Assembly: GCA_002163155.1 (NCBI GenBank)
Contig: MAAO01000002.1
Location: 186,001 to 250,000 of the forward strand
Origin: Halobacteriovorax marinus
Lineage (GTDB): Bacteria > Bdellovibrionota > Bacteriovoracia > Bacteriovoracales > Bacteriovoracaceae
Reading direction: 5' to 3'
Length of the DNA stretch: 64,000 bases
The position numbers were made by a program, and so were the translations under genes. How positions within the stretch are numbered: the first letter of the stretch is position 1; each line of letters begins with the position of its first letter. A model generated the notes under the pieces. That model was not told the DNA's origin and made no database searches. It worked only from the letters and a program-made list of their open reading frames with translations. Below, in pieces: positions 1-64,000 of the stretch.

Positions 1-293
1 TAGATAAGAGGTTTCCAGGTTTTAAGGATAATATTGAGAAGGTTTGTTACTCAAGTCCGCTCACTAATATTCGTTACAACCCAACTCCAAATGGTTCCGC
101 TTACGGTATTTATCATAGTTTTGAAAACACTGGTGCTAGAGCGATTGGACCTCGAAGTCACTTTCATAATATGTACCTGACGGGACAAAATACTCTCTTT
201 CCAGGACTGCTCGGGGCCTCTGTTTCAGGGCTAAGAACCGCTGGTCATATTGTCGGAATTAAGAGAATATTAAGAGAATTAGAACAACTTTAG
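1..293 (+). CDS. FAD-dependent oxidoreductase, CrtI/RetSat-like (3' end only)
   Basis: Open in frame 3 from the window edge to a TAG at 291-293, so only about the last 96 residues are seen. The tail reads YLTGQNTLFPGLLGASVSG followed by a small helical end, the C-terminal FAD-contacting signature of phytoene desaturase/carotenoid isomerase/retinol saturase-type flavoproteins. Such enzymes occur in aryl polyene and flexirubin clusters, where they probably act on the polyene. It ends 8 bp before the ketosynthase start, so it is probably part of the same transcript. The catalytic N-terminal half lies outside the window. Confidence 0.75.
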   Translation, partial: DKRFPGFKDNIEKVCYSSPLTNIRYNPTPNGSAYGIYHSFENTGARAIGPRSHFHNMYLTGQNTLFPGLLGASVSGLRTAGHIVGIKRILRELEQL

Positions 294-301
294 GTATAAA
301 T

Positions 302-1558
302 ATGGAAAATGTCTGCATTACAGGAATGGGAGTGGTGAGCTCTCTTGGGAATGATTCGAGTGAGTTATTCGCTAACCTAAAAGAGGGAAAGTGCGCTTTT
401 AAAGAATTTCCTGAGTGGAGAGATTATAACGGCCTAAGTTCTTTTGTTGGTGCTCCGGCCCAGGAGTACGATGCTTCCGGACTTCCAAGAAATGTTAGAA
501 GATCAATGTCTCCCATGTCAGAGATGGCCTACTTGGCAACTGTTGATGCGCTTAAAGATGCAGGCCTTGATATTTCTAGAAATGGTACTGGAGAGGAAGG
601 TCTCTTTCGTACAAATAATTTAAAGACTTCATTAATGATTGGTAGTACTTCAGGTTCTCCTATCTTCTTAGAAAAATATTATGAAAAAATGATTAAAAAC
701 GGAGGTCCTAAGGGGCAACTCTCAACATCATTTTTTAAAATTATGAATCACTCGGTTGCTGCCAATGTGGCCCTTGCGATTGGTTATAGTGGTCCACTCA
801 TTGCTGCTTCTTCAGCATGTAGTTCTTCGACTCAAGCTGTTGTTATGGCCTTGCAAATGATTCGCGCTGGAATTTATGATGTGTGTGTTGTCGGTGGAGC
901 CGATGAACTTCACCACTCTTCAGTTTCAGTTTTTGACGTGGTTAAGGCCTCATCAAATAATTACAATGATAATCCATTAGACATACCTGGTCCTTTTGAT
1001 AGAGATCGCGATGGGCTTGTTGTTTCTGAAGGTGCTGGAATTATCGTTCTAGAATCAGAAAGACATGTGAAAGCTCGTGGTGGAAAAGTCTACGCTCATG
1101 TGAGTGGTGGATCTTTTATGTGTGATGGAATTCACATGAGTCAGCCGCAGTCTGAAGAAATGGCACAAACAATGAATCTTGCTCTTAAAGATGCAGGGCA
1201 ATCAATCTCTGAAGTTGATTACGTTAACGCTCATGCTACTTCTACTAAAGTAGGAGACATTCAAGAAATCAAAGCTATTGCTTCTCTCGGTGGAAGAGCT
1301 GATATGGGCGTGAGTAGTTTAAAGGGTCACTTAGGTCATAGTTTGGCTGCTTGTGGTGCTGTCGAAATAATTTCAATTATAGAAATGATGAAAAATAAAA
1401 CACTAATTGCAAATAGAAATGTAAAAAATATTATGGAAGAAGCAGAGGGCGTAAATGTTCTTACTGAAAATGTAGAGAAATCTATCAAGACAGTACTTTC
1501 AAATAATTTTGCATTTGGTGGAATGAACACCTCAGTAATTATTAATAATTTAATGTAG
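302..1558 (+). CDS. Beta-ketoacyl-ACP synthase, KAS II/FabF-like (aryl polyene type)
   Basis: Condensing enzyme of the thiolase fold, 418 aa, the normal KAS II length. The nucleophile is Cys173 in SSACSSS, with His311 in NAHATST, Lys341 and His346 in LKGHLGHSL completing the C-H-H/K site, so it should be catalytically competent. By context it extends an aryl starter with malonyl-ACP units during polyene assembly in the cytoplasm. It lies 13 bp upstream of the ACP gene and 8 bp after the FAD oxidoreductase, so it looks cotranscribed. Sequence alone cannot separate the main extender (ApeO/ApeR-like) from a primary-metabolism FabF; the surrounding genes make the pigment role likelier. Confidence 0.9.
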   Translation: MENVCITGMGVVSSLGNDSSELFANLKEGKCAFKEFPEWRDYNGLSSFVGAPAQEYDASGLPRNVRRSMSPMSEMAYLATVDALKDAGLDISRNGTGEEGLFRTNNLKTSLMIGSTSGSPIFLEKYYEKMIKNGGPKGQLSTSFFKIMNHSVAANVALAIGYSGPLIAASSACSSSTQAVVMALQMIRAGIYDVCVVGGADELHHSSVSVFDVVKASSNNYNDNPLDIPGPFDRDRDGLVVSEGAGIIVLESERHVKARGGKVYAHVSGGSFMCDGIHMSQPQSEEMAQTMNLALKDAGQSISEVDYVNAHATSTKVGDIQEIKAIASLGGRADMGVSSLKGHLGHSLAACGAVEIISIIEMMKNKTLIANRNVKNIMEEAEGVNVLTENVEKSIKTVLSNNFAFGGMNTSVIINNLM

Positions 1559-1571
1559 TAGGGAGTGTTAA

Positions 1572-1823
1572 GTGGTTCAAGAAGAATTAATTAGCAAAAT
1601 TAACGTAACTCTTAGTGAAGAGTTTGAATTACCAATTGAAAAGCTAACAAGTGAAGCTCATCTTGTTGATGATCTTGGTCTTGATAGTTTAGATGCCGTA
1701 GACATGCTTGTTCATATTGAAGATGAACTAGGTATGAAACTAGATGTTGAAAAAGTTCAGCACGCTAGAACATTAGGCGACATTTATAAATTAATTGGTG
1801 AAGTAAGTTCTGATTCAAACTGA
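1572..1823 (+). CDS. Acyl carrier protein of the polyene cluster
   Basis: An 83-residue acidic carrier protein. The 4'-phosphopantetheine site is Ser39 in DDLGLDSLDAVDM, followed by the usual acidic recognition helix. The start is GTG at 1572, preceded by a GGGAG ribosome site 6 bp upstream; no ATG fits. It should carry the growing aryl polyenoyl chain between the ketosynthases, dehydratases and ligase encoded around it. Its last 40 bp overlap, tail to tail, with the dehydratase gene on the other strand. Confidence 0.9.
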   Translation: MVQEELISKINVTLSEEFELPIEKLTSEAHLVDDLGLDSLDAVDMLVHIEDELGMKLDVEKVQHARTLGDIYKLIGEVSSDSN

Positions 1824-2173
1824 ATTTGAACTTTTGATACAAGCTTTTGAGATTGGTTGAAAAGCTTACATGACCAACTTCTTCTATGGGGTATGATTTG
1901 AAACTCCAGAAGCAGTTGATCAGATGGTCGAATTAATTCCGTAAATTTTGCAGTTTTAATTGATTTTATTTTAGTGTTTTCCTCTGGGAATAGAGTTGAA
2001 AAAACTCTCTGAACTAAATCAATTATGGCAACCGCAGGTAAAACAGGATTTCCAGGAAAATGACCATCGAAGTAGGGTAAGTCCTTTGGAATATCCCATG
2101 TAAGTAAGAAGCCATCATTTTGGATTTGGAAAAGGTCTTTGTTAATTTTAAAAATAGAGTCAGTTTCAATCAT
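1784..2173 (-). CDS. Hot-dog 3-hydroxyacyl-ACP dehydratase, ApeI/FabZ-like
   Basis: 129-aa single hot-dog domain with the FabA/FabZ signature FDGHFPGNPVLPAVAIID: His38 is the expected catalytic base and Asp52 takes the acidic position, Asp as in FabA where FabZ has Glu. Expected role: dehydration of 3-hydroxyacyl-ACP to build conjugated double bonds. It is the only cluster gene on the minus strand. It overlaps the ACP gene by 40 bp at its 3' end and starts only 28 bp from the divergent ketosynthase gene, so both strands of 1784-2202 are in use. Confidence 0.8.
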   Translation of the reverse strand: MIETDSIFKINKDLFQIQNDGFLLTWDIPKDLPYFDGHFPGNPVLPAVAIIDLVQRVFSTLFPEENTKIKSIKTAKFTELIRPSDQLLLEFQIIPHRRSWSCKLFNQSQKLVSKVQIQFESELTSPINL

Positions 2174-2201
2174 TTTTTTATAATACTGGTAATTAGTAAT
2201 A
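2174..2201. promoter_or_regulatory. Very short divergent intergenic region in the polyene cluster
   Basis: Only 28 bp separate the start codons of the dehydratase (minus) and the second ketosynthase (plus). A perfect TATAAT lies at 2179-2184 on the plus strand, correctly placed for a -10 element ahead of the ATG at 2202, but no good -35 is visible and there is no strong Shine-Dalgarno. A promoter with a very short leader is possible. Confidence 0.3.
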
Positions 2202-3377
2202 ATGAAAAGACGAATTTATATTGAGGGATATGATTGCTCCACGAGCATTTCTTCTAATAAAGAAGAGCTGTGGGATAGTATTCGCCTTCAAAAAATCGGC
2301 ATTCAAGATTTGGACATCACAGGATGGCCCACGAAAGTCAGAGAGTATTGGTCTATTCAAGAGCATTCTCCTAGGGCCTGCACTATAAATTCAAATCATG
2401 ATCACAGTGTTAGAGATGAATTAGTCCTGAGATTAGGTGTGGCCTATAAGAACGCCACAAAGAATTCAAAATTAGAAAGTTCTTTGAAAGTTGGCTTCAT
2501 TTATTCTGCCACCAAAGGTGCCATTGAAGATTTTATTTGGGAAGAGAATCTCGAAGCGAAATTATCAAAGCACGGGCAAGAAGTTGAAGACCCTATAGAT
2601 ATGGTTCTTGAACACTTTCTCTTAGAAAATAAAATTGAAAATGTTGCACTTAAGCAATGTGTGAGTAACGCTTGTGCCTCCACTCACGCTTCTTTGAAGC
2701 TCGCTAAGATGTGGTTAGATAATGGATTGTGTGATCGAGTTGTTATTCTCGCTGCTGACTATGTTGGTCCCTTTATTCAAACAGGTTTCAAGTCATTGAA
2801 AGCTCTTTGCTCAGTTGATTGCAAACCATTTCAAGATAATAGAGATGGATTGGTTCTAGGAGAAGCGGCTGCTTGTATTATTCTTTCTCACGAAGAAAAT
2901 GAATTTGAATTAAAAAATGTCAGTATTTACAATGAGGCCCATGCGGTGACGAGTCCTAGTCCAGATGGAGCGGGTTTGTTTAACTGTATTGATTCTATTG
3001 TAAGCTCTGAACAATTTCCTGAACTTGTCTTTGCTCACGGAACAGGAACTGTTGCTAATGATGCAACAGAAGACCAAGTACTCGCAAATATTCAAGAAAA
3101 GTATCAACGTGACTTTTTGGTTACGGCTTCGAAATGGTCTGTAGGACATTGTCTTGGTGCGAGTGGAGCAGTTGATTTTGTTTTAGCGTTAAGTTCAATG
3201 ACTCATGGTGAGGCCATTGGAATTAAAGCAGAAGAAACAAATCAAGAAAAACTAAAATTAAAAAGCTATCTCTATAACGAAGTTAAATCTCTTAGTATTA
3301 AAAATGTATTGGTGAACTCTTTGGGATTTGGTGGAACAAATGGTGCCATTTTAGTGGGGAGATCAAATGCAAATTGA
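2202..3377 (+). CDS. Second beta-ketoacyl-ACP synthase of the polyene cluster
   Basis: 391-aa ketosynthase, clearly diverged from the one at 302. Active residues are present: Cys158 in SNACAST, His279 in FAHGTGT, Lys311 and His316 in SKWSVGHCLGASG. It is therefore a functional condensing enzyme and not a pure chain-length factor. Two ketosynthases per cluster are usual in aryl polyene pathways. The gene overlaps the next ketosynthase-like gene by 11 bp, suggesting translational coupling and perhaps a heterodimer. Confidence 0.85.
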   Translation: MKRRIYIEGYDCSTSISSNKEELWDSIRLQKIGIQDLDITGWPTKVREYWSIQEHSPRACTINSNHDHSVRDELVLRLGVAYKNATKNSKLESSLKVGFIYSATKGAIEDFIWEENLEAKLSKHGQEVEDPIDMVLEHFLLENKIENVALKQCVSNACASTHASLKLAKMWLDNGLCDRVVILAADYVGPFIQTGFKSLKALCSVDCKPFQDNRDGLVLGEAAACIILSHEENEFELKNVSIYNEAHAVTSPSPDGAGLFNCIDSIVSSEQFPELVFAHGTGTVANDATEDQVLANIQEKYQRDFLVTASKWSVGHCLGASGAVDFVLALSSMTHGEAIGIKAEETNQEKLKLKSYLYNEVKSLSIKNVLVNSLGFGGTNGAILVGRSNAN

Positions 3378-3963
3378 TTATCGACTCACTGAAATCCCTT
3401 TTGATAAGAGAACTCCTCCAGTTTGGGGAGAGAAAGTTAATCGTTGGCATCAATTAGATGGAGAATCTTTTTGTTTGGCGCAGGCGACTTATGAAAACCT
3501 AGACTTCTTTGAAGGCATTGATAGAGTTTTCGTAGTGGGCGCTGAAGGATCAACTCCAACGGATAGGAAATTTGTAACGGATAGAAAATTCTCTCCTTCA
3601 CACTTTGTCCATACCTTGCCTAATGTTAGATCCCTTTCTTTCTCACTTATTTCAGGGTTTGAAGGAGAAGTCTTTTGTTTGGCAGGAGCTTCTAAATCTC
3701 TAATGAGAACGCTCTCCCAGATGATTCAACTAGACTCTGAGAAGTCTAGTCTGGTTATAAATATTAACCAACATGAAGAGATCTTTCTCTGTGACTTTTA
3801 TAAAGTAGGTACCTCACTTTCTAAATATAAGTTAGAAGTGAATATTTTTAAGAATATTGAAGTAAACGAAACTATAAATGATTTATCTTTTAGAAATTTT
3901 TTAACAAATAGTGAACAGGTGACAATGGATTTTAACCATGTCGGATTTAGGAAAATAGTATGA
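3367..3963 (+). CDS. Short ketosynthase-like protein without catalytic cysteine (possible chain-length-factor partner)
   Basis: 198 aa, overlapping the ketosynthase upstream by 11 bp and the ammonia-lyase downstream by 4 bp. The central part (SPSHFVHTLPN, then FCLAGASKSL) resembles the beta-ketoacyl synthase N-terminal-like family (Pfam Ketoacyl-synt_2) that accompanies aryl polyene ketosynthases, where the segment 'SPTxFxxSVHNA' occupies the same place. The position of the active cysteine is occupied by Ala-Gly-Ala, so condensing activity is not expected. It may be a partner of the enzyme at 2202. Family assignment rests on pattern resemblance only. Confidence 0.55.
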   Translation: MQIDYRLTEIPFDKRTPPVWGEKVNRWHQLDGESFCLAQATYENLDFFEGIDRVFVVGAEGSTPTDRKFVTDRKFSPSHFVHTLPNVRSLSFSLISGFEGEVFCLAGASKSLMRTLSQMIQLDSEKSSLVININQHEEIFLCDFYKVGTSLSKYKLEVNIFKNIEVNETINDLSFRNFLTNSEQVTMDFNHVGFRKIV

Positions 3964-5531
3964 GCGTTGTAATTGAAAGTGAAAATTTAGATTTTGATAA
4001 AGCTGTAGAACTACTCTATGGAAGTCATAATGGTGAAGAAGTCACTTTCTCAACAGGTCTAGAGAAGAGAGTAGATAACTCGTATAAGAATTTTCAAAGT
4101 TGGTTTGAGAAGAGAATTCCCATTTACGGTGTAACTACTGGTTTTGGTGAAAGTTGTTATAGAACAATTAATAATGAAGACTCTCAAGAACTACAAGACA
4201 ATCTTGTTTCTTACCTTCTTATTGGAACTGGTAAATTTCTAAGTGAAGATGTTGGAAAATCAGTTCTCTTTTTTAGAATAGTCTCTCTCTCAAGAGGTTT
4301 TTCTGGAGTAAGTATTGATTTACTTAATAAGATGAAAGAGCTTTATAATAAGAAAATTTATCCTGTAATCCCAAGAGAAGGATCTTTGGGAGCTAGTGGA
4401 GATTTAATTCCTCTTGCTTACCTTGCTAACAATATTAGAGGCCTTGGTGAAGTTTACTATCAAGGTGAAATTTGTGAATTAGAAGATCTTGTTAAAAAAG
4501 GTCTCTACTCAGGTTACAGATTAAAACCAAAAGAAGGACTTGCGCTGGTTAATGGAACCACGACAATGGTTGGTCTCTCTTTTCATAATTATAGATTAGC
4601 GAATTTTTTAACAGAACTTTCAACTCTATGTTCTGCTTGGTTATGTCTTTCTATTAACGGAAGAAACGAAGCCTTTGGTGAGCTTGTAAATGCTCAAGCA
4701 AAAACTTTTGTAGGGCAATCTAAAATGGCCTCAATGATTTCTTCTCTCTTAGATCAAGAATCATATAAAGGACAAACATATGCTGATATTGAAAGTCATG
4801 AAGGAATCACTAGTGACTTCGTTCAAGACCCTTACTCTCTAAGATGTGCCCCACAAGTTCTAGGTCCTATCCATGAAACGTTGGAGACAATGAAAGGTTG
4901 GATTGAAGTTGAATTTAATGGTGTTTCAGATAATCCACTCTTTGACCAAGAAGGCAACCTGGCCAATGGTGGTAACTTCTATGGAGGTTATCTTACTCAT
5001 TCAATGGATTACTTGAAAATATGTATGGGGAACTTAGCGGACCTTATGGATCGTCAATTGGCCCTTCTTATTAGTGATAAGACAAATAGAGGTCTAACGC
5101 CCAACCTTGTGAATTGGAAGAATATTCCAAAAGAGAAACAACATCTCTATCACGGTTTAAAAGGTGTTCATCAAAATGTTTCGGCCATCACTTCTGAAAT
5201 CATGGCCAAGTGTATACCAAATAGTATTTTTTCAAGATCTTCTGAATCACATAACCAAGATAAGGTTTCTCTAGGAATGAGTGCAGCAACTCAGTGTAGT
5301 GACCAACTAGAAACTGTCTTTACAGTTTTTGCTTGTTACTTAACTTGTCTGGCACAGGCGATCGATATTAGAGAAATTGAATTAAAAGGTGAAACTTCTA
5401 AAGAGATTTACCAATTGATTAGAAAGAGTGTGAATTTTGTAGACAAAGATATGAGACTTGATCGTAAGATCAATGCTCTTCGTGAAGACTTAATTAAATT
5501 AGCATTAGAAAAGGGATGTTTAGATGTATGA
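3960..5531 (+). CDS. Aromatic amino acid ammonia-lyase (HAL/TAL/PAL family)
   Basis: 523 aa. The self-forming MIO electrophile comes from Ala145-Ser146-Gly147 in EGSLGASGDLIPLA; catalytic Tyr56 sits in YGVTTGFG, and NGT at 198-200 and YSLRCAPQVLGP are the other family signatures. The substrate-selectivity pair after NLVS is Tyr85-Leu86, where histidine lyases have Ser-His, Rhodobacter TAL His-Leu and plant PAL Phe-Leu. A plain histidine lyase is therefore unlikely and an aromatic substrate such as tyrosine fits better. In flexirubin-type clusters this enzyme supplies the coumarate-like starter, which the ligase at 6709 could activate. It overlaps its neighbours at both ends. Confidence 0.85.
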   Translation: MSVVIESENLDFDKAVELLYGSHNGEEVTFSTGLEKRVDNSYKNFQSWFEKRIPIYGVTTGFGESCYRTINNEDSQELQDNLVSYLLIGTGKFLSEDVGKSVLFFRIVSLSRGFSGVSIDLLNKMKELYNKKIYPVIPREGSLGASGDLIPLAYLANNIRGLGEVYYQGEICELEDLVKKGLYSGYRLKPKEGLALVNGTTTMVGLSFHNYRLANFLTELSTLCSAWLCLSINGRNEAFGELVNAQAKTFVGQSKMASMISSLLDQESYKGQTYADIESHEGITSDFVQDPYSLRCAPQVLGPIHETLETMKGWIEVEFNGVSDNPLFDQEGNLANGGNFYGGYLTHSMDYLKICMGNLADLMDRQLALLISDKTNRGLTPNLVNWKNIPKEKQHLYHGLKGVHQNVSAITSEIMAKCIPNSIFSRSSESHNQDKVSLGMSAATQCSDQLETVFTVFACYLTCLAQAIDIREIELKGETSKEIYQLIRKSVNFVDKDMRLDRKINALREDLIKLALEKGCLDV

Positions 5532-6708
5532 TTTGATTGTTGTCGGTGGAGGCCCTGGTGGTTCAGCCGTAGCATCGTATATAGCTAAGTCTGGAAAGAA
5601 AGTCCTTCTTATTGAAAAAGAAACTTTTCCTAGATTTAGAATCGGTGAATCACTTCTTCCATACTCTATGGAAATTTTTGAAGATCTAGGTTTTGATAAA
5701 GTTTTAGCTGAAGGAAAATACATCAGAAAAGAAGGAGCCATGTTTGTCGATGTTGCAAAAGACACAAGTTGCTACTTTGATTTTGATGATGGCGGTAAGG
5801 CCAAGTATCCATTTTGCTATGAAGTTGATAGAGAAATCTTTGATAAAGACTTCTTAGAACATGCACAGAGTTTAGGCGTTGAAGTTCGTCAACCTGAAGA
5901 GTATGTGGATAGTGAATTCTTTGACGACCACGTTGTGGTTAAGACTACTGAAGGAAAATACCAAACGAAGTTTGTTATCGATGCTACAGGATCTAAAGCA
6001 CTAATTCATAGAAAATTCGTAGATAGAGTAGCGAATCCTACATATTCGAATAACTTCTCTGTTTTTACTCAATTTACTGGAGTAGATAGAAGCTTTCTAA
6101 GAAATGAAGGTGATATCTGTATTGGTATTTTAAAAAATAATTTCTGGTCGTGGCAAATTCCTTTTAAAGGTGAGTCCACTTCTATTGGAATTGTGGCAAA
6201 TCAAGCAGAGTTAGCTGCTGCTGATAATCTTGAAGAATTCTTTGAAAAGCGATTGGAAGAAAACCCATGGCTTAGAGGAACATTGAAAAATGCCACAAGA
6301 ACTAAAGACTTTAAAGTTGTTTCAAACTTCTCATACACAAGTGATAAGTTTTGTGGAAAGAGATGGGCCAGTGTAGGAGACGCTATGAGTTTTCTAGATC
6401 CTGTTTTTTCTTCAGGTGTTCACTTAAGTTTAATGTCAGCAAAACTCATTTCTGAAAATATTCTTCACTCTTTAGAGAATGAAACGATTTTCTTAGATGA
6501 TGAAGCAAATATAAAAGACTATAACGCTGAAATAAAGAAAGGCGTGAGCCGCTTTAATAATCTCCTACAACTCTTTTATAGAGGAGACTTTGTCGAAAAA
6601 GTTAAGAATATAGAAAAGAAGAAGTTTATGACAAGTGCCATGACTTGCGCGGTTTCTGGTGGAATGTGGGAAGAAGATAACTATCTCTATAGAATGGGAG
6701 TTTTATAG
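5524..6708 (+). CDS. Flavin-dependent halogenase-like FAD oxidoreductase
   Basis: 394 aa. The N-terminus carries the dinucleotide motif VVGGGPGGS, then RIGESLLP; a later FAD motif is VGDAMSFLDPVFSSG. Two features point to the halogenase branch: Lys69 in RKEGAMF, aligned with the catalytic lysine region of phenol/pyrrole halogenases, and W208-x-W210-x-I212-P213, the WxWxIP motif regarded as the halogenase signature. A hydroxylase/reductase role remains possible. Some flexirubins are chlorinated and xanthomonadins brominated, so ring halogenation of the aryl polyene is a reasonable guess. It overlaps the ammonia-lyase by 8 bp. Confidence 0.75.
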   Translation: MYDLIVVGGGPGGSAVASYIAKSGKKVLLIEKETFPRFRIGESLLPYSMEIFEDLGFDKVLAEGKYIRKEGAMFVDVAKDTSCYFDFDDGGKAKYPFCYEVDREIFDKDFLEHAQSLGVEVRQPEEYVDSEFFDDHVVVKTTEGKYQTKFVIDATGSKALIHRKFVDRVANPTYSNNFSVFTQFTGVDRSFLRNEGDICIGILKNNFWSWQIPFKGESTSIGIVANQAELAAADNLEEFFEKRLEENPWLRGTLKNATRTKDFKVVSNFSYTSDKFCGKRWASVGDAMSFLDPVFSSGVHLSLMSAKLISENILHSLENETIFLDDEANIKDYNAEIKKGVSRFNNLLQLFYRGDFVEKVKNIEKKKFMTSAMTCAVSGGMWEEDNYLYRMGVL

Positions 6709-7941
6709 TTGAATATACTTGTTTGGAAAGGACATCATTCAAAAGAGATTTTTGAACTCACTAAGAGAGCTCTCTCCAGCGATAATGTCCTACTCATTCT
6801 CTGTCCTCCGAGAATTGATGATATAAGTGACTACTATGAATATCTTCCTAGTGGTCAGGTGGAATTTTTTGGAGAATTTTTTGGGAAGGAGAGCTTCTAT
6901 AACGATTCTAAAACAACCTTTAAAGAAACTGTTTCTATTGGACTTTTCTCTTCAGGATCAGCTGATATTTTCCCAAAACTCATTCTCTATACAAAAGGTA
7001 ATTTAAAAAGTTCAAATGATGGAATCATGAGTTTCTTCAGTGAAACTGATTTTAAGAAAATCGTTTGCTACCCACAGCCTTATCATATTTTTGGACTATC
7101 TCTAGGTTACGCTCTCGCTATTGATAGAGGAGTAGAACTTCTCTTCGATGTTGGGGTATATTCTAAAAAGAGTCATAAGTTATGGTTAGAAACGATTGAG
7201 AACTGTGGAGCAGAGACATTAACTCTAGGAACTCCCACTCATATGAAAGACCTCTTAAGTTATTTAGATAGTGAGAATCTCACGCCTTGTGCTTCTCTTA
7301 CGAGTATCTTCGGTGGAGAGTCTGTTTCTGTTAATCTGTGGGAAAGAGCAAGGGATATTTTAAAAATTCAAGCGCCAAGTATTGGTTATGGATGTTCTGA
7401 AGCGAGTCCTGGAGTGACTCATCTTCCACCAGGAGTTCATCCTGGTGAGAATGGAAACTTAGGGGCACCTCTTCCTAATGTGAAACTAACTTGTGAAAAA
7501 GACGGTTTAAGAGTTGCCGGTGAAAATATTTGCCACGCCATCATTCAAAACAATGGAATCATATTCCCCGGTGGTGAATACCTAATGTCTGATATTATTA
7601 AGAAAAAGGATGATGGAAATCTTCAATATATCTCAAGAAATAATCTAGTTTTAAATCGTGGGGGAGAGAAGTTCTCCCTTGAGATGATTGAAGCGTACTT
7701 ACTTGATGAACTCTCACTCAACGTCGTTTCTGTTTGTGTAAATGATGAAAGACTTGGTGAAGATCTAGGTGGACTTATAGAGAGTCCTGATCAAGAGTCC
7801 ATTCAAAATATTTTATTCAAACTTAAAGAAAAATTTAATAGAAATTTCAATTCACATAATTTTAAAATAGTGAATTCTCTTCCTAAGAATTCAAATGCCA
7901 AAGTTGATCGAAAATCAGCTCTCGAAATAGTAAAAGGCTAG
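6709..7941 (+). CDS. Acyl/aryl-AMP ligase (ANL superfamily)
   Basis: 410 aa, short for an ANL enzyme. Seen motifs: phosphate loop SSGSADIFPK (81-90), GYGCSEASPG (adenine-binding A5), LMSDIIKK and SRNNLVLNRGGEKF (A7/A8 hinge), and Lys398 in NAKVDRKS, the invariant C-terminal lysine. It should adenylate the aryl acid made by the ammonia-lyase and load it on ACP, as the ApeH-type ligase does. The start is TTG at 6709, directly after the previous stop, with GGAG 9 bp upstream; no in-frame ATG would keep the N-terminal strand. Confidence 0.8.
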   Translation: MNILVWKGHHSKEIFELTKRALSSDNVLLILCPPRIDDISDYYEYLPSGQVEFFGEFFGKESFYNDSKTTFKETVSIGLFSSGSADIFPKLILYTKGNLKSSNDGIMSFFSETDFKKIVCYPQPYHIFGLSLGYALAIDRGVELLFDVGVYSKKSHKLWLETIENCGAETLTLGTPTHMKDLLSYLDSENLTPCASLTSIFGGESVSVNLWERARDILKIQAPSIGYGCSEASPGVTHLPPGVHPGENGNLGAPLPNVKLTCEKDGLRVAGENICHAIIQNNGIIFPGGEYLMSDIIKKKDDGNLQYISRNNLVLNRGGEKFSLEMIEAYLLDELSLNVVSVCVNDERLGEDLGGLIESPDQESIQNILFKLKEKFNRNFNSHNFKIVNSLPKNSNAKVDRKSALEIVKG

Positions 7942-7945
7942 ACTC

Positions 7946-8374
7946 ATGATTGCAGTAAAAGAATTAGAAGGTTTTCTACCCCATAGAAGTCCAATGGTTT
8001 GGATAGACTATGTTATTCCTTCTATTGGTGATTCTGGAGAGTGTGTCGTTGTTTTAGATGAGAGTAAGATGTATTTCACTAAAGGTGAATTACGCCAATC
8101 TTCCTATATCGAACTTATGGCGCAATCCTTTGGTTTTATCAACGCCCATAGAGAACAATTAGCGGGTAGAACTGAAATGTTAGATCAGGCTTTCTTGGTA
8201 GGATTTGACAAGGTTTTCTATGAAGATGCTATGCCGAAAGTTGGTGATAAATTAATTGTGAGTGTGACTTTAAATAGGCAAGTGGGCCCTGTTAGTTATA
8301 TTAATGGTGTTATTACTAATGAAGATAAAAGTGTTAAATATTGTAGTGCTACTTTGAAGTTATTTTCGAATTAA
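7946..8374 (+). CDS. Hot-dog 3-hydroxyacyl-ACP dehydratase, ApeP-like
   Basis: 142 aa. It opens with LEGFLPHRSPMVWIDYV, the start signature of the predicted 3-hydroxyacyl-ACP dehydratases (COG4706) typical of aryl polyene clusters; a second hot-dog segment is SYIELMAQSFGF. It starts 4 bp after the ligase and is the last collinear cluster gene. With the dehydratase at 1784 the cluster has two, as in characterised aryl polyene pathways. No ketoreductase is present in the window, so it must be supplied upstream or by fatty-acid synthesis. The 3' end overlaps the lipoprotein gene on the other strand by 26 bp. Confidence 0.8.
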   Translation: MIAVKELEGFLPHRSPMVWIDYVIPSIGDSGECVVVLDESKMYFTKGELRQSSYIELMAQSFGFINAHREQLAGRTEMLDQAFLVGFDKVFYEDAMPKVGDKLIVSVTLNRQVGPVSYINGVITNEDKSVKYCSATLKLFSN

Positions 8375-8807
8375 AAATCCACTTTAAATCTTGATGCAGA
8401 AGCCTTCCCGGGGATAATGAATTTGTATCTAGTGAATAGACCTTCTTAAATTCAACGTAGTAATCGCCTTCAACTCTACTGTCTACACTACAGACGATGA
8501 GAAAATTCTTCATTAATTCATTTGTTACTATGATATTTGGAATAGCTCTTCTTCCGAACTTATAGATATGTCCTTTGACACTTCCTTTTCCACATTCAAA
8601 GTCTTCTTTTTTTATCAGAATTGGGCCTCTATCTCTTGTTGTGATAGAAAGACCCAGGTCAAATTTCTTACCCTTGTTTTTAAGGGTGGTCAGATATACT
8701 TTTGCGCTATTTCCTAAATTAAATGAATCATTTCCTACATTAACAATTCTTCTCGATGAACAAGAAACTAGTAACACTGAGAGAATGATATATTTTAAAC
8801 GATTCAT
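8349..8807 (-). CDS. Small lipoprotein, paralogue of the next gene
   Basis: 152 aa with a lipoprotein signal: LLVSC-SS, lipidated Cys16. No known domain is recognised. The body resembles the neighbour at 8841: a cysteine in each half, a segment VEGDYYVEFKKVYS matching VEGTFSYELKRVYS, and a similar charged C-terminus. The pair looks like a tandem duplication of an envelope protein. Lys2/Lys5 and a hydrophobic core support secretion. The gene runs against the polyene cluster and overlaps it by 26 bp. Confidence 0.7.
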   Translation of the reverse strand: MNRLKYIILSVLLVSCSSRRIVNVGNDSFNLGNSAKVYLTTLKNKGKKFDLGLSITTRDRGPILIKKEDFECGKGSVKGHIYKFGRRAIPNIIVTNELMKNFLIVCSVDSRVEGDYYVEFKKVYSLDTNSLSPGRLLHQDLKWIFNSKITSK

Positions 8808-8840
8808 TTAGCTTTCCAGATTTAGTGATTGTTTCTTTTT

Positions 8841-9296
8841 TTACATTTTCTCAGAAGTCCAAATTGTTTTCTTCTGAATCATTTTACCTGTAGTTTTTCC
8901 GTCATTCGAAGGATTCGAGTAAACTCTCTTTAACTCGTAAGAGAATGTTCCTTCGACTTTTTTATTTAGCTTACAAACAGTATTGAATGATTTTACTTCA
9001 GATGGTTGAAGATCAATTATTTTTTCACCAGCATTAAAAAATACGTATCTAAGAATACCGTAAGTATCACCTTTTTTACATCTCACATCACCAAATCTAA
9101 CAATGACAAACTCTTCTGAGTTGTTTCTTAGATTGATTCTTCCATCAAATTTCTTCTTTTTAGTTTTATCTTTAATCCAAGTAGGCCACATTGTTACTGG
9201 TTTCTTTGAAGACTCAGGGGCTTGAAAATCATACTTCTTAGTAGATGAGCAAGATGTTAATAAGAGAACTGCTGCAATAGTTAAAAGTGCTTTCAT
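8841..9296 (-). CDS. Small lipoprotein, paralogue of the previous gene
   Basis: 151 aa with signal peptide and lipobox LLTSC-SS (Cys16). No known domain. Residues RVYSNPSND and KKTIWTSEKM near the end match RVYSLDTNS and QDLKWIFNSK in the neighbour, so the two are paralogous. First gene of a two-gene minus-strand unit, with 33 bp between the two. The 104-bp gap to the divergent gene at 9401 should hold its promoter. Confidence 0.7.
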   Translation of the reverse strand: MKALLTIAAVLLLTSCSSTKKYDFQAPESSKKPVTMWPTWIKDKTKKKKFDGRINLRNNSEEFVIVRFGDVRCKKGDTYGILRYVFFNAGEKIIDLQPSEVKSFNTVCKLNKKVEGTFSYELKRVYSNPSNDGKTTGKMIQKKTIWTSEKM

Positions 9297-9400
9297 TTTA
9301 CTTCCTTGTTAATGAATGAACTAAACTATTATATTTTAGTCTAGAATATTTTCAACCTAAAAAATCTTACAAATTAAAGGTCGTATACTATGATTTCTTT

Positions 9401-9778
9401 ATGGAGAAAGCCGAAATATCAAAATTCTTAGCACATGTGTCAAAATGCTCACAGAATGAGTTTAAAATTGTTACAGAACTAAGAAGAATCGTACAAATGA
9501 CTCTGCCTGATCTCGTGGAAAAGATTTCCTATGGCGTTCCCTATTTCTCTGGCAAGAGAAGGGTGTGTTTCATTTGGCCCAGTGTGGTGCCACAGGGTCC
9601 AAGAGAGGGAGTCTGGTTGGGGTTTTGCTATGGTTATAGAATGGATGACCCCAAGGAAATCCTGGAAAAGGGATCTCGCAAACAGGTTTTTACTCTGACT
9701 TTTAAAAATTTAGAGCAAATTGATGAAAGCCTCTTACAAGAGTATCTCTTAGAAGCTAGAATGACTGATCTTAGTTAA
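9401..9778 (+). CDS. DUF1801/YdhG-like small protein
   Basis: 125 aa. The run ISYGVPYFSGKRRVCFIWPS matches the DUF1801 (YdhG/YjbR-like) core, a small alpha/beta fold of unknown biochemical role. The rest is charged and soluble, without a signal peptide. It sits 16 bp before the DUF445 gene, and the two could be cotranscribed. Function unknown. Confidence 0.65.
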   Translation: MEKAEISKFLAHVSKCSQNEFKIVTELRRIVQMTLPDLVEKISYGVPYFSGKRRVCFIWPSVVPQGPREGVWLGFCYGYRMDDPKEILEKGSRKQVFTLTFKNLEQIDESLLQEYLLEARMTDLS

Positions 9779-9794
9779 ATTATAAGGAAAACCC

Positions 9795-10493
9795 ATGAAT
9801 AAAAGCTTACTTACTAATGGTCTCTCTATTGCCCTTATCGGTGTAGGTTATATAACTCCAATGTATTCTCATGAAGTCAAAACCATGGGACTCTACTCCT
9901 TTTCTGGCGCGATCACTAATTGGTTAGCGATTCACATGCTCTTTGAAAAAATTCCTTTTCTCTACGGTTCTGGAATTATAACGGAGAGATTTGAAGAATT
10001 TAAAGAGGGGATAAGAAATATGATTATGAATCAATTCTTTACCCAAGAAAATTTTGAGAAGTTTCTCAGTGAAAATAAATCTAGTCTTATTCAAATTGAA
10101 GAAGAATCAATATTTGAGGCGATAGATTTCGATAAAATTTTTGTAAAACTTAAAGGAGCTATAACTGAGTCTTCTTTTGGTCCTATGCTCGCTATGTTTG
10201 GTGGGGAAGAAGCTCTTGAGCCTCTCAAGCCTCATTTTGAAGCTAAATTTAAAGAATCTATTGCTGAAATTATTGAAGATGAGAAATTTATTGATTCTCT
10301 TATGAAAGGTAGTGAGGGGAATTCTTCACTTTCAGATAGTGTATCGGAAATCGTGAATTCAAGATTGGATGAACTCACGCCACTTATGGTTAAAGAAATT
10401 ATTCAAGAAATGATTAGAGAACACCTTGGTTGGCTCGTAGTTTGGGGTGGTGTTTTTGGTGCTCTCATTGGTCTTGTCACAACTCTAATTTAA
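9795..10493 (+). CDS. DUF445 family membrane protein
   Basis: 232 aa with one hydrophobic stretch at each end and a long helical, acidic middle. The segments GAITNWLAIHMLF and GSGIITERFEEFKEGIRNMI are typical of DUF445 (YheB-like), as is the C-terminal EHLGWLVVWGGVFGALIGLV. Probably an inner-membrane protein with a large soluble loop; the role in the family is not established. Its end overlaps the end of the convergent cusA-like gene by 4 bp. Confidence 0.75.
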   Translation: MNKSLLTNGLSIALIGVGYITPMYSHEVKTMGLYSFSGAITNWLAIHMLFEKIPFLYGSGIITERFEEFKEGIRNMIMNQFFTQENFEKFLSENKSSLIQIEEESIFEAIDFDKIFVKLKGAITESSFGPMLAMFGGEEALEPLKPHFEAKFKESIAEIIEDEKFIDSLMKGSEGNSSLSDSVSEIVNSRLDELTPLMVKEIIQEMIREHLGWLVVWGGVFGALIGLVTTLI

Positions 10494-13400
10494 GTTGTGA
10501 CAGTTTCTATTCTTTTTTGCTCAAAGTAGGAGTAAGTCACAGGAACAATAAATAATGTGACGAGCTCCACTAACATTCCACCTAGTGTGGGAATGGCCAT
10601 AGGTTTCATCACTTCACTTCCGGTACTTGTGGCCCACATCACTGGCAAGAGAGCGACGACAGTAGTAGTCGTCGTCATCACAAGGGGCCTAATTCTTCTA
10701 GATCCCGCTTCAATAATACAATCTTTTAGTTGATTCCAATCTTGTGGTTTATGTTTTTTTATTGCTTCTTGCAGATAGGTCATCATCACGACGCCATCAT
10801 CCACAGCAATACCGAAGAGGGCAATAAATCCCACCCATACGGCCACGGAAGTATTAAATCCACCAATCCAAAGTAGGATAAGTCCACCAGCAAAGGCTAT
10901 GGGAACTGCACTAAAAATAATGGCGGCATTTCTAAGATTTTTAATACCAAAGTATATAATAACTAGATTAATTAGAAGTGCGATGGGAACCAACATAGCA
11001 AGGCGCTTATTTGATCTGACTTGGCTTTCATACTGTCCTGCCCACTGGATAGAATATCCTCTTGGCAGTTCAACAGTCTTTTCAATATGAGTCTTCGCTT
11101 CTTCTACAAAACCTATTAAGTCTCTATCTCTAACATTCAGTAGAACCAGTGATCTTAGGAGTCCATTTTCAGACTGAATCGCCGCGGGTCCTGTGACAAT
11201 GTTAATATGTGCTAATTGCTCTATGGGAATATGTTGTCCAAGGGGACTGGGCACAAGAACTCTTCTTAGTTCATCGATTCTGTCTCTAAGCTCTTTTTTA
11301 TAACGAATTCTAATAGGGTATCTTTCTCGACCTTCATAGAACTGACCTATGGTGATTCCACCCACAGCAGTTTGTAAAATTTGATTAATCGTTCCCGTAT
11401 TTATTCCGTAACGAGAAGCCGCGACGCGATCAATATCAAATTCAATATAGGGTTTTCCTGTAATTTTCTCAGCATAGACACCGTAGGCTCCTCTAACTTT
11501 CTCTACTTCTTTTCCAATTTTTGTTGCGAGAGATTCGAGTGTTTTTAAATTATCACCAAAGATCTTAATTCCTATTTGAGTTTTAATTCCTGTCGAAATC
11601 ATGGAAATTCTATTTTCTATGGGAAAGAGCCAAGCATTTACCAGACCTGGAACTTGCAGTTGCTCATCGAGTTCGGCCATTATGTCATAGATAGATGTTC
11701 CTCTGGGCCACTTACTTTCATCAACTAATTTAACTACAGTTTCAAACATGGCCACAGGAGCCGGATCAATCGCCGTGTTGGCGCGACCTAGTTTACCTAC
11801 TGCTCTTTCGACCAGTGGATGCTCAATAAGTTTCTTGTCTGTATAGGCCAGGAATTCCCTCGCTTTAGTCATGCTAATATCTGGAGTACTCACTGGCATA
11901 TAGAGTATTTCTCCTTCATTTAATGAAGGCATGAACTCCTTTCCAAGTTGCGTGTAGGCAAACCCTCCAAGAAATAATAAGAGTGCAGGAATAACGAGGA
12001 AGATTCTTCTATTTTCTAATACCCAAGAAAGAGCAGGAGTATAAGTATTAACTATAAATGAGCTCACTTTATTTTTTGAAATGGGCTTTAACTTCCCTTT
12101 TAAAAGAAATGTTGCAAGTGCAGGAACGAGAATGATCGCTACAACTACTGAACCAAACATGGCAAGAGTTTTTGCCCAGGCGAGAGGTCCAAAGAGTTTC
12201 CCTTCACTTCCTTCTAGACCAAATACTGGAAGAAAAGTAATAATGGTTGTCATCACTGCGGTTAGAATCGCTGGACCAACTTCTCTAGCTGATTTAACGA
12301 TAATTTCTATTCTCTCTTTCTTGTTTGCATTTGGATGATCGGCAAGATGAGAATAGATATTCTCAGTCATAATGATTCCCATATCGACCATAGAACCAAT
12401 GGCAATGACGAGTCCAGAGAGACTCATGACATTTGAATCAATTCCTATGTACTTCATTAGAATAAAACTGATACCCACTCCAAAAGGGAGTGTGAGAGTC
12501 ACAAGAATTGACGATTTAAAGTGTAGTAAGAAGAGCAGTATAACAATGACGGTTATAATGATTTCTTGTGTGAGAGCAGTGTAGACAGTACCAATAGTTC
12601 TATCAATAACTTCTGTACGATCGTAGAAGGGGACAAGATCTACATCATTTGGAAGACCCATCTTGAGCGCTTTAATTTTCTTTTTAACTCTCTCTATGAC
12701 TTCTTTTGGATTTTCACCAAAACGCATGGTGACGACACCACCAACTGACTCAATACCATTCTTATCAAGGGCGCCACGTCTAAAACCTGGTCCTGTGCCC
12801 ACACTGGCCACATCTTTAACTCGAATGGGGATATGGTTCTTAACTCCTATTACAACATTTTCAATATCTGATAGGGATTTGAAAAATCCTTTTCCACGAA
12901 TTATAAATTCTCTGTCTCCGTCCTCAACGACTTCAGCACCCACATCAATATTGCTATTTTGAATGGACTTAATCAATTTGCTAAAGTGCACATCAAAGGC
13001 AAAGAGTTTTTTTGGATCTACATCGATTTGATACTCTTTTACAAAACCACCAATACTTGCAACTTCACTGACTCCTTCAACGCCTTGTAGGAGGTACTTC
13101 ACGTAGAAGTCTTGAATAGATCTTAGATCAGCAAGAGACTTTGGTTTCTTTGAGCCTTTTGTATTCTCTATGGTGTACCAAAAGACTTGTCCCAGCCCTG
13201 TGGCATCTGGTCCCATTGCTGGATTGGCATCTCTTGGGAGGATTGATTTTGAACCGGTTAGTTTTTCAAGAACTCTTGATCGACTCCAGTAGAAATCAAT
13301 ATCATCTTTGAAAATTACATAGATAGTAGAAAAACCAAAGGCGGAAATCCCTCTCACATTCTTAACACCAGGAATTCCCTGTAGCAGAATACTTAAAGGA

Positions 13401-13600
13401 TAGGTGACTTGTTCTTCAATATCTTTGGGAGATCTTCCCGTCCACTTAGTAAAAACGATTTGTTGATTTTCCCCAATATCAGGGATGGCATCAATTCTAG
13501 CTGTTTTCATACTAAAGATAGAGAGAAGTGCCACAAAAACAAATACTGTGACTACAATCGCCCTCTTTCTAATGGAAAATTCTATGAGGTTTTGAATCAT
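10490..13600 (-). CDS. cusA: Cu(I)/Ag(I)-type RND efflux pump, inner-membrane subunit
   Basis: 1036 aa, heavy-metal RND transporter (HME family) with the usual twelve membrane segments and two periplasmic domains. The three methionines that bind Cu(I)/Ag(I) in E. coli CusA (573, 623, 672) have counterparts: Met568 in ILYMPVSTP, Met618 in PVAMFETVV and Met667 in RISMISTGIK. This favours monovalent copper/silver over the zinc/cobalt CzcA type. Asp406 in GSMVDMG is a candidate proton-relay residue. Last gene of the unit haem-binding protein-cusC-cusB-cusA; it follows cusB by 13 bp. Confidence 0.9.
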   Translation of the reverse strand: MIQNLIEFSIRKRAIVVTVFVFVALLSIFSMKTARIDAIPDIGENQQIVFTKWTGRSPKDIEEQVTYPLSILLQGIPGVKNVRGISAFGFSTIYVIFKDDIDFYWSRSRVLEKLTGSKSILPRDANPAMGPDATGLGQVFWYTIENTKGSKKPKSLADLRSIQDFYVKYLLQGVEGVSEVASIGGFVKEYQIDVDPKKLFAFDVHFSKLIKSIQNSNIDVGAEVVEDGDREFIIRGKGFFKSLSDIENVVIGVKNHIPIRVKDVASVGTGPGFRRGALDKNGIESVGGVVTMRFGENPKEVIERVKKKIKALKMGLPNDVDLVPFYDRTEVIDRTIGTVYTALTQEIIITVIVILLFLLHFKSSILVTLTLPFGVGISFILMKYIGIDSNVMSLSGLVIAIGSMVDMGIIMTENIYSHLADHPNANKKERIEIIVKSAREVGPAILTAVMTTIITFLPVFGLEGSEGKLFGPLAWAKTLAMFGSVVVAIILVPALATFLLKGKLKPISKNKVSSFIVNTYTPALSWVLENRRIFLVIPALLLFLGGFAYTQLGKEFMPSLNEGEILYMPVSTPDISMTKAREFLAYTDKKLIEHPLVERAVGKLGRANTAIDPAPVAMFETVVKLVDESKWPRGTSIYDIMAELDEQLQVPGLVNAWLFPIENRISMISTGIKTQIGIKIFGDNLKTLESLATKIGKEVEKVRGAYGVYAEKITGKPYIEFDIDRVAASRYGINTGTINQILQTAVGGITIGQFYEGRERYPIRIRYKKELRDRIDELRRVLVPSPLGQHIPIEQLAHINIVTGPAAIQSENGLLRSLVLLNVRDRDLIGFVEEAKTHIEKTVELPRGYSIQWAGQYESQVRSNKRLAMLVPIALLINLVIIYFGIKNLRNAAIIFSAVPIAFAGGLILLWIGGFNTSVAVWVGFIALFGIAVDDGVVMMTYLQEAIKKHKPQDWNQLKDCIIEAGSRRIRPLVMTTTTTVVALLPVMWATSTGSEVMKPMAIPTLGGMLVELVTLFIVPVTYSYFEQKRIETVTT

Positions 13601-13613
13601 TTATTAATCCTAA

Positions 13614-15017
13614 TTAGTGGTTGTGTACCGGCGCATTTTTCTTAGAGTCCATCTCGCTTGTAGGATCTTCGTATCCTCCAAAGAGTTGTGCTTGAGCGTC
13701 AAGGACGAAACTTCCTTCCATGACAACTTCATCACCTAAACTAAGACCATGTTTCACTTCTACATAACCTTCTGACTCGTGACCTGTATGAATCTCTATC
13801 GCTCTAAATTGTTTGTTAGAAACTTTCTGCCAAACGACTTTTCTCTTACCAGTATCAATAATGGCAGTTCTTGGAATAACTAGGGGAGTGCCTTCAAAGT
13901 TTATTGTAAGTATGGCATCGGCAACCATTCCGGGTTTTAGTTTTCCTGTGGAATTTTGAATTGTTGTTCTAATCTTTAAGGTTCTTGAATGCATATCTAG
14001 TATAGGATCAACAAAATCAATACTACCTTCGATAATAGTTCCTGGAACAGAAGTGAACTCTAATTCAACCTTTTGACCGAGGCTTACGATTCCTGCGTCT
14101 TGTTCATAGACATCCATTTCCACCCAAACCACTGAGAGGTCAGAGAGCTCAAAGAAGTTCTGTCCTTCTTTAAAATACTTTCCTACGACAGCATTTCTCT
14201 TTCTCACAATTCCGGTAGCAGGAGAGTAGATGACGATACTTTTTGGAATTACCCCTTTTCTGTACCATGAGTTGTATTGTTTTTTCTTAACTCCCCAAAG
14301 TCTGAGACGCTCTTCACTTTGTTTGAGCATATCTTTAAATTCTTTAGATTTCGTTTTTAGAAAACTCTTCTTAGCTAGAAGATACTCTTCTCCAGCGGTA
14401 ATTAGCTTTGGACTATAGATTTTAATAACGGGGTCACCAACTCTAATTAAACTACCCGTAGATTTTACAAATACCTTTTCCACTCTTCCGGAAATTCTGG
14501 CAGGAATACTACTCTCTTTTTCTTCGGACTGTAGAACACTTCCTAGTAAGCGTACTTTCTTGCTCATTTTCATGTTAGTAACGGGGAAATATTCTGGGTA
14601 GAAGTGTTTAAGTTGAGATTTTCTAAGCTTAACTTTCGCAATAACTTTACTTACTTGATCATCCATTTTCATAATCATAGGAGATCCATCAATGGGACAG
14701 ATGTCTTCAAATTCACTTGTAACATCTGGATAGTCTTTACAAATCCAAGTTGGTGCAACGACAACTTTCTTTTCTTTCATTTCCTCTTTGTCACTCTCAT
14801 CAAATTCAATCTTTGTGAGATTCATGTGACAAATGGGACACTTTCCAGGCTTGTCTTCTTTAATTTGAGGATGCATGGCACAGGTATAGAAAGTTTTACT
14901 AGTGTGATCGTGCACTTCCTCTTTGGTATCCATTGAGGCCTTATTTTCAGCTTCCTTGGTACAACCAAAGCTGACTGTTAGAAGAAGAGTTAAGAATATG
15001 AGTCTAAAATTATTCAT
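13614..15017 (-). CDS. cusB: Metal efflux periplasmic adaptor (CusB-like) with heavy-metal-binding domain
   Basis: 467 aa membrane-fusion protein. Lipoprotein signal with lipidated Cys19 (VSFGC). Residues 44-70 (YTCAMHPQIKEDKPGKCPIC) form the Cys/His/Met-rich heavy-metal-binding domain common in this branch, and a second, weaker copy follows (WICKDYP to ICPIDGSPM). The remainder has barrel-sandwich and beta-barrel segments of the HlyD/CusB family. It bridges the inner-membrane pump and the outer-membrane channel and may hand metal to CusA. Its start overlaps the cusC-like gene by 8 bp. Confidence 0.87.
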   Translation of the reverse strand: MNNFRLIFLTLLLTVSFGCTKEAENKASMDTKEEVHDHTSKTFYTCAMHPQIKEDKPGKCPICHMNLTKIEFDESDKEEMKEKKVVVAPTWICKDYPDVTSEFEDICPIDGSPMIMKMDDQVSKVIAKVKLRKSQLKHFYPEYFPVTNMKMSKKVRLLGSVLQSEEKESSIPARISGRVEKVFVKSTGSLIRVGDPVIKIYSPKLITAGEEYLLAKKSFLKTKSKEFKDMLKQSEERLRLWGVKKKQYNSWYRKGVIPKSIVIYSPATGIVRKRNAVVGKYFKEGQNFFELSDLSVVWVEMDVYEQDAGIVSLGQKVELEFTSVPGTIIEGSIDFVDPILDMHSRTLKIRTTIQNSTGKLKPGMVADAILTINFEGTPLVIPRTAIIDTGKRKVVWQKVSNKQFRAIEIHTGHESEGYVEVKHGLSLGDEVVMEGSFVLDAQAQLFGGYEDPTSEMDSKKNAPVHNH

Positions 15018-16215
15018 GTAGAGATTCTCCTAAGATATACTTGAGAGAGACTTTTAATATGTCTCTACTCGCCTCAAGTGTAACTTTCTTTAATAAAATA
15101 CTTTGTAGTTTTAGTTCTGATTGTAAGAGTTCTAAATAAGTTGAATTTCCAAGACCGTAAGATTTAGAAGTTATTTTTCTAGAGTTTTGTGCAAACTTAA
15201 TGGTCTTTTTATTTAAGATTGAAATTTCAGATTGGACTTTCTTAATATCTTTACGTGTGATTTCAATATCTCTGTTTTTACTTCTTTTAAAGTTTTCTAG
15301 GTCTTTCTTTAGACTATACTTCTCATGTACAGCTCTTGCATTCATCGCATACTTCTTACTGGAGAAGGGGAGTGGAAATGCTACTGAAGCACTTACGAAA
15401 TCTCCCATTCCGTCAATGTTTGATCTCTTTGTGTAACCCAGAGAAAATGTCATATCTGGAATATAGTTAAGTTTAGCAGCTGTTAATAAGAAATCCTTCG
15501 AAGCAAGATCTTGTTTTAGTGCGAGTTCTTTAAAATCAAGCTTTGATTTCTTACTTGTATTCAATAACTTCCAAGGAATTGTGTTAAAATTAATTTTCCC
15601 TTTGATTAAATACTCTAATTTATCGTCTAGTTGTGAGAGCGTATAAGTCTTATTGCTAAGAGCAATTTCTAACTCTGACTTTCTAATCTCAAGCTCTAGT
15701 AGTGCTTGTTGAGAAGTTCTTCCATTTGCGTAGAGCTTCTTGCTGATTTTTAAAATCTTAATAATCCACTGATTGTTTTCTTTGAGAATTTGTAGTTCAT
15801 CTAAAATTTTCTTTCTTACGATGACAATTTCCCACAGACTCTTAGTGAGAAGAACTTGTCTATCTCGGGCCTTGTATTCCCGGGCCTTGGCAGATGCAGT
15901 TCCTGCATTTACAAAATTTCCATACTTCGTCGTGAGCGACACCTTTTGAGAAATACCAAATTCAATTCCAGTCATTGGGGTTTGGTTCTTCTTTAAAGTC
16001 TTTTTTGGAAAGTTCTTTGCTATCACACTGAAGGTGGGATCTCCCCATGAACCACTCTCTTTGGCCCTCTCTCTTAAAGCGAGGGAGAGGTTCTCCATAG
16101 ACTGAACACTTTCATGAGTACTTAAACTCTTAGCAGCTTCGTTAAAAGTTACAGCTTCTGTAAACTTTGAAGTTGAAAGCATGAAGACAAATAATATCAT
16201 TTTGTTCTTATTCAT
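15010..16215 (-). CDS. cusC: TolC/CusC-like outer-membrane efflux protein
   Basis: 401 aa with an N-terminal signal peptide and long alternating helical repeats of the OEP family, including GISQKVSLTTKYG and a second-half repeat with YGLGNSTYLELLQSELKLQ, typical of CzcC/CusC-type channels. It forms the outer-membrane conduit for the RND pump encoded downstream. It overlaps the haem-binding gene and the adaptor gene by 8 bp each, so the four genes are one transcription unit. Confidence 0.85.
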   Translation of the reverse strand: MNKNKMILFVFMLSTSKFTEAVTFNEAAKSLSTHESVQSMENLSLALRERAKESGSWGDPTFSVIAKNFPKKTLKKNQTPMTGIEFGISQKVSLTTKYGNFVNAGTASAKAREYKARDRQVLLTKSLWEIVIVRKKILDELQILKENNQWIIKILKISKKLYANGRTSQQALLELEIRKSELEIALSNKTYTLSQLDDKLEYLIKGKINFNTIPWKLLNTSKKSKLDFKELALKQDLASKDFLLTAAKLNYIPDMTFSLGYTKRSNIDGMGDFVSASVAFPLPFSSKKYAMNARAVHEKYSLKKDLENFKRSKNRDIEITRKDIKKVQSEISILNKKTIKFAQNSRKITSKSYGLGNSTYLELLQSELKLQSILLKKVTLEASRDILKVSLKYILGESLHE

Positions 16216-16699
16216 TATTTAATTTCTCGATTGATGACTTAATCCAATTTTGAATAATTTGGACTTCTACATCAGTAAGTGATTCATCTCTATGCATTAT
16301 GGCATATCTAAGGGGAGGCATTTTCCCCTCAGTTAATTGCTTTGAAATAGATTGGAGATCCTTCAAAGGTTTTCCATGACCAAGGAAGGGAAAGTCTTTA
16401 GAGAAATCTAGGTGTTTCTTAGCTTCTCTCGTGTCGTGATCAATTAATTGTTTTACTCCTGGAACTTTATAGTACCAAGGATAGTTAATTTCACTACTGT
16501 GACAATTGAAACAAGACTTCTTAAAGAGAGCTTTCACTTCTTTTAAGTAAGCATTGTTTATCTCAACATAGACTTGTTGGTTTCTGTTAGATACAACTTT
16601 CGTAATCACTTTACCATCAAGGCTTTCGTGCTTATGTTCACTATGTGACCAAGCATTTGTTTGCAAAACCAATATTGTTATCAAAAACCAATACTTCAT
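16208..16699 (-). CDS. Secreted haem-binding-domain protein heading the efflux operon
   Basis: 163 aa with signal peptide. The motif Cys63-FN-Cys66-His67 (CFNCH) is a c-type haem site, followed by SSEINYPWYYKVPGV and GHGKPLKD, the pattern of the Haem_bd family (Pfam). It is His-rich just after the signal peptide. First gene of the unit leading to cusA, under the ECF-type promoter at 16733-16761. A redox role for periplasmic copper is conceivable but not shown by the sequence. Confidence 0.8.
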   Translation of the reverse strand: MKYWFLITILVLQTNAWSHSEHKHESLDGKVITKVVSNRNQQVYVEINNAYLKEVKALFKKSCFNCHSSEINYPWYYKVPGVKQLIDHDTREAKKHLDFSKDFPFLGHGKPLKDLQSISKQLTEGKMPPLRYAIMHRDESLTDVEVQIIQNWIKSSIEKLNNE

Positions 16700-16732
16700 T
16701 TCTTTTTCTCCAAATTGATGACCTTACTTATT

Positions 16733-16761
16733 ATTACGAGAGGTATGAACCTTTTGTGACA
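16733..16761 (-). promoter_or_regulatory. ECF-type promoter of the efflux operon
   Basis: Read on the minus strand: TGTCACAAA (16761-16753), 12-bp spacer, CTCGTAAT (16740-16733), 33 bp ahead of the start codon of the haem-binding gene. The same bipartite element with the same spacing occurs before the sigma gene and before the DUF3347 gene. The form recalls the TGTCACA-N16-CGTC promoters described for ECF41 sigma factors. Confidence 0.75.
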
Positions 16762-16767
16762 AGTATT

Positions 16768-17301
16768 TTATGCCATTCTAGAAAGATTGAATCGAATCGA
16801 CTTATTGATATTTAACATAAGGATTCCTCCCACTACAGCTCCGAGAAACCACATGGCGGCTAGATCGAGATAAATATCAGCACCAAGAACGAGAAAGGTA
16901 AGAATAGAGAGACCAGATATTGCAAAGTAATAAAGGTTATTCGTTTGTTTGATTTTATAAATTTCTTCAACTTTTAACAGGTAGGCCGCAAAGATAGCTC
17001 CTGATCCGATAAAGATAAATCCACAAAGAGACATACACGCTAGAGCGCCAAATTTATGGTGAAAGAAGTGAAAGAGATCATAGTTATTTGTAAGACTCAT
17101 ATCAAACTGCGGACAGAACAGCAGTGTCAAGGTACCCACAAAGGCCTGGATACATAGGAGCTTTGTGAAGACGAGAGTGTGACTAGGGTTTAATTCATTT
17201 TTTACAAAATCAAGAACTCTTGCTCGAAGTATCGTTTCAGGTCTATTTTCATTTGAGGTTTTAAAATCGGTAAAGTCTTTGCCCGTGTTTAACTTACTCA
17301 T
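16768..17301 (-). CDS. Four-helix membrane protein, probable anti-sigma factor
   Basis: 177 aa. A ~40-residue charged cytoplasmic N-terminus is followed by four hydrophobic helices (about 43-65, 83-109, 122-143 and 147-165) with the His pair HFFHHKFG in the first periplasmic loop. No known domain is recognised. It overlaps the sigma gene by 8 bp, the classic arrangement of an ECF sigma and its membrane-bound regulator. The loop histidines could sense metal. The name is an inference from position and topology. Confidence 0.6.
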   Translation of the reverse strand: MSKLNTGKDFTDFKTSNENRPETILRARVLDFVKNELNPSHTLVFTKLLCIQAFVGTLTLLFCPQFDMSLTNNYDLFHFFHHKFGALACMSLCGFIFIGSGAIFAAYLLKVEEIYKIKQTNNLYYFAISGLSILTFLVLGADIYLDLAAMWFLGAVVGGILMLNINKSIRFNLSRMA

Positions 17302-17830
17302 CTGTACCTCCAGTCATCTTAATTCTAATTTTCTTAAGACCTCTAGAGATTAGTTTTCTCGCGTTGGAGGTAGAAGTGTTTAACTTTTTAGAAATCGTTT
17401 CATAGTCTTCATCAGATAAGTATTTAAGAGAGATGGCCTCTCTTTCTTTATCTGAAAGATTTTTATAATCTTCCAAATTGATCTCAGCTTTGGGAGTTTG
17501 TGAGTCCTGATAAAGAGATTCATCAAATTCTATCGTTTTCATTTTCTTCTTCTTACAAAAATCTAGCAGCTCGGATCTTGAAATTGTGTAGAGCCATTTT
17601 ATAAAGAGATGTTCACTATTGTAGAGGTGCTTACACTTATGCAGTTTTAAGAATATATTTTGAAAGATCTCTTCTTTGGCACTACTATCCGCCATTCTCT
17701 TATTGAGGTAGGTAAAGACTGTTGATTCATGTCGCAAATAAAGAGCTTCAAAGGCCATATAGTCACCTTGCTGATATTTCTCCATTAATTGCTCGTCGCT
17801 GAATTCTTCAGCATCTACAAATGGATTCAT
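17294..17830 (-). CDS. ECF RNA polymerase sigma factor
   Basis: 178 aa. Region 2 runs from EQLMEKYQQGDYMAFEALY through WLYTISRSELLDFCKKKK; region 4 is DKEREAISLKYLSDEDYETI followed by the helix-turn-helix SNARKLISRGLKKIR. There is no C-terminal SnoaL-like extension, so it is not a typical ECF41 member. It is followed directly by a membrane partner and preceded by a copy of the same promoter found upstream of the efflux operon, so it probably activates itself. The promoter -10 lies only 12 bp before the ATG; Met16 (start 17785) is an alternative start. Confidence 0.88.
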   Translation of the reverse strand: MNPFVDAEEFSDEQLMEKYQQGDYMAFEALYLRHESTVFTYLNKRMADSSAKEEIFQNIFLKLHKCKHLYNSEHLFIKWLYTISRSELLDFCKKKKMKTIEFDESLYQDSQTPKAEINLEDYKNLSDKEREAISLKYLSDEDYETISKKLNTSTSNARKLISRGLKKIRIKMTGGTDE

Positions 17831-17842
17831 CCTTCACCCTTC

Positions 17843-17871
17843 ATTACGACCCAAAAATGGATTTTGTGACA
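17843..17871 (-). promoter_or_regulatory. ECF-type promoter of the sigma gene (autoregulation)
   Basis: On the minus strand: TGTCACAAA (17871-17863), 12-bp spacer, GTCGTAAT (17850-17843). One base differs from the other two copies in the -10 part (G for C at the first position). The -10 is very close to the annotated ATG at 17830, implying a leader of only a few bases or a downstream start. Confidence 0.7.
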
Positions 17872-17945
17872 TATACTAATTGAAAGTTAAATTTTCTCTG
17901 TAACTCATTAATATGACAACAAATATCTGAATATTTAGAGAGTTT

Positions 17946-17974
17946 TGTCACAAATCTCCCAAAGCGCTCGTAAT
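17946..17974 (+). promoter_or_regulatory. ECF-type promoter of the DUF3347 gene
   Basis: Plus strand: TGTCACAAA (17946-17954), 12-bp spacer, CTCGTAAT (17967-17974), 55 bp before the start codon at 18030. Both halves are identical to the efflux-operon promoter while the spacer is unrelated, which argues for binding-site conservation and not duplication. Confidence 0.75.
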
Positions 17975-18029
17975 GTATTGTGAAGATGAATTTTTTCGCT
18001 ATTATATCTATTAAATAAAGGAGTATTTC

Positions 18030-18506
18030 ATGAAAAAAATCGTACTTGGTCTTATTATTGGACTTTTAGGCTTTTCAGCCTCAGCTGCTAAAATCAAATT
18101 AGATAATAAGGCGAAAGCTGAAATTATTAAAACACTTGAGGCCAATGAAGAGCTTCATGCTTCTTTCTTTAAATATGACGGGAAAAATGTTGAAACGACG
18201 GCCATGAAAGTATCCAAAGCGATGGGTAATATTTCTAATAAGGATGTGGCGAAACTTTTAAAACATTCTAAAATGATGTTAACTAAAATCAAAGCTGATA
18301 GTAAGAGAGACGAAAATAATCAAAACTATCATATGGTTTCAATGGCACTTATCCACATCATGAATAAATATGATCTAGGAGAAAAGTATAGTGCTTATAG
18401 GTGCCCAATGGTCAAAAAGAAATGGATTCAAAATACTAAGAAGATGGGGAGAGTTCACAATCCTTACGCTCCTAGTATGCCTCACTGTGGTGGGCGTTTA
18501 AGATAA
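18030..18506 (+). CDS. Secreted DUF3347-like protein of the copper regulon
   Basis: 158 aa with signal peptide ending ASAA. The C-terminal end YRCPMVKKKW and NPYAPSMPHCGG follows the 'CPM...NPY...M..CG' pattern of DUF3347, a domain found in CusB-type adaptors and other copper proteins; the Cys and Met residues are candidate Cu(I) ligands. The rest is helical and lysine-rich. A strong AAAGGAG precedes the ATG. Divergent from the sigma gene and behind a sigma-type promoter, so it likely works with the efflux system in the periplasm. Confidence 0.7.
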   Translation: MKKIVLGLIIGLLGFSASAAKIKLDNKAKAEIIKTLEANEELHASFFKYDGKNVETTAMKVSKAMGNISNKDVAKLLKHSKMMLTKIKADSKRDENNQNYHMVSMALIHIMNKYDLGEKYSAYRCPMVKKKWIQNTKKMGRVHNPYAPSMPHCGGRLR

Positions 18507-18532
18507 TTAAATAATAACCCTCGGAGGTCTTT

Positions 18533-18868
18533 ATGAATTCTCTTTCAAAGAAAAGCTGTATTCCTTGCAAAGGGGGAGTTGATCCAATGCCTTTGGATGA
18601 GCGAAGTGTACTTTTGAAAAGTCTGCATAAAGACTGGGAATTACAATCTGAGAGTAATCGTCTTTTCAGGTCCTATAAGTTTTCTGACTATAAGCGGGCC
18701 TGGGATTTAGCTAATCAAATTAGCGTTCTAGCTGAAGAGCAATTCCACCATCCTGAAATTTCTTTTGGCTGGGGTCATTTAGAAGTAACTCTTTGGACTC
18801 ATAAAATAGGGTCCCTAGTGGAGAGTGATTTCATCTTGGCCGCAAAAATAGATTTACTTACAGTTTAG
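18533..18868 (+). CDS. phhB: Pterin-4a-carbinolamine dehydratase
   Basis: 111 aa. Family signature EEQFHHPEISFGWGHLEVTL followed by THKIG and DFILAAKID; the paired histidines in the HHPE motif are the catalytic ones. The N-terminal CIPCKGG segment also matches. It recycles the tetrahydropterin cofactor of aromatic amino acid hydroxylases. Cytoplasmic, no signal. It follows the DUF3347 gene by 26 bp, with a GGAGG ribosome site, but no functional link is apparent. Confidence 0.9.
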   Translation: MNSLSKKSCIPCKGGVDPMPLDERSVLLKSLHKDWELQSESNRLFRSYKFSDYKRAWDLANQISVLAEEQFHHPEISFGWGHLEVTLWTHKIGSLVESDFILAAKIDLLTV

Positions 18869-18958
18869 TTGAGTACTGAATACGTTTTGGTAGAAGCTTT
18901 TAAAAATTTATGATAAATTTTCAAATCAATATCAACTTTATTTTAGGACGAAGCAATT

Positions 18959-19534
18959 ATGGCATCTGTAAGTGAACTTTCAACGAGATCTGGATCAAAA
19001 TGTGAATTATGTTTAAGTGCAACTGACTTAGCAACTTTAGACGTAGTGCCAAGTGATGGATCAATAGATAAGTCAATTATGCTTTGTTCTACTTGTAAGG
19101 AACAAATTGAAAATCCTGATAGTGTTGAAGCGAACCACTGGCGTTGTTTAAATGATTCAATGTGGAATGAACATCCTGCTGTGCAAGTCATGGCGTGGAG
19201 AATGTTAAATCAACTAAAAGCCACTGAGAGTTGGGCTCAAGATCTTATCGAACAAATTTACATGGAAGAGACGACACTAGAGTGGGCGAAAGCTGGAATT
19301 CCTGAAGAGGGTAATGCTCCTGTGGTTGTAAAAGATAGCAACGGAACTGTACTCGTTGATGGTGATGAAGTGACTCTCATTAAAGACCTTGTCGTTAAAG
19401 GTGCCAATTTCACAGCTAAGCGTGGAACTATGGTTAAGAATATTTCTCTCAACGGAATCGAAGGTCAAATTGAAGGACGAGTGAATGGAACTAAAATTGT
19501 TCTACTTACTTGCTTTCTTAAGAAACAAAACTAA
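18959..19534 (+). CDS. PhnA/YjdM-family zinc-ribbon protein
   Basis: 191 aa. N-terminal zinc ribbon CELC and CSTC, and a C-terminal PhnA barrel with VKDSNGTVLVDGDEVTLIKD and KRGTMVKNI, the diagnostic PhnA-domain strands. Despite the historical name the family is not a phosphonate hydrolase, and its role is unresolved. It stands alone on the plus strand, its end only 10 bp from the convergent antitoxin gene. Confidence 0.85.
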   Translation: MASVSELSTRSGSKCELCLSATDLATLDVVPSDGSIDKSIMLCSTCKEQIENPDSVEANHWRCLNDSMWNEHPAVQVMAWRMLNQLKATESWAQDLIEQIYMEETTLEWAKAGIPEEGNAPVVVKDSNGTVLVDGDEVTLIKDLVVKGANFTAKRGTMVKNISLNGIEGQIEGRVNGTKIVLLTCFLKKQN

Positions 19535-19544
19535 TCTAGAAGAC

Positions 19545-19868
19545 TTAAGAGGCTAGCTTTATTTTTAAAAGTTTAGCCCGAAGTTTTTCTATTTCTTTAA
19601 TTTCTTTCGAATATACTGGTTTTCCACTGGGGTACATCAATCCTATGGGATTCACCCCAAGCGCCGCAGCCAACCTCTCAGCGTATTTCTTTGTTAGATC
19701 TTGCTTATTATTTTCAAGTCTTGAAATAGTGGCCTTAGGAATTCCTGTAAGAGTTGATAACTCATCTAGGGTAAAGTCCCAGTTATGACGAATGGCCCTA
19801 ATCACACCACCGGAAGACAGCTCATGTTTTTTTAACTTTTGAATAAGTTTTGAAAAATCATTATTCAT
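19545..19868 (-). CDS. HTH antitoxin of a HigBA/RelE-type pair
   Basis: 107 aa. An Xre/Cro-type helix-turn-helix is clear: TLDELSTLTGIPKATISRLE then ALGVNPIGLM. It lies 2 bp downstream of the toxin gene, the toxin-first order seen in HigBA systems. It should bind the toxin and repress the pair through the palindrome at 20192-20209. The C-terminal tail is lysine-rich. Confidence 0.8.
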   Translation of the reverse strand: MNNDFSKLIQKLKKHELSSGGVIRAIRHNWDFTLDELSTLTGIPKATISRLENNKQDLTKKYAERLAAALGVNPIGLMYPSGKPVYSKEIKEIEKLRAKLLKIKLAS

Positions 19869-19870
19869 TA

Positions 19871-20173
19871 CTAGTCTCTCTTGTAATTGTGATTAGTTGT
19901 AACTTTAATAATCTTGATCAGTATTTTCTTTTTATGAAGTTTGTAGATTATTCGACCTGAAATACTAAAGCTTGAAGATCTGAAACCTTCCCATTCATTT
20001 CTAAGCTTATGATCCTTAAAGATTTTATAATTATCAAGCTCTTCGGGACCTTTTTCTTCAATGATCGAAATCCAAAAATCAATGATTTCTAAGTCGTACT
20101 CTGTTAGTTTTTTATTCAATATGAGACGAGAAATCTCTTTTTCAACTTGCTTTGTGTAAGTTACCTTCCACAT
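19871..20173 (-). CDS. RelE/HigB-like mRNA-interferase toxin
   Basis: 100 aa, basic, RelE/ParE fold: TYTKQVEKEISRL at the start and a C-terminal strand pair IIYKLHKKKILIKII with TNHNYKRD. The pattern suits ribosome-dependent RNases of the HigB/RelE group. First gene of the toxin-antitoxin pair. Catalytic residues are not certain by eye. Confidence 0.75.
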   Translation of the reverse strand: MWKVTYTKQVEKEISRLILNKKLTEYDLEIIDFWISIIEEKGPEELDNYKIFKDHKLRNEWEGFRSSSFSISGRIIYKLHKKKILIKIIKVTTNHNYKRD

Positions 20174-20191
20174 AAATCCACCTTATCATTA

Positions 20192-20209
20192 GTTGTAGTT
20201 TTTTACAAC
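20192..20209. promoter_or_regulatory. Palindrome upstream of the toxin-antitoxin pair (likely operator)
   Basis: GTTGTA at 20192-20197 and TACAAC at 20204-20209 form a perfect inverted repeat around a 6-bp spacer, 19 bp upstream of the toxin start. This is the expected place and form for autoregulation by an HTH antitoxin. The rest of the 296-bp gap up to the isocitrate dehydrogenase gene shows nothing else clear. Confidence 0.55.
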
Positions 20210-20412
20210 AAGTTGAGAGTTCTTAGAGCTAGTAGGAATTTATGGTAGATCTGCTATCTTTTAAACTATAGGTGAGTCGTATTGTCTTAATACTTCTATT
20301 TTGAAACATCAGTCTTCTTGTTAGTTTTACGCACTCAGCCAGATCAAATCAGTGAACATTTCAAGCAAATGCTAGATGCGCTGTGCATAGAGGCAGTTAT
20401 TACTTTATATAA

Positions 20413-22695
<2,283 letters not shown>

Positions 22696-22709
22696 AATAA
22701 ATTTTCAAC

Positions 22710-22736
22710 AAGGTCTCCTCACTCTTTGGAGGCCTT
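22710..22736 (+). terminator. Hairpin terminator after icd
   Basis: AAGGTCTCC (22710-22718) pairs with GGAGGCCTT (22728-22736): nine pairs including one G-U, loop of nine bases, followed by the moderately T-rich GATATTTTC. It explains why an upstream TTG at 22726 is not the start of the next gene. Confidence 0.55.
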
Positions 22737-22764
22737 GATATTTTCAAAACAAACGGACATAGAA

Positions 22765-23895
22765 ATGATTAAAATCTCAGATAAATTTGATAGTGGTAAT
22801 ATTAGTGTTCTCGCTGCAAGTGATCCGATGGATATACGTCTTGAAATAAAGAAAGACCGCAACTCAGATTTCTTTCAGTGGTTTCATTTTCAAGTACAGG
22901 CCAAATCCTTTCAAGAACTCAAAATGAAAATTACAAATGTTTCCAAAAGTGCATACGTTCCCGGATGGGAAGATTATAAAGTCGTGGCCTCTTATGACCG
23001 TAAAGAATGGTTTCGTATTCCTGGAACAACGTTCAATGGTAGTGAATTAACAATCGAGCACACTATGGAACATGACTCTATGTTCTTTGCTTACTTTGCT
23101 CCTTATAGTTTTGAGAGACACTTAGACCTTTTGAGTACTTCTCAAATGGATAAGAGATGCGAGTTGATTCAACTCGGTGAAACTCTTGATGGAAGAGATA
23201 TAAGCCTTTTAAAAATAGGCGAAGATGATCCTTCTAAGAAGAAAGTGTGGATGATTGCTAGACAACATCCAGGTGAGTCTATGGCCGAGTGGTTTGTTGA
23301 AGGTTTCTTAGAGAGATTACTTGATGGTAACGAATCTCTTGCACTTAAAGCTTTAGAGCATGCGGTTTTCTATATTGTTCCCAATATGAATCCTGATGGA
23401 GCTTTTAGAGGACACTTAAGAACAAATGCTAATGGAGCTAATCTAAATAGAGAGTGGCAAACACCAACACTTGAAAATAGCCCTGAAGTTTTTCATGTGA
23501 GAGCTAAGATGGACGAAGTGGGAGTAGATATATTCTTAGATATTCATGGTGATGAAAACCTTCCATATAATTTTCTTGCGGGTAGTGAAGGAAATCTTTC
23601 TTATACAGATGAAATCAAGCGCCTTGAAGATATGTTCAAGGAGAGTTTTCTTGAAACTTCTCCGGATTTTCAAACTGAATTTGGATATGACATAGACGAG
23701 AAAGGCGAAGGGAATATGACAGTTGCCTGTAATGCTATTGGGGATCGTTTCAATTGCCTCTCTTATACTTTAGAGATGCCTTTTAAAGATAATGCGAATC
23801 TACCAAATGTAAAATATGGTTGGTCTGACCAAAGAAGTAAAGTGCTCGGACGCGATATTTTAAATCCTATATTTACAGTACTTAAAAACTTATAA
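22765..23895 (+). CDS. M14 zinc carboxypeptidase, cytosolic carboxypeptidase-like
   Basis: 376 aa from ATG 22765. An N-terminal beta domain (first ~120 residues) precedes the catalytic domain, as in cytosolic carboxypeptidases of subfamily M14D. Zinc ligands: HPGES (HxxE) with the third His in DIHGDE; the substrate-binding segment is NPDGAFRGHLR then NANGANLNREW. No signal peptide, so it is cytoplasmic. The longer reading frame from TTG 22726 starts inside the icd terminator hairpin and is rejected. Confidence 0.85.
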   Translation: MIKISDKFDSGNISVLAASDPMDIRLEIKKDRNSDFFQWFHFQVQAKSFQELKMKITNVSKSAYVPGWEDYKVVASYDRKEWFRIPGTTFNGSELTIEHTMEHDSMFFAYFAPYSFERHLDLLSTSQMDKRCELIQLGETLDGRDISLLKIGEDDPSKKKVWMIARQHPGESMAEWFVEGFLERLLDGNESLALKALEHAVFYIVPNMNPDGAFRGHLRTNANGANLNREWQTPTLENSPEVFHVRAKMDEVGVDIFLDIHGDENLPYNFLAGSEGNLSYTDEIKRLEDMFKESFLETSPDFQTEFGYDIDEKGEGNMTVACNAIGDRFNCLSYTLEMPFKDNANLPNVKYGWSDQRSKVLGRDILNPIFTVLKNL

Positions 23896-23919
23896 ATAAG
23901 TTCATAAAAAGAGATAGCG

Positions 23920-24819
23920 ATGAAAGATGTTTGGAATACTTCAAAAATAGGTGATCTCAGTGGAAGAGTGGCCATTGTCACTGGAGCGAATATTGGTCTA
24001 GGTTTTGAAACGACTCTCGCCCTCGCCGCAAAAAATTGCGAAGTCATTCTCGCATGTAGAAGTGAAGAAAAGGCCAAAGCTGCTATTTTAGAAATACAAA
24101 AAGACTTTCCAAAGAGTAAGCTTCATTTCATAAAGCTAGATTTGAATTCTCTAAAGAGTGTTGAAGAATTTTCTAATCAAATAAAAGAGAAGTTCTCCCG
24201 TTTAGATTTACTCATTAATAATGCCGGACTCATGTGTCCTCCTCTCGCTCTCACAAACGAAGGTTTCGAGAGTCAGTTTGGAGTGAATCATCTGGCTCAC
24301 TTTGCTCTCACAGGTCATCTCCTAGAGCTGATTACAAATACTGTAGATTCAAGAATAATAAGTCTCGCGAGTCTCGCTCATAGGTGGGGAGATATTTACT
24401 TTTCTGATCTAAATTTTAAAAAGAGCTATAGCAAGACTAAGGCCTACGGACAAAGTAAACTTGCTTGTTTGATGTTTAGTTATGAACTCAATCGTCTCTT
24501 TAAAGAAAAAGGGATTCAGACTAAATCAATTGCAGCACACCCAGGAATCGCTGTTACAAATCTTACTAAATACTTTCCAGGCTTTATGAAATCTATTTCT
24601 AAAGTGATTTCTCAACCTGCTAGTGTTGGTGCACTACCAACTCTAAGAGCTGCTTGTGATGAGAGTTTAAGTGGTGGAGAGTATATTGGTCCGGCAGGTT
24701 TTAGAGAGTTTAAAGGACACCCTGTAGTAGTCTCTTCAAGTAAGAAGTCAATGGATAGGGAAGTTGCAAAGAAGTTATGGGAAGTTTCAGAGAGTTTAAC
24801 TGGTGTTAAGATTTTTTAA
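23920..24819 (+). CDS. Short-chain dehydrogenase/reductase (retinol-dehydrogenase-like)
   Basis: 299 aa. Rossmann motif TGANIGLG, NNAG, catalytic Ser in SLASLAH and Tyr/Lys in YGQSK are all present. Length and the helix after the active site resemble the retinol dehydrogenase/WWOX-like SDRs. NADP(H) preference is suggested by the Arg following the second strand (ACRSEEKA). Substrate unknown. It lies 24 bp after the M14 gene. Confidence 0.85.
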   Translation: MKDVWNTSKIGDLSGRVAIVTGANIGLGFETTLALAAKNCEVILACRSEEKAKAAILEIQKDFPKSKLHFIKLDLNSLKSVEEFSNQIKEKFSRLDLLINNAGLMCPPLALTNEGFESQFGVNHLAHFALTGHLLELITNTVDSRIISLASLAHRWGDIYFSDLNFKKSYSKTKAYGQSKLACLMFSYELNRLFKEKGIQTKSIAAHPGIAVTNLTKYFPGFMKSISKVISQPASVGALPTLRAACDESLSGGEYIGPAGFREFKGHPVVVSSSKKSMDREVAKKLWEVSESLTGVKIF

Positions 24820-24850
24820 TATTTAATAATAACCAATAAGGATAATAGAT

Positions 24851-25273
24851 ATGAACGAAAGTTTAAAAGACAATGTAAGTAAGCAAATTATGGCCGCTAT
24901 GAAGGCCAAAGATAAAATTAGATTAAATGCCCTTAGGTATTTAAAGAAACTCTTTATCGAAAATGACACTGCAAAGAAGCAACAGGCGGAAATTGATATT
25001 GTTATTTCTTATGCTAAGAAAATGAAAGATTCTATTGCTATGTATCCTGAGGGTTCTGATCAAAGAAGAGATATTGAAGCAGAAGTTGTTGTCTTAAATG
25101 AGTTTCTTCCACAGGCGCTAACAACAGAAGAAGTTCAGACGATGATCGATGAAGCTAAAGCAAAGTTAGAAAATCCAAATATGGGAAGTCTTATGAAGGA
25201 GCTCTCAGGTCCTACAAAGGGGCGCTTTGAAGGAAGAGAGCTTTCAAAAATGGTTCAGGAAGCTTTAAAGTAG
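24851..25273 (+). CDS. yqeY: YqeY/GatB-domain protein
   Basis: 140 aa, all-helical. The family signature is visible: MKAKDKIRLNALRYLKK, then YPEGSDQRRDIEAEVVVLNEFLPQ and GSLMKELSGPTKGRFEGRELS. This is the tRNA-binding-type domain also found at the end of GatB; free-standing YqeY may act on misacylated tRNA. The end overlaps the convergent YiiX-like gene by 9 bp. Confidence 0.88.
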   Translation: MNESLKDNVSKQIMAAMKAKDKIRLNALRYLKKLFIENDTAKKQQAEIDIVISYAKKMKDSIAMYPEGSDQRRDIEAEVVVLNEFLPQALTTEEVQTMIDEAKAKLENPNMGSLMKELSGPTKGRFEGRELSKMVQEALK

Positions 25274-25876
25274 TGAATCAAAGATCACTTTAAAATCACT
25301 TGATCTATAGAAGTCATCAGGGGCGAGACCTTCTTTCCCCTGTGGTGGCGTATGACCAAAGTATCTTGTCCAAAATTCCCAATTTCTCGTGTAGTCCATT
25401 TTATAAGTTTTAAGATCTTTAAATCCCATCAACTCATTCATGAATTTAAAGAGAAACTCAGAACAATAAAGAGTTTCATCATCCCATTCATAACTGTGAT
25501 CAAATGAAACATTTTCATATTTATTCTTATAAAGTTTCCAGTGATTCTTTTTAAAATTTCTAAGATTAAGTACTGGTCTTAGAACAACATACTTTTGATT
25601 TCGTGGTGCAAATCTAGTTCTTGAGAACTCGAGAAAGGTTTTGATTCTTACAAAGTGAACTTTTCCTAACGCCTGGGCCACAAAGAGTTCTCTTCCATTA
25701 GAGATGACAACTCCTGAGTGAGAGAAACGACTACCTGTTTCGTCTTCAATGATCTGACAACTAGGACAATCAAGATCTAAGAGAATCACATCTCCAACTT
25801 TGAAGTCTTGGATAGAGAAGGCCTGTGATTTAAGTGAAATTGCCAGTAGGAATAATATCACTAATAGATTTTTCAT
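25265..25876 (-). CDS. Secreted YiiX-like permuted NlpC/P60 hydrolase
   Basis: 203 aa from ATG 25876, giving a clean signal peptide (MKNLLVILFLLAISLKSQA) and a GGAGAC ribosome site; 13 more upstream codons exist but overlap the methyltransferase gene. The order of motifs is permuted as in YiiX/YaeF: VGDVILLDLDC, His in FSHSGVV, later the catalytic Cys in TLYCSEFLF. Probably a periplasmic amidase or peptidase on wall peptide or lipid. The start overlaps the end of the TrmH-like gene by 4 bp (ATGA). Confidence 0.75.
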   Translation of the reverse strand: MKNLLVILFLLAISLKSQAFSIQDFKVGDVILLDLDCPSCQIIEDETGSRFSHSGVVISNGRELFVAQALGKVHFVRIKTFLEFSRTRFAPRNQKYVVLRPVLNLRNFKKNHWKLYKNKYENVSFDHSYEWDDETLYCSEFLFKFMNELMGFKDLKTYKMDYTRNWEFWTRYFGHTPPQGKEGLAPDDFYRSSDFKVIFDSLL

Positions 25877-26667
25877 ATTGTCTCCACGAAGTGATTTAAT
25901 GCAATAGCACCGCAAATTCCTACGTTCAACGAATTCTTTTTACCATGTAAATTTATCTTTAAAATATGATCGGCCCTATTCAGCGTCGGAGAGGAGAGAC
26001 CGTAGCGCTCATTTCCTAGAATTATAGCTGACTTACTGGCCGGTTTCACTTCACTTAAAAGAATGGCATTTTGCTCAGTTTCAAAAGCGTAGAGAGTCAC
26101 GCCTTCACTTTTTAAATGTTCTAAACACTCAAGAGTACTTTCCCAGTATGTCCACTTTATCCACTCATCTGTTCCAAGCGCCGACTTGGCAGTCTTAGAA
26201 TTTTCAGGAGTTGGAGTGTAGCCACAGAGATGAATCTGCTCAATCCCTAGCGCCTCTGCAGTTCTAAAAAGACTTCCCACATTAAAGGAACTTCTTAAAT
26301 TGTCTAAGACAATGTGAATGGGGTGAGATTTAGTATCTTCTTTATCAAATTGATCCACAGTGGAAATAAGAAAGTCGCTGTCTTTTAGATCCTTAGCAGC
26401 AAGCCTCTCAAGCTTCATGAGCCAGTTCTGCATGGTGGTTTCATCACTAGGGTAAGTTTCTAGTAGTTCACTCGCTAGAATTTTAACCTGGACTTCTTCA
26501 TGAGAGAGTAGAGTCTTTAGATTCTTTTTTAGGATCTCAAGGGCAGTGTTGCGCTCTTGTTCTTTGTTCCAGTGTTGCTCTACTTGCATACCTGCACGCC
26601 AGAACGTATCGACGCACTGTTTAAAGCTGAATGATAGAAAGGCCTTATTGGGAATCTTAATCGCCAT
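25873..26667 (-). CDS. SpoU/TrmH-family RNA methyltransferase
   Basis: 264 aa. The SPOUT domain is complete in the second half: VLDNLRSSFNVGSLFRTAEA (motif 1), AIILGNERYGLS (motif 2) and LNVGICGAIALNHF (motif 3, knot region). The first ~100 residues are helical and probably bind RNA. A 2'-O-methylation of tRNA or rRNA is expected; which position cannot be told from sequence. Its end overlaps the downstream gene in an ATGA. Confidence 0.87.
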   Translation of the reverse strand: MAIKIPNKAFLSFSFKQCVDTFWRAGMQVEQHWNKEQERNTALEILKKNLKTLLSHEEVQVKILASELLETYPSDETTMQNWLMKLERLAAKDLKDSDFLISTVDQFDKEDTKSHPIHIVLDNLRSSFNVGSLFRTAEALGIEQIHLCGYTPTPENSKTAKSALGTDEWIKWTYWESTLECLEHLKSEGVTLYAFETEQNAILLSEVKPASKSAIILGNERYGLSSPTLNRADHILKINLHGKKNSLNVGICGAIALNHFVETI

Positions 26668-26760
26668 ATTTTTCTCACTGTGTTAATGGCGGAAGTTATA
26701 GCAATATTCACTCAATTTTGCTAAATTTTCCTTTAGTTTTTAATATTTGGAGCCAAATCA

Positions 26761-28467
26761 ATGCAACAGAAGAAATTTCTTATCACTTCGGCACTCCCAT
26801 ATGCCAACGGACCTATACATTTCGGACACATGGCCGGAGCTTATCTCTCAGGTGATGTCTACAATAGACATAGAAAATTACAGGGTCATAAGACTTTATT
26901 TATAAGTGGTAGTGATGAGCACGGTGTGGCCATTATTTTAAACGCTAAAAAGACTGGTCAAGATTATCAAGAGTATGTGGACAAGTGGCACAATGAGCAC
27001 GCTGCGCTTTTTAAAGACTACGGTGTTGATTTTGATTTCTTTGGACAGACTTCTGCTGACTACCATGAGAAGGAAGTTCTTGAGTGGTTTAAAAATCTTC
27101 ACGGGAAAGGATACATTGAACCAAAAGATTCTCAGCAACTCTATTGTAATGATTGTAAGAACCATCTTCCTGATCGTTTCGTTGAGGGGACTTGTTATAA
27201 GTGTGGTTTTGAGCACGCTAGAGGTGATGAATGTCCAAATTGTGGAGAGTTCATTGATCCCGTAAAACTTACTAAAACAGTTTGTAAAATTTGCGGAAGT
27301 AATAATATTAAAGAAGTAACTGTAACTCAATATTACATTCTTCTTTCTAAGTACCATAAGGAATTTAGAGAGTGGTTTGCCACAAAACAAGACTGGAGAA
27401 AAACGGTCTATCCTTATGTTGATAGTTTAACTAAAGAGAATTTACACGATAGAGCAATCACTCGTGATATCGATTGGGGAATTGATGTTCCTCTTCCTAA
27501 TTGCGAAGGAAAGAAACTCTATGTTTGGTTTGATGCTCCTATTGGATACGTTTCAAATACAAGAAAATTCTTAGAAGATACAAACTCAAGTGAAGACTAC
27601 CTAAAAGACTGGTGGAATAATGACGACGTTGAACTGACTCACTTCATTGGAAAAGATAATATTATTTTTCACACAATTATTTTTCCAACAATGAGTTTAG
27701 CTTCTGGAATTTGCCAGGCAGCTGATCAAGTTCCGGCCAACCAATTCTTAAACCTAGAAGGAAAGCAATTTTCTAAATCAACTGGACACTACGTTGATGC
27801 GGGAAGTGCCATAAAAGAATTTGGTCAAGATGCTCTTAGATATTACCTTCTTTCAATTCTCCCTGAAGCGACTGACTCAAGTTTTAGCTGGGAACAATTA
27901 CAAGCAAAAGTAAATAATGAGCTAGCCAATAATATTGGAAACTTCTTAAACCGTTGTTTAAAGTTTACTCAAAAGAACTGGGCCGAAGGGATGCCAGCTG
28001 ATTACTACAAAGGTTTTGCTGCCAGTGAGTGGGGAGTAGAGCTTAGTAAAGACATACTAGAGCTTAACGGATTAATTGATGGATACTCAATTAAAAAAGG
28101 AATTGAGAAAGTCATGAGCATTGGTCAGAAAGCCAATAACTACTTCTCAGACAATGCTCCTTGGGCCTCGATTAAAGTTGATAAGGACGCTGCAGGAAAG
28201 ACTCTTGCATACTCTTCAACTTACGCTCTTTGTCTTGGTGTTATTTTACAGCCTTTTCTTCCAAAGCTCTCTAGTAACATTTTAAATCACTTTAAAAATA
28301 TTACAAATGTTGAGCAAATTATGAAAATTTATCAAGGTGACTTAAGTGTACTTGAGACGATTTTTGCAAAGGGACACCTTCTCACTGAAACAGTTGAAGC
28401 TCTAGTTCCAAAAATTGATAAAGAACTTATTGAAGCGCAATTAGAGCTTCTGAAAGTAAAGAAGTAG
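26761..28467 (+). CDS. metG: Methionyl-tRNA synthetase
   Basis: 568 aa. Class I signatures: PIHFGHM (HIGH) and KQFSKSTG (KMSKS). The zinc insertion has two Cys pairs each in CNDC...CYKC and CPNC...CKIC, so it is the two-zinc MetG1 type. The C-terminal EMAP-like tRNA-binding domain present in many MetG proteins is absent. A ribosome site TTTGGAG lies just before the ATG. Essential cytoplasmic enzyme; the hypothetical gene at 28477 follows by 9 bp. Confidence 0.95.
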   Translation: MQQKKFLITSALPYANGPIHFGHMAGAYLSGDVYNRHRKLQGHKTLFISGSDEHGVAIILNAKKTGQDYQEYVDKWHNEHAALFKDYGVDFDFFGQTSADYHEKEVLEWFKNLHGKGYIEPKDSQQLYCNDCKNHLPDRFVEGTCYKCGFEHARGDECPNCGEFIDPVKLTKTVCKICGSNNIKEVTVTQYYILLSKYHKEFREWFATKQDWRKTVYPYVDSLTKENLHDRAITRDIDWGIDVPLPNCEGKKLYVWFDAPIGYVSNTRKFLEDTNSSEDYLKDWWNNDDVELTHFIGKDNIIFHTIIFPTMSLASGICQAADQVPANQFLNLEGKQFSKSTGHYVDAGSAIKEFGQDALRYYLLSILPEATDSSFSWEQLQAKVNNELANNIGNFLNRCLKFTQKNWAEGMPADYYKGFAASEWGVELSKDILELNGLIDGYSIKKGIEKVMSIGQKANNYFSDNAPWASIKVDKDAAGKTLAYSSTYALCLGVILQPFLPKLSSNILNHFKNITNVEQIMKIYQGDLSVLETIFAKGHLLTETVEALVPKIDKELIEAQLELLKVKK

Positions 28468-28476
28468 GGATAGCTC

Positions 28477-29001
28477 ATGTCAAACGCAACACCAGATTTT
28501 CCAAGTACAGATTGGGCATGGCAAATCTCAAATACAGTGGGAGAGACGGCGAAAATTATTCATCCAAGTGGATTTGTCTTCATGTCTCCCGTTGTTTTAA
28601 ATCGCTTTGATAGACTAGAGGGGCACGATAGTTACCTCTATAAGCTCACTGAGAAGGATAGTTTTCTTCTAAGTTACACAATTGATTACTTTAAAACAAA
28701 ATCTAGAATCAAGGGACTCTCTCAATATGAGTCTATGATCCTCGCGGCAAATATTGTCTGTTCTTATAGATTCAGATCTCCTCTTGGAGCTGATCTTTTT
28801 ACAGATCAATTATCCTCTGATGATGAGTGGAGAAAGTTTGGAGAGCACAGTGTAATCGTTGATTCGAAAGAATATGAAGTCTTTGTTATTGGTCACAACA
28901 AAGGAACTCTTGTTGCTGTGACCATGGATGAAATTTCCAGTGATATAAAGAAACTAGAACTTATAGAAATGCCACGGCATTACTTTAAGAGAAAATTCTA
29001 A
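28477..29001 (+). CDS. Hypothetical protein after metG
   Basis: 174 aa, no signal peptide or membrane segment. Not recognised. It is mixed alpha/beta with an acidic middle and ends basic (HYFKRKF). The 9-bp gap suggests cotranscription with metG, but no role can be inferred. Confidence 0.6.
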   Translation: MSNATPDFPSTDWAWQISNTVGETAKIIHPSGFVFMSPVVLNRFDRLEGHDSYLYKLTEKDSFLLSYTIDYFKTKSRIKGLSQYESMILAANIVCSYRFRSPLGADLFTDQLSSDDEWRKFGEHSVIVDSKEYEVFVIGHNKGTLVAVTMDEISSDIKKLELIEMPRHYFKRKF

Positions 29002-29022
29002 CAGTAAATCCGAAGAAAACTA

Positions 29023-29394
29023 TTAAGAATACTTTTCTAATCTCGTTATAAGCTCGAAGAATCCTTCGGGCTTTAAGAAAGAATTCCTAGGATCTAAGAT
29101 GTGTGAATACTCACCGAGAATTTTTTCCAACTCTGTGGCATAACCAGAAAGTATAAAAATCTCAGATTCAATTTTTTTCTTAGTCCCTTCAATGACTTTT
29201 AAAATATCCTTGGCGGAACCTTTTCCCACATAGAAGAGATCAAAAATAATAATATCAAAGGGAACTTCGGTTATGAGTTCAATGGCGGATGGAGCATCAT
29301 CAGCAGAGTAAACATTAAAAGTCCCTTTAATGACTTCGTTTTTAAAGATTGACTGTAAGTCATTTTCGTCTTCGACGTAGAGTAGATTTTTCAT
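29023..29394 (-). CDS. Stand-alone response-regulator receiver domain
   Basis: 123 aa, only a REC domain. The acidic pair is Glu8-Asp9, the phospho-acceptor Asp52 in IIIFDLFYVGKGS, the switch Ser in ILSGYA and the conserved Lys in FLKPEGF. There is no output domain, so it probably acts by protein contact like a CheY-type regulator. No histidine kinase is adjacent. Confidence 0.85.
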   Translation of the reverse strand: MKNLLYVEDENDLQSIFKNEVIKGTFNVYSADDAPSAIELITEVPFDIIIFDLFYVGKGSAKDILKVIEGTKKKIESEIFILSGYATELEKILGEYSHILDPRNSFLKPEGFFELITRLEKYS

Positions 29395-29530
29395 AAGTAA
29401 AATTTATTGCTTATTAGAACATTTTGCAACATAAGAAATATTGATAATGGAATATTAAGTTTAAATAATACTTGCCTATAACGCGACGTTCGATAGTTGA
29501 AGAGCTAATCGTCCTAAATTTCACAGTTTG

Positions 29531-29583
29531 CTTGGCGTTAATTACCAAGAAGCTGATTATTTTCATTTACTATCCCTTGGTAA
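29531..29583. promoter_or_regulatory. CTTGG/CCAAG inverted repeats ahead of the diiron oxygenase
   Basis: The 233-bp gap before the oxygenase gene contains CTTGG (29531-29535) with CCAAG (29545-29549), and TTACCAAG (29542-29549) mirrored by CTTGGTAA (29576-29583). Three related half-sites within 53 bp upstream of one operon suggest an operator for a dimeric regulator. No match to a known regulator is claimed. Confidence 0.3.
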
Positions 29584-29627
29584 ATTAGAGAACATCCCAG
29601 CTACAAAACCATGAAAAGGAACGAAAT

Positions 29628-30653
29628 ATGTCTTCGAAAGAAAAGTTAGCTCAATCTATGGAATTTCCACCTGAAACACCTCAGCCAAATGTCTACCCGC
29701 TTAGTTGGGTACGTAAGACTGAAAAGATGGAAGAGATCTATGCAGCAGCTCAGAAAGAGTGGTGGGATCCTGCCAAACTTCCGTGGGATACTTTGGATGT
29801 TGATAGTTACTCTTGGGAAGAGAGAGAGTCGATTGCCTATTGGTGGACCATTCTTTCAGTTTTTGATGCTTCAGCACCTCCAGTGTTTGCAGCAGCTATG
29901 ATTAAAACTTATGAAGCTCACGAAGAAGATGCCGTAAGAAGATGTTTCTTCTCTGTGACTCGTGATGAGCAAAACCATGAGCAATTTTGTGGTTTAGTTA
30001 TAACTAAGATGCTTGAGCATCCAGATCCTCTTACATACGAGCCAAAGACAGAGCTTGGTAAGAAGTTACAAAAGAATGCTAAGTGGCTCTACTTCAACGG
30101 TGGACGCTACTGGGAAGGTTATAAGAAAGCAGTGCCTAAGTATAGCTTAGCTGTTCTCTTTAGCTCATTCCTAATGGGTGAAATTGCTTCAGCTACAATC
30201 TTTCACCAAATGGCTGCTGGTTGTACTGAACCTGTTTTCAAAGAAGGGTTTACTAAAGTTGGCCGCGATGAAGGTCGTCACATGGCCATCTGTATGAGTC
30301 TGATGGAAAGAGATTATCCACAACTTGGTGCTGAAGATAAGAAAGTTATCACTAGGCAAATTAGAGCGGGTTACTTATTTCTCTCTGCTATTCTCTTTGA
30401 ACCACCAACTGAATTTTGGGATATCCCAGATGATTTCATTGAGAATCAAAGAGCTGGTGAAAAAGTTTGTAGAGAAGTTGGTTTCTTTATTCCTGAATAC
30501 GACGCCAAGAAACAAAACTGGATTGATGCCATGATGAATCTAAAAGGTGTTTTAGATAAGTATGACATTCCTTTTCCTGCAATTCCTGAGTGTGGAATTA
30601 CTGGTGAAGAAATCACTGATATTGATATGGAAGACATCATCCCGGTATTTTAA
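29628..30653 (+). CDS. Ferritin-like R2-type diiron oxygenase, catalytic component
   Basis: 341 aa. The spacing of metal ligands matches R2-like diiron proteins: Asp80, Glu114-x2-His117 (DEQNHEQF), Glu185 (MGEIAS) and Glu215-x2-His218 (DEGRH). The protein is soluble. It is followed in one-base overlap (TAATG) by its own 2Fe-2S/FAD reductase, which makes it an oxygenase or N-oxygenase more likely than a nucleotide reductase; no separate nucleotide-reductase large subunit is nearby. Substrate unknown; fatty acids or aromatic amines are possibilities. Confidence 0.7.
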   Translation: MSSKEKLAQSMEFPPETPQPNVYPLSWVRKTEKMEEIYAAAQKEWWDPAKLPWDTLDVDSYSWEERESIAYWWTILSVFDASAPPVFAAAMIKTYEAHEEDAVRRCFFSVTRDEQNHEQFCGLVITKMLEHPDPLTYEPKTELGKKLQKNAKWLYFNGGRYWEGYKKAVPKYSLAVLFSSFLMGEIASATIFHQMAAGCTEPVFKEGFTKVGRDEGRHMAICMSLMERDYPQLGAEDKKVITRQIRAGYLFLSAILFEPPTEFWDIPDDFIENQRAGEKVCREVGFFIPEYDAKKQNWIDAMMNLKGVLDKYDIPFPAIPECGITGEEITDIDMEDIIPVF

Positions 30654-31672
30654 TGAAAACAATTCGTTTACTGCCTTCGGGTAAAGAAATAAATGCAGAG
30701 AGCGGACAAACAGTTTTGTCTGCTCTTGAGAAAGCAGGTTACGCTCTACCAAATAATTGTAGAGCGGGCGCTTGTGGAGAGTGTAAGGCTAAAGTTTGTA
30801 GTGGTGAAATTGATCAAGGGTTTATTCTTGATATGGCACTGCCTAAGAGTGAAAGAGAAGAAGGCTATGGACTCATGTGCATGGCCAAAGTTAAAAGTGA
30901 CCTTATTGAAATTGAATATGGTACTGAAGACGCTCTTCCAAAACTCTTTCCACCAATGGAAAACCTTCGTTACGCTGTGACTGAGAAGACTCAAGTGACG
31001 CCGACAATTTGTCGTGTTCGTCTAAGATCTCTTGGAAAAGTTATGCGCTTTTGGCCCGGTCAATATGTGACAATGGGTGATCCTGAAAATGATATTCCTG
31101 ATCGTTGTTATTCAATCGCTAATATTCCTAATCACGAAGGTGAAATTCTTCTCTATATTACAAAAGTAGAAGATGGGAAGACGAGCTCTTGGGTTCATAA
31201 AGAAGTCAAAGAAGGTGATATGGTGAAAATGAATGGGCCTTACGGAACATTTATTGGTGATCCTTCTGCTGAAACTCCTGTTCTATGTTTAGCTTCTGGA
31301 TCTGGTCTTGCGCCAATTCAGTCTCTTGCAACTGCAGCAATGTTACGTGGTGGTTTTAGAAAACCTGCTACCGTTTTATTCTCTGCTAGAACTAGAGAAG
31401 ATCTCTTAGAGTTTGGACACTTTAGTTTTCTAAAAACTAAATTTAGAAACTTTGATTATAAGTATACGCTTACTAGAGAAGAGAACCCTGGTGGACTAAC
31501 GGGAAGAATTCCTGAAATTTTACCTGAGCTTTATCCTGATCTTTCTAAACACAGTATTTATATTGCTGGTTCCACTGAATTTGTGGAAAGTTGTACTGCT
31601 AAAGTTAAAGAGCTTGGTGCAGTTGATGAGTTTATTCATACTGAAGGATTTACTAGTCAGGTTCAGGCTTAA
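30653..31672 (+). CDS. 2Fe-2S ferredoxin/FAD reductase component of the diiron oxygenase
   Basis: 339 aa with three domains in order: plant-type ferredoxin (Cys36, 41, 44, 76), FAD-binding barrel (RCYSIAN, with KMNGPYG) and NAD-binding domain (ASGSGLAPIQ). This is the classical electron-transfer component that feeds two electrons from NAD(P)H to a diiron or Rieske oxygenase. It is translationally coupled to the oxygenase and ends in a strong terminator. Confidence 0.85.
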   Translation: MKTIRLLPSGKEINAESGQTVLSALEKAGYALPNNCRAGACGECKAKVCSGEIDQGFILDMALPKSEREEGYGLMCMAKVKSDLIEIEYGTEDALPKLFPPMENLRYAVTEKTQVTPTICRVRLRSLGKVMRFWPGQYVTMGDPENDIPDRCYSIANIPNHEGEILLYITKVEDGKTSSWVHKEVKEGDMVKMNGPYGTFIGDPSAETPVLCLASGSGLAPIQSLATAAMLRGGFRKPATVLFSARTREDLLEFGHFSFLKTKFRNFDYKYTLTREENPGGLTGRIPEILPELYPDLSKHSIYIAGSTEFVESCTAKVKELGAVDEFIHTEGFTSQVQA

Positions 31673-31701
31673 ATTTAAAAGATATTTTTTAAATACCATT
31701 G

Positions 31702-31729
31702 AGGGTTCTTTCGAGGGCCCTTTTTTTTT
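31702..31729 (+). terminator. Intrinsic terminator with UUCG tetraloop
   Basis: AGGGTTCT (31702-31709), TTCG loop, AGGGCCCT (31714-31721) gives eight pairs (two G-U) closed by the unusually stable UUCG tetraloop, directly followed by eight T. It ends the oxygenase operon. Confidence 0.85.
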
Positions 31730-31884
31730 GATTTTGTTGTTTGATTTCAAAACTAAAGAAAAAGTATAAGTACCTTGCTCAGTGAAAGCTGAAGGAAGTT
31801 TGTAGTTTCGGGACTTTGATTCTGCTAACTCTCTAGAATTAAGTTACGTAAATAATTACTTGTTCTGTAGGAGATTAAAGAATG

Positions 31885-31905
31885 GCACTTCTTTAATAGA
31901 AGTGC
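31885..31905. terminator. Hairpin between the oxygenase operon and the serine proteases
   Basis: GCACTTCT (31885-31892) and AGAAGTGC (31898-31905) pair perfectly around a 5-base loop. On the plus strand it is followed by TTTGGTTTTGGTTT, on the minus strand by no T tract. It may end a short transcript from the otherwise empty 220-bp gap (31730-31951). Confidence 0.35.
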
Positions 31906-31951
31906 TTTGGTTTTGGTTTGGAGTTATTTAGCAAAGATTAGGTTAGATACT

Positions 31952-32794
31952 TTAGTATTCGATGCCTTCTACAAAACCATTATATTCAGAGAGGTGTTTA
32001 AATAATTGTTTAGAAAACCTTTCATAACAAGTAAAAATAGTATTGTTTGATCCATTGGCACCATTTGAGCTGGAGAAATCATTAGATAGTCCACCTTTAA
32101 TTGGCCCTACGTATACATGTTGAATACCAGTATTTACTTCGTTTAGATCGTCTTCATAAGTAACTACAACTGCTCCACCAGAAGCACCATCGTACGTAGT
32201 AGCTCCTCTTGTTGAACCACCTACTGGGCATCTTCCGTCAACATTAGAACAAGTGCCAATAGATTCTATACTATCATCGTAAGTCAGAATTTTTCCACCT
32301 TGCCCGAGCTCTCGATCTGCTGAATAACCAGCAACGTAAGCTTTACCATTTAATTCACTTCCAACCATTTGTTGAACACTTGATCTTCCTTCATAATCAA
32401 TAATAAGAGGGGCAACATCGCTAGGCTCAACATAATCATCTAATAAGAGAATTGCGTAATCTGAAAGAGTTTCATGTTCTAAAACTTTAACTATTTTTCT
32501 CTCAATTACTTTTCCAGACTTAGTCGTAGTCTTCCAAGAAATATTATCAGCTTTTAGACAATGAGCCGAAGTCACAACAATTCTACTCTTTCTATCAGCA
32601 GTAAATCCTACAAGAGAAGCTCCACAGTAGTTTGTAGCACCTGTTGATTTTGTTACAGACAACCTACCAACAGCATCCAAAAACTTTGGAGAATTGGGGC
32701 CTTTGGCTTTTCTATCATCACTTGGGTGAAGTTCAGCTAGAGTAGAACAAATTAATAGGTTAGTTATAAATATTATTTTTAAGATTACTTTCAT
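31952..32794 (-). CDS. Secreted trypsin-like serine protease (paralogue 1)
   Basis: 280 aa, signal peptide ending at Ala20. Chymotrypsin-fold triad: His78 (VVTSAHC), Asp112 (SDYAILLL) and Ser205 (YDGASGGAV); Cys pairs around the His and before Ser. It is closely similar along its length to the neighbour at 32800, and both share ELHPSDDRK after the signal and PVGGSTRGATTY before the Ser. Activity looks intact. Secreted proteases of this sort fit a predatory lifestyle. Five bases separate it from the upstream paralogue. Confidence 0.88.
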   Translation of the reverse strand: MKVILKIIFITNLLICSTLAELHPSDDRKAKGPNSPKFLDAVGRLSVTKSTGATNYCGASLVGFTADRKSRIVVTSAHCLKADNISWKTTTKSGKVIERKIVKVLEHETLSDYAILLLDDYVEPSDVAPLIIDYEGRSSVQQMVGSELNGKAYVAGYSADRELGQGGKILTYDDSIESIGTCSNVDGRCPVGGSTRGATTYDGASGGAVVVTYEDDLNEVNTGIQHVYVGPIKGGLSNDFSSSNGANGSNNTIFTCYERFSKQLFKHLSEYNGFVEGIEY

Positions 32795-32799
32795 GTTTA

Positions 32800-33633
32800 T
32801 TACTCAATACCTTCAACAGCACCATTGTATTCAACTAGGTGATCAAAGAGTGGATTCCAAAACCTCTCATGGAAAGTAAATATCGTATTATCGGAACCTC
32901 TTACTCCGTTAGAACTTACAAAATGATCAGAGAGACCACCTTTAATAGGTCCTACAAAGTAGTGCTGAATTCCCTTATTAACATTTGCTTTTGGACTTTC
33001 AAAAGTAACTATAGCTGCACCACCGGAAGCTCCACTATATGTAGTAGCACCTCTTGTAGAACCCCCTACTGGACACTTTTCTTCATCATCACAACTACCA
33101 ATTGATTCTATACTATCATCGTAAGTAAGAACTTTTCCACCTTGTCCCAGCTCTTTATCAGCAGAGTAACCAGCAACAACTGCTTCTCCACCACGACCAA
33201 TCATTCTATCTACTGAGTCTCCTCCTTCATAATCAATAATGAGAGGAGCCACATCACTAGGTTCAACATGGTCATCTAGTAAAAGTATTGCGTAATCAGA
33301 AAGAGAGTCGCTATCTAGAACCTTGACAATTTTTCTGTCAATAATTTTTCCAGACTTCGTCGTTGTCTTCCACGACTTTTTATTTCCTTGTATACAGTGA
33401 TCAGAAGTTACTACGATTCTACTCTTTCTATCTGATGTAAATCCAACAAGAGTAGCTCCGCAATAATTAACCTTTTTCGTTAAAGCATTATAAACAGTCA
33501 ACCTACCAACAGCATCCAAAAACTTAGGAGAATCAGGACCTTTGGATTTTCTATCATCACTTGGGTGTAGTTCAGCCTGAACAGTCCCAATCACAAAGCT
33601 CGCAAGAAGCAGAATTTTAAAAGCACATTTCAT
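32800..33633 (-). CDS. Secreted trypsin-like serine protease (paralogue 2)
   Basis: 277 aa, signal peptide ending at Ala20. Triad His79 (VVTSDHC, where most trypsins have AHC), Asp113 (LSDYAILLL) and Ser203 (YSGASGGAA). Clearly a tandem duplicate of the downstream gene; differences cluster in loops. First of the pair, so its promoter should lie in the 33634-33886 gap. Confidence 0.88.
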   Translation of the reverse strand: MKCAFKILLLASFVIGTVQAELHPSDDRKSKGPDSPKFLDAVGRLTVYNALTKKVNYCGATLVGFTSDRKSRIVVTSDHCIQGNKKSWKTTTKSGKIIDRKIVKVLDSDSLSDYAILLLDDHVEPSDVAPLIIDYEGGDSVDRMIGRGGEAVVAGYSADKELGQGGKVLTYDDSIESIGSCDDEEKCPVGGSTRGATTYSGASGGAAIVTFESPKANVNKGIQHYFVGPIKGGLSDHFVSSNGVRGSDNTIFTFHERFWNPLFDHLVEYNGAVEGIE

Positions 33634-33887
33634 TAAATTTTCCTAAGTAGAATATCTCTCTTCATATCAATAACGGGCACTTGAGTCAGCCATAAACTGA
33701 ATTTACTGTAATTTATTCATCTTGAAGTTGTTGAAAGTAGGAAATTGATGTCTTGTGAATTGAATCTCTATTAAAGAATTCCAAAACTTGATTAACATCC
33801 CTCTATAAAAGATGGGGCATTCTTTCATAGACCAACTTTCAATAAGTATAAACAGAAAGTTGGAACCACTTTCCTAATCATTCAAAA
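33634..33887. other. Intergenic region upstream of the serine proteases, with one inverted repeat
   Basis: 254 bp without a gene. CCAACTTTC (33832-33840) and GAAAGTTGG (33855-33863) are perfectly complementary around 14 bases, 24 bp before the left copy of the long inverted repeat. It has no T tract on either strand, so it is not an obvious terminator. The protease promoter must be here but is not clear. Confidence 0.45.
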
Positions 33888-33889
33888 AA

Positions 33890-34072
33890 ATGAAATTCTG
33901 GGGTATCTCTAAACCCTCAATGAAGAGGGCCTTGAAAAAGGTGAGGTCATGGAGGACTTCACAAGGGGTGATCACGATAATCGTTCTTTGTTTGCAGCTC
34001 GTAACTACGATCATTGAATTTTTAAAGTGGTCTTTGGGAGTAAGTGTTAATAGCACTTACTCCACATTATGA
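33890..34072 (+). pseudogene. Frameshifted/fused version of the hydrophobic peptide module
   Basis: 60-codon frame. In the right copy a 25-codon leader frame ends in TAA and a separate 26-residue hydrophobic peptide starts at an overlapping ATG in another frame. Here the leader TAA is CAA, one G is inserted (GGGG for GGG), and the peptide stop TGA is TGG, so leader and membrane segment are fused and run on to 34072. The peptide's own ATG (33949) now leads to a 22-codon charged frame. The hydrophobic core (VITIIVLCLQLVTTIIEFLK) is still recognisable. Decay of a toxin copy is likely; a functional 60-residue membrane protein is possible. Confidence 0.5.
34037..34063 (+). terminator. Conserved hairpin at the 3' end of the left peptide module
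   Basis: GGAGTAAGTG (34037-34046), loop TTAATAG, CACTTACTCC (34054-34063): ten perfect pairs. The right copy keeps the stem although three of its ten pairs differ on both arms. The following tract is only moderately T-rich, so RNA stabilisation is as likely as termination. Confidence 0.6.
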
Positions 34073-34102
34073 ATTTTACTATGAAAGAAATCTCTAATTC
34101 AA
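34073..34102 (-). promoter_or_regulatory. Candidate antisense-RNA promoter, left copy
   Basis: Minus strand: -35 TTGAAT (34102-34097), 18-bp spacer beginning TAGAGATTTCTTTC, -10 TAAAAT (34078-34073). Transcription would start near 34066 and run back through the hairpin and the peptide frame. The right copy has the same -10, spacing and spacer core. Confidence 0.5.
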
Positions 34103-34158
34103 ATTCAAGAAAAGATAACTGATAAGTAGTTAAAACTACGAAAAGTAACCGCGTACCT

Positions 34159-35604
34159 TTAAGAGAAGTAGTTAATCAAAGTTTCAACACCTTGACCACT
34201 TCCACCTTTTTGTACAAGGCTTGGCTTCTTACCACTAGTCCATCCAAAGATATCCATGTGTGCCCACTTCGCTTTGCCTACGAACTTCTCTAAAAAGAGT
34301 GCCGCAGTGATTGCACCACCGTGACCAGAAGCAGAGTTTGCCATATCGGCGAATTCTGATTTTAGTCCTACGAAGTAAGGAGAGTAGAGAGGCATTCTCC
34401 ACATAAGATCTCCTGTTAAAGCAGAAGACTTTTGTAGATCATTTGCAAGCTCATCATCATTAGAAAATAAACTTCCAATATCTTGTCCAAGAGCAACTTT
34501 TCCAGCTCCTGTAAGAGTCGCCATATCAATTATGTAATCAGGTTTCTTATCAAGGGCCAAATCAATAGCAGAGGCAAGAGCTAATCTTCCTTCAGCGTCT
34601 GTGTTATGAATTTCAACAGTCATTCCATTTCTAGCTTTAATAATATCACTAGGTCTAGTAGCATTTGAACTTACAGCATTTTCAGCAAGTGCTAAATAGA
34701 TATCAATATTCTTTTTGATTCCACTATTTTCAAGCCATCTAGAAAATCCTACGAGACAAGCTGAACCACCCATATCTTTTTTCATCAGACGCATTCCTGC
34801 CGCTGACTTCATATCAAGTCCACCAGAATCAAAAGTGATTCCTTTTCCGATAAGAGCGTAAGTTTCTTTCTCTGCATCTTTTGGACGGTAAGCTAGGTGA
34901 ACAATTCTTGCAGGATTATCTGAAGCGATACCAACGCTTAGAAGTAGATTGCAATTTTCTTTTGCAAGTTTCTTTTCATCAAAAACTGTCGCCTTAATTG
35001 TCTTACTCTTAGAGTACATTTCTTTTAACTGGTCGGCGTATGTCACAGGATTTAATTCATTTGGTGGAAGATTTACTAGGTGTCTTGCTTGATTGATAGA
35101 GAGACCAATTCTCTTAGCGTTTGTAATCGTTTTTGGCTCTAGAGGTTTTCCATCTACTTTAAATTTTATCTCTCCAAGTTTCTTTGAAGACTCATATCTG
35201 TAGAGAGCAAGTTCAAGACCTACAATTGATCCTATAATTTGAGCTTCAGTCACATCAAAGAACTCAACTGTGATTTCTTTTGAATTATTCTTTAGAAGCT
35301 CACTTGTTAACTTTCCAAGAGATTCCTTGGCACATGCGTAAGGACTCTCAGATAGGAGACCGTTATGCGAACCTATAGTATTTTCTTTTAGATTAACTAG
35401 GTATATTGGACCTTGTTTTGCGCTGAGAGTCGTTCTCTTAGCGGCCTTGGCTTCTTTTACTTCCCATGGAGCCACCTTCTTTGAGAGACCAGTAAGGGCC
35501 TTCTTTTCACTCTTTGCTGTATAGATGAGGATATTTGCTTTTGAAGTATTGAGTTTCTTGGCATTTTCTTTCTTTGAAAGAGTTGAATCGACTTTAAAGG
35601 TCAT
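34159..35604 (-). CDS. pepA: Leucyl aminopeptidase (M17)
   Basis: 481 aa. The catalytic half carries the M17 metal and active-site motifs GKGITFDSGGLDMK, KKDMGGSA, NTDAEGRL and the MATLTGA segment; the N-terminal third is the less conserved macro-like domain. Cytoplasmic bimetal aminopeptidase that completes peptide breakdown. It is placed precisely between the two arms of the long inverted repeat: the left arm ends at its stop codon and the right arm begins 63 bp before its start. No other gene is inside. Confidence 0.92.
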   Translation of the reverse strand: MTFKVDSTLSKKENAKKLNTSKANILIYTAKSEKKALTGLSKKVAPWEVKEAKAAKRTTLSAKQGPIYLVNLKENTIGSHNGLLSESPYACAKESLGKLTSELLKNNSKEITVEFFDVTEAQIIGSIVGLELALYRYESSKKLGEIKFKVDGKPLEPKTITNAKRIGLSINQARHLVNLPPNELNPVTYADQLKEMYSKSKTIKATVFDEKKLAKENCNLLLSVGIASDNPARIVHLAYRPKDAEKETYALIGKGITFDSGGLDMKSAAGMRLMKKDMGGSACLVGFSRWLENSGIKKNIDIYLALAENAVSSNATRPSDIIKARNGMTVEIHNTDAEGRLALASAIDLALDKKPDYIIDMATLTGAGKVALGQDIGSLFSNDDELANDLQKSSALTGDLMWRMPLYSPYFVGLKSEFADMANSASGHGGAITAALFLEKFVGKAKWAHMDIFGWTSGKKPSLVQKGGSGQGVETLINYFS

Positions 35605-35724
35605 GAGGTCTCCAGAGGTTATTTTAAGGCCCTAATATACCTAAGTATTTCCTATGTGTTAAGAACTAAAGGTACGCGGTTACTTTTCGTGGTTCTAGCT
35701 ACTTACGAATGGGCTTTTCTTGAT

Positions 35725-35754
35725 TTGATTTAGAGATTTCTTTCGTGATAAAAT
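35725..35754 (+). promoter_or_regulatory. Candidate antisense-RNA promoter, right copy
   Basis: Plus strand: -35 TTGATT (35725-35730), 18-bp spacer, -10 TAAAAT (35749-35754) with an upstream TG (35746-35747) as in extended -10 promoters. A start near 35761 would yield an RNA complementary to the 3' hairpin, the peptide frame and the ribosome site; a CCCTC/GAGGG hairpin at about 35900-35915 followed by TTT could end it after some 160 bases. Confidence 0.5.
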
Positions 35755-35763
35755 TCATAAGGT

Positions 35764-35790
35764 GGACCAAGTGCTCTATACACTTGGCCC
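35764..35790 (-). terminator. Conserved hairpin at the 3' end of the right peptide module
   Basis: On the minus strand GGGCCAAGTG, loop TATAGAG, CACTTGGTCC: ten pairs with one G-U. The G-U would be an A-C mismatch in RNA from the plus strand, so the fold suits the peptide mRNA. It lies 7 bp after the peptide stop codon. Confidence 0.6.
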
Positions 35791-35796
35791 TAAAGA

Positions 35797-35877
35797 TCAT
35801 TTTAATAATTCAATGATCGCAGTTATCAGCTGCAAACAAAGAATGATTATCGTGATCACCCTTATGAAGTCCTCCAT
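35797..35877 (-). CDS. 26-residue hydrophobic peptide, candidate type I toxin
   Basis: Short acidic start MEDFIR, one hydrophobic helix VITIIILCLQLITAIIELL, and a final Lys. The frame has an excellent ribosome site, AAAAGGAG 5 bp before ATG, and ends 7 bp before the conserved hairpin. The character is that of TisB, DinQ or other membrane-acting type I toxins, though no homology to them is claimed. Antisense control is suggested by the opposing promoter at 35725-35754. Regulation by a leader frame overlapping its start recalls mok-hok. Could instead be a chance frame in a structured RNA, but the other copy changes it mostly conservatively (I/V, A/T, L/F). Confidence 0.5.
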   Translation of the reverse strand: MEDFIRVITIIILCLQLITAIIELLK

Positions 35878-35939
35878 GACCTCTCCTTTTGTTCAAAGGC
35901 CCTCTTCATTGAGGGTTTAGAGATAACCGAGGACTTCAT
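35862..35939 (-). CDS. 25-codon leader frame overlapping the hydrophobic peptide
   Basis: Begins at the outer edge of the repeat, basic and Ser/Lys-rich (SKPSMKRAFE), and ends in TAA 13 bp inside the peptide frame, in a different phase. The same frame is present in the left copy (SKPSMKRAL), where it is fused to the hydrophobic segment. Its conservation suggests translation of the leader affects that of the peptide. No protein function is implied. Confidence 0.35.
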   Translation of the reverse strand: MKSSVISKPSMKRAFEQKERSWRTS

Positions 35940-36096
35940 TTATCTACTTTAAAATACCACTTTGATAAATTCATACGGACTATTTAATTTGATTTATTCC
36001 AGAACTGAAGCATTCAGATTTTGTCCTCATTCGCCCTTCATTTTGTAAAAAATACAGCCTTTTGTTACTTCCTGATCGATAGTGATAAAAGACATT

Positions 36097-36561
36097 ATGA
36101 AATCTTTATGGGCAATCCTTTTTATTTTTTTATTTTCACTTTCTAGTTCGGCTCAGTTTAACTGCGATGAACTCTTAGACGACTGTGAATTCTACTCATG
36201 TGTGGAAGAAGAGAAGCACTGTGGAAAGCGCGGCTATATGATGGCCTTTGGTAAAAAGTATTGCATGAAGTTTCAAACTGAGATTGACCGCTTTTCTGAA
36301 AATGGTAAAGTTTGGGTAAGTAATGTTCGTCTCTGTTTAATTGATAAAATGAATAACACTGATGAAACGCTAAGCTGTAAGAAGTTTAAGAAGGCGCAAG
36401 TTAAGTCTCATCTTCCTTGTTATGTGGAATCTGGCTATTGTTCACTCAGTGGAAAAGATAAGAGAAGTATCAATAAGGTGATCTTAAAGTCTCTTTGGAA
36501 ACCTAGTTTAATTTTTGCTGGTTTAAGAGTTCTAGGTTCATGTTTAGGTAATCACTTATAA
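36097..36561 (+). CDS. Secreted cysteine-rich protein
   Basis: 154 aa from ATG 36097, which begins a clean signal peptide (MKSLWAILFIFLFSLSSSA); a GTG five codons upstream adds charged residues ahead of it. The mature part has ten cysteines (for example DELLDDCEFYSC and KHCGKRG), probably in disulfides. No domain is recognised. The end overlaps the convergent methyltransferase gene by 10 bp. Confidence 0.65.
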   Translation: MKSLWAILFIFLFSLSSSAQFNCDELLDDCEFYSCVEEEKHCGKRGYMMAFGKKYCMKFQTEIDRFSENGKVWVSNVRLCLIDKMNNTDETLSCKKFKKAQVKSHLPCYVESGYCSLSGKDKRSINKVILKSLWKPSLIFAGLRVLGSCLGNHL

Positions 36562-37622
36562 GCATCAATAATCATAAATTTCTTATTCTGCTTAATAATT
36601 TCTACTTTCTTAAAGAGCTTTTTTAGCTTTGAATTATAGGCCAAGTGTTTGTTCCCAATTACGCGAATCATTCCATCCGTATTGAGTTTCTTTTTAGAGT
36701 CCACAAACATCTGCCAAGCAATGAAGTCGCCTATAGTATTTCCCTGATGAAAGGGAGGGTTACATAGGACGAGATCAATATTCTCAAATGATTCTTCTTC
36801 GTAGCAATTAGTCCAAAGATATTCAGCTTCATCGGAGTAACTCAATTCATAATTTTCCTTAGCACTCTTAATCGCCATGAAAGAATCATCAGTGAAAATG
36901 ATTTTTGCGTTGGGATTTTTCTTCTTAGCAAGAAGTCCCACGATTCCATTGGCACAACCAATATCTAATATGGATTGAAATTCGCCTGTCGGAATATTTT
37001 CTAAGAGAAAACGAGTACCAATATCAAGTTTCTCTCTAGAGAAGAGGTTACTTTGATTGATGAGTTTCTCTTTCCATTCTGGAATTTCTATTTGAATAGG
37101 ATAGGTTGATTTCACTACTTCGAGACTATAGTTGGCATATATTAATCGTGCCTTCTTCTTAGCGAGACTTGTTGTAGTCTCTCCAATGTACTTATTGATG
37201 AGATCAAAGTGTCCCTTGGACATATGTTTAATCATGGAAGTGCAAATGACTTTAGCGTCTTTTGTTAAGAGACTTGTAAGAGTCATCAGCATATCTTCAA
37301 AGAAGGAGAGATTCTTAGGTAGACGCAGGACCACGAGATCAAATGGACCTTTTAAATTTTCGAGGTCGTTGATAACTGCAATATCATTCTTGCAATTGAT
37401 TTTAATCGCCTTACTTGAGACGTATGAGTCGTTGTAAACCGTGGGCGAGAATTCAATAAGTTTACTTGTGAGTGCGCCAAAGTTATCACCCATAATAAGA
37501 ATCTTCTTGTCTTTAAACTCTTCGAAGTTTTCGGAAAGAATCAGCTCATCGGCGGCATCAAAGGCCAATAATTGGGAGTTTGAATCCTGTGGGTATCTCT
37601 TTAAATTTGTGAAGTCATTCAT
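36552..37622 (-). CDS. RsmC/RlmG-family rRNA guanine methyltransferase
   Basis: 356 aa with two methyltransferase-like halves. The C-terminal one is active: SAM-binding ILDIGCANGIVGLLA and catalytic NPPFHQG. The N-terminal half keeps the fold (ILIMGDNFGALT) without a catalytic NPP motif, as in RsmC and RlmG. The NPPFHQG segment is typical of enzymes making m2G in 16S or 23S rRNA. The exact target cannot be set from sequence. Confidence 0.82.
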   Translation of the reverse strand: MNDFTNLKRYPQDSNSQLLAFDAADELILSENFEEFKDKKILIMGDNFGALTSKLIEFSPTVYNDSYVSSKAIKINCKNDIAVINDLENLKGPFDLVVLRLPKNLSFFEDMLMTLTSLLTKDAKVICTSMIKHMSKGHFDLINKYIGETTTSLAKKKARLIYANYSLEVVKSTYPIQIEIPEWKEKLINQSNLFSREKLDIGTRFLLENIPTGEFQSILDIGCANGIVGLLAKKKNPNAKIIFTDDSFMAIKSAKENYELSYSDEAEYLWTNCYEEESFENIDLVLCNPPFHQGNTIGDFIAWQMFVDSKKKLNTDGMIRVIGNKHLAYNSKLKKLFKKVEIIKQNKKFMIIDAYK

Positions 37623-37781
37623 AGTAGCGCCTATTTGATTAGCTGGCTTTTTATCACGATCAACTATTTTTAGCCACTTAAGGCCTAAACGTTTGTATTT
37701 ATTTCTCTATTTAGCCAGTTTGGGTTGATATATGGAGTCAATTCCGTTAACTATCTGAAAGTTAATATATTTGAGGAAGAA

Positions 37782-38699
37782 ATGGCAAAGAAGAAAACAA
37801 GAAGCTATTCAGAAGGCGTAACTCTCACAGAATACCGCGATCACACTAAGGCCTTTAATTGGTTCCCGGGTCACATGGCCAAGGCGACTAGGCAGGTGAG
37901 TGGTAAACTTAAAATGGTGGATATCGTTCTTGAGATTCGTGACGCTAGAATTCCTCTTCTCTCTGGAAATGATGACCTTAAATCTCTCGTAGGTAATAAG
38001 TGTCGTCTCATTGTTTTAAATAAAGTGAATCTCTGTGACCCTGATAAATTACAAGGATGGGTTGATTGGTTTACTAAGAATGAAGTGAACTTTATTTTTG
38101 TAAACGTTCTTGAGAGATCTTCTATTAACGACATCACTGAAATGGCGAGAAAGATTGTTCTTGCAAATAGATTAGCTTCCGGTGGAGATGGTGAAACGGT
38201 TAGAAAGTTTAGAATGATGATGGTAGGACTTCCAAATACTGGTAAGTCGACTCTTATTAATTCTCTTAGAGGTAAGAAGGCCGCTAAGTGTGGTGATAAA
38301 CCAGGACTTACGCAGCAACAGCAGTGGATAAAACTAGAGGGCCGTATGGAACTTCTAGACACTCCTGGAATCATGCCTAGAAAAATCGACACTCGTCTAC
38401 AAGGTCTATGGCTTTGTGCAACTCACGCAATTAGAGATCAAATCTTAGGTGAAGAAGATGTGGCCTGTTTTGTTGTTGAGTATCTGGCAAAACATAAACC
38501 CGAGAGTCTCATTGAAAAATATAAGTTAGAGGACGCCACTGGAAATGTTCCTGAACTCTTAGAGAAAATTGCCAAGAGTAGAAACTTTATCATGCATAAA
38601 GGTCAGTCGGACTTTGAGAGAACTTATAAAACAATTCTCTATGATTTTAGAAAGGGTGATCTAGGTTTAGTCACTTTCGAAGATCTTCCCCTCAATTAA
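37782..38699 (+). CDS. rbgA: Ribosome biogenesis GTPase RbgA/YlqF
   Basis: 305 aa from ATG 37782, preceded by GAGGAAG; a TTG frame 57 bp upstream is rejected. Circularly permuted GTPase: G4 LNKVNL comes before G1 GLPNTGKSTLIN and G3 DTPGIM. The N-terminal WFPGHMAKA is the family hallmark. Acts in late assembly of the large ribosomal subunit. Confidence 0.92.
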   Translation: MAKKKTRSYSEGVTLTEYRDHTKAFNWFPGHMAKATRQVSGKLKMVDIVLEIRDARIPLLSGNDDLKSLVGNKCRLIVLNKVNLCDPDKLQGWVDWFTKNEVNFIFVNVLERSSINDITEMARKIVLANRLASGGDGETVRKFRMMMVGLPNTGKSTLINSLRGKKAAKCGDKPGLTQQQQWIKLEGRMELLDTPGIMPRKIDTRLQGLWLCATHAIRDQILGEEDVACFVVEYLAKHKPESLIEKYKLEDATGNVPELLEKIAKSRNFIMHKGQSDFERTYKTILYDFRKGDLGLVTFEDLPLN

Positions 38700-38757
38700 T
38701 TTCTTTTAATAAATTCAACTTCTGTTAAAATATCTCTAATAACTTTGGAGATATTTT

Positions 38758-39228
38758 ATGGATCAAAATTACTGGCGCAAGTGCATTGTCTGCAAGAAAG
38801 AAATCAACTTTTCAACCAAGTATTATAAGTGCTCAGTTGGTGGGTGTGACAAGAAACGTGCTCCTGCTCAATTTTGTTCTGTAGATTGCTGGGGAGTTCA
38901 TAGCTCCACTTTAAATCACAAGAGTGCCTGGTCGGAAGAGTATCATTCCCCGTCAAAAGCTGAGTGGGAGAGTGCTCCAAAAGTTCGCATCATCACGCCA
39001 AAAACAACAACAAGTGAAACTTCTAGTTCTCTATCTAATTCAGACATTCCAAATGATGTCTTAGTGGTAGTTTCAAAACTCAAGGCCTATATAAAGGCCA
39101 GCTCAGATATGAATACTTCATCAGATGTTAATGATGCTCTATCGGATATTATTCGAAGAGAGTGCGACCGTGCGGTAGAAAGTGCAAAGGCCGATGGTAG
39201 AAGAACAGTTATGGCCCGGGATTTTTAA
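38758..39228 (+). CDS. Zinc finger-histone-fold fusion protein
   Basis: 156 aa in three parts. Residues 9-54 hold a cross-brace-like zinc finger with Cys9, 12, 25, 30, 40, 44 and His48, 54. Residues 58-97 are a Ser/Thr-rich linker. Residues 101-156 look like a histone fold: VVSKLKAYIK, DMNTSSDVNDALSDIIRREC and the end AKADGRRTVMARDF, where RRTVMARDF corresponds to the RKTVxAxDI end of archaeal and Bdellovibrio histones. Bacterial histones with an N-terminal zinc finger (ZZ histones) have been described as a class. DNA binding is expected but the oligomer is unknown. Confidence 0.7.
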   Translation: MDQNYWRKCIVCKKEINFSTKYYKCSVGGCDKKRAPAQFCSVDCWGVHSSTLNHKSAWSEEYHSPSKAEWESAPKVRIITPKTTTSETSSSLSNSDIPNDVLVVVSKLKAYIKASSDMNTSSDVNDALSDIIRRECDRAVESAKADGRRTVMARDF

Positions 39229-39821
39229 ACCGGGCACACTTCCATGTCTTTACTTTCCATTCTTACATAGATCTCATGACCAACCCAAGCATCACAAGCT
39301 GCGTAGTGAATTTGCGCCTGAGTGAGTGTGTCCTGTTCCCAGTTAGAGAGCTTAGCCTTCTTAGAAAGTCTAAAACCGAGAAAAATAGCGCATAGGGCAC
39401 GAAGTCCAAAGTTTTCAACTCCGATCTCTTTTGCCTTTGTGGCAAGATCAAAGAATGATTGATCTTTAAACGCCTGAAGTTTTTGTAGACCTTTAATATC
39501 ATCACGTACGGCCACGCCAACTTTTGCTATCTCTTTATTACTTAAGAGCTCAGCTAATTCTTTTGGAAATTTAAATTTATTGAGTCTAAATAGATAGATA
39601 TGAGTTTTTGTCGAGAGTTGTAAGAGAGAAATATCATAGTATTCTCCTTTTTTAAAACTCGGCTTAGTTTCAGTATCAAAACCAAGAACACTTTCATTTT
39701 CAAGAAGTTTAGCCACTTCTAGCGCCCTTTCTACGTCAGTAACGACTTCGATAGGTCCATCAAACTTAAGCATTTCTAATTCGTTTATTTCGTCTTTTGA
39801 GATTTTTGATTTATATTGCAT
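39225..39821 (-). CDS. 3'-5' exonuclease, RNase D/DEDDy type
   Basis: 198 aa, exonuclease domain only. Acidic residues: DTE in LGFDTETKP, Asp in VRDDIKGL, and Tyr plus Asp in HYAACDAW, matching the DEDDy set. There is no HRDC domain as in full RNase D, so it acts on DNA or RNA as a stand-alone enzyme. It overlaps the zinc finger-histone gene by 4 bp, tail to tail. Confidence 0.82.
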   Translation of the reverse strand: MQYKSKISKDEINELEMLKFDGPIEVVTDVERALEVAKLLENESVLGFDTETKPSFKKGEYYDISLLQLSTKTHIYLFRLNKFKFPKELAELLSNKEIAKVGVAVRDDIKGLQKLQAFKDQSFFDLATKAKEIGVENFGLRALCAIFLGFRLSKKAKLSNWEQDTLTQAQIHYAACDAWVGHEIYVRMESKDMEVCPV

Positions 39822-39882
39822 TGGAGTAAATTACCACGTAATTTTAATTACATCTATTATAATTCATAATTTAGGGAAATTA

Positions 39883-40470
39883 ATGAAGATACTGCTTACA
39901 GGATTTGAACCTTTTGGTGAACATGAAAAGAATTCTTCTGAGTTAGTTTTAGATTTCTTTAAAGATCATGAGCAGATTCAAACAAAGCTCTTACCTGTGG
40001 AGTATGAAAATGCCTTTAAAATCGTCTCTGACTTAATGGATCAAACAGATTTCAACTTCGTTATTCATTTAGGGCAAGCAGCAGGAAGGTCAAAAATATC
40101 TTTGGAGCGTGTGGCCATAAATGTCTGTGATTTTCCAATTGATGACAATAAGGGTGTGAGAATAGTTGATGAACCTATTATTAAAGAGGCAGATGCAGCA
40201 TACTTTTCCACTTTGCCCATTAGAGAATTGGAAAAAGAATTAAGTACCAGTGGAGTTCCCTGTGAAATCTCAAATACTGCTGGAGCCTACATTTGTAACG
40301 AGATTATGTATCGCAGTTTACATAAGAGTTTCAATCAAAAAACTTCTGTCGGCTTTATTCATCTGCCACTCATGACGGAAGAGTCAAGTAAATCAGAATC
40401 ATCACAATTATGTTTATCTCAACTTGTGCACGGCATAGAGCTCATCTTAAAATATCTATTGAAATTGTAG
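39883..40470 (+). CDS. pcp: Pyroglutamyl-peptidase I (C15)
   Basis: 195 aa. The triad is visible: Glu in SLERVAIN, Cys in NTAGAYICNE and His in GFIHLPL. The N-terminus LLTGFEPFG is the family start. Removes N-terminal pyroglutamate from peptides in the cytoplasm, complementing the other peptidases of the window. Clean ATG with GGGAAATT upstream. Confidence 0.92.
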   Translation: MKILLTGFEPFGEHEKNSSELVLDFFKDHEQIQTKLLPVEYENAFKIVSDLMDQTDFNFVIHLGQAAGRSKISLERVAINVCDFPIDDNKGVRIVDEPIIKEADAAYFSTLPIRELEKELSTSGVPCEISNTAGAYICNEIMYRSLHKSFNQKTSVGFIHLPLMTEESSKSESSQLCLSQLVHGIELILKYLLKL

Positions 40471-40511
40471 AAATTTAAAATTTCAGTTTGTTTTTAACAA
40501 AGGGCGCATGG

Positions 40512-42353
40512 GTGGCTAATCGTATTGAATTAGAGAGTGTTGTCATTAGGTTCTCCGGTGATTCTGGGGACGGTATGCAATTAACTGGAACTCAGTTTTC
40601 AAATACTTCTGCCTTCATGGGAAATGATATTTCAACCTTTCCTGATTTTCCGGCAGAAATTAGAGCACCTCAGGGGACAATTGCTGGTGTTTCTGGATTT
40701 CAAGTTAAAATAGGATCTACTGAAATTATCACTCCAGGTGATGAGGCAGATATGTTGGTCGCTTTCAATCCTGCGGCGCTAAAGGCCAACATTCATTCTT
40801 TAAAAAAGGGTGGGACAATTCTCGTGAACACCGATGCCTTTAGTGAAAAGAACATAGAAAAAGCAACATATAAGAATAATCCTTTGGATGACGGATCTCT
40901 CGCTGACTATAACTTAATTCAGGTTCCTGTAGATACTCAAACTATTGAGACGCTTAAAGATTTGGATCTTGATGTAAAGAGTAAGAAGAGGTGTAAGAAC
41001 TTCTTTGCACTTGGTATTTGTTACTTTGTTTACCACCGAAACCTTGAGTCAACTATAGAGTGGGTGAATGATAAGTTTGGAAAGAAGACCATTCTTGCTT
41101 CTGCTAATATTCTTGCCATGAAGGCCGGATACAATATGGCCATAACTTTAGAGTCTATTGTTTCTACGTATACGATTCCAAAAGCAAGACTTACTCCAGG
41201 AAAGTATCGACAAATTAATGGAAATACTTCTACCGCTTGGGGATTCCTTAGAGCAGCAGAGGCAGCTGGACTTCCCCTCTACCTAGGAAGTTACCCCATT
41301 ACTCCTGCTTCAGATATTCTGCATGAACTCTCAAAGCATAAGAACTTTGGAGTCAAAACTTTTCAAGCTGAAGATGAGATTGCGGCCATCTGTTCTGCTA
41401 TTGGAGCAGCTCTTACTGGGAGTATTGGTTTGACGACTTCTTCTGGACCTGGAATTACGCTTAAAGCTGAAGCGATCGGTCTTGCAGTTACCTATGAAAT
41501 TCCGCTTGTTATTGTGAATGTTCAAAGAGGTGGTCCTTCCACGGGCCTTCCTACAAAAACTGAACAGTCAGATCTCTATCAAGCTCTCTATGGAAGAAAT
41601 GGAGAGTCTCCGCTTATTGTAGTGGCAGCTTCAAGACCAAATGATTGTTTCCATATGGCCTATGAAGCGACTAGGTTGGCGCTTCAGCACATGTCTCCAG
41701 TGATGCTTTTGAATGATGGCTATGTGGCAAATGGAACTGAGCCATGGCTCTTACCCGACGTAGATAAAGATTACGCAAAAATAGAACATCAGTTAGTTGA
41801 TCCAGAACAAATAGATGTCGAAAACTTTAAATGGTTTGCAAGAGATGAGAAAACTCTTGTGAGAAAATGGGCGATTCCTGGAATGAAGGGACTTGAACAT
41901 AGAGTAGGCGGTCTTGAAAAAGATTTTATCACTGGAGATGTGAGTTACGATCCATTAAATCACGAAAAGATGACTCATATTAGGCAAGAGAAAATTGCAA
42001 GAGTGGCAAACAATATTCCTCTTCAACAAATTGAAGGAGATGAGAGTGGTGATCTACTAGTTGTGAGCTGGGGAGGAACTTACGGATCAGTTCAAATGGC
42101 GGTAAGAGCACTACAGAAACAAGGTAAGAAAATTTCTCTCATACATTTGAGATACTTAAATCCAATGCCTAAAAATATCGAAAATATTTTAAAGAAATTT
42201 AAGAAAGTTATTGTTCCTGAACTTAATCTCGGACAACTGAAAGGTATTATCAATATTAAATTTGGTGTAAGGGCGATCGGCTATAATAAAGTTCAAGGTC
42301 TTCCCTTTAAAATTAGTGAACTTGAAGAAGTGTTCAAAAAAGAATTGAACTAA
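40512..42353 (+). CDS. korA: 2-oxoacid:ferredoxin oxidoreductase, fused gamma-alpha subunit
   Basis: 613 aa from GTG 40512, which has AAAGGG 8 bp upstream; the TTG eight codons earlier has no ribosome site. The N-terminal gamma domain (FSGDSGDGMQLTG) is followed by the alpha pyrimidine-binding domain (GNTSTAWGF, GSYPITPASDIL, SSGPGITLKAE). With korB it likely oxidises 2-oxoglutarate to succinyl-CoA using ferredoxin; other 2-oxoacids cannot be excluded. Confidence 0.87.
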   Translation: MANRIELESVVIRFSGDSGDGMQLTGTQFSNTSAFMGNDISTFPDFPAEIRAPQGTIAGVSGFQVKIGSTEIITPGDEADMLVAFNPAALKANIHSLKKGGTILVNTDAFSEKNIEKATYKNNPLDDGSLADYNLIQVPVDTQTIETLKDLDLDVKSKKRCKNFFALGICYFVYHRNLESTIEWVNDKFGKKTILASANILAMKAGYNMAITLESIVSTYTIPKARLTPGKYRQINGNTSTAWGFLRAAEAAGLPLYLGSYPITPASDILHELSKHKNFGVKTFQAEDEIAAICSAIGAALTGSIGLTTSSGPGITLKAEAIGLAVTYEIPLVIVNVQRGGPSTGLPTKTEQSDLYQALYGRNGESPLIVVAASRPNDCFHMAYEATRLALQHMSPVMLLNDGYVANGTEPWLLPDVDKDYAKIEHQLVDPEQIDVENFKWFARDEKTLVRKWAIPGMKGLEHRVGGLEKDFITGDVSYDPLNHEKMTHIRQEKIARVANNIPLQQIEGDESGDLLVVSWGGTYGSVQMAVRALQKQGKKISLIHLRYLNPMPKNIENILKKFKKVIVPELNLGQLKGIINIKFGVRAIGYNKVQGLPFKISELEEVFKKELN

Positions 42354-42364
42354 GGTTCTGAGTT

Positions 42365-43372
42365 ATGAGTGATAAAAATTATAATAAGAAAGATTTTACT
42401 AGTGATCAGGATGTAAAGTGGTGTCCTGGTTGTGGGGATTATTCAGTTCTTTCAAGTCTACAATTGGCGCTTACAAAAACAGGTAAGAAGAAAGAAGATA
42501 TTGTCTGTGTTTCTGGTATTGGTTGCTCTTCTCGTTTTCCTTATTACATGGGTATCTATGGTTATCACACTATCCACGGTAGAGCTCCAGCATTTGCCAC
42601 AGGTATCAAAGTTGCGAATCCTAATTTAAGTGTATGGCTAATTACTGGTGATGGTGATTGCCTCTCTATTGGTGGGAATCACTTTATTCATCTTCTAAGA
42701 AGAAATGTAAATATTAACTTACTGCTCTTTAATAACGAAATTTATGGTCTCACTAAAGGTCAATATTCTCCTACTTCTAAAACAGGCATCGTGACAAAAT
42801 CTACTCCCTTTGGTTCCCTTGATCGAAATTTTAATCCAGGTCTTTTAGCCTTTGGAGCGGGGGCTACATTTATTAGTAAGACTTTAGATACTGATCCAAA
42901 ACACATGATGGAGACTTTTAAAGAAGCCGACCAACATGAGGGTATTTCCTTTGTTGAGGTTTATCAAAATTGCGTTATTTTCAATGACGGCTGTCATGAC
43001 GAGTATACCAATAGGAAGTCTCGTGATGACAATGCCATTTTCTTAAGACATGGAGATCCTATGATCTTTGGAAAAGAAAGAGAGAAGGGAATTATTTTTA
43101 AAGATATGAAATTACATATTGTAAGAATTGGAAGTGAGTACAAAGAAGAAGATCTGCTTATTCATGATAAGACTAATAGGAATCAATCTTATCTTTTATT
43201 GGCCGCCAATGAAGAATCTGCAATGCCCAAGTTCTATGGTGTTGTTCTGCAAGAAGAAGTTGTCACTTTTGATCAGCAAGTTGAAATTCAAATTAAAGAA
43301 GTCACTTTAAAAAAAGGCAAGGGTGACTTTAAAGAGTTGCTCAACTCTGGCGAAACTTGGGTGATTGAATAA
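42365..43372 (+). CDS. korB: 2-oxoacid:ferredoxin oxidoreductase, beta subunit
   Basis: 335 aa. Thiamine diphosphate site GDGDCLSIGGNHFIH with NNEIYGLTKGQ, and the cysteine motif WCPGCGDY near the start, one of the cluster ligands. It starts 11 bp after korA; the two form one operon. The substrate pocket residues suggest the 2-oxoglutarate or general 2-oxoacid type, not pyruvate. Confidence 0.9.
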   Translation: MSDKNYNKKDFTSDQDVKWCPGCGDYSVLSSLQLALTKTGKKKEDIVCVSGIGCSSRFPYYMGIYGYHTIHGRAPAFATGIKVANPNLSVWLITGDGDCLSIGGNHFIHLLRRNVNINLLLFNNEIYGLTKGQYSPTSKTGIVTKSTPFGSLDRNFNPGLLAFGAGATFISKTLDTDPKHMMETFKEADQHEGISFVEVYQNCVIFNDGCHDEYTNRKSRDDNAIFLRHGDPMIFGKEREKGIIFKDMKLHIVRIGSEYKEEDLLIHDKTNRNQSYLLLAANEESAMPKFYGVVLQEEVVTFDQQVEIQIKEVTLKKGKGDFKELLNSGETWVIE

Positions 43373-43710
43373 AAAGTTTGTTATTTTTATTGGATTTAAT
43401 TTATTAATTTTTTAGATTACTGCTATTTTTGGTTTAAATAATGAAGTATTTTCAATATTATTTTAAGTTTTTTTCTCAATATCAGTTATTTGTTTTAGAT
43501 GTAATATTTTTGTGATTACAGGCAGTTATAACGTTTTTCTGTCATCTAAGTTGCGTCGAGCTAAATATTTCTAAAAGAAATGAGAAATCAACAAAATTAC
43601 CGTTGCAATATACGGAAGATGGTAATATAAAGTCTTTAAGATAATTAGATGCTGACTTCTTTGGCATCAAGAATACGTTTAGCATTGCGAATACGTTTAA
43701 GGAATTTATT
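43373..43710 (+). promoter_or_regulatory. Long AT-rich region ahead of the cold-shock gene, with an 11-bp direct repeat
   Basis: 338 bp with no gene. Near its end GAATACGTTTA occurs twice (43671-43681 and 43689-43699), the second running into the ribosome site AAGGA. This is the place for a long, structured cold-shock leader. The remainder is very AT-rich and shows no other clear signal. Confidence 0.4.
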
Positions 43711-43905
43711 ATGGAAACAGGTAAAGTAAAGTTTTTTGATCAAGAAAAAGGTTTTGGATTCATCACTCCAGACAATGGTGGAAAGGACATTTTTGTTCAC
43801 ATCACTGGTATTCAATCAGGTCCTCTTAATGAAGGTGACTCTGTAGAATTTGAAGTAGGTGAAGGACTTAAAGGACCTTGCGCTGTAAACGTATCTCGTA
43901 AGTAG
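43711..43905 (+). CDS. Cold-shock domain protein
   Basis: 64 aa. RNP1 (KGFGFI) and RNP2 (DIFVHI) are intact, so single-stranded RNA/DNA binding is expected. The length is slightly below the E. coli CspA length of 70. Single gene ended by a strong terminator; a DEAD-box helicase gene follows, a neighbourhood that suits RNA unwinding in the cold. Confidence 0.93.
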
Positions 43906-43936
43906 TACTTTTCAAATTTGACAAAATTTTAAAGAG

Positions 43937-43966
43937 AAGGAGATCGTAAGATCTCCTTTTTTTTTT
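43937..43966 (+). terminator. Intrinsic terminator after the cold-shock gene
   Basis: AAGGAGATC (43937-43945), loop GTAA, GATCTCCTT (43950-43958), then T through about 43966. A perfect nine-pair stem with a GNRA-type tetraloop and a T tract. Confidence 0.9.
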
Positions 43967-44006
43967 CCCAAAATAGAGAAAATTTATTAAAAGGTATGCA
44001 AAGTAA

Positions 44007-45242
44007 ATGTCAGACTTCAAAGATCTAAACCTTTCTCCTGAGTTGCTTAAGACGCTCACAAAGAAAGGTTATAAAACCCCAACTGAAATTCAAAACCTAG
44101 CTATTCCCATCATCCTAACGAAGAGGGATCTCTTAGGCATTGCTCAAACAGGAACGGGGAAGACTGCGGCCTTTAGTTTGCCAATTATTGATAATATTAA
44201 AAGAAGTGATATTAAGCTCTTTAGTAAGAGAGCCCGTGTTCTCATTATGACTCCGACAAGAGAGTTAGCGATCCAGGTTCTAGACCATATTCAACTCTAT
44301 GCTGAGGGTCTTAACTTGAAGTCTACAGCGATTTACGGTGGTGTAGGACCTCTTAATCAAGTTAGGAAGCTATCGACAGGTGTCGACATTCTAGTGGCCA
44401 CACCGGGGCGTTTAGTGGACTTTTTAGAAAGAGGACATGTTAGGTTAGATCAACTTGAAGTCTTTGTTTTAGATGAAGCTGATCGAATGCTCGATATGGG
44501 GTTTATTACTGATGTGACTAAAGTCATAGATCAACTTCCGGAAGTTAGGCAGAGTTTATTTTTCTCGGCAACCATGCCTGAAGATATATCTAAACTTGCG
44601 GACACTATACTAACAGATCCAAAAAGAATTGAAGTTGCTCCTTCAGCAACACCCATTGAAAAAATTGATCAAGTTGTTAAGCACCTACATAGAACAAATA
44701 AACCATTACTTCTCATCGAAATTCTAAAAGAAGAAAACACTCAGAGTGTACTGGTCTTCACTAAGACTAAACTTGGTGCTGATAGGGTTTATAAGCATTT
44801 AGATGACGCAGGAATTAGTTGTGCTTCTATTCATAGTGATAGAACTCAAGGGGCGAGAGAGAAGTCTCTTACCAACTTTAGAAAAGGCGTTATTAAAGTA
44901 CTTGTGGCCACAGATATTGCGGCCCGTGGAATTGATGTAGAAAGAGTGAGTCACGTCATTAATTATGATGTTCCCATTGAAGCTGAAACTTACGTTCATA
45001 GAATTGGAAGGACAGCGAGAGCGGGACGTGCTGGTTATGCCATTACATTTTGTGATCCTGTAGAGATCAAATATCTTAAGGCGATTGAAAAACTTCTAGG
45101 TTGTGAAATCAAAGAAGATCAAACTCATACATACTTTGGAGCTCCTCCTAGAGTTTACCAAGATGAGCCTAAGCAAAAGTTAACAAACCCTAATAAAGGC
45201 AAGAGTAATCAGCCAAAAAGAAGAAAGAAGAAAAAGAAGTAG
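44007..45242 (+). CDS. DEAD-box RNA helicase, RhlE-like
   Basis: 411 aa with all core motifs: AQTGTGKTAA, PTRELA, TPGR, DEAD, SAT, ARGID and HRIGRTARAG. A short basic tail (KRRKKKKK) replaces longer C-terminal domains, so it is RhlE/SrmB-like and not DeaD. Likely ribosome assembly or RNA turnover. Confidence 0.92.
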   Translation: MSDFKDLNLSPELLKTLTKKGYKTPTEIQNLAIPIILTKRDLLGIAQTGTGKTAAFSLPIIDNIKRSDIKLFSKRARVLIMTPTRELAIQVLDHIQLYAEGLNLKSTAIYGGVGPLNQVRKLSTGVDILVATPGRLVDFLERGHVRLDQLEVFVLDEADRMLDMGFITDVTKVIDQLPEVRQSLFFSATMPEDISKLADTILTDPKRIEVAPSATPIEKIDQVVKHLHRTNKPLLLIEILKEENTQSVLVFTKTKLGADRVYKHLDDAGISCASIHSDRTQGAREKSLTNFRKGVIKVLVATDIAARGIDVERVSHVINYDVPIEAETYVHRIGRTARAGRAGYAITFCDPVEIKYLKAIEKLLGCEIKEDQTHTYFGAPPRVYQDEPKQKLTNPNKGKSNQPKRRKKKKK

Positions 45243-45260
45243 GTTCTATCTCCTTATGTG

Positions 45261-46343
45261 TTATTTAATCTTAGAACAAAGTTCAATTAGAGAGTGAGTT
45301 TTAGGATCAAAGGAATCAAATTTCTTTTTTATCCAAGCACCTTCAAATTCTTTATTCAGACTCTTTTTTTCTAGGGTAATGTAGCGCTCTTTTAATTCCC
45401 TAACCCAATTTGAATCTAATTTCTCACAGTACTTATTTTCTAGCACTGTAGGGATAACAGCTTTATTCCACTTCTTTGCAGTGAAAAGAGAGTTGTTATG
45501 AGATTCATCCCAATTTGGATTTATGTAATTTCTTATGGAAAATTGATTTAAGTTTTTAAATGACCAGGACTTTCCGTTATTTTCAAGTCTAAAAGTACTA
45601 GAGCTATCACAAAGAGACTTAGAAAATACGAGTCCTTGATAATTGGCTTCTAGATCTCCTCTAGAGAAAACTTTAGTAAAGAGCATTCCTACATAACTTT
45701 TTTCCGACGTGTAGCCATAATTAAAAACTTTTTTGAGGGCCTGCTCGTAACTTAAACCTTTTTTCATTTTTTTGTGAATTTTCTTAAGATATCTCACTCC
45801 AAATGAAGTGAAGTGCCCAAATTTATCGGCCCCTGAGTAGATTCCATAAACATTTACGATTCTAGCTAGGGGAGAGTTTAGAGGGCTTGTTCTCACTATA
45901 CTTCTCTTTAAGTATTCTTTGTCAGTCATGAATCCAAAATTAGGAGTTTCTTTTAATTTCTTTCTAAGCTCTTTGTCTTTTGTACTGGGACGTCTTGGAT
46001 ACCTGTCGAGAGAAGGATCGTTATCTACGAAATCTTCAATCTTCTGGTAAGTCGGTGAGTAGAAAGCTTCTCTCATCACTTTGTGGGCCACGAGAGTACA
46101 AGATTTATACCAATTAGTTTCTACTTTTATACGTCTTCTAGTTCCACGTCTTCGCTTCGTTACATAGTGATACTTCTTAGTATTTATTTCTACTATGGCC
46201 TTCTTAAGTCCATCTCTAATGTATTGATCAATGACTGGACCAGAGTCGCTTAGAGTGTGACCCCAGGCCATGTATTGGTCTACTTCTCTTGCAAGAGTAG
46301 TCGTTGTGATAAGTAAAGATACTAGTAGTGTGAGTATTTTCAA
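45261..46343 (-). CDS. Secreted protein of unknown function
   Basis: 360 aa from TTG 46343, which has GGGGGA just upstream and gives a clean signal peptide (MKILTLLVSLLITTTTLA); an ATG nine codons earlier (46370) lacks a ribosome site. The mature protein is basic, with the motif GADKFGHFTSFG and several paired cysteines. An 'ADKxxH' motif also occurs in YfiM-like proteins, but that is too little to assign a family. Confidence 0.55.
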   Translation of the reverse strand: MKILTLLVSLLITTTTLAREVDQYMAWGHTLSDSGPVIDQYIRDGLKKAIVEINTKKYHYVTKRRRGTRRRIKVETNWYKSCTLVAHKVMREAFYSPTYQKIEDFVDNDPSLDRYPRRPSTKDKELRKKLKETPNFGFMTDKEYLKRSIVRTSPLNSPLARIVNVYGIYSGADKFGHFTSFGVRYLKKIHKKMKKGLSYEQALKKVFNYGYTSEKSYVGMLFTKVFSRGDLEANYQGLVFSKSLCDSSSTFRLENNGKSWSFKNLNQFSIRNYINPNWDESHNNSLFTAKKWNKAVIPTVLENKYCEKLDSNWVRELKERYITLEKKSLNKEFEGAWIKKKFDSFDPKTHSLIELCSKIK

Positions 46344-46464
46344 TTGATCCCCCAAAGATGAAAAAAACATATCATCTCAGGGAAGCCAATTAAAGGATAT
46401 TTGTTTTTGGTAAGACTCTATGTAATTCTTTCATTTTGGATAGTAGTAAGTAACCGAAATGTTG

Positions 46465-47448
46465 TTACTTCTCGTAGCCACCATAGGAGAGTTTTAGTGC
46501 TGTTACAGAGCGCTTTATAAGGTCTGGGTTGAAGAGTTTCCCTCGATCATATTCAATCGCCTTAATAGAAGCGCGAAATTTTTCAATTTCTGATTTCTTA
46601 GCATTTTCATCACAGAGATTATCAAAACGATTGGCGAGAGCAACTATCTGGGAAAGATCGTAAATCTCTTCCCCTTTTAAATTATTTGGAAAACCTTTCC
46701 CATCATATTGTTCATGATGTTGCTCCACTATAGTGGCGACTTGGTCCTTAATATTATCCATTTGTCTTGCGACCTTTGCTCCTTTTATAGGGTGAAATTG
46801 AATGGCCTGTGAGTAGAGATGAGTTCCTGGATTTTCTAAGACATTTGCCGGGATTTTCGCCTTACCGTAATCATGAAGTAGAGCGCCTAGGTAAATATTC
46901 TCTAAGACAAATTGATGACCATGTCCTAGGGCCATGGCCAAGTAAATAGCAATATTGGCGACATTCACACTATGATCAGCAAGAGAGTTATTATGCTTAA
47001 CAAGTTTCGCAATAATCATTTTAGATTCTTTAGTCGCTTGTGCTTTATTGATGAAACTTTCAATATTATTTTTCAAATGTTCAACAAGAGCTGAATCCAT
47101 TTCTTTATCTGCAAAAACCTCATAGACAATTTCTGAAATTTCTTCTCTGGCCTCTACTAGATGTCTATGTTCCTCTCCAATATCATCAACGATAATATTT
47201 ACAGCTCTTTCTTTTAAGCCAACCATCCAATCCATAAATTTTTGAACATCAGAAATTGAGATATAAATTTCTTTAACATCCTTATTTAAAAAGAGGTTGT
47301 ATTTTTCGGAAGGAAGAATTTCTCCTTCATTTTTATACTTAATATATTTTTCATTAATTCGTAAGTATATATCAGAACACAACTCTTCATTGGGATGGAG
47401 TTTTGAAAGAGGGACTGGGGCAAATTTAATTTCTTCTTTATCGTTCAA
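46465..47448 (-). CDS. HD-GYP domain protein (cyclic di-GMP phosphodiesterase)
   Basis: 327 aa. The catalytic HD (LLHDYGKAKIP) is followed by the GYP-type motif HHEQYDGKGFP, in which Phe replaces the Tyr of GYP. The N-terminal ~130 residues are a less conserved regulatory domain. Probably hydrolyses cyclic di-GMP, the messenger that governs predation and motility in Bdellovibrio. Single gene. Activity with a Phe variant is likely but unproven. Confidence 0.85.
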   Translation of the reverse strand: MNDKEEIKFAPVPLSKLHPNEELCSDIYLRINEKYIKYKNEGEILPSEKYNLFLNKDVKEIYISISDVQKFMDWMVGLKERAVNIIVDDIGEEHRHLVEAREEISEIVYEVFADKEMDSALVEHLKNNIESFINKAQATKESKMIIAKLVKHNNSLADHSVNVANIAIYLAMALGHGHQFVLENIYLGALLHDYGKAKIPANVLENPGTHLYSQAIQFHPIKGAKVARQMDNIKDQVATIVEQHHEQYDGKGFPNNLKGEEIYDLSQIVALANRFDNLCDENAKKSEIEKFRASIKAIEYDRGKLFNPDLIKRSVTALKLSYGGYEK

Positions 47449-47529
47449 GTGTCAGACCTGTTTAAGTTACTGTTGTTATTATATTTTAAAACGCTTTAAA
47501 AAAAAACTCAAAATTATCTCAAAATTAAT

Positions 47530-48402
47530 TTAGAGATGAAGCTTCTTCATACGTAAATACTCAAGTAACTCTTTGGGGCGATCAGTAATAATTTCATCGA
47601 CACCAATGGAGATGAGGTAATCCCAGTCTTTTTTCTTATTAGCAGTCCATGGGGCAACCTTAATTCCATTCTTATGTAGACTATCCACCATTTCTTTGTT
47701 GATCCAGTGAAGATTAGGAGAAGAGTATTCTCCTTTTATTCCCTTTATTGCACCAACGAGGTCAACCATACTTTGATAGGTGAGTTGTGATACTCTGATT
47801 CTTGAATCAAGACTTTTAATTTGTTTAAGAGTTCTCACATCAAAGGATTGAACTATGGTTCGGGCGGTAAATTTCGCTTGCTGTAATTCCTTAGCAATTA
47901 GTTCAGCAAAGACTTTAGGTGTGGGAGTTAAATCTCTCTTAGAAGGAATTAATTTTGTTTCTACATTTATCTCAACAGTCTTGGCTGACTTATGTTTTGA
48001 ATTTCTAATAAACTCTAATACTTCTTTAAAAGTTGGGATTTTTTCACCAGGGCTAAGGACTTGATCCTTAAATCTTGGATTGACTAAACTTCCACAATCA
48101 AATTCTTTCACTTGTTTTAAAGTTAGTGTCCTAACTGGAATAGGTTTCTCTAGTCTCTCTCCATTTTTTGCAAGACAAATCTTGGGATCAATATAGGGGT
48201 CGTGAGAGAGTACTAGTATACCGTCGCTTGTTACTGAGAGGTCCATTTCAAGAACATCTACTCCCACTTCAAGAGCGTAATCAAAAGCCGCGAGGGTATT
48301 TTCAGGGCGATCCCACCTTGCTCCTCTGTGACCATGAACTTTAATTTCTCTTGCTATAGAGTTTAAAGAGAGGAGTAATGAAAAAGTTAAGATTAATTTC
48401 AT
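47530..48402 (-). CDS. Secreted glycerophosphodiester phosphodiesterase
   Basis: 290 aa with signal peptide (LTFSLLLSLNSIA). The GDPD core is clear: HGHRGARWDRPENTL, then EMDLSVTSDG and LSHDP. It releases glycerol 3-phosphate from phospholipid head groups in the periplasm. The start overlaps the transporter gene by 4 bp, so uptake and hydrolysis are probably coupled. Lipid from prey is a plausible source. Confidence 0.88.
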   Translation of the reverse strand: MKLILTFSLLLSLNSIAREIKVHGHRGARWDRPENTLAAFDYALEVGVDVLEMDLSVTSDGILVLSHDPYIDPKICLAKNGERLEKPIPVRTLTLKQVKEFDCGSLVNPRFKDQVLSPGEKIPTFKEVLEFIRNSKHKSAKTVEINVETKLIPSKRDLTPTPKVFAELIAKELQQAKFTARTIVQSFDVRTLKQIKSLDSRIRVSQLTYQSMVDLVGAIKGIKGEYSSPNLHWINKEMVDSLHKNGIKVAPWTANKKKDWDYLISIGVDEIITDRPKELLEYLRMKKLHL

Positions 48403-49748
48403 GCTAACACCTCAGGTTCATCTGTATCTTGATCACTATTTTGATCATGTTTTGTTCTTGTATTAACTTTTGAAACTTTATATTCAAAATAGAGATAAGA
48501 AACTAGGAAACAAGAGGTACAAAGAATTGAAGTTGCGTAACTTAGTTTAATAAAGAAATCTAGCCATGAAATATCTGGATTTCCAAAAGTTTTAAATAGC
48601 ATGAGTCCAACACTTCCAAGGTAACCAAATGCATCAGTCATATAAATCATAAAACCAGCGGTTCCAACAAACCCAACGGCTGCAATGAGACGATCAAAGA
48701 GAACACAACCGTAAGGAACGTATCCTAGATAGAGACCTAATCCCACGAGAATCATCCAGGTCGCAGGACCAATCATTTCCATTTGAAAAGCGAGAGTGCT
48801 GACACCGATTAAAACAGTTCCAGTGATCATTATATAGTGAATAAAACGCATCGCCTTCTTATTATCTTTAATAAGAAATAATAGGGCCAAACTTAAAAGT
48901 ACTATAACAATAATAGGAATTTCACTGAGAGTGTATATGGAGGCCTTTCCTTGAAAACCAAGAGAGTCCCAAATTTCTCTAGCAAAGTTATCTCTAAAGT
49001 CTCTAAAAGCTGTGAGTAACATATAGAGAAAGGTGAGGGGGATTAATCCTTTTGAGTAAGTTTTGAAAAACTCCCAACGGTCACTTCCATTCATAGGAGC
49101 ACGTTTTACTTTTAGGGCGACATCTTCTTTGTTTGGTTTTGGTAATTTAGTGAGGAGATAAACAGCTATGAAAAAAACTGGTAAGAACATCATCCCTGTA
49201 GCAAATGGCATCCACTGCTCAGAGATTCCCATATTTATATTATTCTTACCAACTGACTTAACAACTCCACTGGCCAAAATATAAGACGCTGACATTCCAG
49301 CTCCAAGGAGTTCTGATGTTTTCCTTCCTTCAAGGAAGCCAAATAACATACCCCAAACCATTCCAAGAGGAAGTCCATTTAAAAAGAGGCAGAGAATACC
49401 CCAAGGTCTTGGGAGAAAACCAAACATGAGCAGGGCGAGCTCTGCAAACACTATAAGTGCCAAAAGAGTAATCCCTCTTCTGCTGCCTTTAGTTTCAGAA
49501 ACGACTTTGATTCCAAGAAATTTTGAAAGAGTATAACCTAGCACCTGAGAAATAATCAGGATCACTTTATAATCCATCGCCATTCCAAAGATATCTACGA
49601 CACCATCAAACTTTCCAACAGAGAAAGGCTTTCTAAAGGCGTACATGGCAAAGTAGGCACTGAATGCGGCAATAATAGCATAAGTATTGAAAATGACAGG
49701 GTGTACATTTTCCAACCACGACGTGATCCTAGACTTCTTGTCCTGCAT
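48399..49748 (-). CDS. MFS-like transporter, DUF5690 family
   Basis: 449 aa with about twelve membrane helices. The start NTYAIIAAFSAYFAMYAFRKPF is typical of DUF5690 (an MFS relative), and the AFRKPF turn is like that of organophosphate antiporters. Overlap with the glycerophosphodiesterase gene suggests it carries glycerophosphodiesters or their product. Substrate unproven. Confidence 0.75.
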   Translation of the reverse strand: MQDKKSRITSWLENVHPVIFNTYAIIAAFSAYFAMYAFRKPFSVGKFDGVVDIFGMAMDYKVILIISQVLGYTLSKFLGIKVVSETKGSRRGITLLALIVFAELALLMFGFLPRPWGILCLFLNGLPLGMVWGMLFGFLEGRKTSELLGAGMSASYILASGVVKSVGKNNINMGISEQWMPFATGMMFLPVFFIAVYLLTKLPKPNKEDVALKVKRAPMNGSDRWEFFKTYSKGLIPLTFLYMLLTAFRDFRDNFAREIWDSLGFQGKASIYTLSEIPIIVIVLLSLALLFLIKDNKKAMRFIHYIMITGTVLIGVSTLAFQMEMIGPATWMILVGLGLYLGYVPYGCVLFDRLIAAVGFVGTAGFMIYMTDAFGYLGSVGLMLFKTFGNPDISWLDFFIKLSYATSILCTSCFLVSYLYFEYKVSKVNTRTKHDQNSDQDTDEPEVLA

Positions 49749-49846
49749 AATTTCCTCCGTAATTTCGACTTAATTTATTTTGCCCTACAAAGGGTGAGGA
49801 TGCAATAAGCTAGGAGAGCAAAAACTTGCTATTTTTCTTTTTTGGG

Positions 49847-49865
49847 TATACCCTGTGGGGGTATA
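49847..49865. promoter_or_regulatory. CsoR-type operator of the copZA-csoR operon
   Basis: TATACCC (49847-49853), TGTGG, GGGTATA (49859-49865): a palindrome with the G-tract of CsoR/RcnR-family operators (ATACCC...GGGTAT). It overlaps the promoter region of the copZ-like gene, and the regulator of exactly this family is the third gene of the operon. Copper should release repression. Confidence 0.8.
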
Positions 49866-49874
49866 GGGGGATGT

Positions 49875-50093
49875 ATGAAAAATATAGGTTTTTTAGTAGA
49901 AGGTATGAAGTGCTCTGGTTGTTCTGGAAAAATTGAGAAAGCTCTCAGTGAGTTCAGTGAAGTATCAGGCGTAGAGATTAACCTTGAGAACAAGAGCGTG
50001 ATAATTTCAGGAGATATAGAACTTTCAGCAATGAAAATGAAAACTGAAATTGAAGATTTAGGCTTTATTGTTCCAAAATCTCTCAGAGTCTAA
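49875..50093 (+). CDS. copZ: CopZ-like copper chaperone (HMA domain)
   Basis: 72 aa from ATG 49875. Single heavy-metal-associated domain with the Cu(I) motif GMKCSGC. The longer frame from TTG 49842 runs through the operator and is rejected. Delivers copper to the P-type ATPase encoded 2 bp further on. A GGGGGA ribosome site precedes the ATG. Confidence 0.85.
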   Translation: MKNIGFLVEGMKCSGCSGKIEKALSEFSEVSGVEINLENKSVIISGDIELSAMKMKTEIEDLGFIVPKSLRV

Positions 50094-50094
50094 T

Positions 50095-52263
50095 ATGAAA
50101 GAGCTACATCTTAAAATTGATGGGATGAGCTGTGCTAGTTGTGCATCAACAATTGAAAGAGAAGTTGGTGCCCTAGATGGCGTAACGCTTTGTTCTGTTA
50201 ATTTTGCAACTAGTGGCGCCTTAATCGAAGTGACTAATGCAGATATTCAAACGGTCATTGAAGAGAAGATTAGAGAGTTAGACTTCTTTGTAGTTGAGGA
50301 TGGATCTGATACTAAGAAATCTGAAAACACCTTGATGAAATTCTCTATTTCTATAACATTCTCTATATTTCTTTTTCTCTTTGCCATGGGACCTCTCATG
50401 CATTGGCCTAGTCACCAGGCAAATCACTATATTCAATTTTTTTTGGCTCTGCCTGTTTGGATCTGGATTGGACTTCGTTTTCAAAAGTCTGTTCTCACTT
50501 TCTTTAGGACTGGAAGATCAAATATGAATACCTTAATTGGTATTGGTACTAGTGCTGCTTTTCTTTATAGTACTTTTATAACATTTTTTTCTGAGTTATC
50601 GATAAATTTGGGACTCACCCAAAATGTCTACTTTGAAGCAGTGGGATTTATTATTTCATTTGTTTATCTTGGTAATTACTTTGAAGAAAGAGCAAAGAGA
50701 AAAACTAAAGAAGCACTAGACTCTCTTTTAAAGTTAAGTGTTAAGGATGCCCTTGTAAAAAGAGGGGATGAGTTTGTTGAAGTTGGTATTAGTAAAGTTG
50801 TTATAGGAGATATCATCCGCGTAAAACCCGGAGGAAAATTTCCTGTTGATGGGAAAATTATTGAGGGATCAAGTGCTGTTGATGAATCTATGCTCTCTGG
50901 AGAACCAATACCTGTAACTAAGAGTACTGGTGATAAAGTTTTTAGTGGAACTATTAATGGCGATAGTGTCATAGACTTTAAGGCACAAAAAGTTGGAAGT
51001 GATACTTTCCTAGCTCAAATTGTTCACTTTGTTGAAGCTGCTCAAAATAATAAACCGCAAATTCAAAGATATGCAGATAAGGTCAGTTCGGTCTTTACAC
51101 CAATAGTTATTACTATGGCGGTTATTACATTTTGTCTTTGGTTCTTCCTTGGAAGCGAGCCGATTTGGGGTAATTCTATTTCTAATTTCATTGCAGTGCT
51201 AGTGATCGCTTGCCCCTGTGCTTTAGGTCTTGCTACTCCCACGGCCGTGGTTGTCGCCACTGGAAAAGCTTCTCTAAAGGGGCTTTTGATTGGAGGTGGT
51301 GAAGTTATTGAAAAGGCCAATGGTATAGATGCTATTGTCTTTGATAAAACAGGAACACTCACGCTCGGACGACCTGAGGTTGTGGAGTTTAAAACATTTG
51401 GCGATGAAGATTCACAAGTGATTTTAAAAGATGTGGCTTCAATTGAAGCTTTCTCTGAACATCCACTCTCGAAGGCCGTAATAAACTATGCTGCAAAATC
51501 TGATTTAAAACTTTCTGAACCTGATTTCTTTGAAGTGCATAAGGGAAAGGGAATAGAGGCCGATATTGCAGGAAGTGCTTATATTATTGGAAGTCAGAAA
51601 CTACTAGAAGAATTTGAAATTGATTTATCAGAAGATGCTCCCTCTGAAAAAGTTGGAAGTTTTATCTATGTCGCTAAGGATAAGAAATTTGTTTCTAAAT
51701 TTGTGGTTGGAGATAAGATTAAACCTAATGCTAAAGAGATGATTGCAAAATTAAAAGCGAGAGGGATTGAAACTTGGCTTATTACTGGAGACAATGAAAT
51801 TGTAGGAAATGCGGTGGCCTCTGAGCTGGCCATTGACCAAGTTGTTTCAAATTGTTTACCTCTAGATAAGGCCTCACATATTGAAGAGATTAAAAAAAGT
51901 GGAAAGAAAGTGGCCATGGTAGGTGATGGGATAAATGATGCTCCCGCCTTGGCGATAGCTGACCTCTCTCTTGCAATGGGCACAGGTACTGATGTGGCCA
52001 TAAGTGCTTCTGACGTGACAATCGTAAAAGGCGATATAGAGAAAGTCGTCTCGTTCATTGATCTCTCCTATGGGACTATGAAGATTATTAAACAAAACTT
52101 ATTCTTATCTATGATCTATAATTCACTCTTAATTCCTATCGCTGCAGGGGCACTAGTTCTCATTGATGGCCCTCTTATGCCACCGATTCTTGCCAGTGTT
52201 GCCATGGGTTTAAGTTCCATCTCAGTCGTTTCTAATAGTCTTAGAATAAGGAATCTCATATGA
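50095..52263 (+). CDS. copA: Copper-exporting P1B-type ATPase
   Basis: 722 aa from ATG 50095. One N-terminal HMA domain (Cys13-x2-Cys16), membrane CPC motif (373-375), phosphorylation site DKTGT (417-421), SEHPLSKAV and GDGINDAP. The CPC and gene context make it a Cu(I) exporter. The ATG lies 2 bp after the copZ stop; a TTG frame from 50068 overlapping copZ is not preferred. Confidence 0.93.
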   Translation: MKELHLKIDGMSCASCASTIEREVGALDGVTLCSVNFATSGALIEVTNADIQTVIEEKIRELDFFVVEDGSDTKKSENTLMKFSISITFSIFLFLFAMGPLMHWPSHQANHYIQFFLALPVWIWIGLRFQKSVLTFFRTGRSNMNTLIGIGTSAAFLYSTFITFFSELSINLGLTQNVYFEAVGFIISFVYLGNYFEERAKRKTKEALDSLLKLSVKDALVKRGDEFVEVGISKVVIGDIIRVKPGGKFPVDGKIIEGSSAVDESMLSGEPIPVTKSTGDKVFSGTINGDSVIDFKAQKVGSDTFLAQIVHFVEAAQNNKPQIQRYADKVSSVFTPIVITMAVITFCLWFFLGSEPIWGNSISNFIAVLVIACPCALGLATPTAVVVATGKASLKGLLIGGGEVIEKANGIDAIVFDKTGTLTLGRPEVVEFKTFGDEDSQVILKDVASIEAFSEHPLSKAVINYAAKSDLKLSEPDFFEVHKGKGIEADIAGSAYIIGSQKLLEEFEIDLSEDAPSEKVGSFIYVAKDKKFVSKFVVGDKIKPNAKEMIAKLKARGIETWLITGDNEIVGNAVASELAIDQVVSNCLPLDKASHIEEIKKSGKKVAMVGDGINDAPALAIADLSLAMGTGTDVAISASDVTIVKGDIEKVVSFIDLSYGTMKIIKQNLFLSMIYNSLLIPIAAGALVLIDGPLMPPILASVAMGLSSISVVSNSLRIRNLI

Positions 52264-52544
52264 ATCAAACCGGTGCAGATCACAAGAAATTAAAGAACCG
52301 TGTGAGTAGAATTGAAGGACAAGTGAAGGGGATATCGACAATGATTGACTCTAAGAAATATTGTATAGATATTCTCACACAGACTAAGGCGATTAGAAGT
52401 GCCCTTAAGTCTCTTGAACTTGAAATTTTAGAGGCCCATTTAAATAGTTGTGTAAAAGAGGCGATCAATTCAGGATCGGCCAAAAGAACAGATGAGAAAA
52501 TGGAAGAGATAATGTTACTATTAAAGAAAACATCAAAGTCTTAA
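52260..52544 (+). CDS. csoR: CsoR-family copper-sensing repressor
   Basis: 94 aa, all helical. The metal triad Cys35, His60, Cys64 (KKYCIDIL; EAHLNSCV) matches Cys36-His61-Cys65 of CsoR, distinguishing it from nickel RcnR and formaldehyde FrmR. The start overlaps the copA stop (ATGA). It should bind the operator at 49847-49865. Confidence 0.9.
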   Translation: MNQTGADHKKLKNRVSRIEGQVKGISTMIDSKKYCIDILTQTKAIRSALKSLELEILEAHLNSCVKEAINSGSAKRTDEKMEEIMLLLKKTSKS

Positions 52545-52552
52545 GAGGATAT

Positions 52553-53377
52553 ATGAAATATAATGAAATGATTGGATTTGGAGTTGCTGGTAATTTTGCA
52601 GGACACTTAGAGCAAGCGAATGAAGCAGCAGATTTTAAAAAAATTGAAGTCTCTGATGAAATCCAGCCAAAAGCTATTTTTCCTTTCTACCTTCCAAATC
52701 TTAGTGAATCCTTTCTAAGTGTATTTCCACTAGCAAGTACTCAATTAAAAATGCCCGAGACTTCATATGACGTGCAAATAGAGCCGGAGGTTGCCATCAT
52801 TTGTGATATTCACTATAGCGGTGATGAAGTGGAATCTATTACTCCTAAACTCTTTGGTGCTTATAATGATTGTTCTATAAGAAGACCTGACGCTAAGAAA
52901 ATTAGCGAAAAGAAGAATTGGGGAGAGAAGTCGAAAGGGATTTCAAAAGATCTTATAGAGATTGACTCTTTTAGCGAAGGAGGAATTCTCGATCACTTTA
53001 AAATTGCGAGTTTTCACATAAAGGATAACTCTGTTCATATGTACGGTGAAGATAGTGATGTTCTTAGTTATAGCTACTTTCACGGCAAGCTCTTAGACTG
53101 GATTGTAGAAAAAATGAATCTACAACAAGATGTAGGTCCCGCTGAAAATATTAATGAATACCTATTAAAGTGTAATAAGCCAACTGAATGTATCATCAGT
53201 ATTGGTGCAACAAGGTACACGGAATACGGAGAACATAATTTCTTAAGTGTGGGTGATACAAGTGTTGTGGTTGTTTACGATAAGAGGGTGTATTCTTTTT
53301 CTGAAATTTCTAAGAAGGTACAAGCGAGAGACTTCACTGGTGAAGACCTCTCATTTCTTGTTCAAGAAGTTATCTAG
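52553..53377 (+). CDS. DUF5718-like protein
   Basis: 274 aa, soluble. Starts GFGVAGNFAGHLEQANEA, a signature of DUF5718, and has EPEVAIICDI resembling the fumarylacetoacetate-hydrolase fold. Function unknown. It is 8 bp after csoR, so may be cotranscribed, without obvious relation to copper. Confidence 0.7.
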   Translation: MKYNEMIGFGVAGNFAGHLEQANEAADFKKIEVSDEIQPKAIFPFYLPNLSESFLSVFPLASTQLKMPETSYDVQIEPEVAIICDIHYSGDEVESITPKLFGAYNDCSIRRPDAKKISEKKNWGEKSKGISKDLIEIDSFSEGGILDHFKIASFHIKDNSVHMYGEDSDVLSYSYFHGKLLDWIVEKMNLQQDVGPAENINEYLLKCNKPTECIISIGATRYTEYGEHNFLSVGDTSVVVVYDKRVYSFSEISKKVQARDFTGEDLSFLVQEVI

Positions 53378-53736
53378 TTTGTTGTAGGAGTTGCGTTGAT
53401 AGCAATAGTTGTTATTCCCGCTACAACCAAGAGGAGCCCTACAAGCTGAGCAGAGTTCCAGGGTTCTTTGTCTATGATTATTCCTAGTACACATCCCCAA
53501 ATAAAGGTCGTCGCATACATGGGATAAGTGATAGAAATCCTTCCTCCCAATTTAAAGGCCCAAATAAATAGTCCCATCACTCCTGTGAAGAGGATGGCTC
53601 CTGATATAATTTGCCAATTCAAATAAAGAGGCACTTCTTTTAGCCTAAGTGAACCTGCTTTATAGAGGTATTGTCCAGCTGCTCCAATGAGGGCCGCGAA
53701 GAGATTAATAATTATAGGTACAGTTTGCCCGCTCAT
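53374..53736 (-). CDS. Small EamA/SMR-like four-helix membrane protein
   Basis: 120 aa with four hydrophobic helices and the segment ISITYPMYATTFIWGCVLG typical of EamA or small-multidrug-resistance-type transporters. It is the last gene of the phospholipid unit and overlaps plsC by 4 bp. Probably exports or flips a small amphipathic molecule; the substrate is unknown. Confidence 0.65.
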   Translation of the reverse strand: MSGQTVPIIINLFAALIGAAGQYLYKAGSLRLKEVPLYLNWQIISGAILFTGVMGLFIWAFKLGGRISITYPMYATTFIWGCVLGIIIDKEPWNSAQLVGLLLVVAGITTIAINATPTTN

Positions 53737-54419
53737 TTTAAACTCACAAGGTCATTTTGTATTTTCTCTAAAATAGAATCAATATCATCATTTCTTTCAA
53801 TTCTTCTCGCCTCTCCAATAGTCACTTTTGAAGTGTAAGGAACTGGAAGACCATCTCCTTTAGGCATGACTTTATCTAGTCCGTCTAAGTAAATCGGAAC
53901 ATAAGGAATATGAGGATTATTCTTTAATAGTATCGCCACACCTTTTTTAAGGTCTTGCATCACTCCTGGCGTTCCACGACTTCCTTCTGGATAAATAATA
54001 ATTGAGCGACCTCTTTTAAGCATTCTATCCATACTCTCAATGGTTTCTCTTCCACCGTTCTTTCTATTGATGAGTTTTACGTTCACTATGATTTTAATAA
54101 GCAAAGAAGTGATACTTGTTTTTCCAAAGTAATCTCCAGCCGCTACAGGATGAACGTAGGGTAGTGACTTCGTTGGAAGTGAAGAGAGAATTGCCATAGT
54201 ATCAACATGTGAATTATGGTTTGCCACAATAATATATTGTTTTTCATTTCGAAGAGATTTGTTTTCACAGAACTCCATTCCAATAAAGAAGCGAAGAAAA
54301 GATTTCATTCCGACTCTATAGAGAAGAAAGAGAAGAGCTCTTCTGTACATAATAAATAAAGGATTCTTATAAAGGTCTAAGAATTCTTTGTAGTTTGTTG
54401 TATGTGTTGAGTCTTGCAT
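53733..54419 (-). CDS. PlsC-like 1-acylglycerol-3-phosphate acyltransferase
   Basis: 228 aa. HX4D motif in NHNSHVDT and the EGSR motif in YPEGSRG, the two catalytic/binding motifs of the PlsC family. Adds the second acyl chain to lysophosphatidate. It lies between a CdsA gene and a transporter gene, in line with a phospholipid operon. Confidence 0.85.
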   Translation of the reverse strand: MQDSTHTTNYKEFLDLYKNPLFIMYRRALLFLLYRVGMKSFLRFFIGMEFCENKSLRNEKQYIIVANHNSHVDTMAILSSLPTKSLPYVHPVAAGDYFGKTSITSLLIKIIVNVKLINRKNGGRETIESMDRMLKRGRSIIIYPEGSRGTPGVMQDLKKGVAILLKNNPHIPYVPIYLDGLDKVMPKGDGLPVPYTSKVTIGEARRIERNDDIDSILEKIQNDLVSLK

Positions 54420-54422
54420 AGT

Positions 54423-55379
54423 TTACTCCCAAGCAAAATAATGTACTAAGTGCATGAAGACAAGAGAGGTATAAGATAGAGAATCTATTCTATCCATAAT
54501 TCCACCATGTCCGGGAATTGAATTTCCCATATCTTTTAAACCGTAATCCCGTTTAATGGCAGAGATGACAACATCTCCGCAAAATCCCGTAACACCAATG
54601 AGAAGGGCCGTGATGATTGCCTGTTTTCCTGTTAGTGGCGTAAGAAATCTTAAAAAATAACCAATCGCCGTAGTTGAAAGAACTCCTCCAAGAAACCCTT
54701 CCCAAGTCTTATTAGGACTAACCTTTGGCAATATTTTTCTCTTTCCAAAAGTCTTTCCCCAGATAAATTGGAGAACATCATTAAATTGGGTAAGAAAAAC
54801 TAGATAGAGTAGAAGTCCACCGTTTCCAGCTGAAAACCCTTCAAGAGGTTTCTTATTTAAGAGAAAAGCTATATGACTAATACTAAAAACAGTTAGCATT
54901 AGCGCCCATTGTAAAATGGCAAATGATCTTGTGACGTTCTCAGTATCTCCTGTAATGACTGCTCTTATGGGTAAAATCATAAAGAAGATAACTGGTATAA
55001 AGATGATAAACATTCCGTAATTATTTTGGTGAGCAAAGTAGAACTGCAGAGGAATAGATAAGTAACACCAAACAAGCATTCTTCTGTCAGTTTCTCTAAG
55101 GCCTAGTGAGGAAGTAAGTTCTCTTAGAGCAATGAAACTCAAATAGGCTAGACCACAAACAGCAATAGTTTTATTTAAAAACATAATTGCAGTAAATACA
55201 CTGAACATAATCCACCAAGAATTTGTTCTCTTTTTTAACTCTTCTAAATTGGCCTTAGGCTTTACTTTTCCCCAAATAAAAAAGAGGGTCGAAAAAAAGA
55301 CTAGTAGTCCTAGAATAACTCCAAGTACTGAAGTGACTTCACTGGTAAGTAGACTATTTGGGAAGTATTGCTCTAACAC
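54423..55379 (-). CDS. cdsA: Phosphatidate cytidylyltransferase
   Basis: 318 aa, eight or so membrane helices. The C-terminal signature KDMGNSIPGHGGIMDRID is the CdsA motif. Makes CDP-diacylglycerol, the substrate for the phosphatidyltransferase encoded just upstream. The spacing to plsC is 3 bp and it overlaps the CDP-alcohol gene by 7 bp. Confidence 0.9.
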   Translation of the reverse strand: MLEQYFPNSLLTSEVTSVLGVILGLLVFFSTLFFIWGKVKPKANLEELKKRTNSWWIMFSVFTAIMFLNKTIAVCGLAYLSFIALRELTSSLGLRETDRRMLVWCYLSIPLQFYFAHQNNYGMFIIFIPVIFFMILPIRAVITGDTENVTRSFAILQWALMLTVFSISHIAFLLNKKPLEGFSAGNGGLLLYLVFLTQFNDVLQFIWGKTFGKRKILPKVSPNKTWEGFLGGVLSTTAIGYFLRFLTPLTGKQAIITALLIGVTGFCGDVVISAIKRDYGLKDMGNSIPGHGGIMDRIDSLSYTSLVFMHLVHYFAWE

Positions 55380-56020
55380 TGCTCTTCTCCTTCAAGGTCT
55401 GAAGTGATTCTTTTTAGTCTTCTGTAACAAGTGATCACTCCACCAATAACCATAACGTATAAAGAAATATAGAGAAGTGAGAAACCAAGATCAATTTTAA
55501 ATCTTAGTAGTATCATCTCCATCAATGCACAGAGTGTTATAAGTGCCATTCTATGCGGTTTGGCCATGGGACCAAAGTAGTAGTGAGAAGATTTTAATGA
55601 AGCTCCAAGCACTCTTATATAGGCCGTTGTTATGGCAATGGCCGCTGCTGTATAAGCGAGTGGTAGAGCAAGTAGTTGATCAGAAACTGCGTACCCAGCT
55701 CCTACAATTATAAAGAAGTCGGCAATTCTATCAGGTACATCATTGAATATGTCACCGGTCTTTGTTTTCTTATTATGTTCAATGGCAACCATGCCATCCA
55801 TTAAGTTACAAATGAGTCGTAGCTGAATACAGGTAGCGCCAAAGAGTAGAAATATTCCCCTATGGCTAAATTGTGAGTAGTAGAAAAATACTCCACTTAA
55901 AAGAGCAAAGAATACACTGGCAATTGAAATTTGATTTGGTGTAATACCAATTCCTGCTAGGACTTTCGCAAGTCCGCGGGCCCAATTCGCCCCTCTTGTT
56001 TTTAGTGGTCGTCTTTCCAT
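55373..56020 (-). CDS. CDP-alcohol phosphatidyltransferase
   Basis: 215 aa, about six membrane helices. The family motif is present: D-G-x2-A at LMDGMVA and a later G-x3-D-x3-D in TGDIFNDVPDR. The spacer between the two halves is longer than the usual eight residues. It joins CDP-diacylglycerol or another CDP-alcohol to an acceptor; which one is not evident. First gene of the unit. Confidence 0.8.
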   Translation of the reverse strand: MERRPLKTRGANWARGLAKVLAGIGITPNQISIASVFFALLSGVFFYYSQFSHRGIFLLFGATCIQLRLICNLMDGMVAIEHNKKTKTGDIFNDVPDRIADFFIIVGAGYAVSDQLLALPLAYTAAAIAITTAYIRVLGASLKSSHYYFGPMAKPHRMALITLCALMEMILLRFKIDLGFSLLYISLYVMVIGGVITCYRRLKRITSDLEGEEQC

Positions 56021-56128
56021 TAATATACTCCTTAATAAATTTATTTTAGAGCATATAGGAATTTGTTAGTAATCATTTGAAGAAGTTACAAGGGGGTGTT
56101 GGGAAAGTAGACACTGTAAGTGATTGAA

Positions 56129-56551
56129 TTAATTGATGTTGATCAAAGTTTTAATCGCCATGGTCACTAGTACTACCCAACTAAGTCCGTAAGCTAGAAG
56201 GCGAGGATTAATTTTATTACTCGTTACGTGAACTAGGGTATGGATCATTCTTAGAGTTACATAACCCCAAGAGAGGTAGAGAAAGACTTGATCAACTCCG
56301 CTAGTTACGAGTGAGAAGAGACATAGTACATAAAATAGAGTGGGGGATTCATGTAAGTTGGAAAAGTTTCTTGAAGCTTGAATGACTAATCTAGGTTCGC
56401 TGTCTCCAGAATCATAGGTTTTATAATGGCTGGCCTTTATGTCTCCACATTTAATGGACTTTATTCTTCTTACAAACATGAGACAGAGAATAGAGGCAGT
56501 TGTCATCATGAGAATAAAGCAGGGAACGAAAATAAGGTTTTGATTCATCAT
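56129..56551 (-). CDS. MAPEG-family membrane protein
   Basis: 140 aa with four hydrophobic helices. The segment ASRNFSNLHESPTLFYVLC and RMIHTLVHVTSNK is the MAPEG signature (compare NxxExxP). Bacterial members are mostly of unknown function; glutathione transferase-like activity is known for some. Isolated gene; 254 bp without a gene follow on the other side (56552-56805), where nothing clear is seen. Confidence 0.8.
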   Translation of the reverse strand: MMNQNLIFVPCFILMMTTASILCLMFVRRIKSIKCGDIKASHYKTYDSGDSEPRLVIQASRNFSNLHESPTLFYVLCLFSLVTSGVDQVFLYLSWGYVTLRMIHTLVHVTSNKINPRLLAYGLSWVVLVTMAIKTLININ

Positions 56552-56805
56552 TAGGGCACCAAAGAAAATAGAGTTTATATTAACTATAATTATTAATTAA
56601 TTCTTAAGCTCTTGGCAAATAATCAATTACTTCGGAAGCAAAAATAAAGAGAAGAAAGATTTTGAGTAATACTTTGTTCATAGTCTATTAATATCATTAA
56701 CTTATATAGATTGTTAGGGAACTATTTCCTTAAATAAGTTCTGTGTAATTTTTCTAGCCTTGACGAAAGGAAATCACCCCCCATATTTGTGTTACAGGAG
56801 TTGGA

Positions 56806-57489
56806 ATGAGTTTTTATTTCGTTTTAAAAAGTAATTTTCTATCATCAAAGAGGTACTCCTACGCACTTACAGTATCTTTTGTTTTATTGGGATTGTGTTT
56901 AATTCTTAGCCGCTTTTATTGGCAAGGTTATCTAAGTTTAGAAGCTTCTGTTTCTAACGTATTTAGCCAGGGAGAGTATTGGCGACTCTTTACTACTTCT
57001 TTTCTACACGGAAGCTTAGATCACTTATTATCTAATGCTCTAATGCTGGGGCTTATGAGTTACTTTATTATCTCTCACTACGGCTTGGTTATCTATCCAT
57101 TGCTCAGTTTTGTTATGGGTGGAGTTGTGAACTTCTTAGTTCTCTACTTTGCAAGATATGACATCACAATTGTAGGCGCCTCTGGAGTTGTTTATTTTTT
57201 ATGGGGATTTTGGCTTATACTCTATCTCTTTATACAGAGACATATTCCTTTAATGAGAAGATTAATCAATGCATTTGCTATTGGACTTATAGTGCTAGTT
57301 CCAACGAGCTACAGTGCGACTACAAGTTACTTGGCCCATTTCTTAGGATTGGTTCTAGGAATCATAAATGGAGTTTGTTACTATTGGTTCTATAAAAGGG
57401 AAATACTTTCTAAAGAAAAGTATGAAGTGGTGGTAGAAGCAGATCACTTGCCCCTTGATGTAATGACTGAAAAAAGCGATTACAACTAA
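56806..57489 (+). CDS. Rhomboid intramembrane serine protease
   Basis: 227 aa with six hydrophobic helices. The catalytic Ser is in VGASGVVY (GxSG) and His in YLAHFLG of the last helices; SFLHGSLDHLLSNA is the oxyanion-loop His region. The dyad seems complete. Cleaves within the membrane; substrate unknown. The HIT gene follows by 19 bp. Confidence 0.87.
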   Translation: MSFYFVLKSNFLSSKRYSYALTVSFVLLGLCLILSRFYWQGYLSLEASVSNVFSQGEYWRLFTTSFLHGSLDHLLSNALMLGLMSYFIISHYGLVIYPLLSFVMGGVVNFLVLYFARYDITIVGASGVVYFLWGFWLILYLFIQRHIPLMRRLINAFAIGLIVLVPTSYSATTSYLAHFLGLVLGIINGVCYYWFYKREILSKEKYEVVVEADHLPLDVMTEKSDYN

Positions 57490-57508
57490 GTTTTCTTACG
57501 GAGCAATA

Positions 57509-57898
57509 ATGGAAATAGATGAGAGATTATTAAATGATTCAGAAGCAATAGTTTCAATGGATTTGTGCGAACTCCGTTTAATTAAAGATGGAGAAGTGGA
57601 TTGGTTTCTTCTTATTCCCCTAAGAGAAAATATGATTGATTGGAGTGATTTAACTTTAGAAGATCAAATGACTCTGAGTTATGAGATCACTCTTGTTAGT
57701 AGAAAATTAAAAGAAATGGAAGTAGATAAGATTAATGTGGGAAGCCTTGGAAATATCGTTCCTCAGCTTCATATTCATGTTATTGGTAGAAAGAAAACTG
57801 ATCGCGCTTGGCCCAATGCCATTTGGGGAACGAGTTCCCCTAAGGCCTTTGAGAGTAGTAGAGTCGATTTTTGGAAAGATCAGTTTCTAGTAAAGTAG
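57509..57898 (+). CDS. HIT-family nucleotide hydrolase/transferase
   Basis: 129 aa. The active triad HxH is in PQLHIHVIGR; the third position lies in the same strand. Family role: hydrolysis of nucleoside phosphoramidates or diadenosine polyphosphates. It overlaps the convergent M14 gene by 12 bp and follows the rhomboid gene. Confidence 0.82.
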   Translation: MEIDERLLNDSEAIVSMDLCELRLIKDGEVDWFLLIPLRENMIDWSDLTLEDQMTLSYEITLVSRKLKEMEVDKINVGSLGNIVPQLHIHVIGRKKTDRAWPNAIWGTSSPKAFESSRVDFWKDQFLVK

Positions 57899-58891
57899 CT
57901 TTATACTGTTAAGGACATCTCTACCTTGTTTCAATACATCTTCAAGTGTTCTATTGGCATTGAGAGAAATGTCTCTCTGAGTCTCATGGGTGAGAGCGTT
58001 GAGTTTGTAGTCACGCACGAGAAGTATTCTTGCCATTTTAGGATGACCGTTTGAATGTTTGAAGTTTCCTCTTTGCCAAGTATCAAATGAACCAAGAGTA
58101 TCTATAAAGTTTTGTTGAATATTATAGAAGTCTAAATCGATGAACTTTTTTTGTACGCGGTAAATAAAGTCCTCAGTAAATGATCCATGCATATCAAGTG
58201 CAATAACTGGAGTGTTGGAACTTAGTAAATTCTTTATTAAGTGAGACTGAATAGTTTGAATTTCATCTTTTGAGCGAGAGGGCTCACGATTCCAAGATCT
58301 ATTTAAGTCTCTGCCATTCTTATTATAACGAACTCTATTTTCTGCACCATCTGGATTAACCATTGGATAGAGAACAAGTTGGAACTTACTGTTAAATTCA
58401 GAGTCATTTAAGAAGTTGTTTACAAAACCTTCAATAATCCAATTGGCAGTACCTTCATCTCCGTGGTGTCTACCAAACATGAGAATGACTGACTTATTTG
58501 GATCTATTGATTTTGGGTAAATAGAAAAGAGGCTTCTTCCTTGAATACTCTTTCCAATAGTTTCAATTTTATAATCTAGATTTGTAAATTCTTGTTTCTT
58601 AGTTTTCAAGAAATCGAGCATTCTTTGATATCTGTAATATTTTATATATCTATCGTCATAGTCTCTTAAGATCGGAGTCTGATTTTCTTGGAGTGTATAG
58701 CTCTTAGTTGGGTTAATTTTACTTAGGTTTGTAAGCGGTACAAATTGATCAAACTTATTTAAGTAGAAGGTTCTCGTTTGGTTTAGAGAGTTCAATTGAT
58801 TAAGTAGATTTAGACCACTTAATTGATACTCTTTAACACAAATTGAAAATGCACTTTGTGTGATCAAAAATACAAGGAGTATTTTATTCAT
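57887..58891 (-). CDS. Secreted M14 zinc carboxypeptidase
   Basis: 334 aa with signal peptide (LLVFLITQSAFS). Zinc ligands in HHGDEG and MHG, with NPDGAENRVRYNKNGRDLN as binding segment and Glu in THETQ as the catalytic base. A second M14 enzyme besides the cytosolic one at 22765, but secreted. Fits breakdown of periplasmic or prey peptides. It is 8 bp downstream of the HExxH gene. Confidence 0.87.
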   Translation of the reverse strand: MNKILLVFLITQSAFSICVKEYQLSGLNLLNQLNSLNQTRTFYLNKFDQFVPLTNLSKINPTKSYTLQENQTPILRDYDDRYIKYYRYQRMLDFLKTKKQEFTNLDYKIETIGKSIQGRSLFSIYPKSIDPNKSVILMFGRHHGDEGTANWIIEGFVNNFLNDSEFNSKFQLVLYPMVNPDGAENRVRYNKNGRDLNRSWNREPSRSKDEIQTIQSHLIKNLLSSNTPVIALDMHGSFTEDFIYRVQKKFIDLDFYNIQQNFIDTLGSFDTWQRGNFKHSNGHPKMARILLVRDYKLNALTHETQRDISLNANRTLEDVLKQGRDVLNSIKLLY

Positions 58892-58899
58892 ATATCTTC

Positions 58900-59781
58900 C
58901 TATTCTAATTCTATTCCAGCGTCAGTGTAACAGCGCTTAATAATATTTAAATATTTTGAGTCATTCATTTTCTTGGCATATTCAGATTTTGAGCTAGCTA
59001 GTTCATAACTTCTTTGAAAGTAGCTGAAAATAAACTTTCTATAATTATCTGGCATTCTAGGACTTCTAAGATTTATATCTTTTCCTTTAACCCAAATAGA
59101 ATGAGGAAACATTCTCTCAGAGTAGGGTCTCACATCATCACTGGAGAACTTAATCCCTTCTTTTAAATTTCTTCTCTCATAAATTCTAAGCAGAGCAGAT
59201 TTCTTAAAACACTTACCTCTGTAGAAGTCATACCCAAAGTTAAGAAGTAAGGTTGAAATGTCATTGTCTAAAACTTCCACAATTCCATCTGCTGTATAGC
59301 CAAGAGTTTCGTGCACTGCTATTTTAGCGTTAAATCTTCTGTGATTTTTCTTGAACCATTTCTTTAAATCACCTTTAAGAAAATAAGCAAAAGATGAATT
59401 AGACTCCTCAATGAATACATCCATATCCGCATGAGTTAATTCATGAAATACAGTGCTTCCAAAAGTTGAGAAGTGATAGGGTTTATTCAATCTCTTAAAG
59501 TCATTGAAATCGTAAACTCTGCCATTGGTGACATATTCTTTTCTAATTACTACAAGATTGAGATAGGCATTATAATGTGCCTCAACTCCTTTTCCTAGAA
59601 CTCCCCATCGTTGTAAGAGAGAAGGAGTTGCCAAGCGAACTTTTCTCGCAACATCATTTAGATGATTTACCTTTATAAGGTAGCGGCTTTGTAGGGATGA
59701 AGTGAGCGAAGAAAATTGTGCAACGCTAGCGGATGTTTGTATGCAAAACGTTATAGAAATTAAGGCCAATATAGTTTTCAT
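58900..59781 (-). CDS. Secreted HExxH putative metallopeptidase
   Basis: 293 aa with signal peptide (ILALISITFCIQTSAS). A zincin motif HELTHADMD is present; a third ligand further on (for example in the region KIAVHETLGYTADGIVE) is possible. No known family is recognised. It is followed by the M14 carboxypeptidase gene, so the two may be expressed together. Confidence 0.6.
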   Translation of the reverse strand: MKTILALISITFCIQTSASVAQFSSLTSSLQSRYLIKVNHLNDVARKVRLATPSLLQRWGVLGKGVEAHYNAYLNLVVIRKEYVTNGRVYDFNDFKRLNKPYHFSTFGSTVFHELTHADMDVFIEESNSSFAYFLKGDLKKWFKKNHRRFNAKIAVHETLGYTADGIVEVLDNDISTLLLNFGYDFYRGKCFKKSALLRIYERRNLKEGIKFSSDDVRPYSERMFPHSIWVKGKDINLRSPRMPDNYRKFIFSYFQRSYELASSKSEYAKKMNDSKYLNIIKRCYTDAGIELE

Positions 59782-59852
59782 CGTCTCTCCAAATGTATAT
59801 CGTAAGTGTTAATTCTTTAAAAAATGATTAACTATGTCAAATGGAGAGCTAG

Positions 59853-60488
59853 GTGGAAGATTTAAAAAACTGGGAAGAGCGCTTTATCAATCATTTAGGA
59901 AAACTAACATTTTCTGACTCTTCTCATGACTTGCACCACTTCAAAAGAGTTTGGAATTTAAGTCAAAAAATTTGCGATGAAAGTTGCGATAAATTGGTAC
60001 TGCTAGCGGCTTCTTATTTTCATGACATTGTAAGCTTTCCAAAGAATCATCCCGATAGATCGATTTCTTCTATTAGGGCGGCAGAGAAAACTATGGAAAT
60101 CCTAGGGGAAATGAATTTTCCAAAGGATAAACTTCCTGGGGTCTTTCATGCCATCGAAGCTCATTCCTATTCTGCCAATATAGAAACAACCACTATGGAA
60201 GCGAGAGTCATTCAGGACGCCGATAGAATGGAATCTCTGGGCAGTATAGGTCTTGCTAGGACATTCTATGTTTCGGGATTAATGGGTAGTTCTCTTTTTG
60301 AGTCTAATGACCCATTTGCAAAAAAGAGAGAGCTAGACGATAAGTCTTTTGCCGTTGATCACTTCTATGTAAAATTGTTAAAACTACAAGACCTGATGAA
60401 GACTGAAAAAGGTAGAGAGCTCGCAAAGAAGAGAACTCTCGTTATGACTGATTTTCTAGATCAGCTGAAAGAAGAATTATTTGTATAA
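59853..60488 (+). CDS. HD-domain phosphohydrolase, YedJ-like
   Basis: 211 aa. HD residues: SHDLHHFKRV, FHDIVS (HD) and the later ED-type QDADRM. Like YedJ it is a single HD domain of unknown substrate, probably a nucleotide. The start is GTG at 59853 with GGAG 6 bp before. It ends at a bidirectional terminator shared with the ABC-F gene. Confidence 0.8.
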   Translation: MEDLKNWEERFINHLGKLTFSDSSHDLHHFKRVWNLSQKICDESCDKLVLLAASYFHDIVSFPKNHPDRSISSIRAAEKTMEILGEMNFPKDKLPGVFHAIEAHSYSANIETTTMEARVIQDADRMESLGSIGLARTFYVSGLMGSSLFESNDPFAKKRELDDKSFAVDHFYVKLLKLQDLMKTEKGRELAKKRTLVMTDFLDQLKEELFV

Positions 60489-60490
60489 AA

Positions 60491-60515
60491 AAAAAGGAGC
60501 TTGAAGCTCCTTTTT
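60491..60515. terminator. Bidirectional terminator between the HD and ABC-F genes
   Basis: AAAAAGGAGCT (60491-60501) pairs with AGCTCCTTTTT (60505-60515) around a 3-base loop. The A tract on one side and T tract on the other make it work in both directions for the two convergent genes. Confidence 0.88.
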
Positions 60516-60516
60516 A

Positions 60517-62100
60517 TTAACTTAAATGTAAGTAGTCGTTATAGGTAGAGTACTTATCTTCAACCAATTTTACATCGATATCGATAACTCTCGTGGCCAC
60601 TGTTTGAATGAACTCATGATCATGTGAAGTGAATAGTGCAGTTCCTTTGAACTTTATTAAGCCTTCGTTAACAGCAGTAATACTTTCAAGGTCAAGGTGA
60701 TTGGTAGGTCCATCAAGGATAAGTACGTTAGCACCTGAGAGCATCATTTTAGAGAGCATACAACGAACTTTTTCTCCCCCTGAGAGAACGTCAGTTTTCT
60801 TTAGGGCCTCTTCTCCAGAGAAGAGCATTTTTCCAAGAAATCCTCTAACAAAAGATTCATCTTTATTTTCAGAATACTGTCTTAGCCAATCTGTAATAGA
60901 GTATTTACCATCCATGAAGTATGAAGAGTTATCACTTGGGAAGTAAGCTTGGGTAGTTGTCACTCCCCATTCAAATTTCCCTGAGTCAGCTTCCATTTCT
61001 CCCATAAGGATTTGAAAGAGAGTTGTCTGAGCAACGTCATTATTTCCAAGAAAGATGACTTTATCACCTTTATTAATAGTGAAAGAAATATTATCTAATA
61101 TTTTCACACCTTCAATTGTTTTTGAAATACCGTCTACTCTTAGAAGTTCTTTACCGGCTTCTCTAGTTGAAACAAAATTAATGTAAGGGTATTTTCTTGT
61201 TGAGATCGGAAGATCTTCAATTTTTAATTTCTCAAGTTGCTTCTGTCTTGAAGTTGCTTGAGAAGACTTTGAAGCGTTGGCAGAGAATCTTTGAATAAAA
61301 CTCTTAAGTTCAGCCGCCTTATCTTCAGATTTTCTTCTTTGATCACTTCTAAGTTGCAGGGCAAGTTCTGATGCCTTTCTCCAGAAATCATAGTTACCAG
61401 CGTATACTGTAATTTTACAAAAATCTAAATCTGCAATGTGAGTACAAACTTTATTTAGGAAGTACCTATCGTGAGAAACAACAATAACAGTATTGTTAAA
61501 ATTCAATAAGAAGTTCTCTAACCACTGAATCGCTTGGATATCAAGGTGGTTGGTAGGCTCATCTAGTAGAAGAACATCAGGTGTTCCAATTAGCGCTTGG
61601 GCCAAGAGGATTTTTACTTTTTCAGCACCTGAGAGTTCTTTCATGAGCTTATTGTGTAGGTCTGTTTTTATTCCAAGACCAGCCAGGAGAGTTGCGGCTT
61701 CTGATTCAGCTTCCCATCCATTGAGTTCTCCAAATTCACCTTCAAGTTCAGCTGCTCTAAGTCCGTCAGCGTCAGTGAAGTCTTCTTTTGCATAAATGGC
61801 GTCTTTTTCTTCCATTATTGAATAGAGTTTCTTATTACCCATAAGAACTGTATTTAAAACTTCAAACTCGTCATAAGCAAAGTGATCCTGCTTAAGTACT
61901 GAAAGTCTTTCTCCGGTCCCTAATTCAATATTTCCTGTTTGTGCTTCTATATCACCAGAGAGAATTTTAACGAAAGTCGATTTTCCAGATCCGTTGGCCC
62001 CAATGAGTCCATAGCAGTTTCCTGGAATAAATTTAATATTAACTTCATCAAATAGTTTTCTGCCACCAAAGGCTAAACTTATATCATTCGCACTGATCAT
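60517..62100 (-). CDS. ABC-F translation factor, YbiT-like, with altered second ATP site
   Basis: 527 aa from ATG 62100 (ribosome site AGGAAAGAAA); a frame 18 codons longer lacks one. Two ABC domains joined by a linker with SRFSANASKSSQATSR, close to E. coli YbiT. The first site is intact: Walker A GANGSGKST and LLLDEPTNHLD. The second is not: Walker A reads GNNDVAQTT with Gln358 instead of Lys, and Walker B reads LILDGPTNHLD with Gly464 instead of catalytic Glu, although LSGGE is kept. Site 2 should not hydrolyse ATP. Probably acts on the ribosomal E site. Confidence 0.9.
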   Translation of the reverse strand: MISANDISLAFGGRKLFDEVNIKFIPGNCYGLIGANGSGKSTFVKILSGDIEAQTGNIELGTGERLSVLKQDHFAYDEFEVLNTVLMGNKKLYSIMEEKDAIYAKEDFTDADGLRAAELEGEFGELNGWEAESEAATLLAGLGIKTDLHNKLMKELSGAEKVKILLAQALIGTPDVLLLDEPTNHLDIQAIQWLENFLLNFNNTVIVVSHDRYFLNKVCTHIADLDFCKITVYAGNYDFWRKASELALQLRSDQRRKSEDKAAELKSFIQRFSANASKSSQATSRQKQLEKLKIEDLPISTRKYPYINFVSTREAGKELLRVDGISKTIEGVKILDNISFTINKGDKVIFLGNNDVAQTTLFQILMGEMEADSGKFEWGVTTTQAYFPSDNSSYFMDGKYSITDWLRQYSENKDESFVRGFLGKMLFSGEEALKKTDVLSGGEKVRCMLSKMMLSGANVLILDGPTNHLDLESITAVNEGLIKFKGTALFTSHDHEFIQTVATRVIDIDVKLVEDKYSTYNDYLHLS

Positions 62101-62231
62101 TTTCTTTCCTATTATGAATATTTTTTTTGCAATAATTAGCATATTTCTTTGCACTTAGTCACAAATTTCTCAATAAAGTGTCGAATTTGCTACAAATTGC
62201 AAGTTACACTAAATTCTTGCTATGATGTCCC

Positions 62232-62906
62232 ATGTTTAAGTATTTGATTCTTCTAGTATTGATAAATTTTAGTGTTTGTGGCAGGGAAGTTGTGAGGATT
62301 GCCTACACTCATCTTGTGGCCAGCCGTGGTCAGTTCTATGTTGAGGAATTGAAAGATATTTATGAAAGAATAGGTATTTCTGTGGAGAGTTTGAATTTGC
62401 CCTCTCCTCGGGGAATTTATTACTTTGAAACGAATAGAGTTGATGCTCTAGGAATTCGAATAGGTAGTTATGACAAATTTAACCCAGATGCAATAAAGGT
62501 GAATGTCCCCATATTTGATAAGGTGGGGATAAGAGAATGGGTTCTGAAAGAAGATTTAGAGCGAGTAAGTAAGAATAAAAAGAACTTTGTAGTCTCTATT
62601 CGAGGAGATATTGCTCCAAAGGCTTACTCAAAACGCATGAAGATAAAAGTGAATCATTACTCATTAGATATTCAAACTGCCCTACAAATGTTAAAGAAAA
62701 AGCGAGCGGATGTATTAATCTTAACAGATATAGCAGTTAAGGTAAGTGGTCTGTATAAAATTCTTGTCCCGCTAAATGATAGAGTCCTTCAAGATAAACT
62801 CTATCACTTCATTCATAAATCCAAAGCTCATCTTCTAAGTCAATTAGAAATTGAGTTTAGAAAATCTAAGAAAGAAGGAAAGTTTTCCCTTGAGGTTAAA
62901 AAATGA
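62232..62906 (+). CDS. Periplasmic solute-binding-like protein (tandem 1)
   Basis: 224 aa with signal peptide (LLVLINFSVC). Two-lobe pattern of a type 2 periplasmic binding protein: VRIAYTHL early, NRVDALGIRIGSY, then DIQTALQMLKKKRADVLILTD. No transporter genes are adjacent. Clear paralogue of the next gene, which it overlaps by 4 bp. The ligand is unknown. Confidence 0.65.
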   Translation: MFKYLILLVLINFSVCGREVVRIAYTHLVASRGQFYVEELKDIYERIGISVESLNLPSPRGIYYFETNRVDALGIRIGSYDKFNPDAIKVNVPIFDKVGIREWVLKEDLERVSKNKKNFVVSIRGDIAPKAYSKRMKIKVNHYSLDIQTALQMLKKKRADVLILTDIAVKVSGLYKILVPLNDRVLQDKLYHFIHKSKAHLLSQLEIEFRKSKKEGKFSLEVKK

Positions 62907-63592
62907 TTAATTTCTTAGCAATAATCATTACGCTTTGTCTGAGCTCTTCTGCTAATGAAGAAATTAGAGTTGCTCATACTGAACTTAAAACGAAGAACTT
63001 GCAAAACTTTACTTTAGAAGTAGATAAAATCTATCAAAAGTTGGGTCTTTCAGTTGTAAACCTATATCTCCCTTCGCCAAGAGGTATTTACAATTTTGAA
63101 TTAAATAAAGTGGATGCCCTCGGGCTCAGAATTGGTTCCTATGAGCAATTTAACTCCAAGGCGCTGAAAGTAAATGTACCTATTATTGAAAATATTAAAA
63201 TACGAGAGTGGGTTTTAAAAGAAAACCTTGAAGAGATAAAGAAGAAGTCCAGTCTGACCGTTATTGCTGTGAGAGGTGACATTTCTCCTCAATTATATTC
63301 GTCCAAAGTGGGCTTAAAAATTGATCACTATGTTTTAGATGCCGATGTTGCTGTAAAAATGCTTTTAAAAGGAAGAGGGGATATTTTTATCACCAACAAC
63401 CTTAGCGTTAAGTACAGAAGTTTCGGAAAAAAACTTGCTCCTTTGAATAACAGGTTTATACAAGAAAATCTCTATCATTTCATACACAGTTCTAAATCTC
63501 ATCTCCTAACTAAATTAGAAAATGAGTTTAGATCGTCAAAGAATAGGGGTCTATTCTTTAAAAATATTACAAGTCCAAAGAAAGTGAAATAG
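62903..63592 (+). CDS. Periplasmic solute-binding-like protein (tandem 2)
   Basis: 229 aa with signal peptide (IIITLCLSSSA). Strongly similar to the preceding product: LPSPRGIYNFELNKVDALGLRIG and AVKMLLKGRGDIFITN. The pair is a tandem duplication with shared translation start (ATGA). Its 3' end overlaps the exonuclease gene by 26 bp. Confidence 0.65.
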   Translation: MINFLAIIITLCLSSSANEEIRVAHTELKTKNLQNFTLEVDKIYQKLGLSVVNLYLPSPRGIYNFELNKVDALGLRIGSYEQFNSKALKVNVPIIENIKIREWVLKENLEEIKKKSSLTVIAVRGDISPQLYSSKVGLKIDHYVLDADVAVKMLLKGRGDIFITNNLSVKYRSFGKKLAPLNNRFIQENLYHFIHSSKSHLLTKLENEFRSSKNRGLFFKNITSPKKVK

Positions 63593-64000
63593 GGCAGTGA
63601 TCACTACCTAGAACATCTTTATGATGTTCACAAGCTTCTACTTTATTTAAGAGTTCATTTGTCGACCAAAAGTAATCTATACGCCAACCAATATTTCTCT
63701 CTCTACAATTACTTCTATAGGTCCACCATGTGTAGTGGCCATTTTCATCTGGAGTGAAGTGTCTAAAGAGATCAGTGAAACCTTTTTCTTTAAATTCATC
63801 CATCCACTCTCTCTCAATTGGGAGAAAGCCAGTTGATTTCTTATTAGTTTTCGGATTTGCTAAGTCTATTTCGTGGTGAGCAGTATTGTAGTCTCCAGTG
63901 ATGATGACTTCTTTGCCCGTTTTCTTTTTTAAAGCGAGTGCTTTCTTAGCTACAATATTGGAAAACTCTAGTTTATAGGGAACTCTGGCGTGATCTCTTT
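63567..64000 (-). CDS. xthA: Exodeoxyribonuclease III (3' part; gene continues past the window)
   Basis: The frame is open from the stop at 63567 to the window end, about 144 C-terminal codons. Motifs of the EEP/ExoIII fold: GDYNTAHHEIDLANPK, STGFLPIEREW, and the terminal GSDHCPISL with its catalytic Asp-His. A nuclease and AP-endonuclease of base-excision repair. The N-terminal part and start are outside. Confidence 0.9.
   Translation of the reverse strand, partial: RDHARVPYKLEFSNIVAKKALALKKKTGKEVIITGDYNTAHHEIDLANPKTNKKSTGFLPIEREWMDEFKEKGFTDLFRHFTPDENGHYTWWTYRSNCRERNIGWRIDYFWSTNELLNKVEACEHHKDVLGSDHCPISLSLDL

Follow-up and report, generated by a model that had tools for sequence, protein, structure and literature searches.

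A candidate copper- or silver-responsive ECF sigma factor regulon with a conserved promoter motif and a putative membrane anti-sigma partner in Halobacteriovorax marinus and its relatives

Several described ECF sigma factor systems can be compared with the Halobacteriovorax marinus locus analyzed here. ECF41 factors control small, self-contained regulons through the promoter element TGTCACA-n16-CGTC; they carry a fused C-terminal extension and have no anti-sigma factor (Wecke et al. 2012, PMC3426412). In Caulobacter, SigF is paired with NrsF, a multi-span membrane inhibitor (DUF1109; six predicted TM helices) with conserved, probably periplasmic cysteines, and the pair responds to heavy metals (Cr and Cd) with a regulon of DUF2282/DUF692/DoxX-type genes (PMC3511200). 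Copper handling is linked to the ECF factor CorE of Myxococcus xanthus, which senses copper through its own Cys-containing C-terminal domain and for which no anti-sigma factor was found (PMC3107203), and to SigAb-AabA/AabB of Acinetobacter, a copper-responsive, autoregulated ECF system with a co-encoded anti-sigma factor and a very small direct regulon (promoter GTCAAC / CGTT; direct targets, relA and a small RNA), in which efflux genes are affected indirectly (PMC12153292). For Bdellovibrio bacteriovorus HD100, a survey of Group IV sigma factors names bd0743 and bd0881 alone (PMC3464611). In the literature that we searched, which lay largely outside subscription journals, we found neither a Bdellovibrionota sigma/partner pair of the kind reported below nor a copper regulator described for these predatory bacteria.

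The window that we analyzed computationally (the whole stretch of 64,000 nucleotides, to which all positions refer) contains three exact copies of the bipartite motif TGTCACAAA-N12-STCGTAAT, found at an ECF sigma factor gene, at an operon encoding a haem-binding-domain protein and CusCBA, and at a gene for a putative secreted protein (Table 1), which confirms the original prediction on this point. All three copies are oriented into genes, and their spacers differ in sequence from one another and among the loci of relatives. Dinucleotide shuffles of the window gave a mean of 0.36 matches at up to 3 mismatches, and none reached 4, the observed level. A genome scan, proposed with the prediction, located no exact copy elsewhere in the whole 4.55-Mb genome; the three copies at this single locus are thus not scattered at random. 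Matches with 2 mismatches numbered 2, the same as for the reversed-pattern control (2), and both sites were dropped as further regulon members because they lack a CGTA -10 box. In its shorter form, TGTCACA-N16-CGTA, the motif occurs without mismatch at the three locus sites alone, and its one-mismatch matches across the genome (20, versus 23 for the control) show no excess and add no regulon members. Given that exact copies are limited to three and that mismatched matches do not rise above the control, the regulon detectable by the motif consists of three promoters.

Table 1. Positions of promoters and genes of the locus in the window
Feature	Position	Strand	Evidence or remark
CusA/CzcA heavy-metal RND pump	10490..13600	-	TIGR00914 E 3e-302, over cut-off
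CusB-type membrane-fusion protein with heavy-metal-binding domain	13614..15017	-	PF16576 (HlyD_D23) E 8e-66, PF19335 E 3e-10
CusC-type outer-membrane efflux protein	15010..16215	-	PF02321 (OEP) E 2e-20
Haem-binding-domain protein (CxxCH), first gene of the efflux operon	16208..16699	-	PF14376 E 8e-30
Predicted haem-protein/cusCBA operon promoter	16733..16761	-	33 nt before the haem-protein gene; counterpart ahead of haem/cusC in most relatives
Putative membrane anti-sigma factor/metal sensor, 177 aa, four predicted TM helices	16768..17301	-	8-bp overlap with sigma gene
ECF sigma factor, 178 aa, regions 2 and 4 only	17294..17830	-	Pfam Sigma70_r2 4e-8, Sigma70_r4_2 2e-9
Predicted sigma-gene promoter	17843..17871	-	TGTCACA-N16-CGTA (-35/-10); ATG 12 nt after CGTAAT
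Predicted secreted-protein gene promoter, divergent from the sigma promoter	17946..17974	+	55 nt before the gene; counterpart kept in same-genus G043, G044, and G045 (L070, L073, L072)
LIC13259/LIC11441-type protein, putative periplasmic metal-binding	18030..18506	+	NCBIfam NF047615 E 6e-18, below cut-off

The sigma factor belongs to the ECF (group IV) class, with Pfam region 2 at residues 30 to 96 and region 4 (r4_2) at 125 to 168, both above the cut-off, and its profile matches the solved ECF structures SigW, SigE, SigK, and SigH. The protein ends 10 residues past region 4 and so lacks an ECF41-type extension, as predicted originally. It has no CorE-type domain, since no further domain follows region 4 and no Cys is found past residue 92. 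All 57 homologues of this sigma factor have R[KQ]xxSR in the recognition helix, a pattern lacking in six other sigma-like proteins of the same genome. A contig search with the sigma factor alone as the query returned no relative; relatives were found with a close alignment of the partner as the query. The sigma factor may already have a number in an ECF group classification.

Among the predicted targets, the efflux operon encodes a CusCBA system, as the pump scores 1,005 bits against TIGR00914 (cut-off, 701) and is accompanied by CusB and CusC. The product of the divergent gene is putatively secreted, judging by eye from a signal-like N-terminus, and shares with its relatives a conserved C-terminus (CPMVKKKW..NPY...M..CG). 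The DUF3347 label first given to this protein was rejected, since none of 7 members matched that Pfam family even at an E value of ≤1. Its AlphaFold2 model is a helical domain, for which a PDB search gave no significant match. A pterin dehydratase gene (18533-18868) starts 27 nt past the secreted-protein gene and may be cotranscribed with it; a PhnA/YjdM gene (18959-19534) closely follows and might share the same promoter. Farther along (19545-20173), a small HTH gene lies beside a RelE/HigB-like toxin gene, a possible toxin-antitoxin pair by eye. At the loci of relatives, the recurring neighbors include CusCBA, a CopZ-like HMA protein, a P-type ATPase, a CsoR-type repressor, and a CopA-type multicopper oxidase.

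The membrane partner falls in no Pfam family, whether the window protein alone or 38 members were searched. None of these 38 matched DUF1109 at an E value of ≤0.05. An identity with TauE was rejected: the match (E value, 0.006) was below the Pfam cut-off with partial coverage, and 4 of the 38 members matched (best, 2e-5). The zinc-binding class I anti-sigma domain (Hx3Cx2C) was not found, and the N-terminal 49 residues hold no Cys. The AlphaFold2 model (pLDDT, 90) has four long hydrophobic helices preceded by a short N-terminal segment. A Foldseek search of the PDB gave nothing under an E value of 3, and the best VIA-align match, photosystem I subunit L (Z score, 6.8), is within the range of common helical arrangements. 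Given that there is neither a Pfam anti-sigma domain nor a PDB match to the model, the putative anti-sigma label reflects gene position and linkage. Homologues were present in 73 of 129 genomes of the class with a single-sequence query and, with a profile query, in 198 of 369 Bdellovibrionota genomes, so that more than half of the phylum's genomes sampled carry a member of a family absent from Pfam. None was detected among 72,556 plasmid records.

Cys63, Gln65, Cys89, Cys93, and Trp151 of the partner are invariant in 60 of 60 sequences, and Pro64 and Phe66 are nearly so. Position 81 is His in 31 and Met in 23 sequences (54 together), and His78 is variable (kept in 42). His and Met are common Cu(I) ligands. 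Positive charges cluster at the N-terminus, in the loop at 109 to 122, and at the C-terminus, a distribution that would place residues 63 to 85 outside. Cys63, Cys89, and Cys93, together with His/Met81, are plausible Cu(I)/Ag(I) ligands. Taken with the copper-handling neighbors, these residues make copper or silver the likeliest inducer; other metals are conceivable, as pumps of the CusA/CzcA type can serve them too and distant paralogues of the partner adjoin MerT-like genes. Those distant sigma/partner paralogues (L096, at about 9600-12800; L097-L100) adjoin secreted proteins of about 210 aa, HMA proteins, and MerT-like membrane proteins, with several partner copies in tandem at L096, and possibly constitute a second metal module.

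Among 125 genomes of the class, TGTCACA-N15-TCGTAAT had 35 matches, versus 0 for the reversed pattern, and 32 of the 35 were at sigma/partner loci. In relatives, the sigma gene and the haem/cusC or secreted-protein gene typically flank a divergent motif pair. From 37 sigma-gene and 29 target promoters, we derived the consensus TGTCACAAW-N13-TCGTAWT (i.e., TGTCACA-N16-CGTA). This consensus is the fixed part, because the [CG] originally placed ahead of TCGTAAT did not hold up in relatives (A13 C4 G12 T8 of 37). The search pattern itself preset TGTCACA and CGT, and independent evidence therefore comes from the remaining positions alone, of which A8 (34/37), A9 (32/37), T23 (29/37), and A27 (36/37) are conserved in the sigma-gene promoters; the -10 box is accordingly CGTA in 36 of them. 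In other families of the phylum, the partner gene is immediately preceded on its 5' side by the sigma gene at 20 of 20 loci, most of which keep TGTCACA-N16-CGTA. The motif near sigma is missing in some members, such as those of G155 (L217; Bdellovibrio clade), G055 (L075), and G040 (L093). Two other genomes of the Bdellovibrio clade, G132 and G138 (L248, L249), have a sigma/partner pair that is distinct from bd0881, with no TGTCACA near sigma. We rejected Bd0881 as the B. bacteriovorus counterpart, given that in a genome with the published bd0881 primer site the partner lies about 818 kb away. Promoter-like matches inside sigma genes at L096 (about 10917) and L099 (about 10436) coincide with recognition-helix codons, probably by chance.

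Natural rearrangements separated these genes in three relatives. In G044, cusCBA and the sigma locus are on separate contigs, and the exact motif is still at the start of cusC, where it shares 2 nt with the called start codon, so that translation probably begins a little farther on. In G003 (L082, L251), about 90 kb now separate the sigma gene from the old site; it follows an aldehyde-dehydrogenase-like reading frame at a distance of 7 nt and no longer has the motif, while at the old site the partner and cusC genes retain theirs. In G046 (L077, L084), the old site retains the haem/cus operon and a single partner gene, both with motifs, and the sigma gene, accompanied by another partner copy, is found about 56 kb off with no motif. 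It is thus the efflux and partner genes that the motif accompanies. In both G003 and G046, the partner gene is directly behind the TGTCACA promoter with no sigma gene between; there the partner would be a target separate from the sigma factor itself, i.e., a negative-feedback arm. Together with the cross-species conservation, these three cases strongly support the proposal, already made in the original prediction, of a self-contained, autoregulated ECF regulon.

The spacing between the motif and the sigma gene is also conserved. At 24 of the 26 loci where the motif matched, CGTAAT ends 7 to 16 nt (commonly 12) before the sigma start codon, and at the remaining 2 the ORF caller seems to have picked an upstream in-frame start; target genes mostly begin about 20 to 35 nt past CGTAAT. 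The sigma start codon is probably correct, as the N-terminal MNPF...DE.LM is conserved. In the operon of the Sinorhizobium ECF41-type factor RpoE9, the mapped start is 9 nt downstream of the same element (PMC3616915). By this yardstick, the sigma mRNA would have a leader of about 5 nt and be near-leaderless, which may limit sigma relative to its inhibitor.

We consider it probable that the locus is an autoregulated, Cu(I)/Ag(I)-responsive ECF switch in which the motif is the promoter of the sigma factor and the four-helix partner holds the sigma factor until metal frees it. At rest, the partner would tether sigma at the inner membrane via its cytoplasmic N-terminus of about 40 residues. Cu(I) or Ag(I) at the periplasmic face would bind the cluster of Cys63, Cys89, Cys93, and His/Met81, alter the helix bundle, and free sigma, which would direct RNA polymerase to TGTCACA-N16-CGTA ahead of its own sigma/anti-sigma operon, the haem-protein/cusCBA operon, and the secreted-protein gene. 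Because the pump and more of the inhibitor would be produced, the response would shut off as the metal falls. Speaking against this explanation are the lack of a Pfam anti-sigma domain and of a PDB match for the partner, the missing motif near sigma in some members, the variability of His78, the range of metals that such pumps can serve, and a near-leaderless start, which would weaken translation of the autoregulated transcript.

An alternative that keeps the motif as the promoter of the sigma factor makes the partner a mere tether, with the signal coming from proteolysis, another periplasmic protein, redox/disulfide stress, or a metal other than copper or silver. Membrane anti-sigma factors are often freed by proteolysis (PMC3426412), and in Caulobacter NrsF two conserved Cys matter, yet chromate and cadmium are the inducers (PMC3511200). 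Cys residues alone cannot tell metal sensing from disulfide sensing, and distant partner paralogues are next to MerT-like and HMA genes. However, three invariant Cys and His/Met at one membrane face, with recurring copper-handling neighbors, favor direct sensing of Cu(I)/Ag(I), and we regard the tether alternative as unlikely, if by no means negligible. Chance matches or repeats have practically no standing as an account of the motif, as they are refuted by the whole-genome and multigenome counts, the unrelated spacers, and the conservation across 20 further loci of the phylum.

The conserved element might instead be the operator of a conventional transcription factor, given its very strong conservation and its proximity to the sigma start codon. 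We find this highly improbable because the element is asymmetric, with two boxes at a fixed 16-bp spacing oriented into the gene, its -10 region contains CGT as in ECF promoters generally (PMC3426412), and the sigma factor is the sole DNA-binding regulator common to the loci. Another alternative assigns the sites to a resident ECF41-type sigma factor rather than to the adjacent one. The published ECF41 element (PMC3426412) has the same -35 box and spacing, and the same H. marinus genome encodes an ECF41-like factor (G000:C11:61827-62708 [L173]; 233.8 bits against TIGR02957, below the cut-off) with a divergent TGTCAC-N17-TGTC pair, so that two ECF factors with the same -35 box coexist. Perfect TGTCACA-N16-CGTC pairs are present in two relatives, and the recognition helices of three ECF41-like proteins, whose -35 box is likewise TGTCAC, read RKxx[QE]R. 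The -10 boxes differ, however (CGTAAT versus CGTC/TGTC), the copper sigma/partner gene is accompanied throughout the class by the CGTAAT form, and a strong ECF41 match was found in just 3 of 57 genomes searched, whereas CGTA sites were found in many; we therefore give this assignment very little credence. For the adjacent sigma factor as the owner of the promoters, we infer that the common -35 box reflects a shared R-K/Q-x-x-x-R readout and that the two regulons are kept distinct by the -10 region. Such a cell, in which two ECF sigma factors with one -35 box and spacing would be separated by the -10 box alone, offers a natural test of this separation.

A broader proposal, which we hold tentatively and judge somewhat more apt to fail than to stand, is that these pairs are phylum-wide one-protein metal sensors. 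In it, four-helix, non-Pfam anti-sigma factors would bind Cu(I)/Ag(I) through the invariant Cys of C(P)QF and CxxxCG plus His/Met on the periplasmic side and release an ECF factor with an ECF41-type -35 box and a near-leaderless, autoregulated mRNA; in Bdellovibrionota, this would act as the principal switch for copper efflux, insulated from ECF41 in some genomes by the -10 box alone. For these predatory bacteria, we thus offer a circuit with a predicted promoter and regulon, and the compact set of sigma factor, partner, and promoter could serve synthetic biology as a copper- or silver-responsive part.

Compared with described systems, the locus has the -35 box TGTCACA, the 16-bp spacing, and the small self-contained regulon of ECF41 (PMC3426412), and the resemblance drawn in the original prediction was right in that the -35 box and spacing are identical and the -10 box is CGTA, not CGTC. 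It differs from ECF41 in having a co-encoded membrane partner and no extension, and the sigma factor scored 19.8 bits (cut-off, 323) against TIGR02957, the nearest available proxy for the ECF41 family. It resembles Caulobacter SigF-NrsF in combining an ECF factor with a multi-span membrane protein with conserved Cys and a probable heavy-metal response, and differs in that the partner has four helices, not six, and no Pfam family, and in its predicted metal and regulon (PMC3511200). With CorE it shares a likely link to copper handling, and it differs in its probable use of a separate sensor (PMC3107203); with SigAb it shares a probable copper response, probable autoregulation, a co-encoded putative anti-sigma factor, and a very small regulon, and it differs in its promoter and in the predicted direct control of efflux genes (PMC12153292). 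The kind of system, an autoregulated ECF switch that probably responds to copper or silver, is thus already known, and what is probably new is the non-Pfam partner family and the phylum-wide conservation of its promoter.
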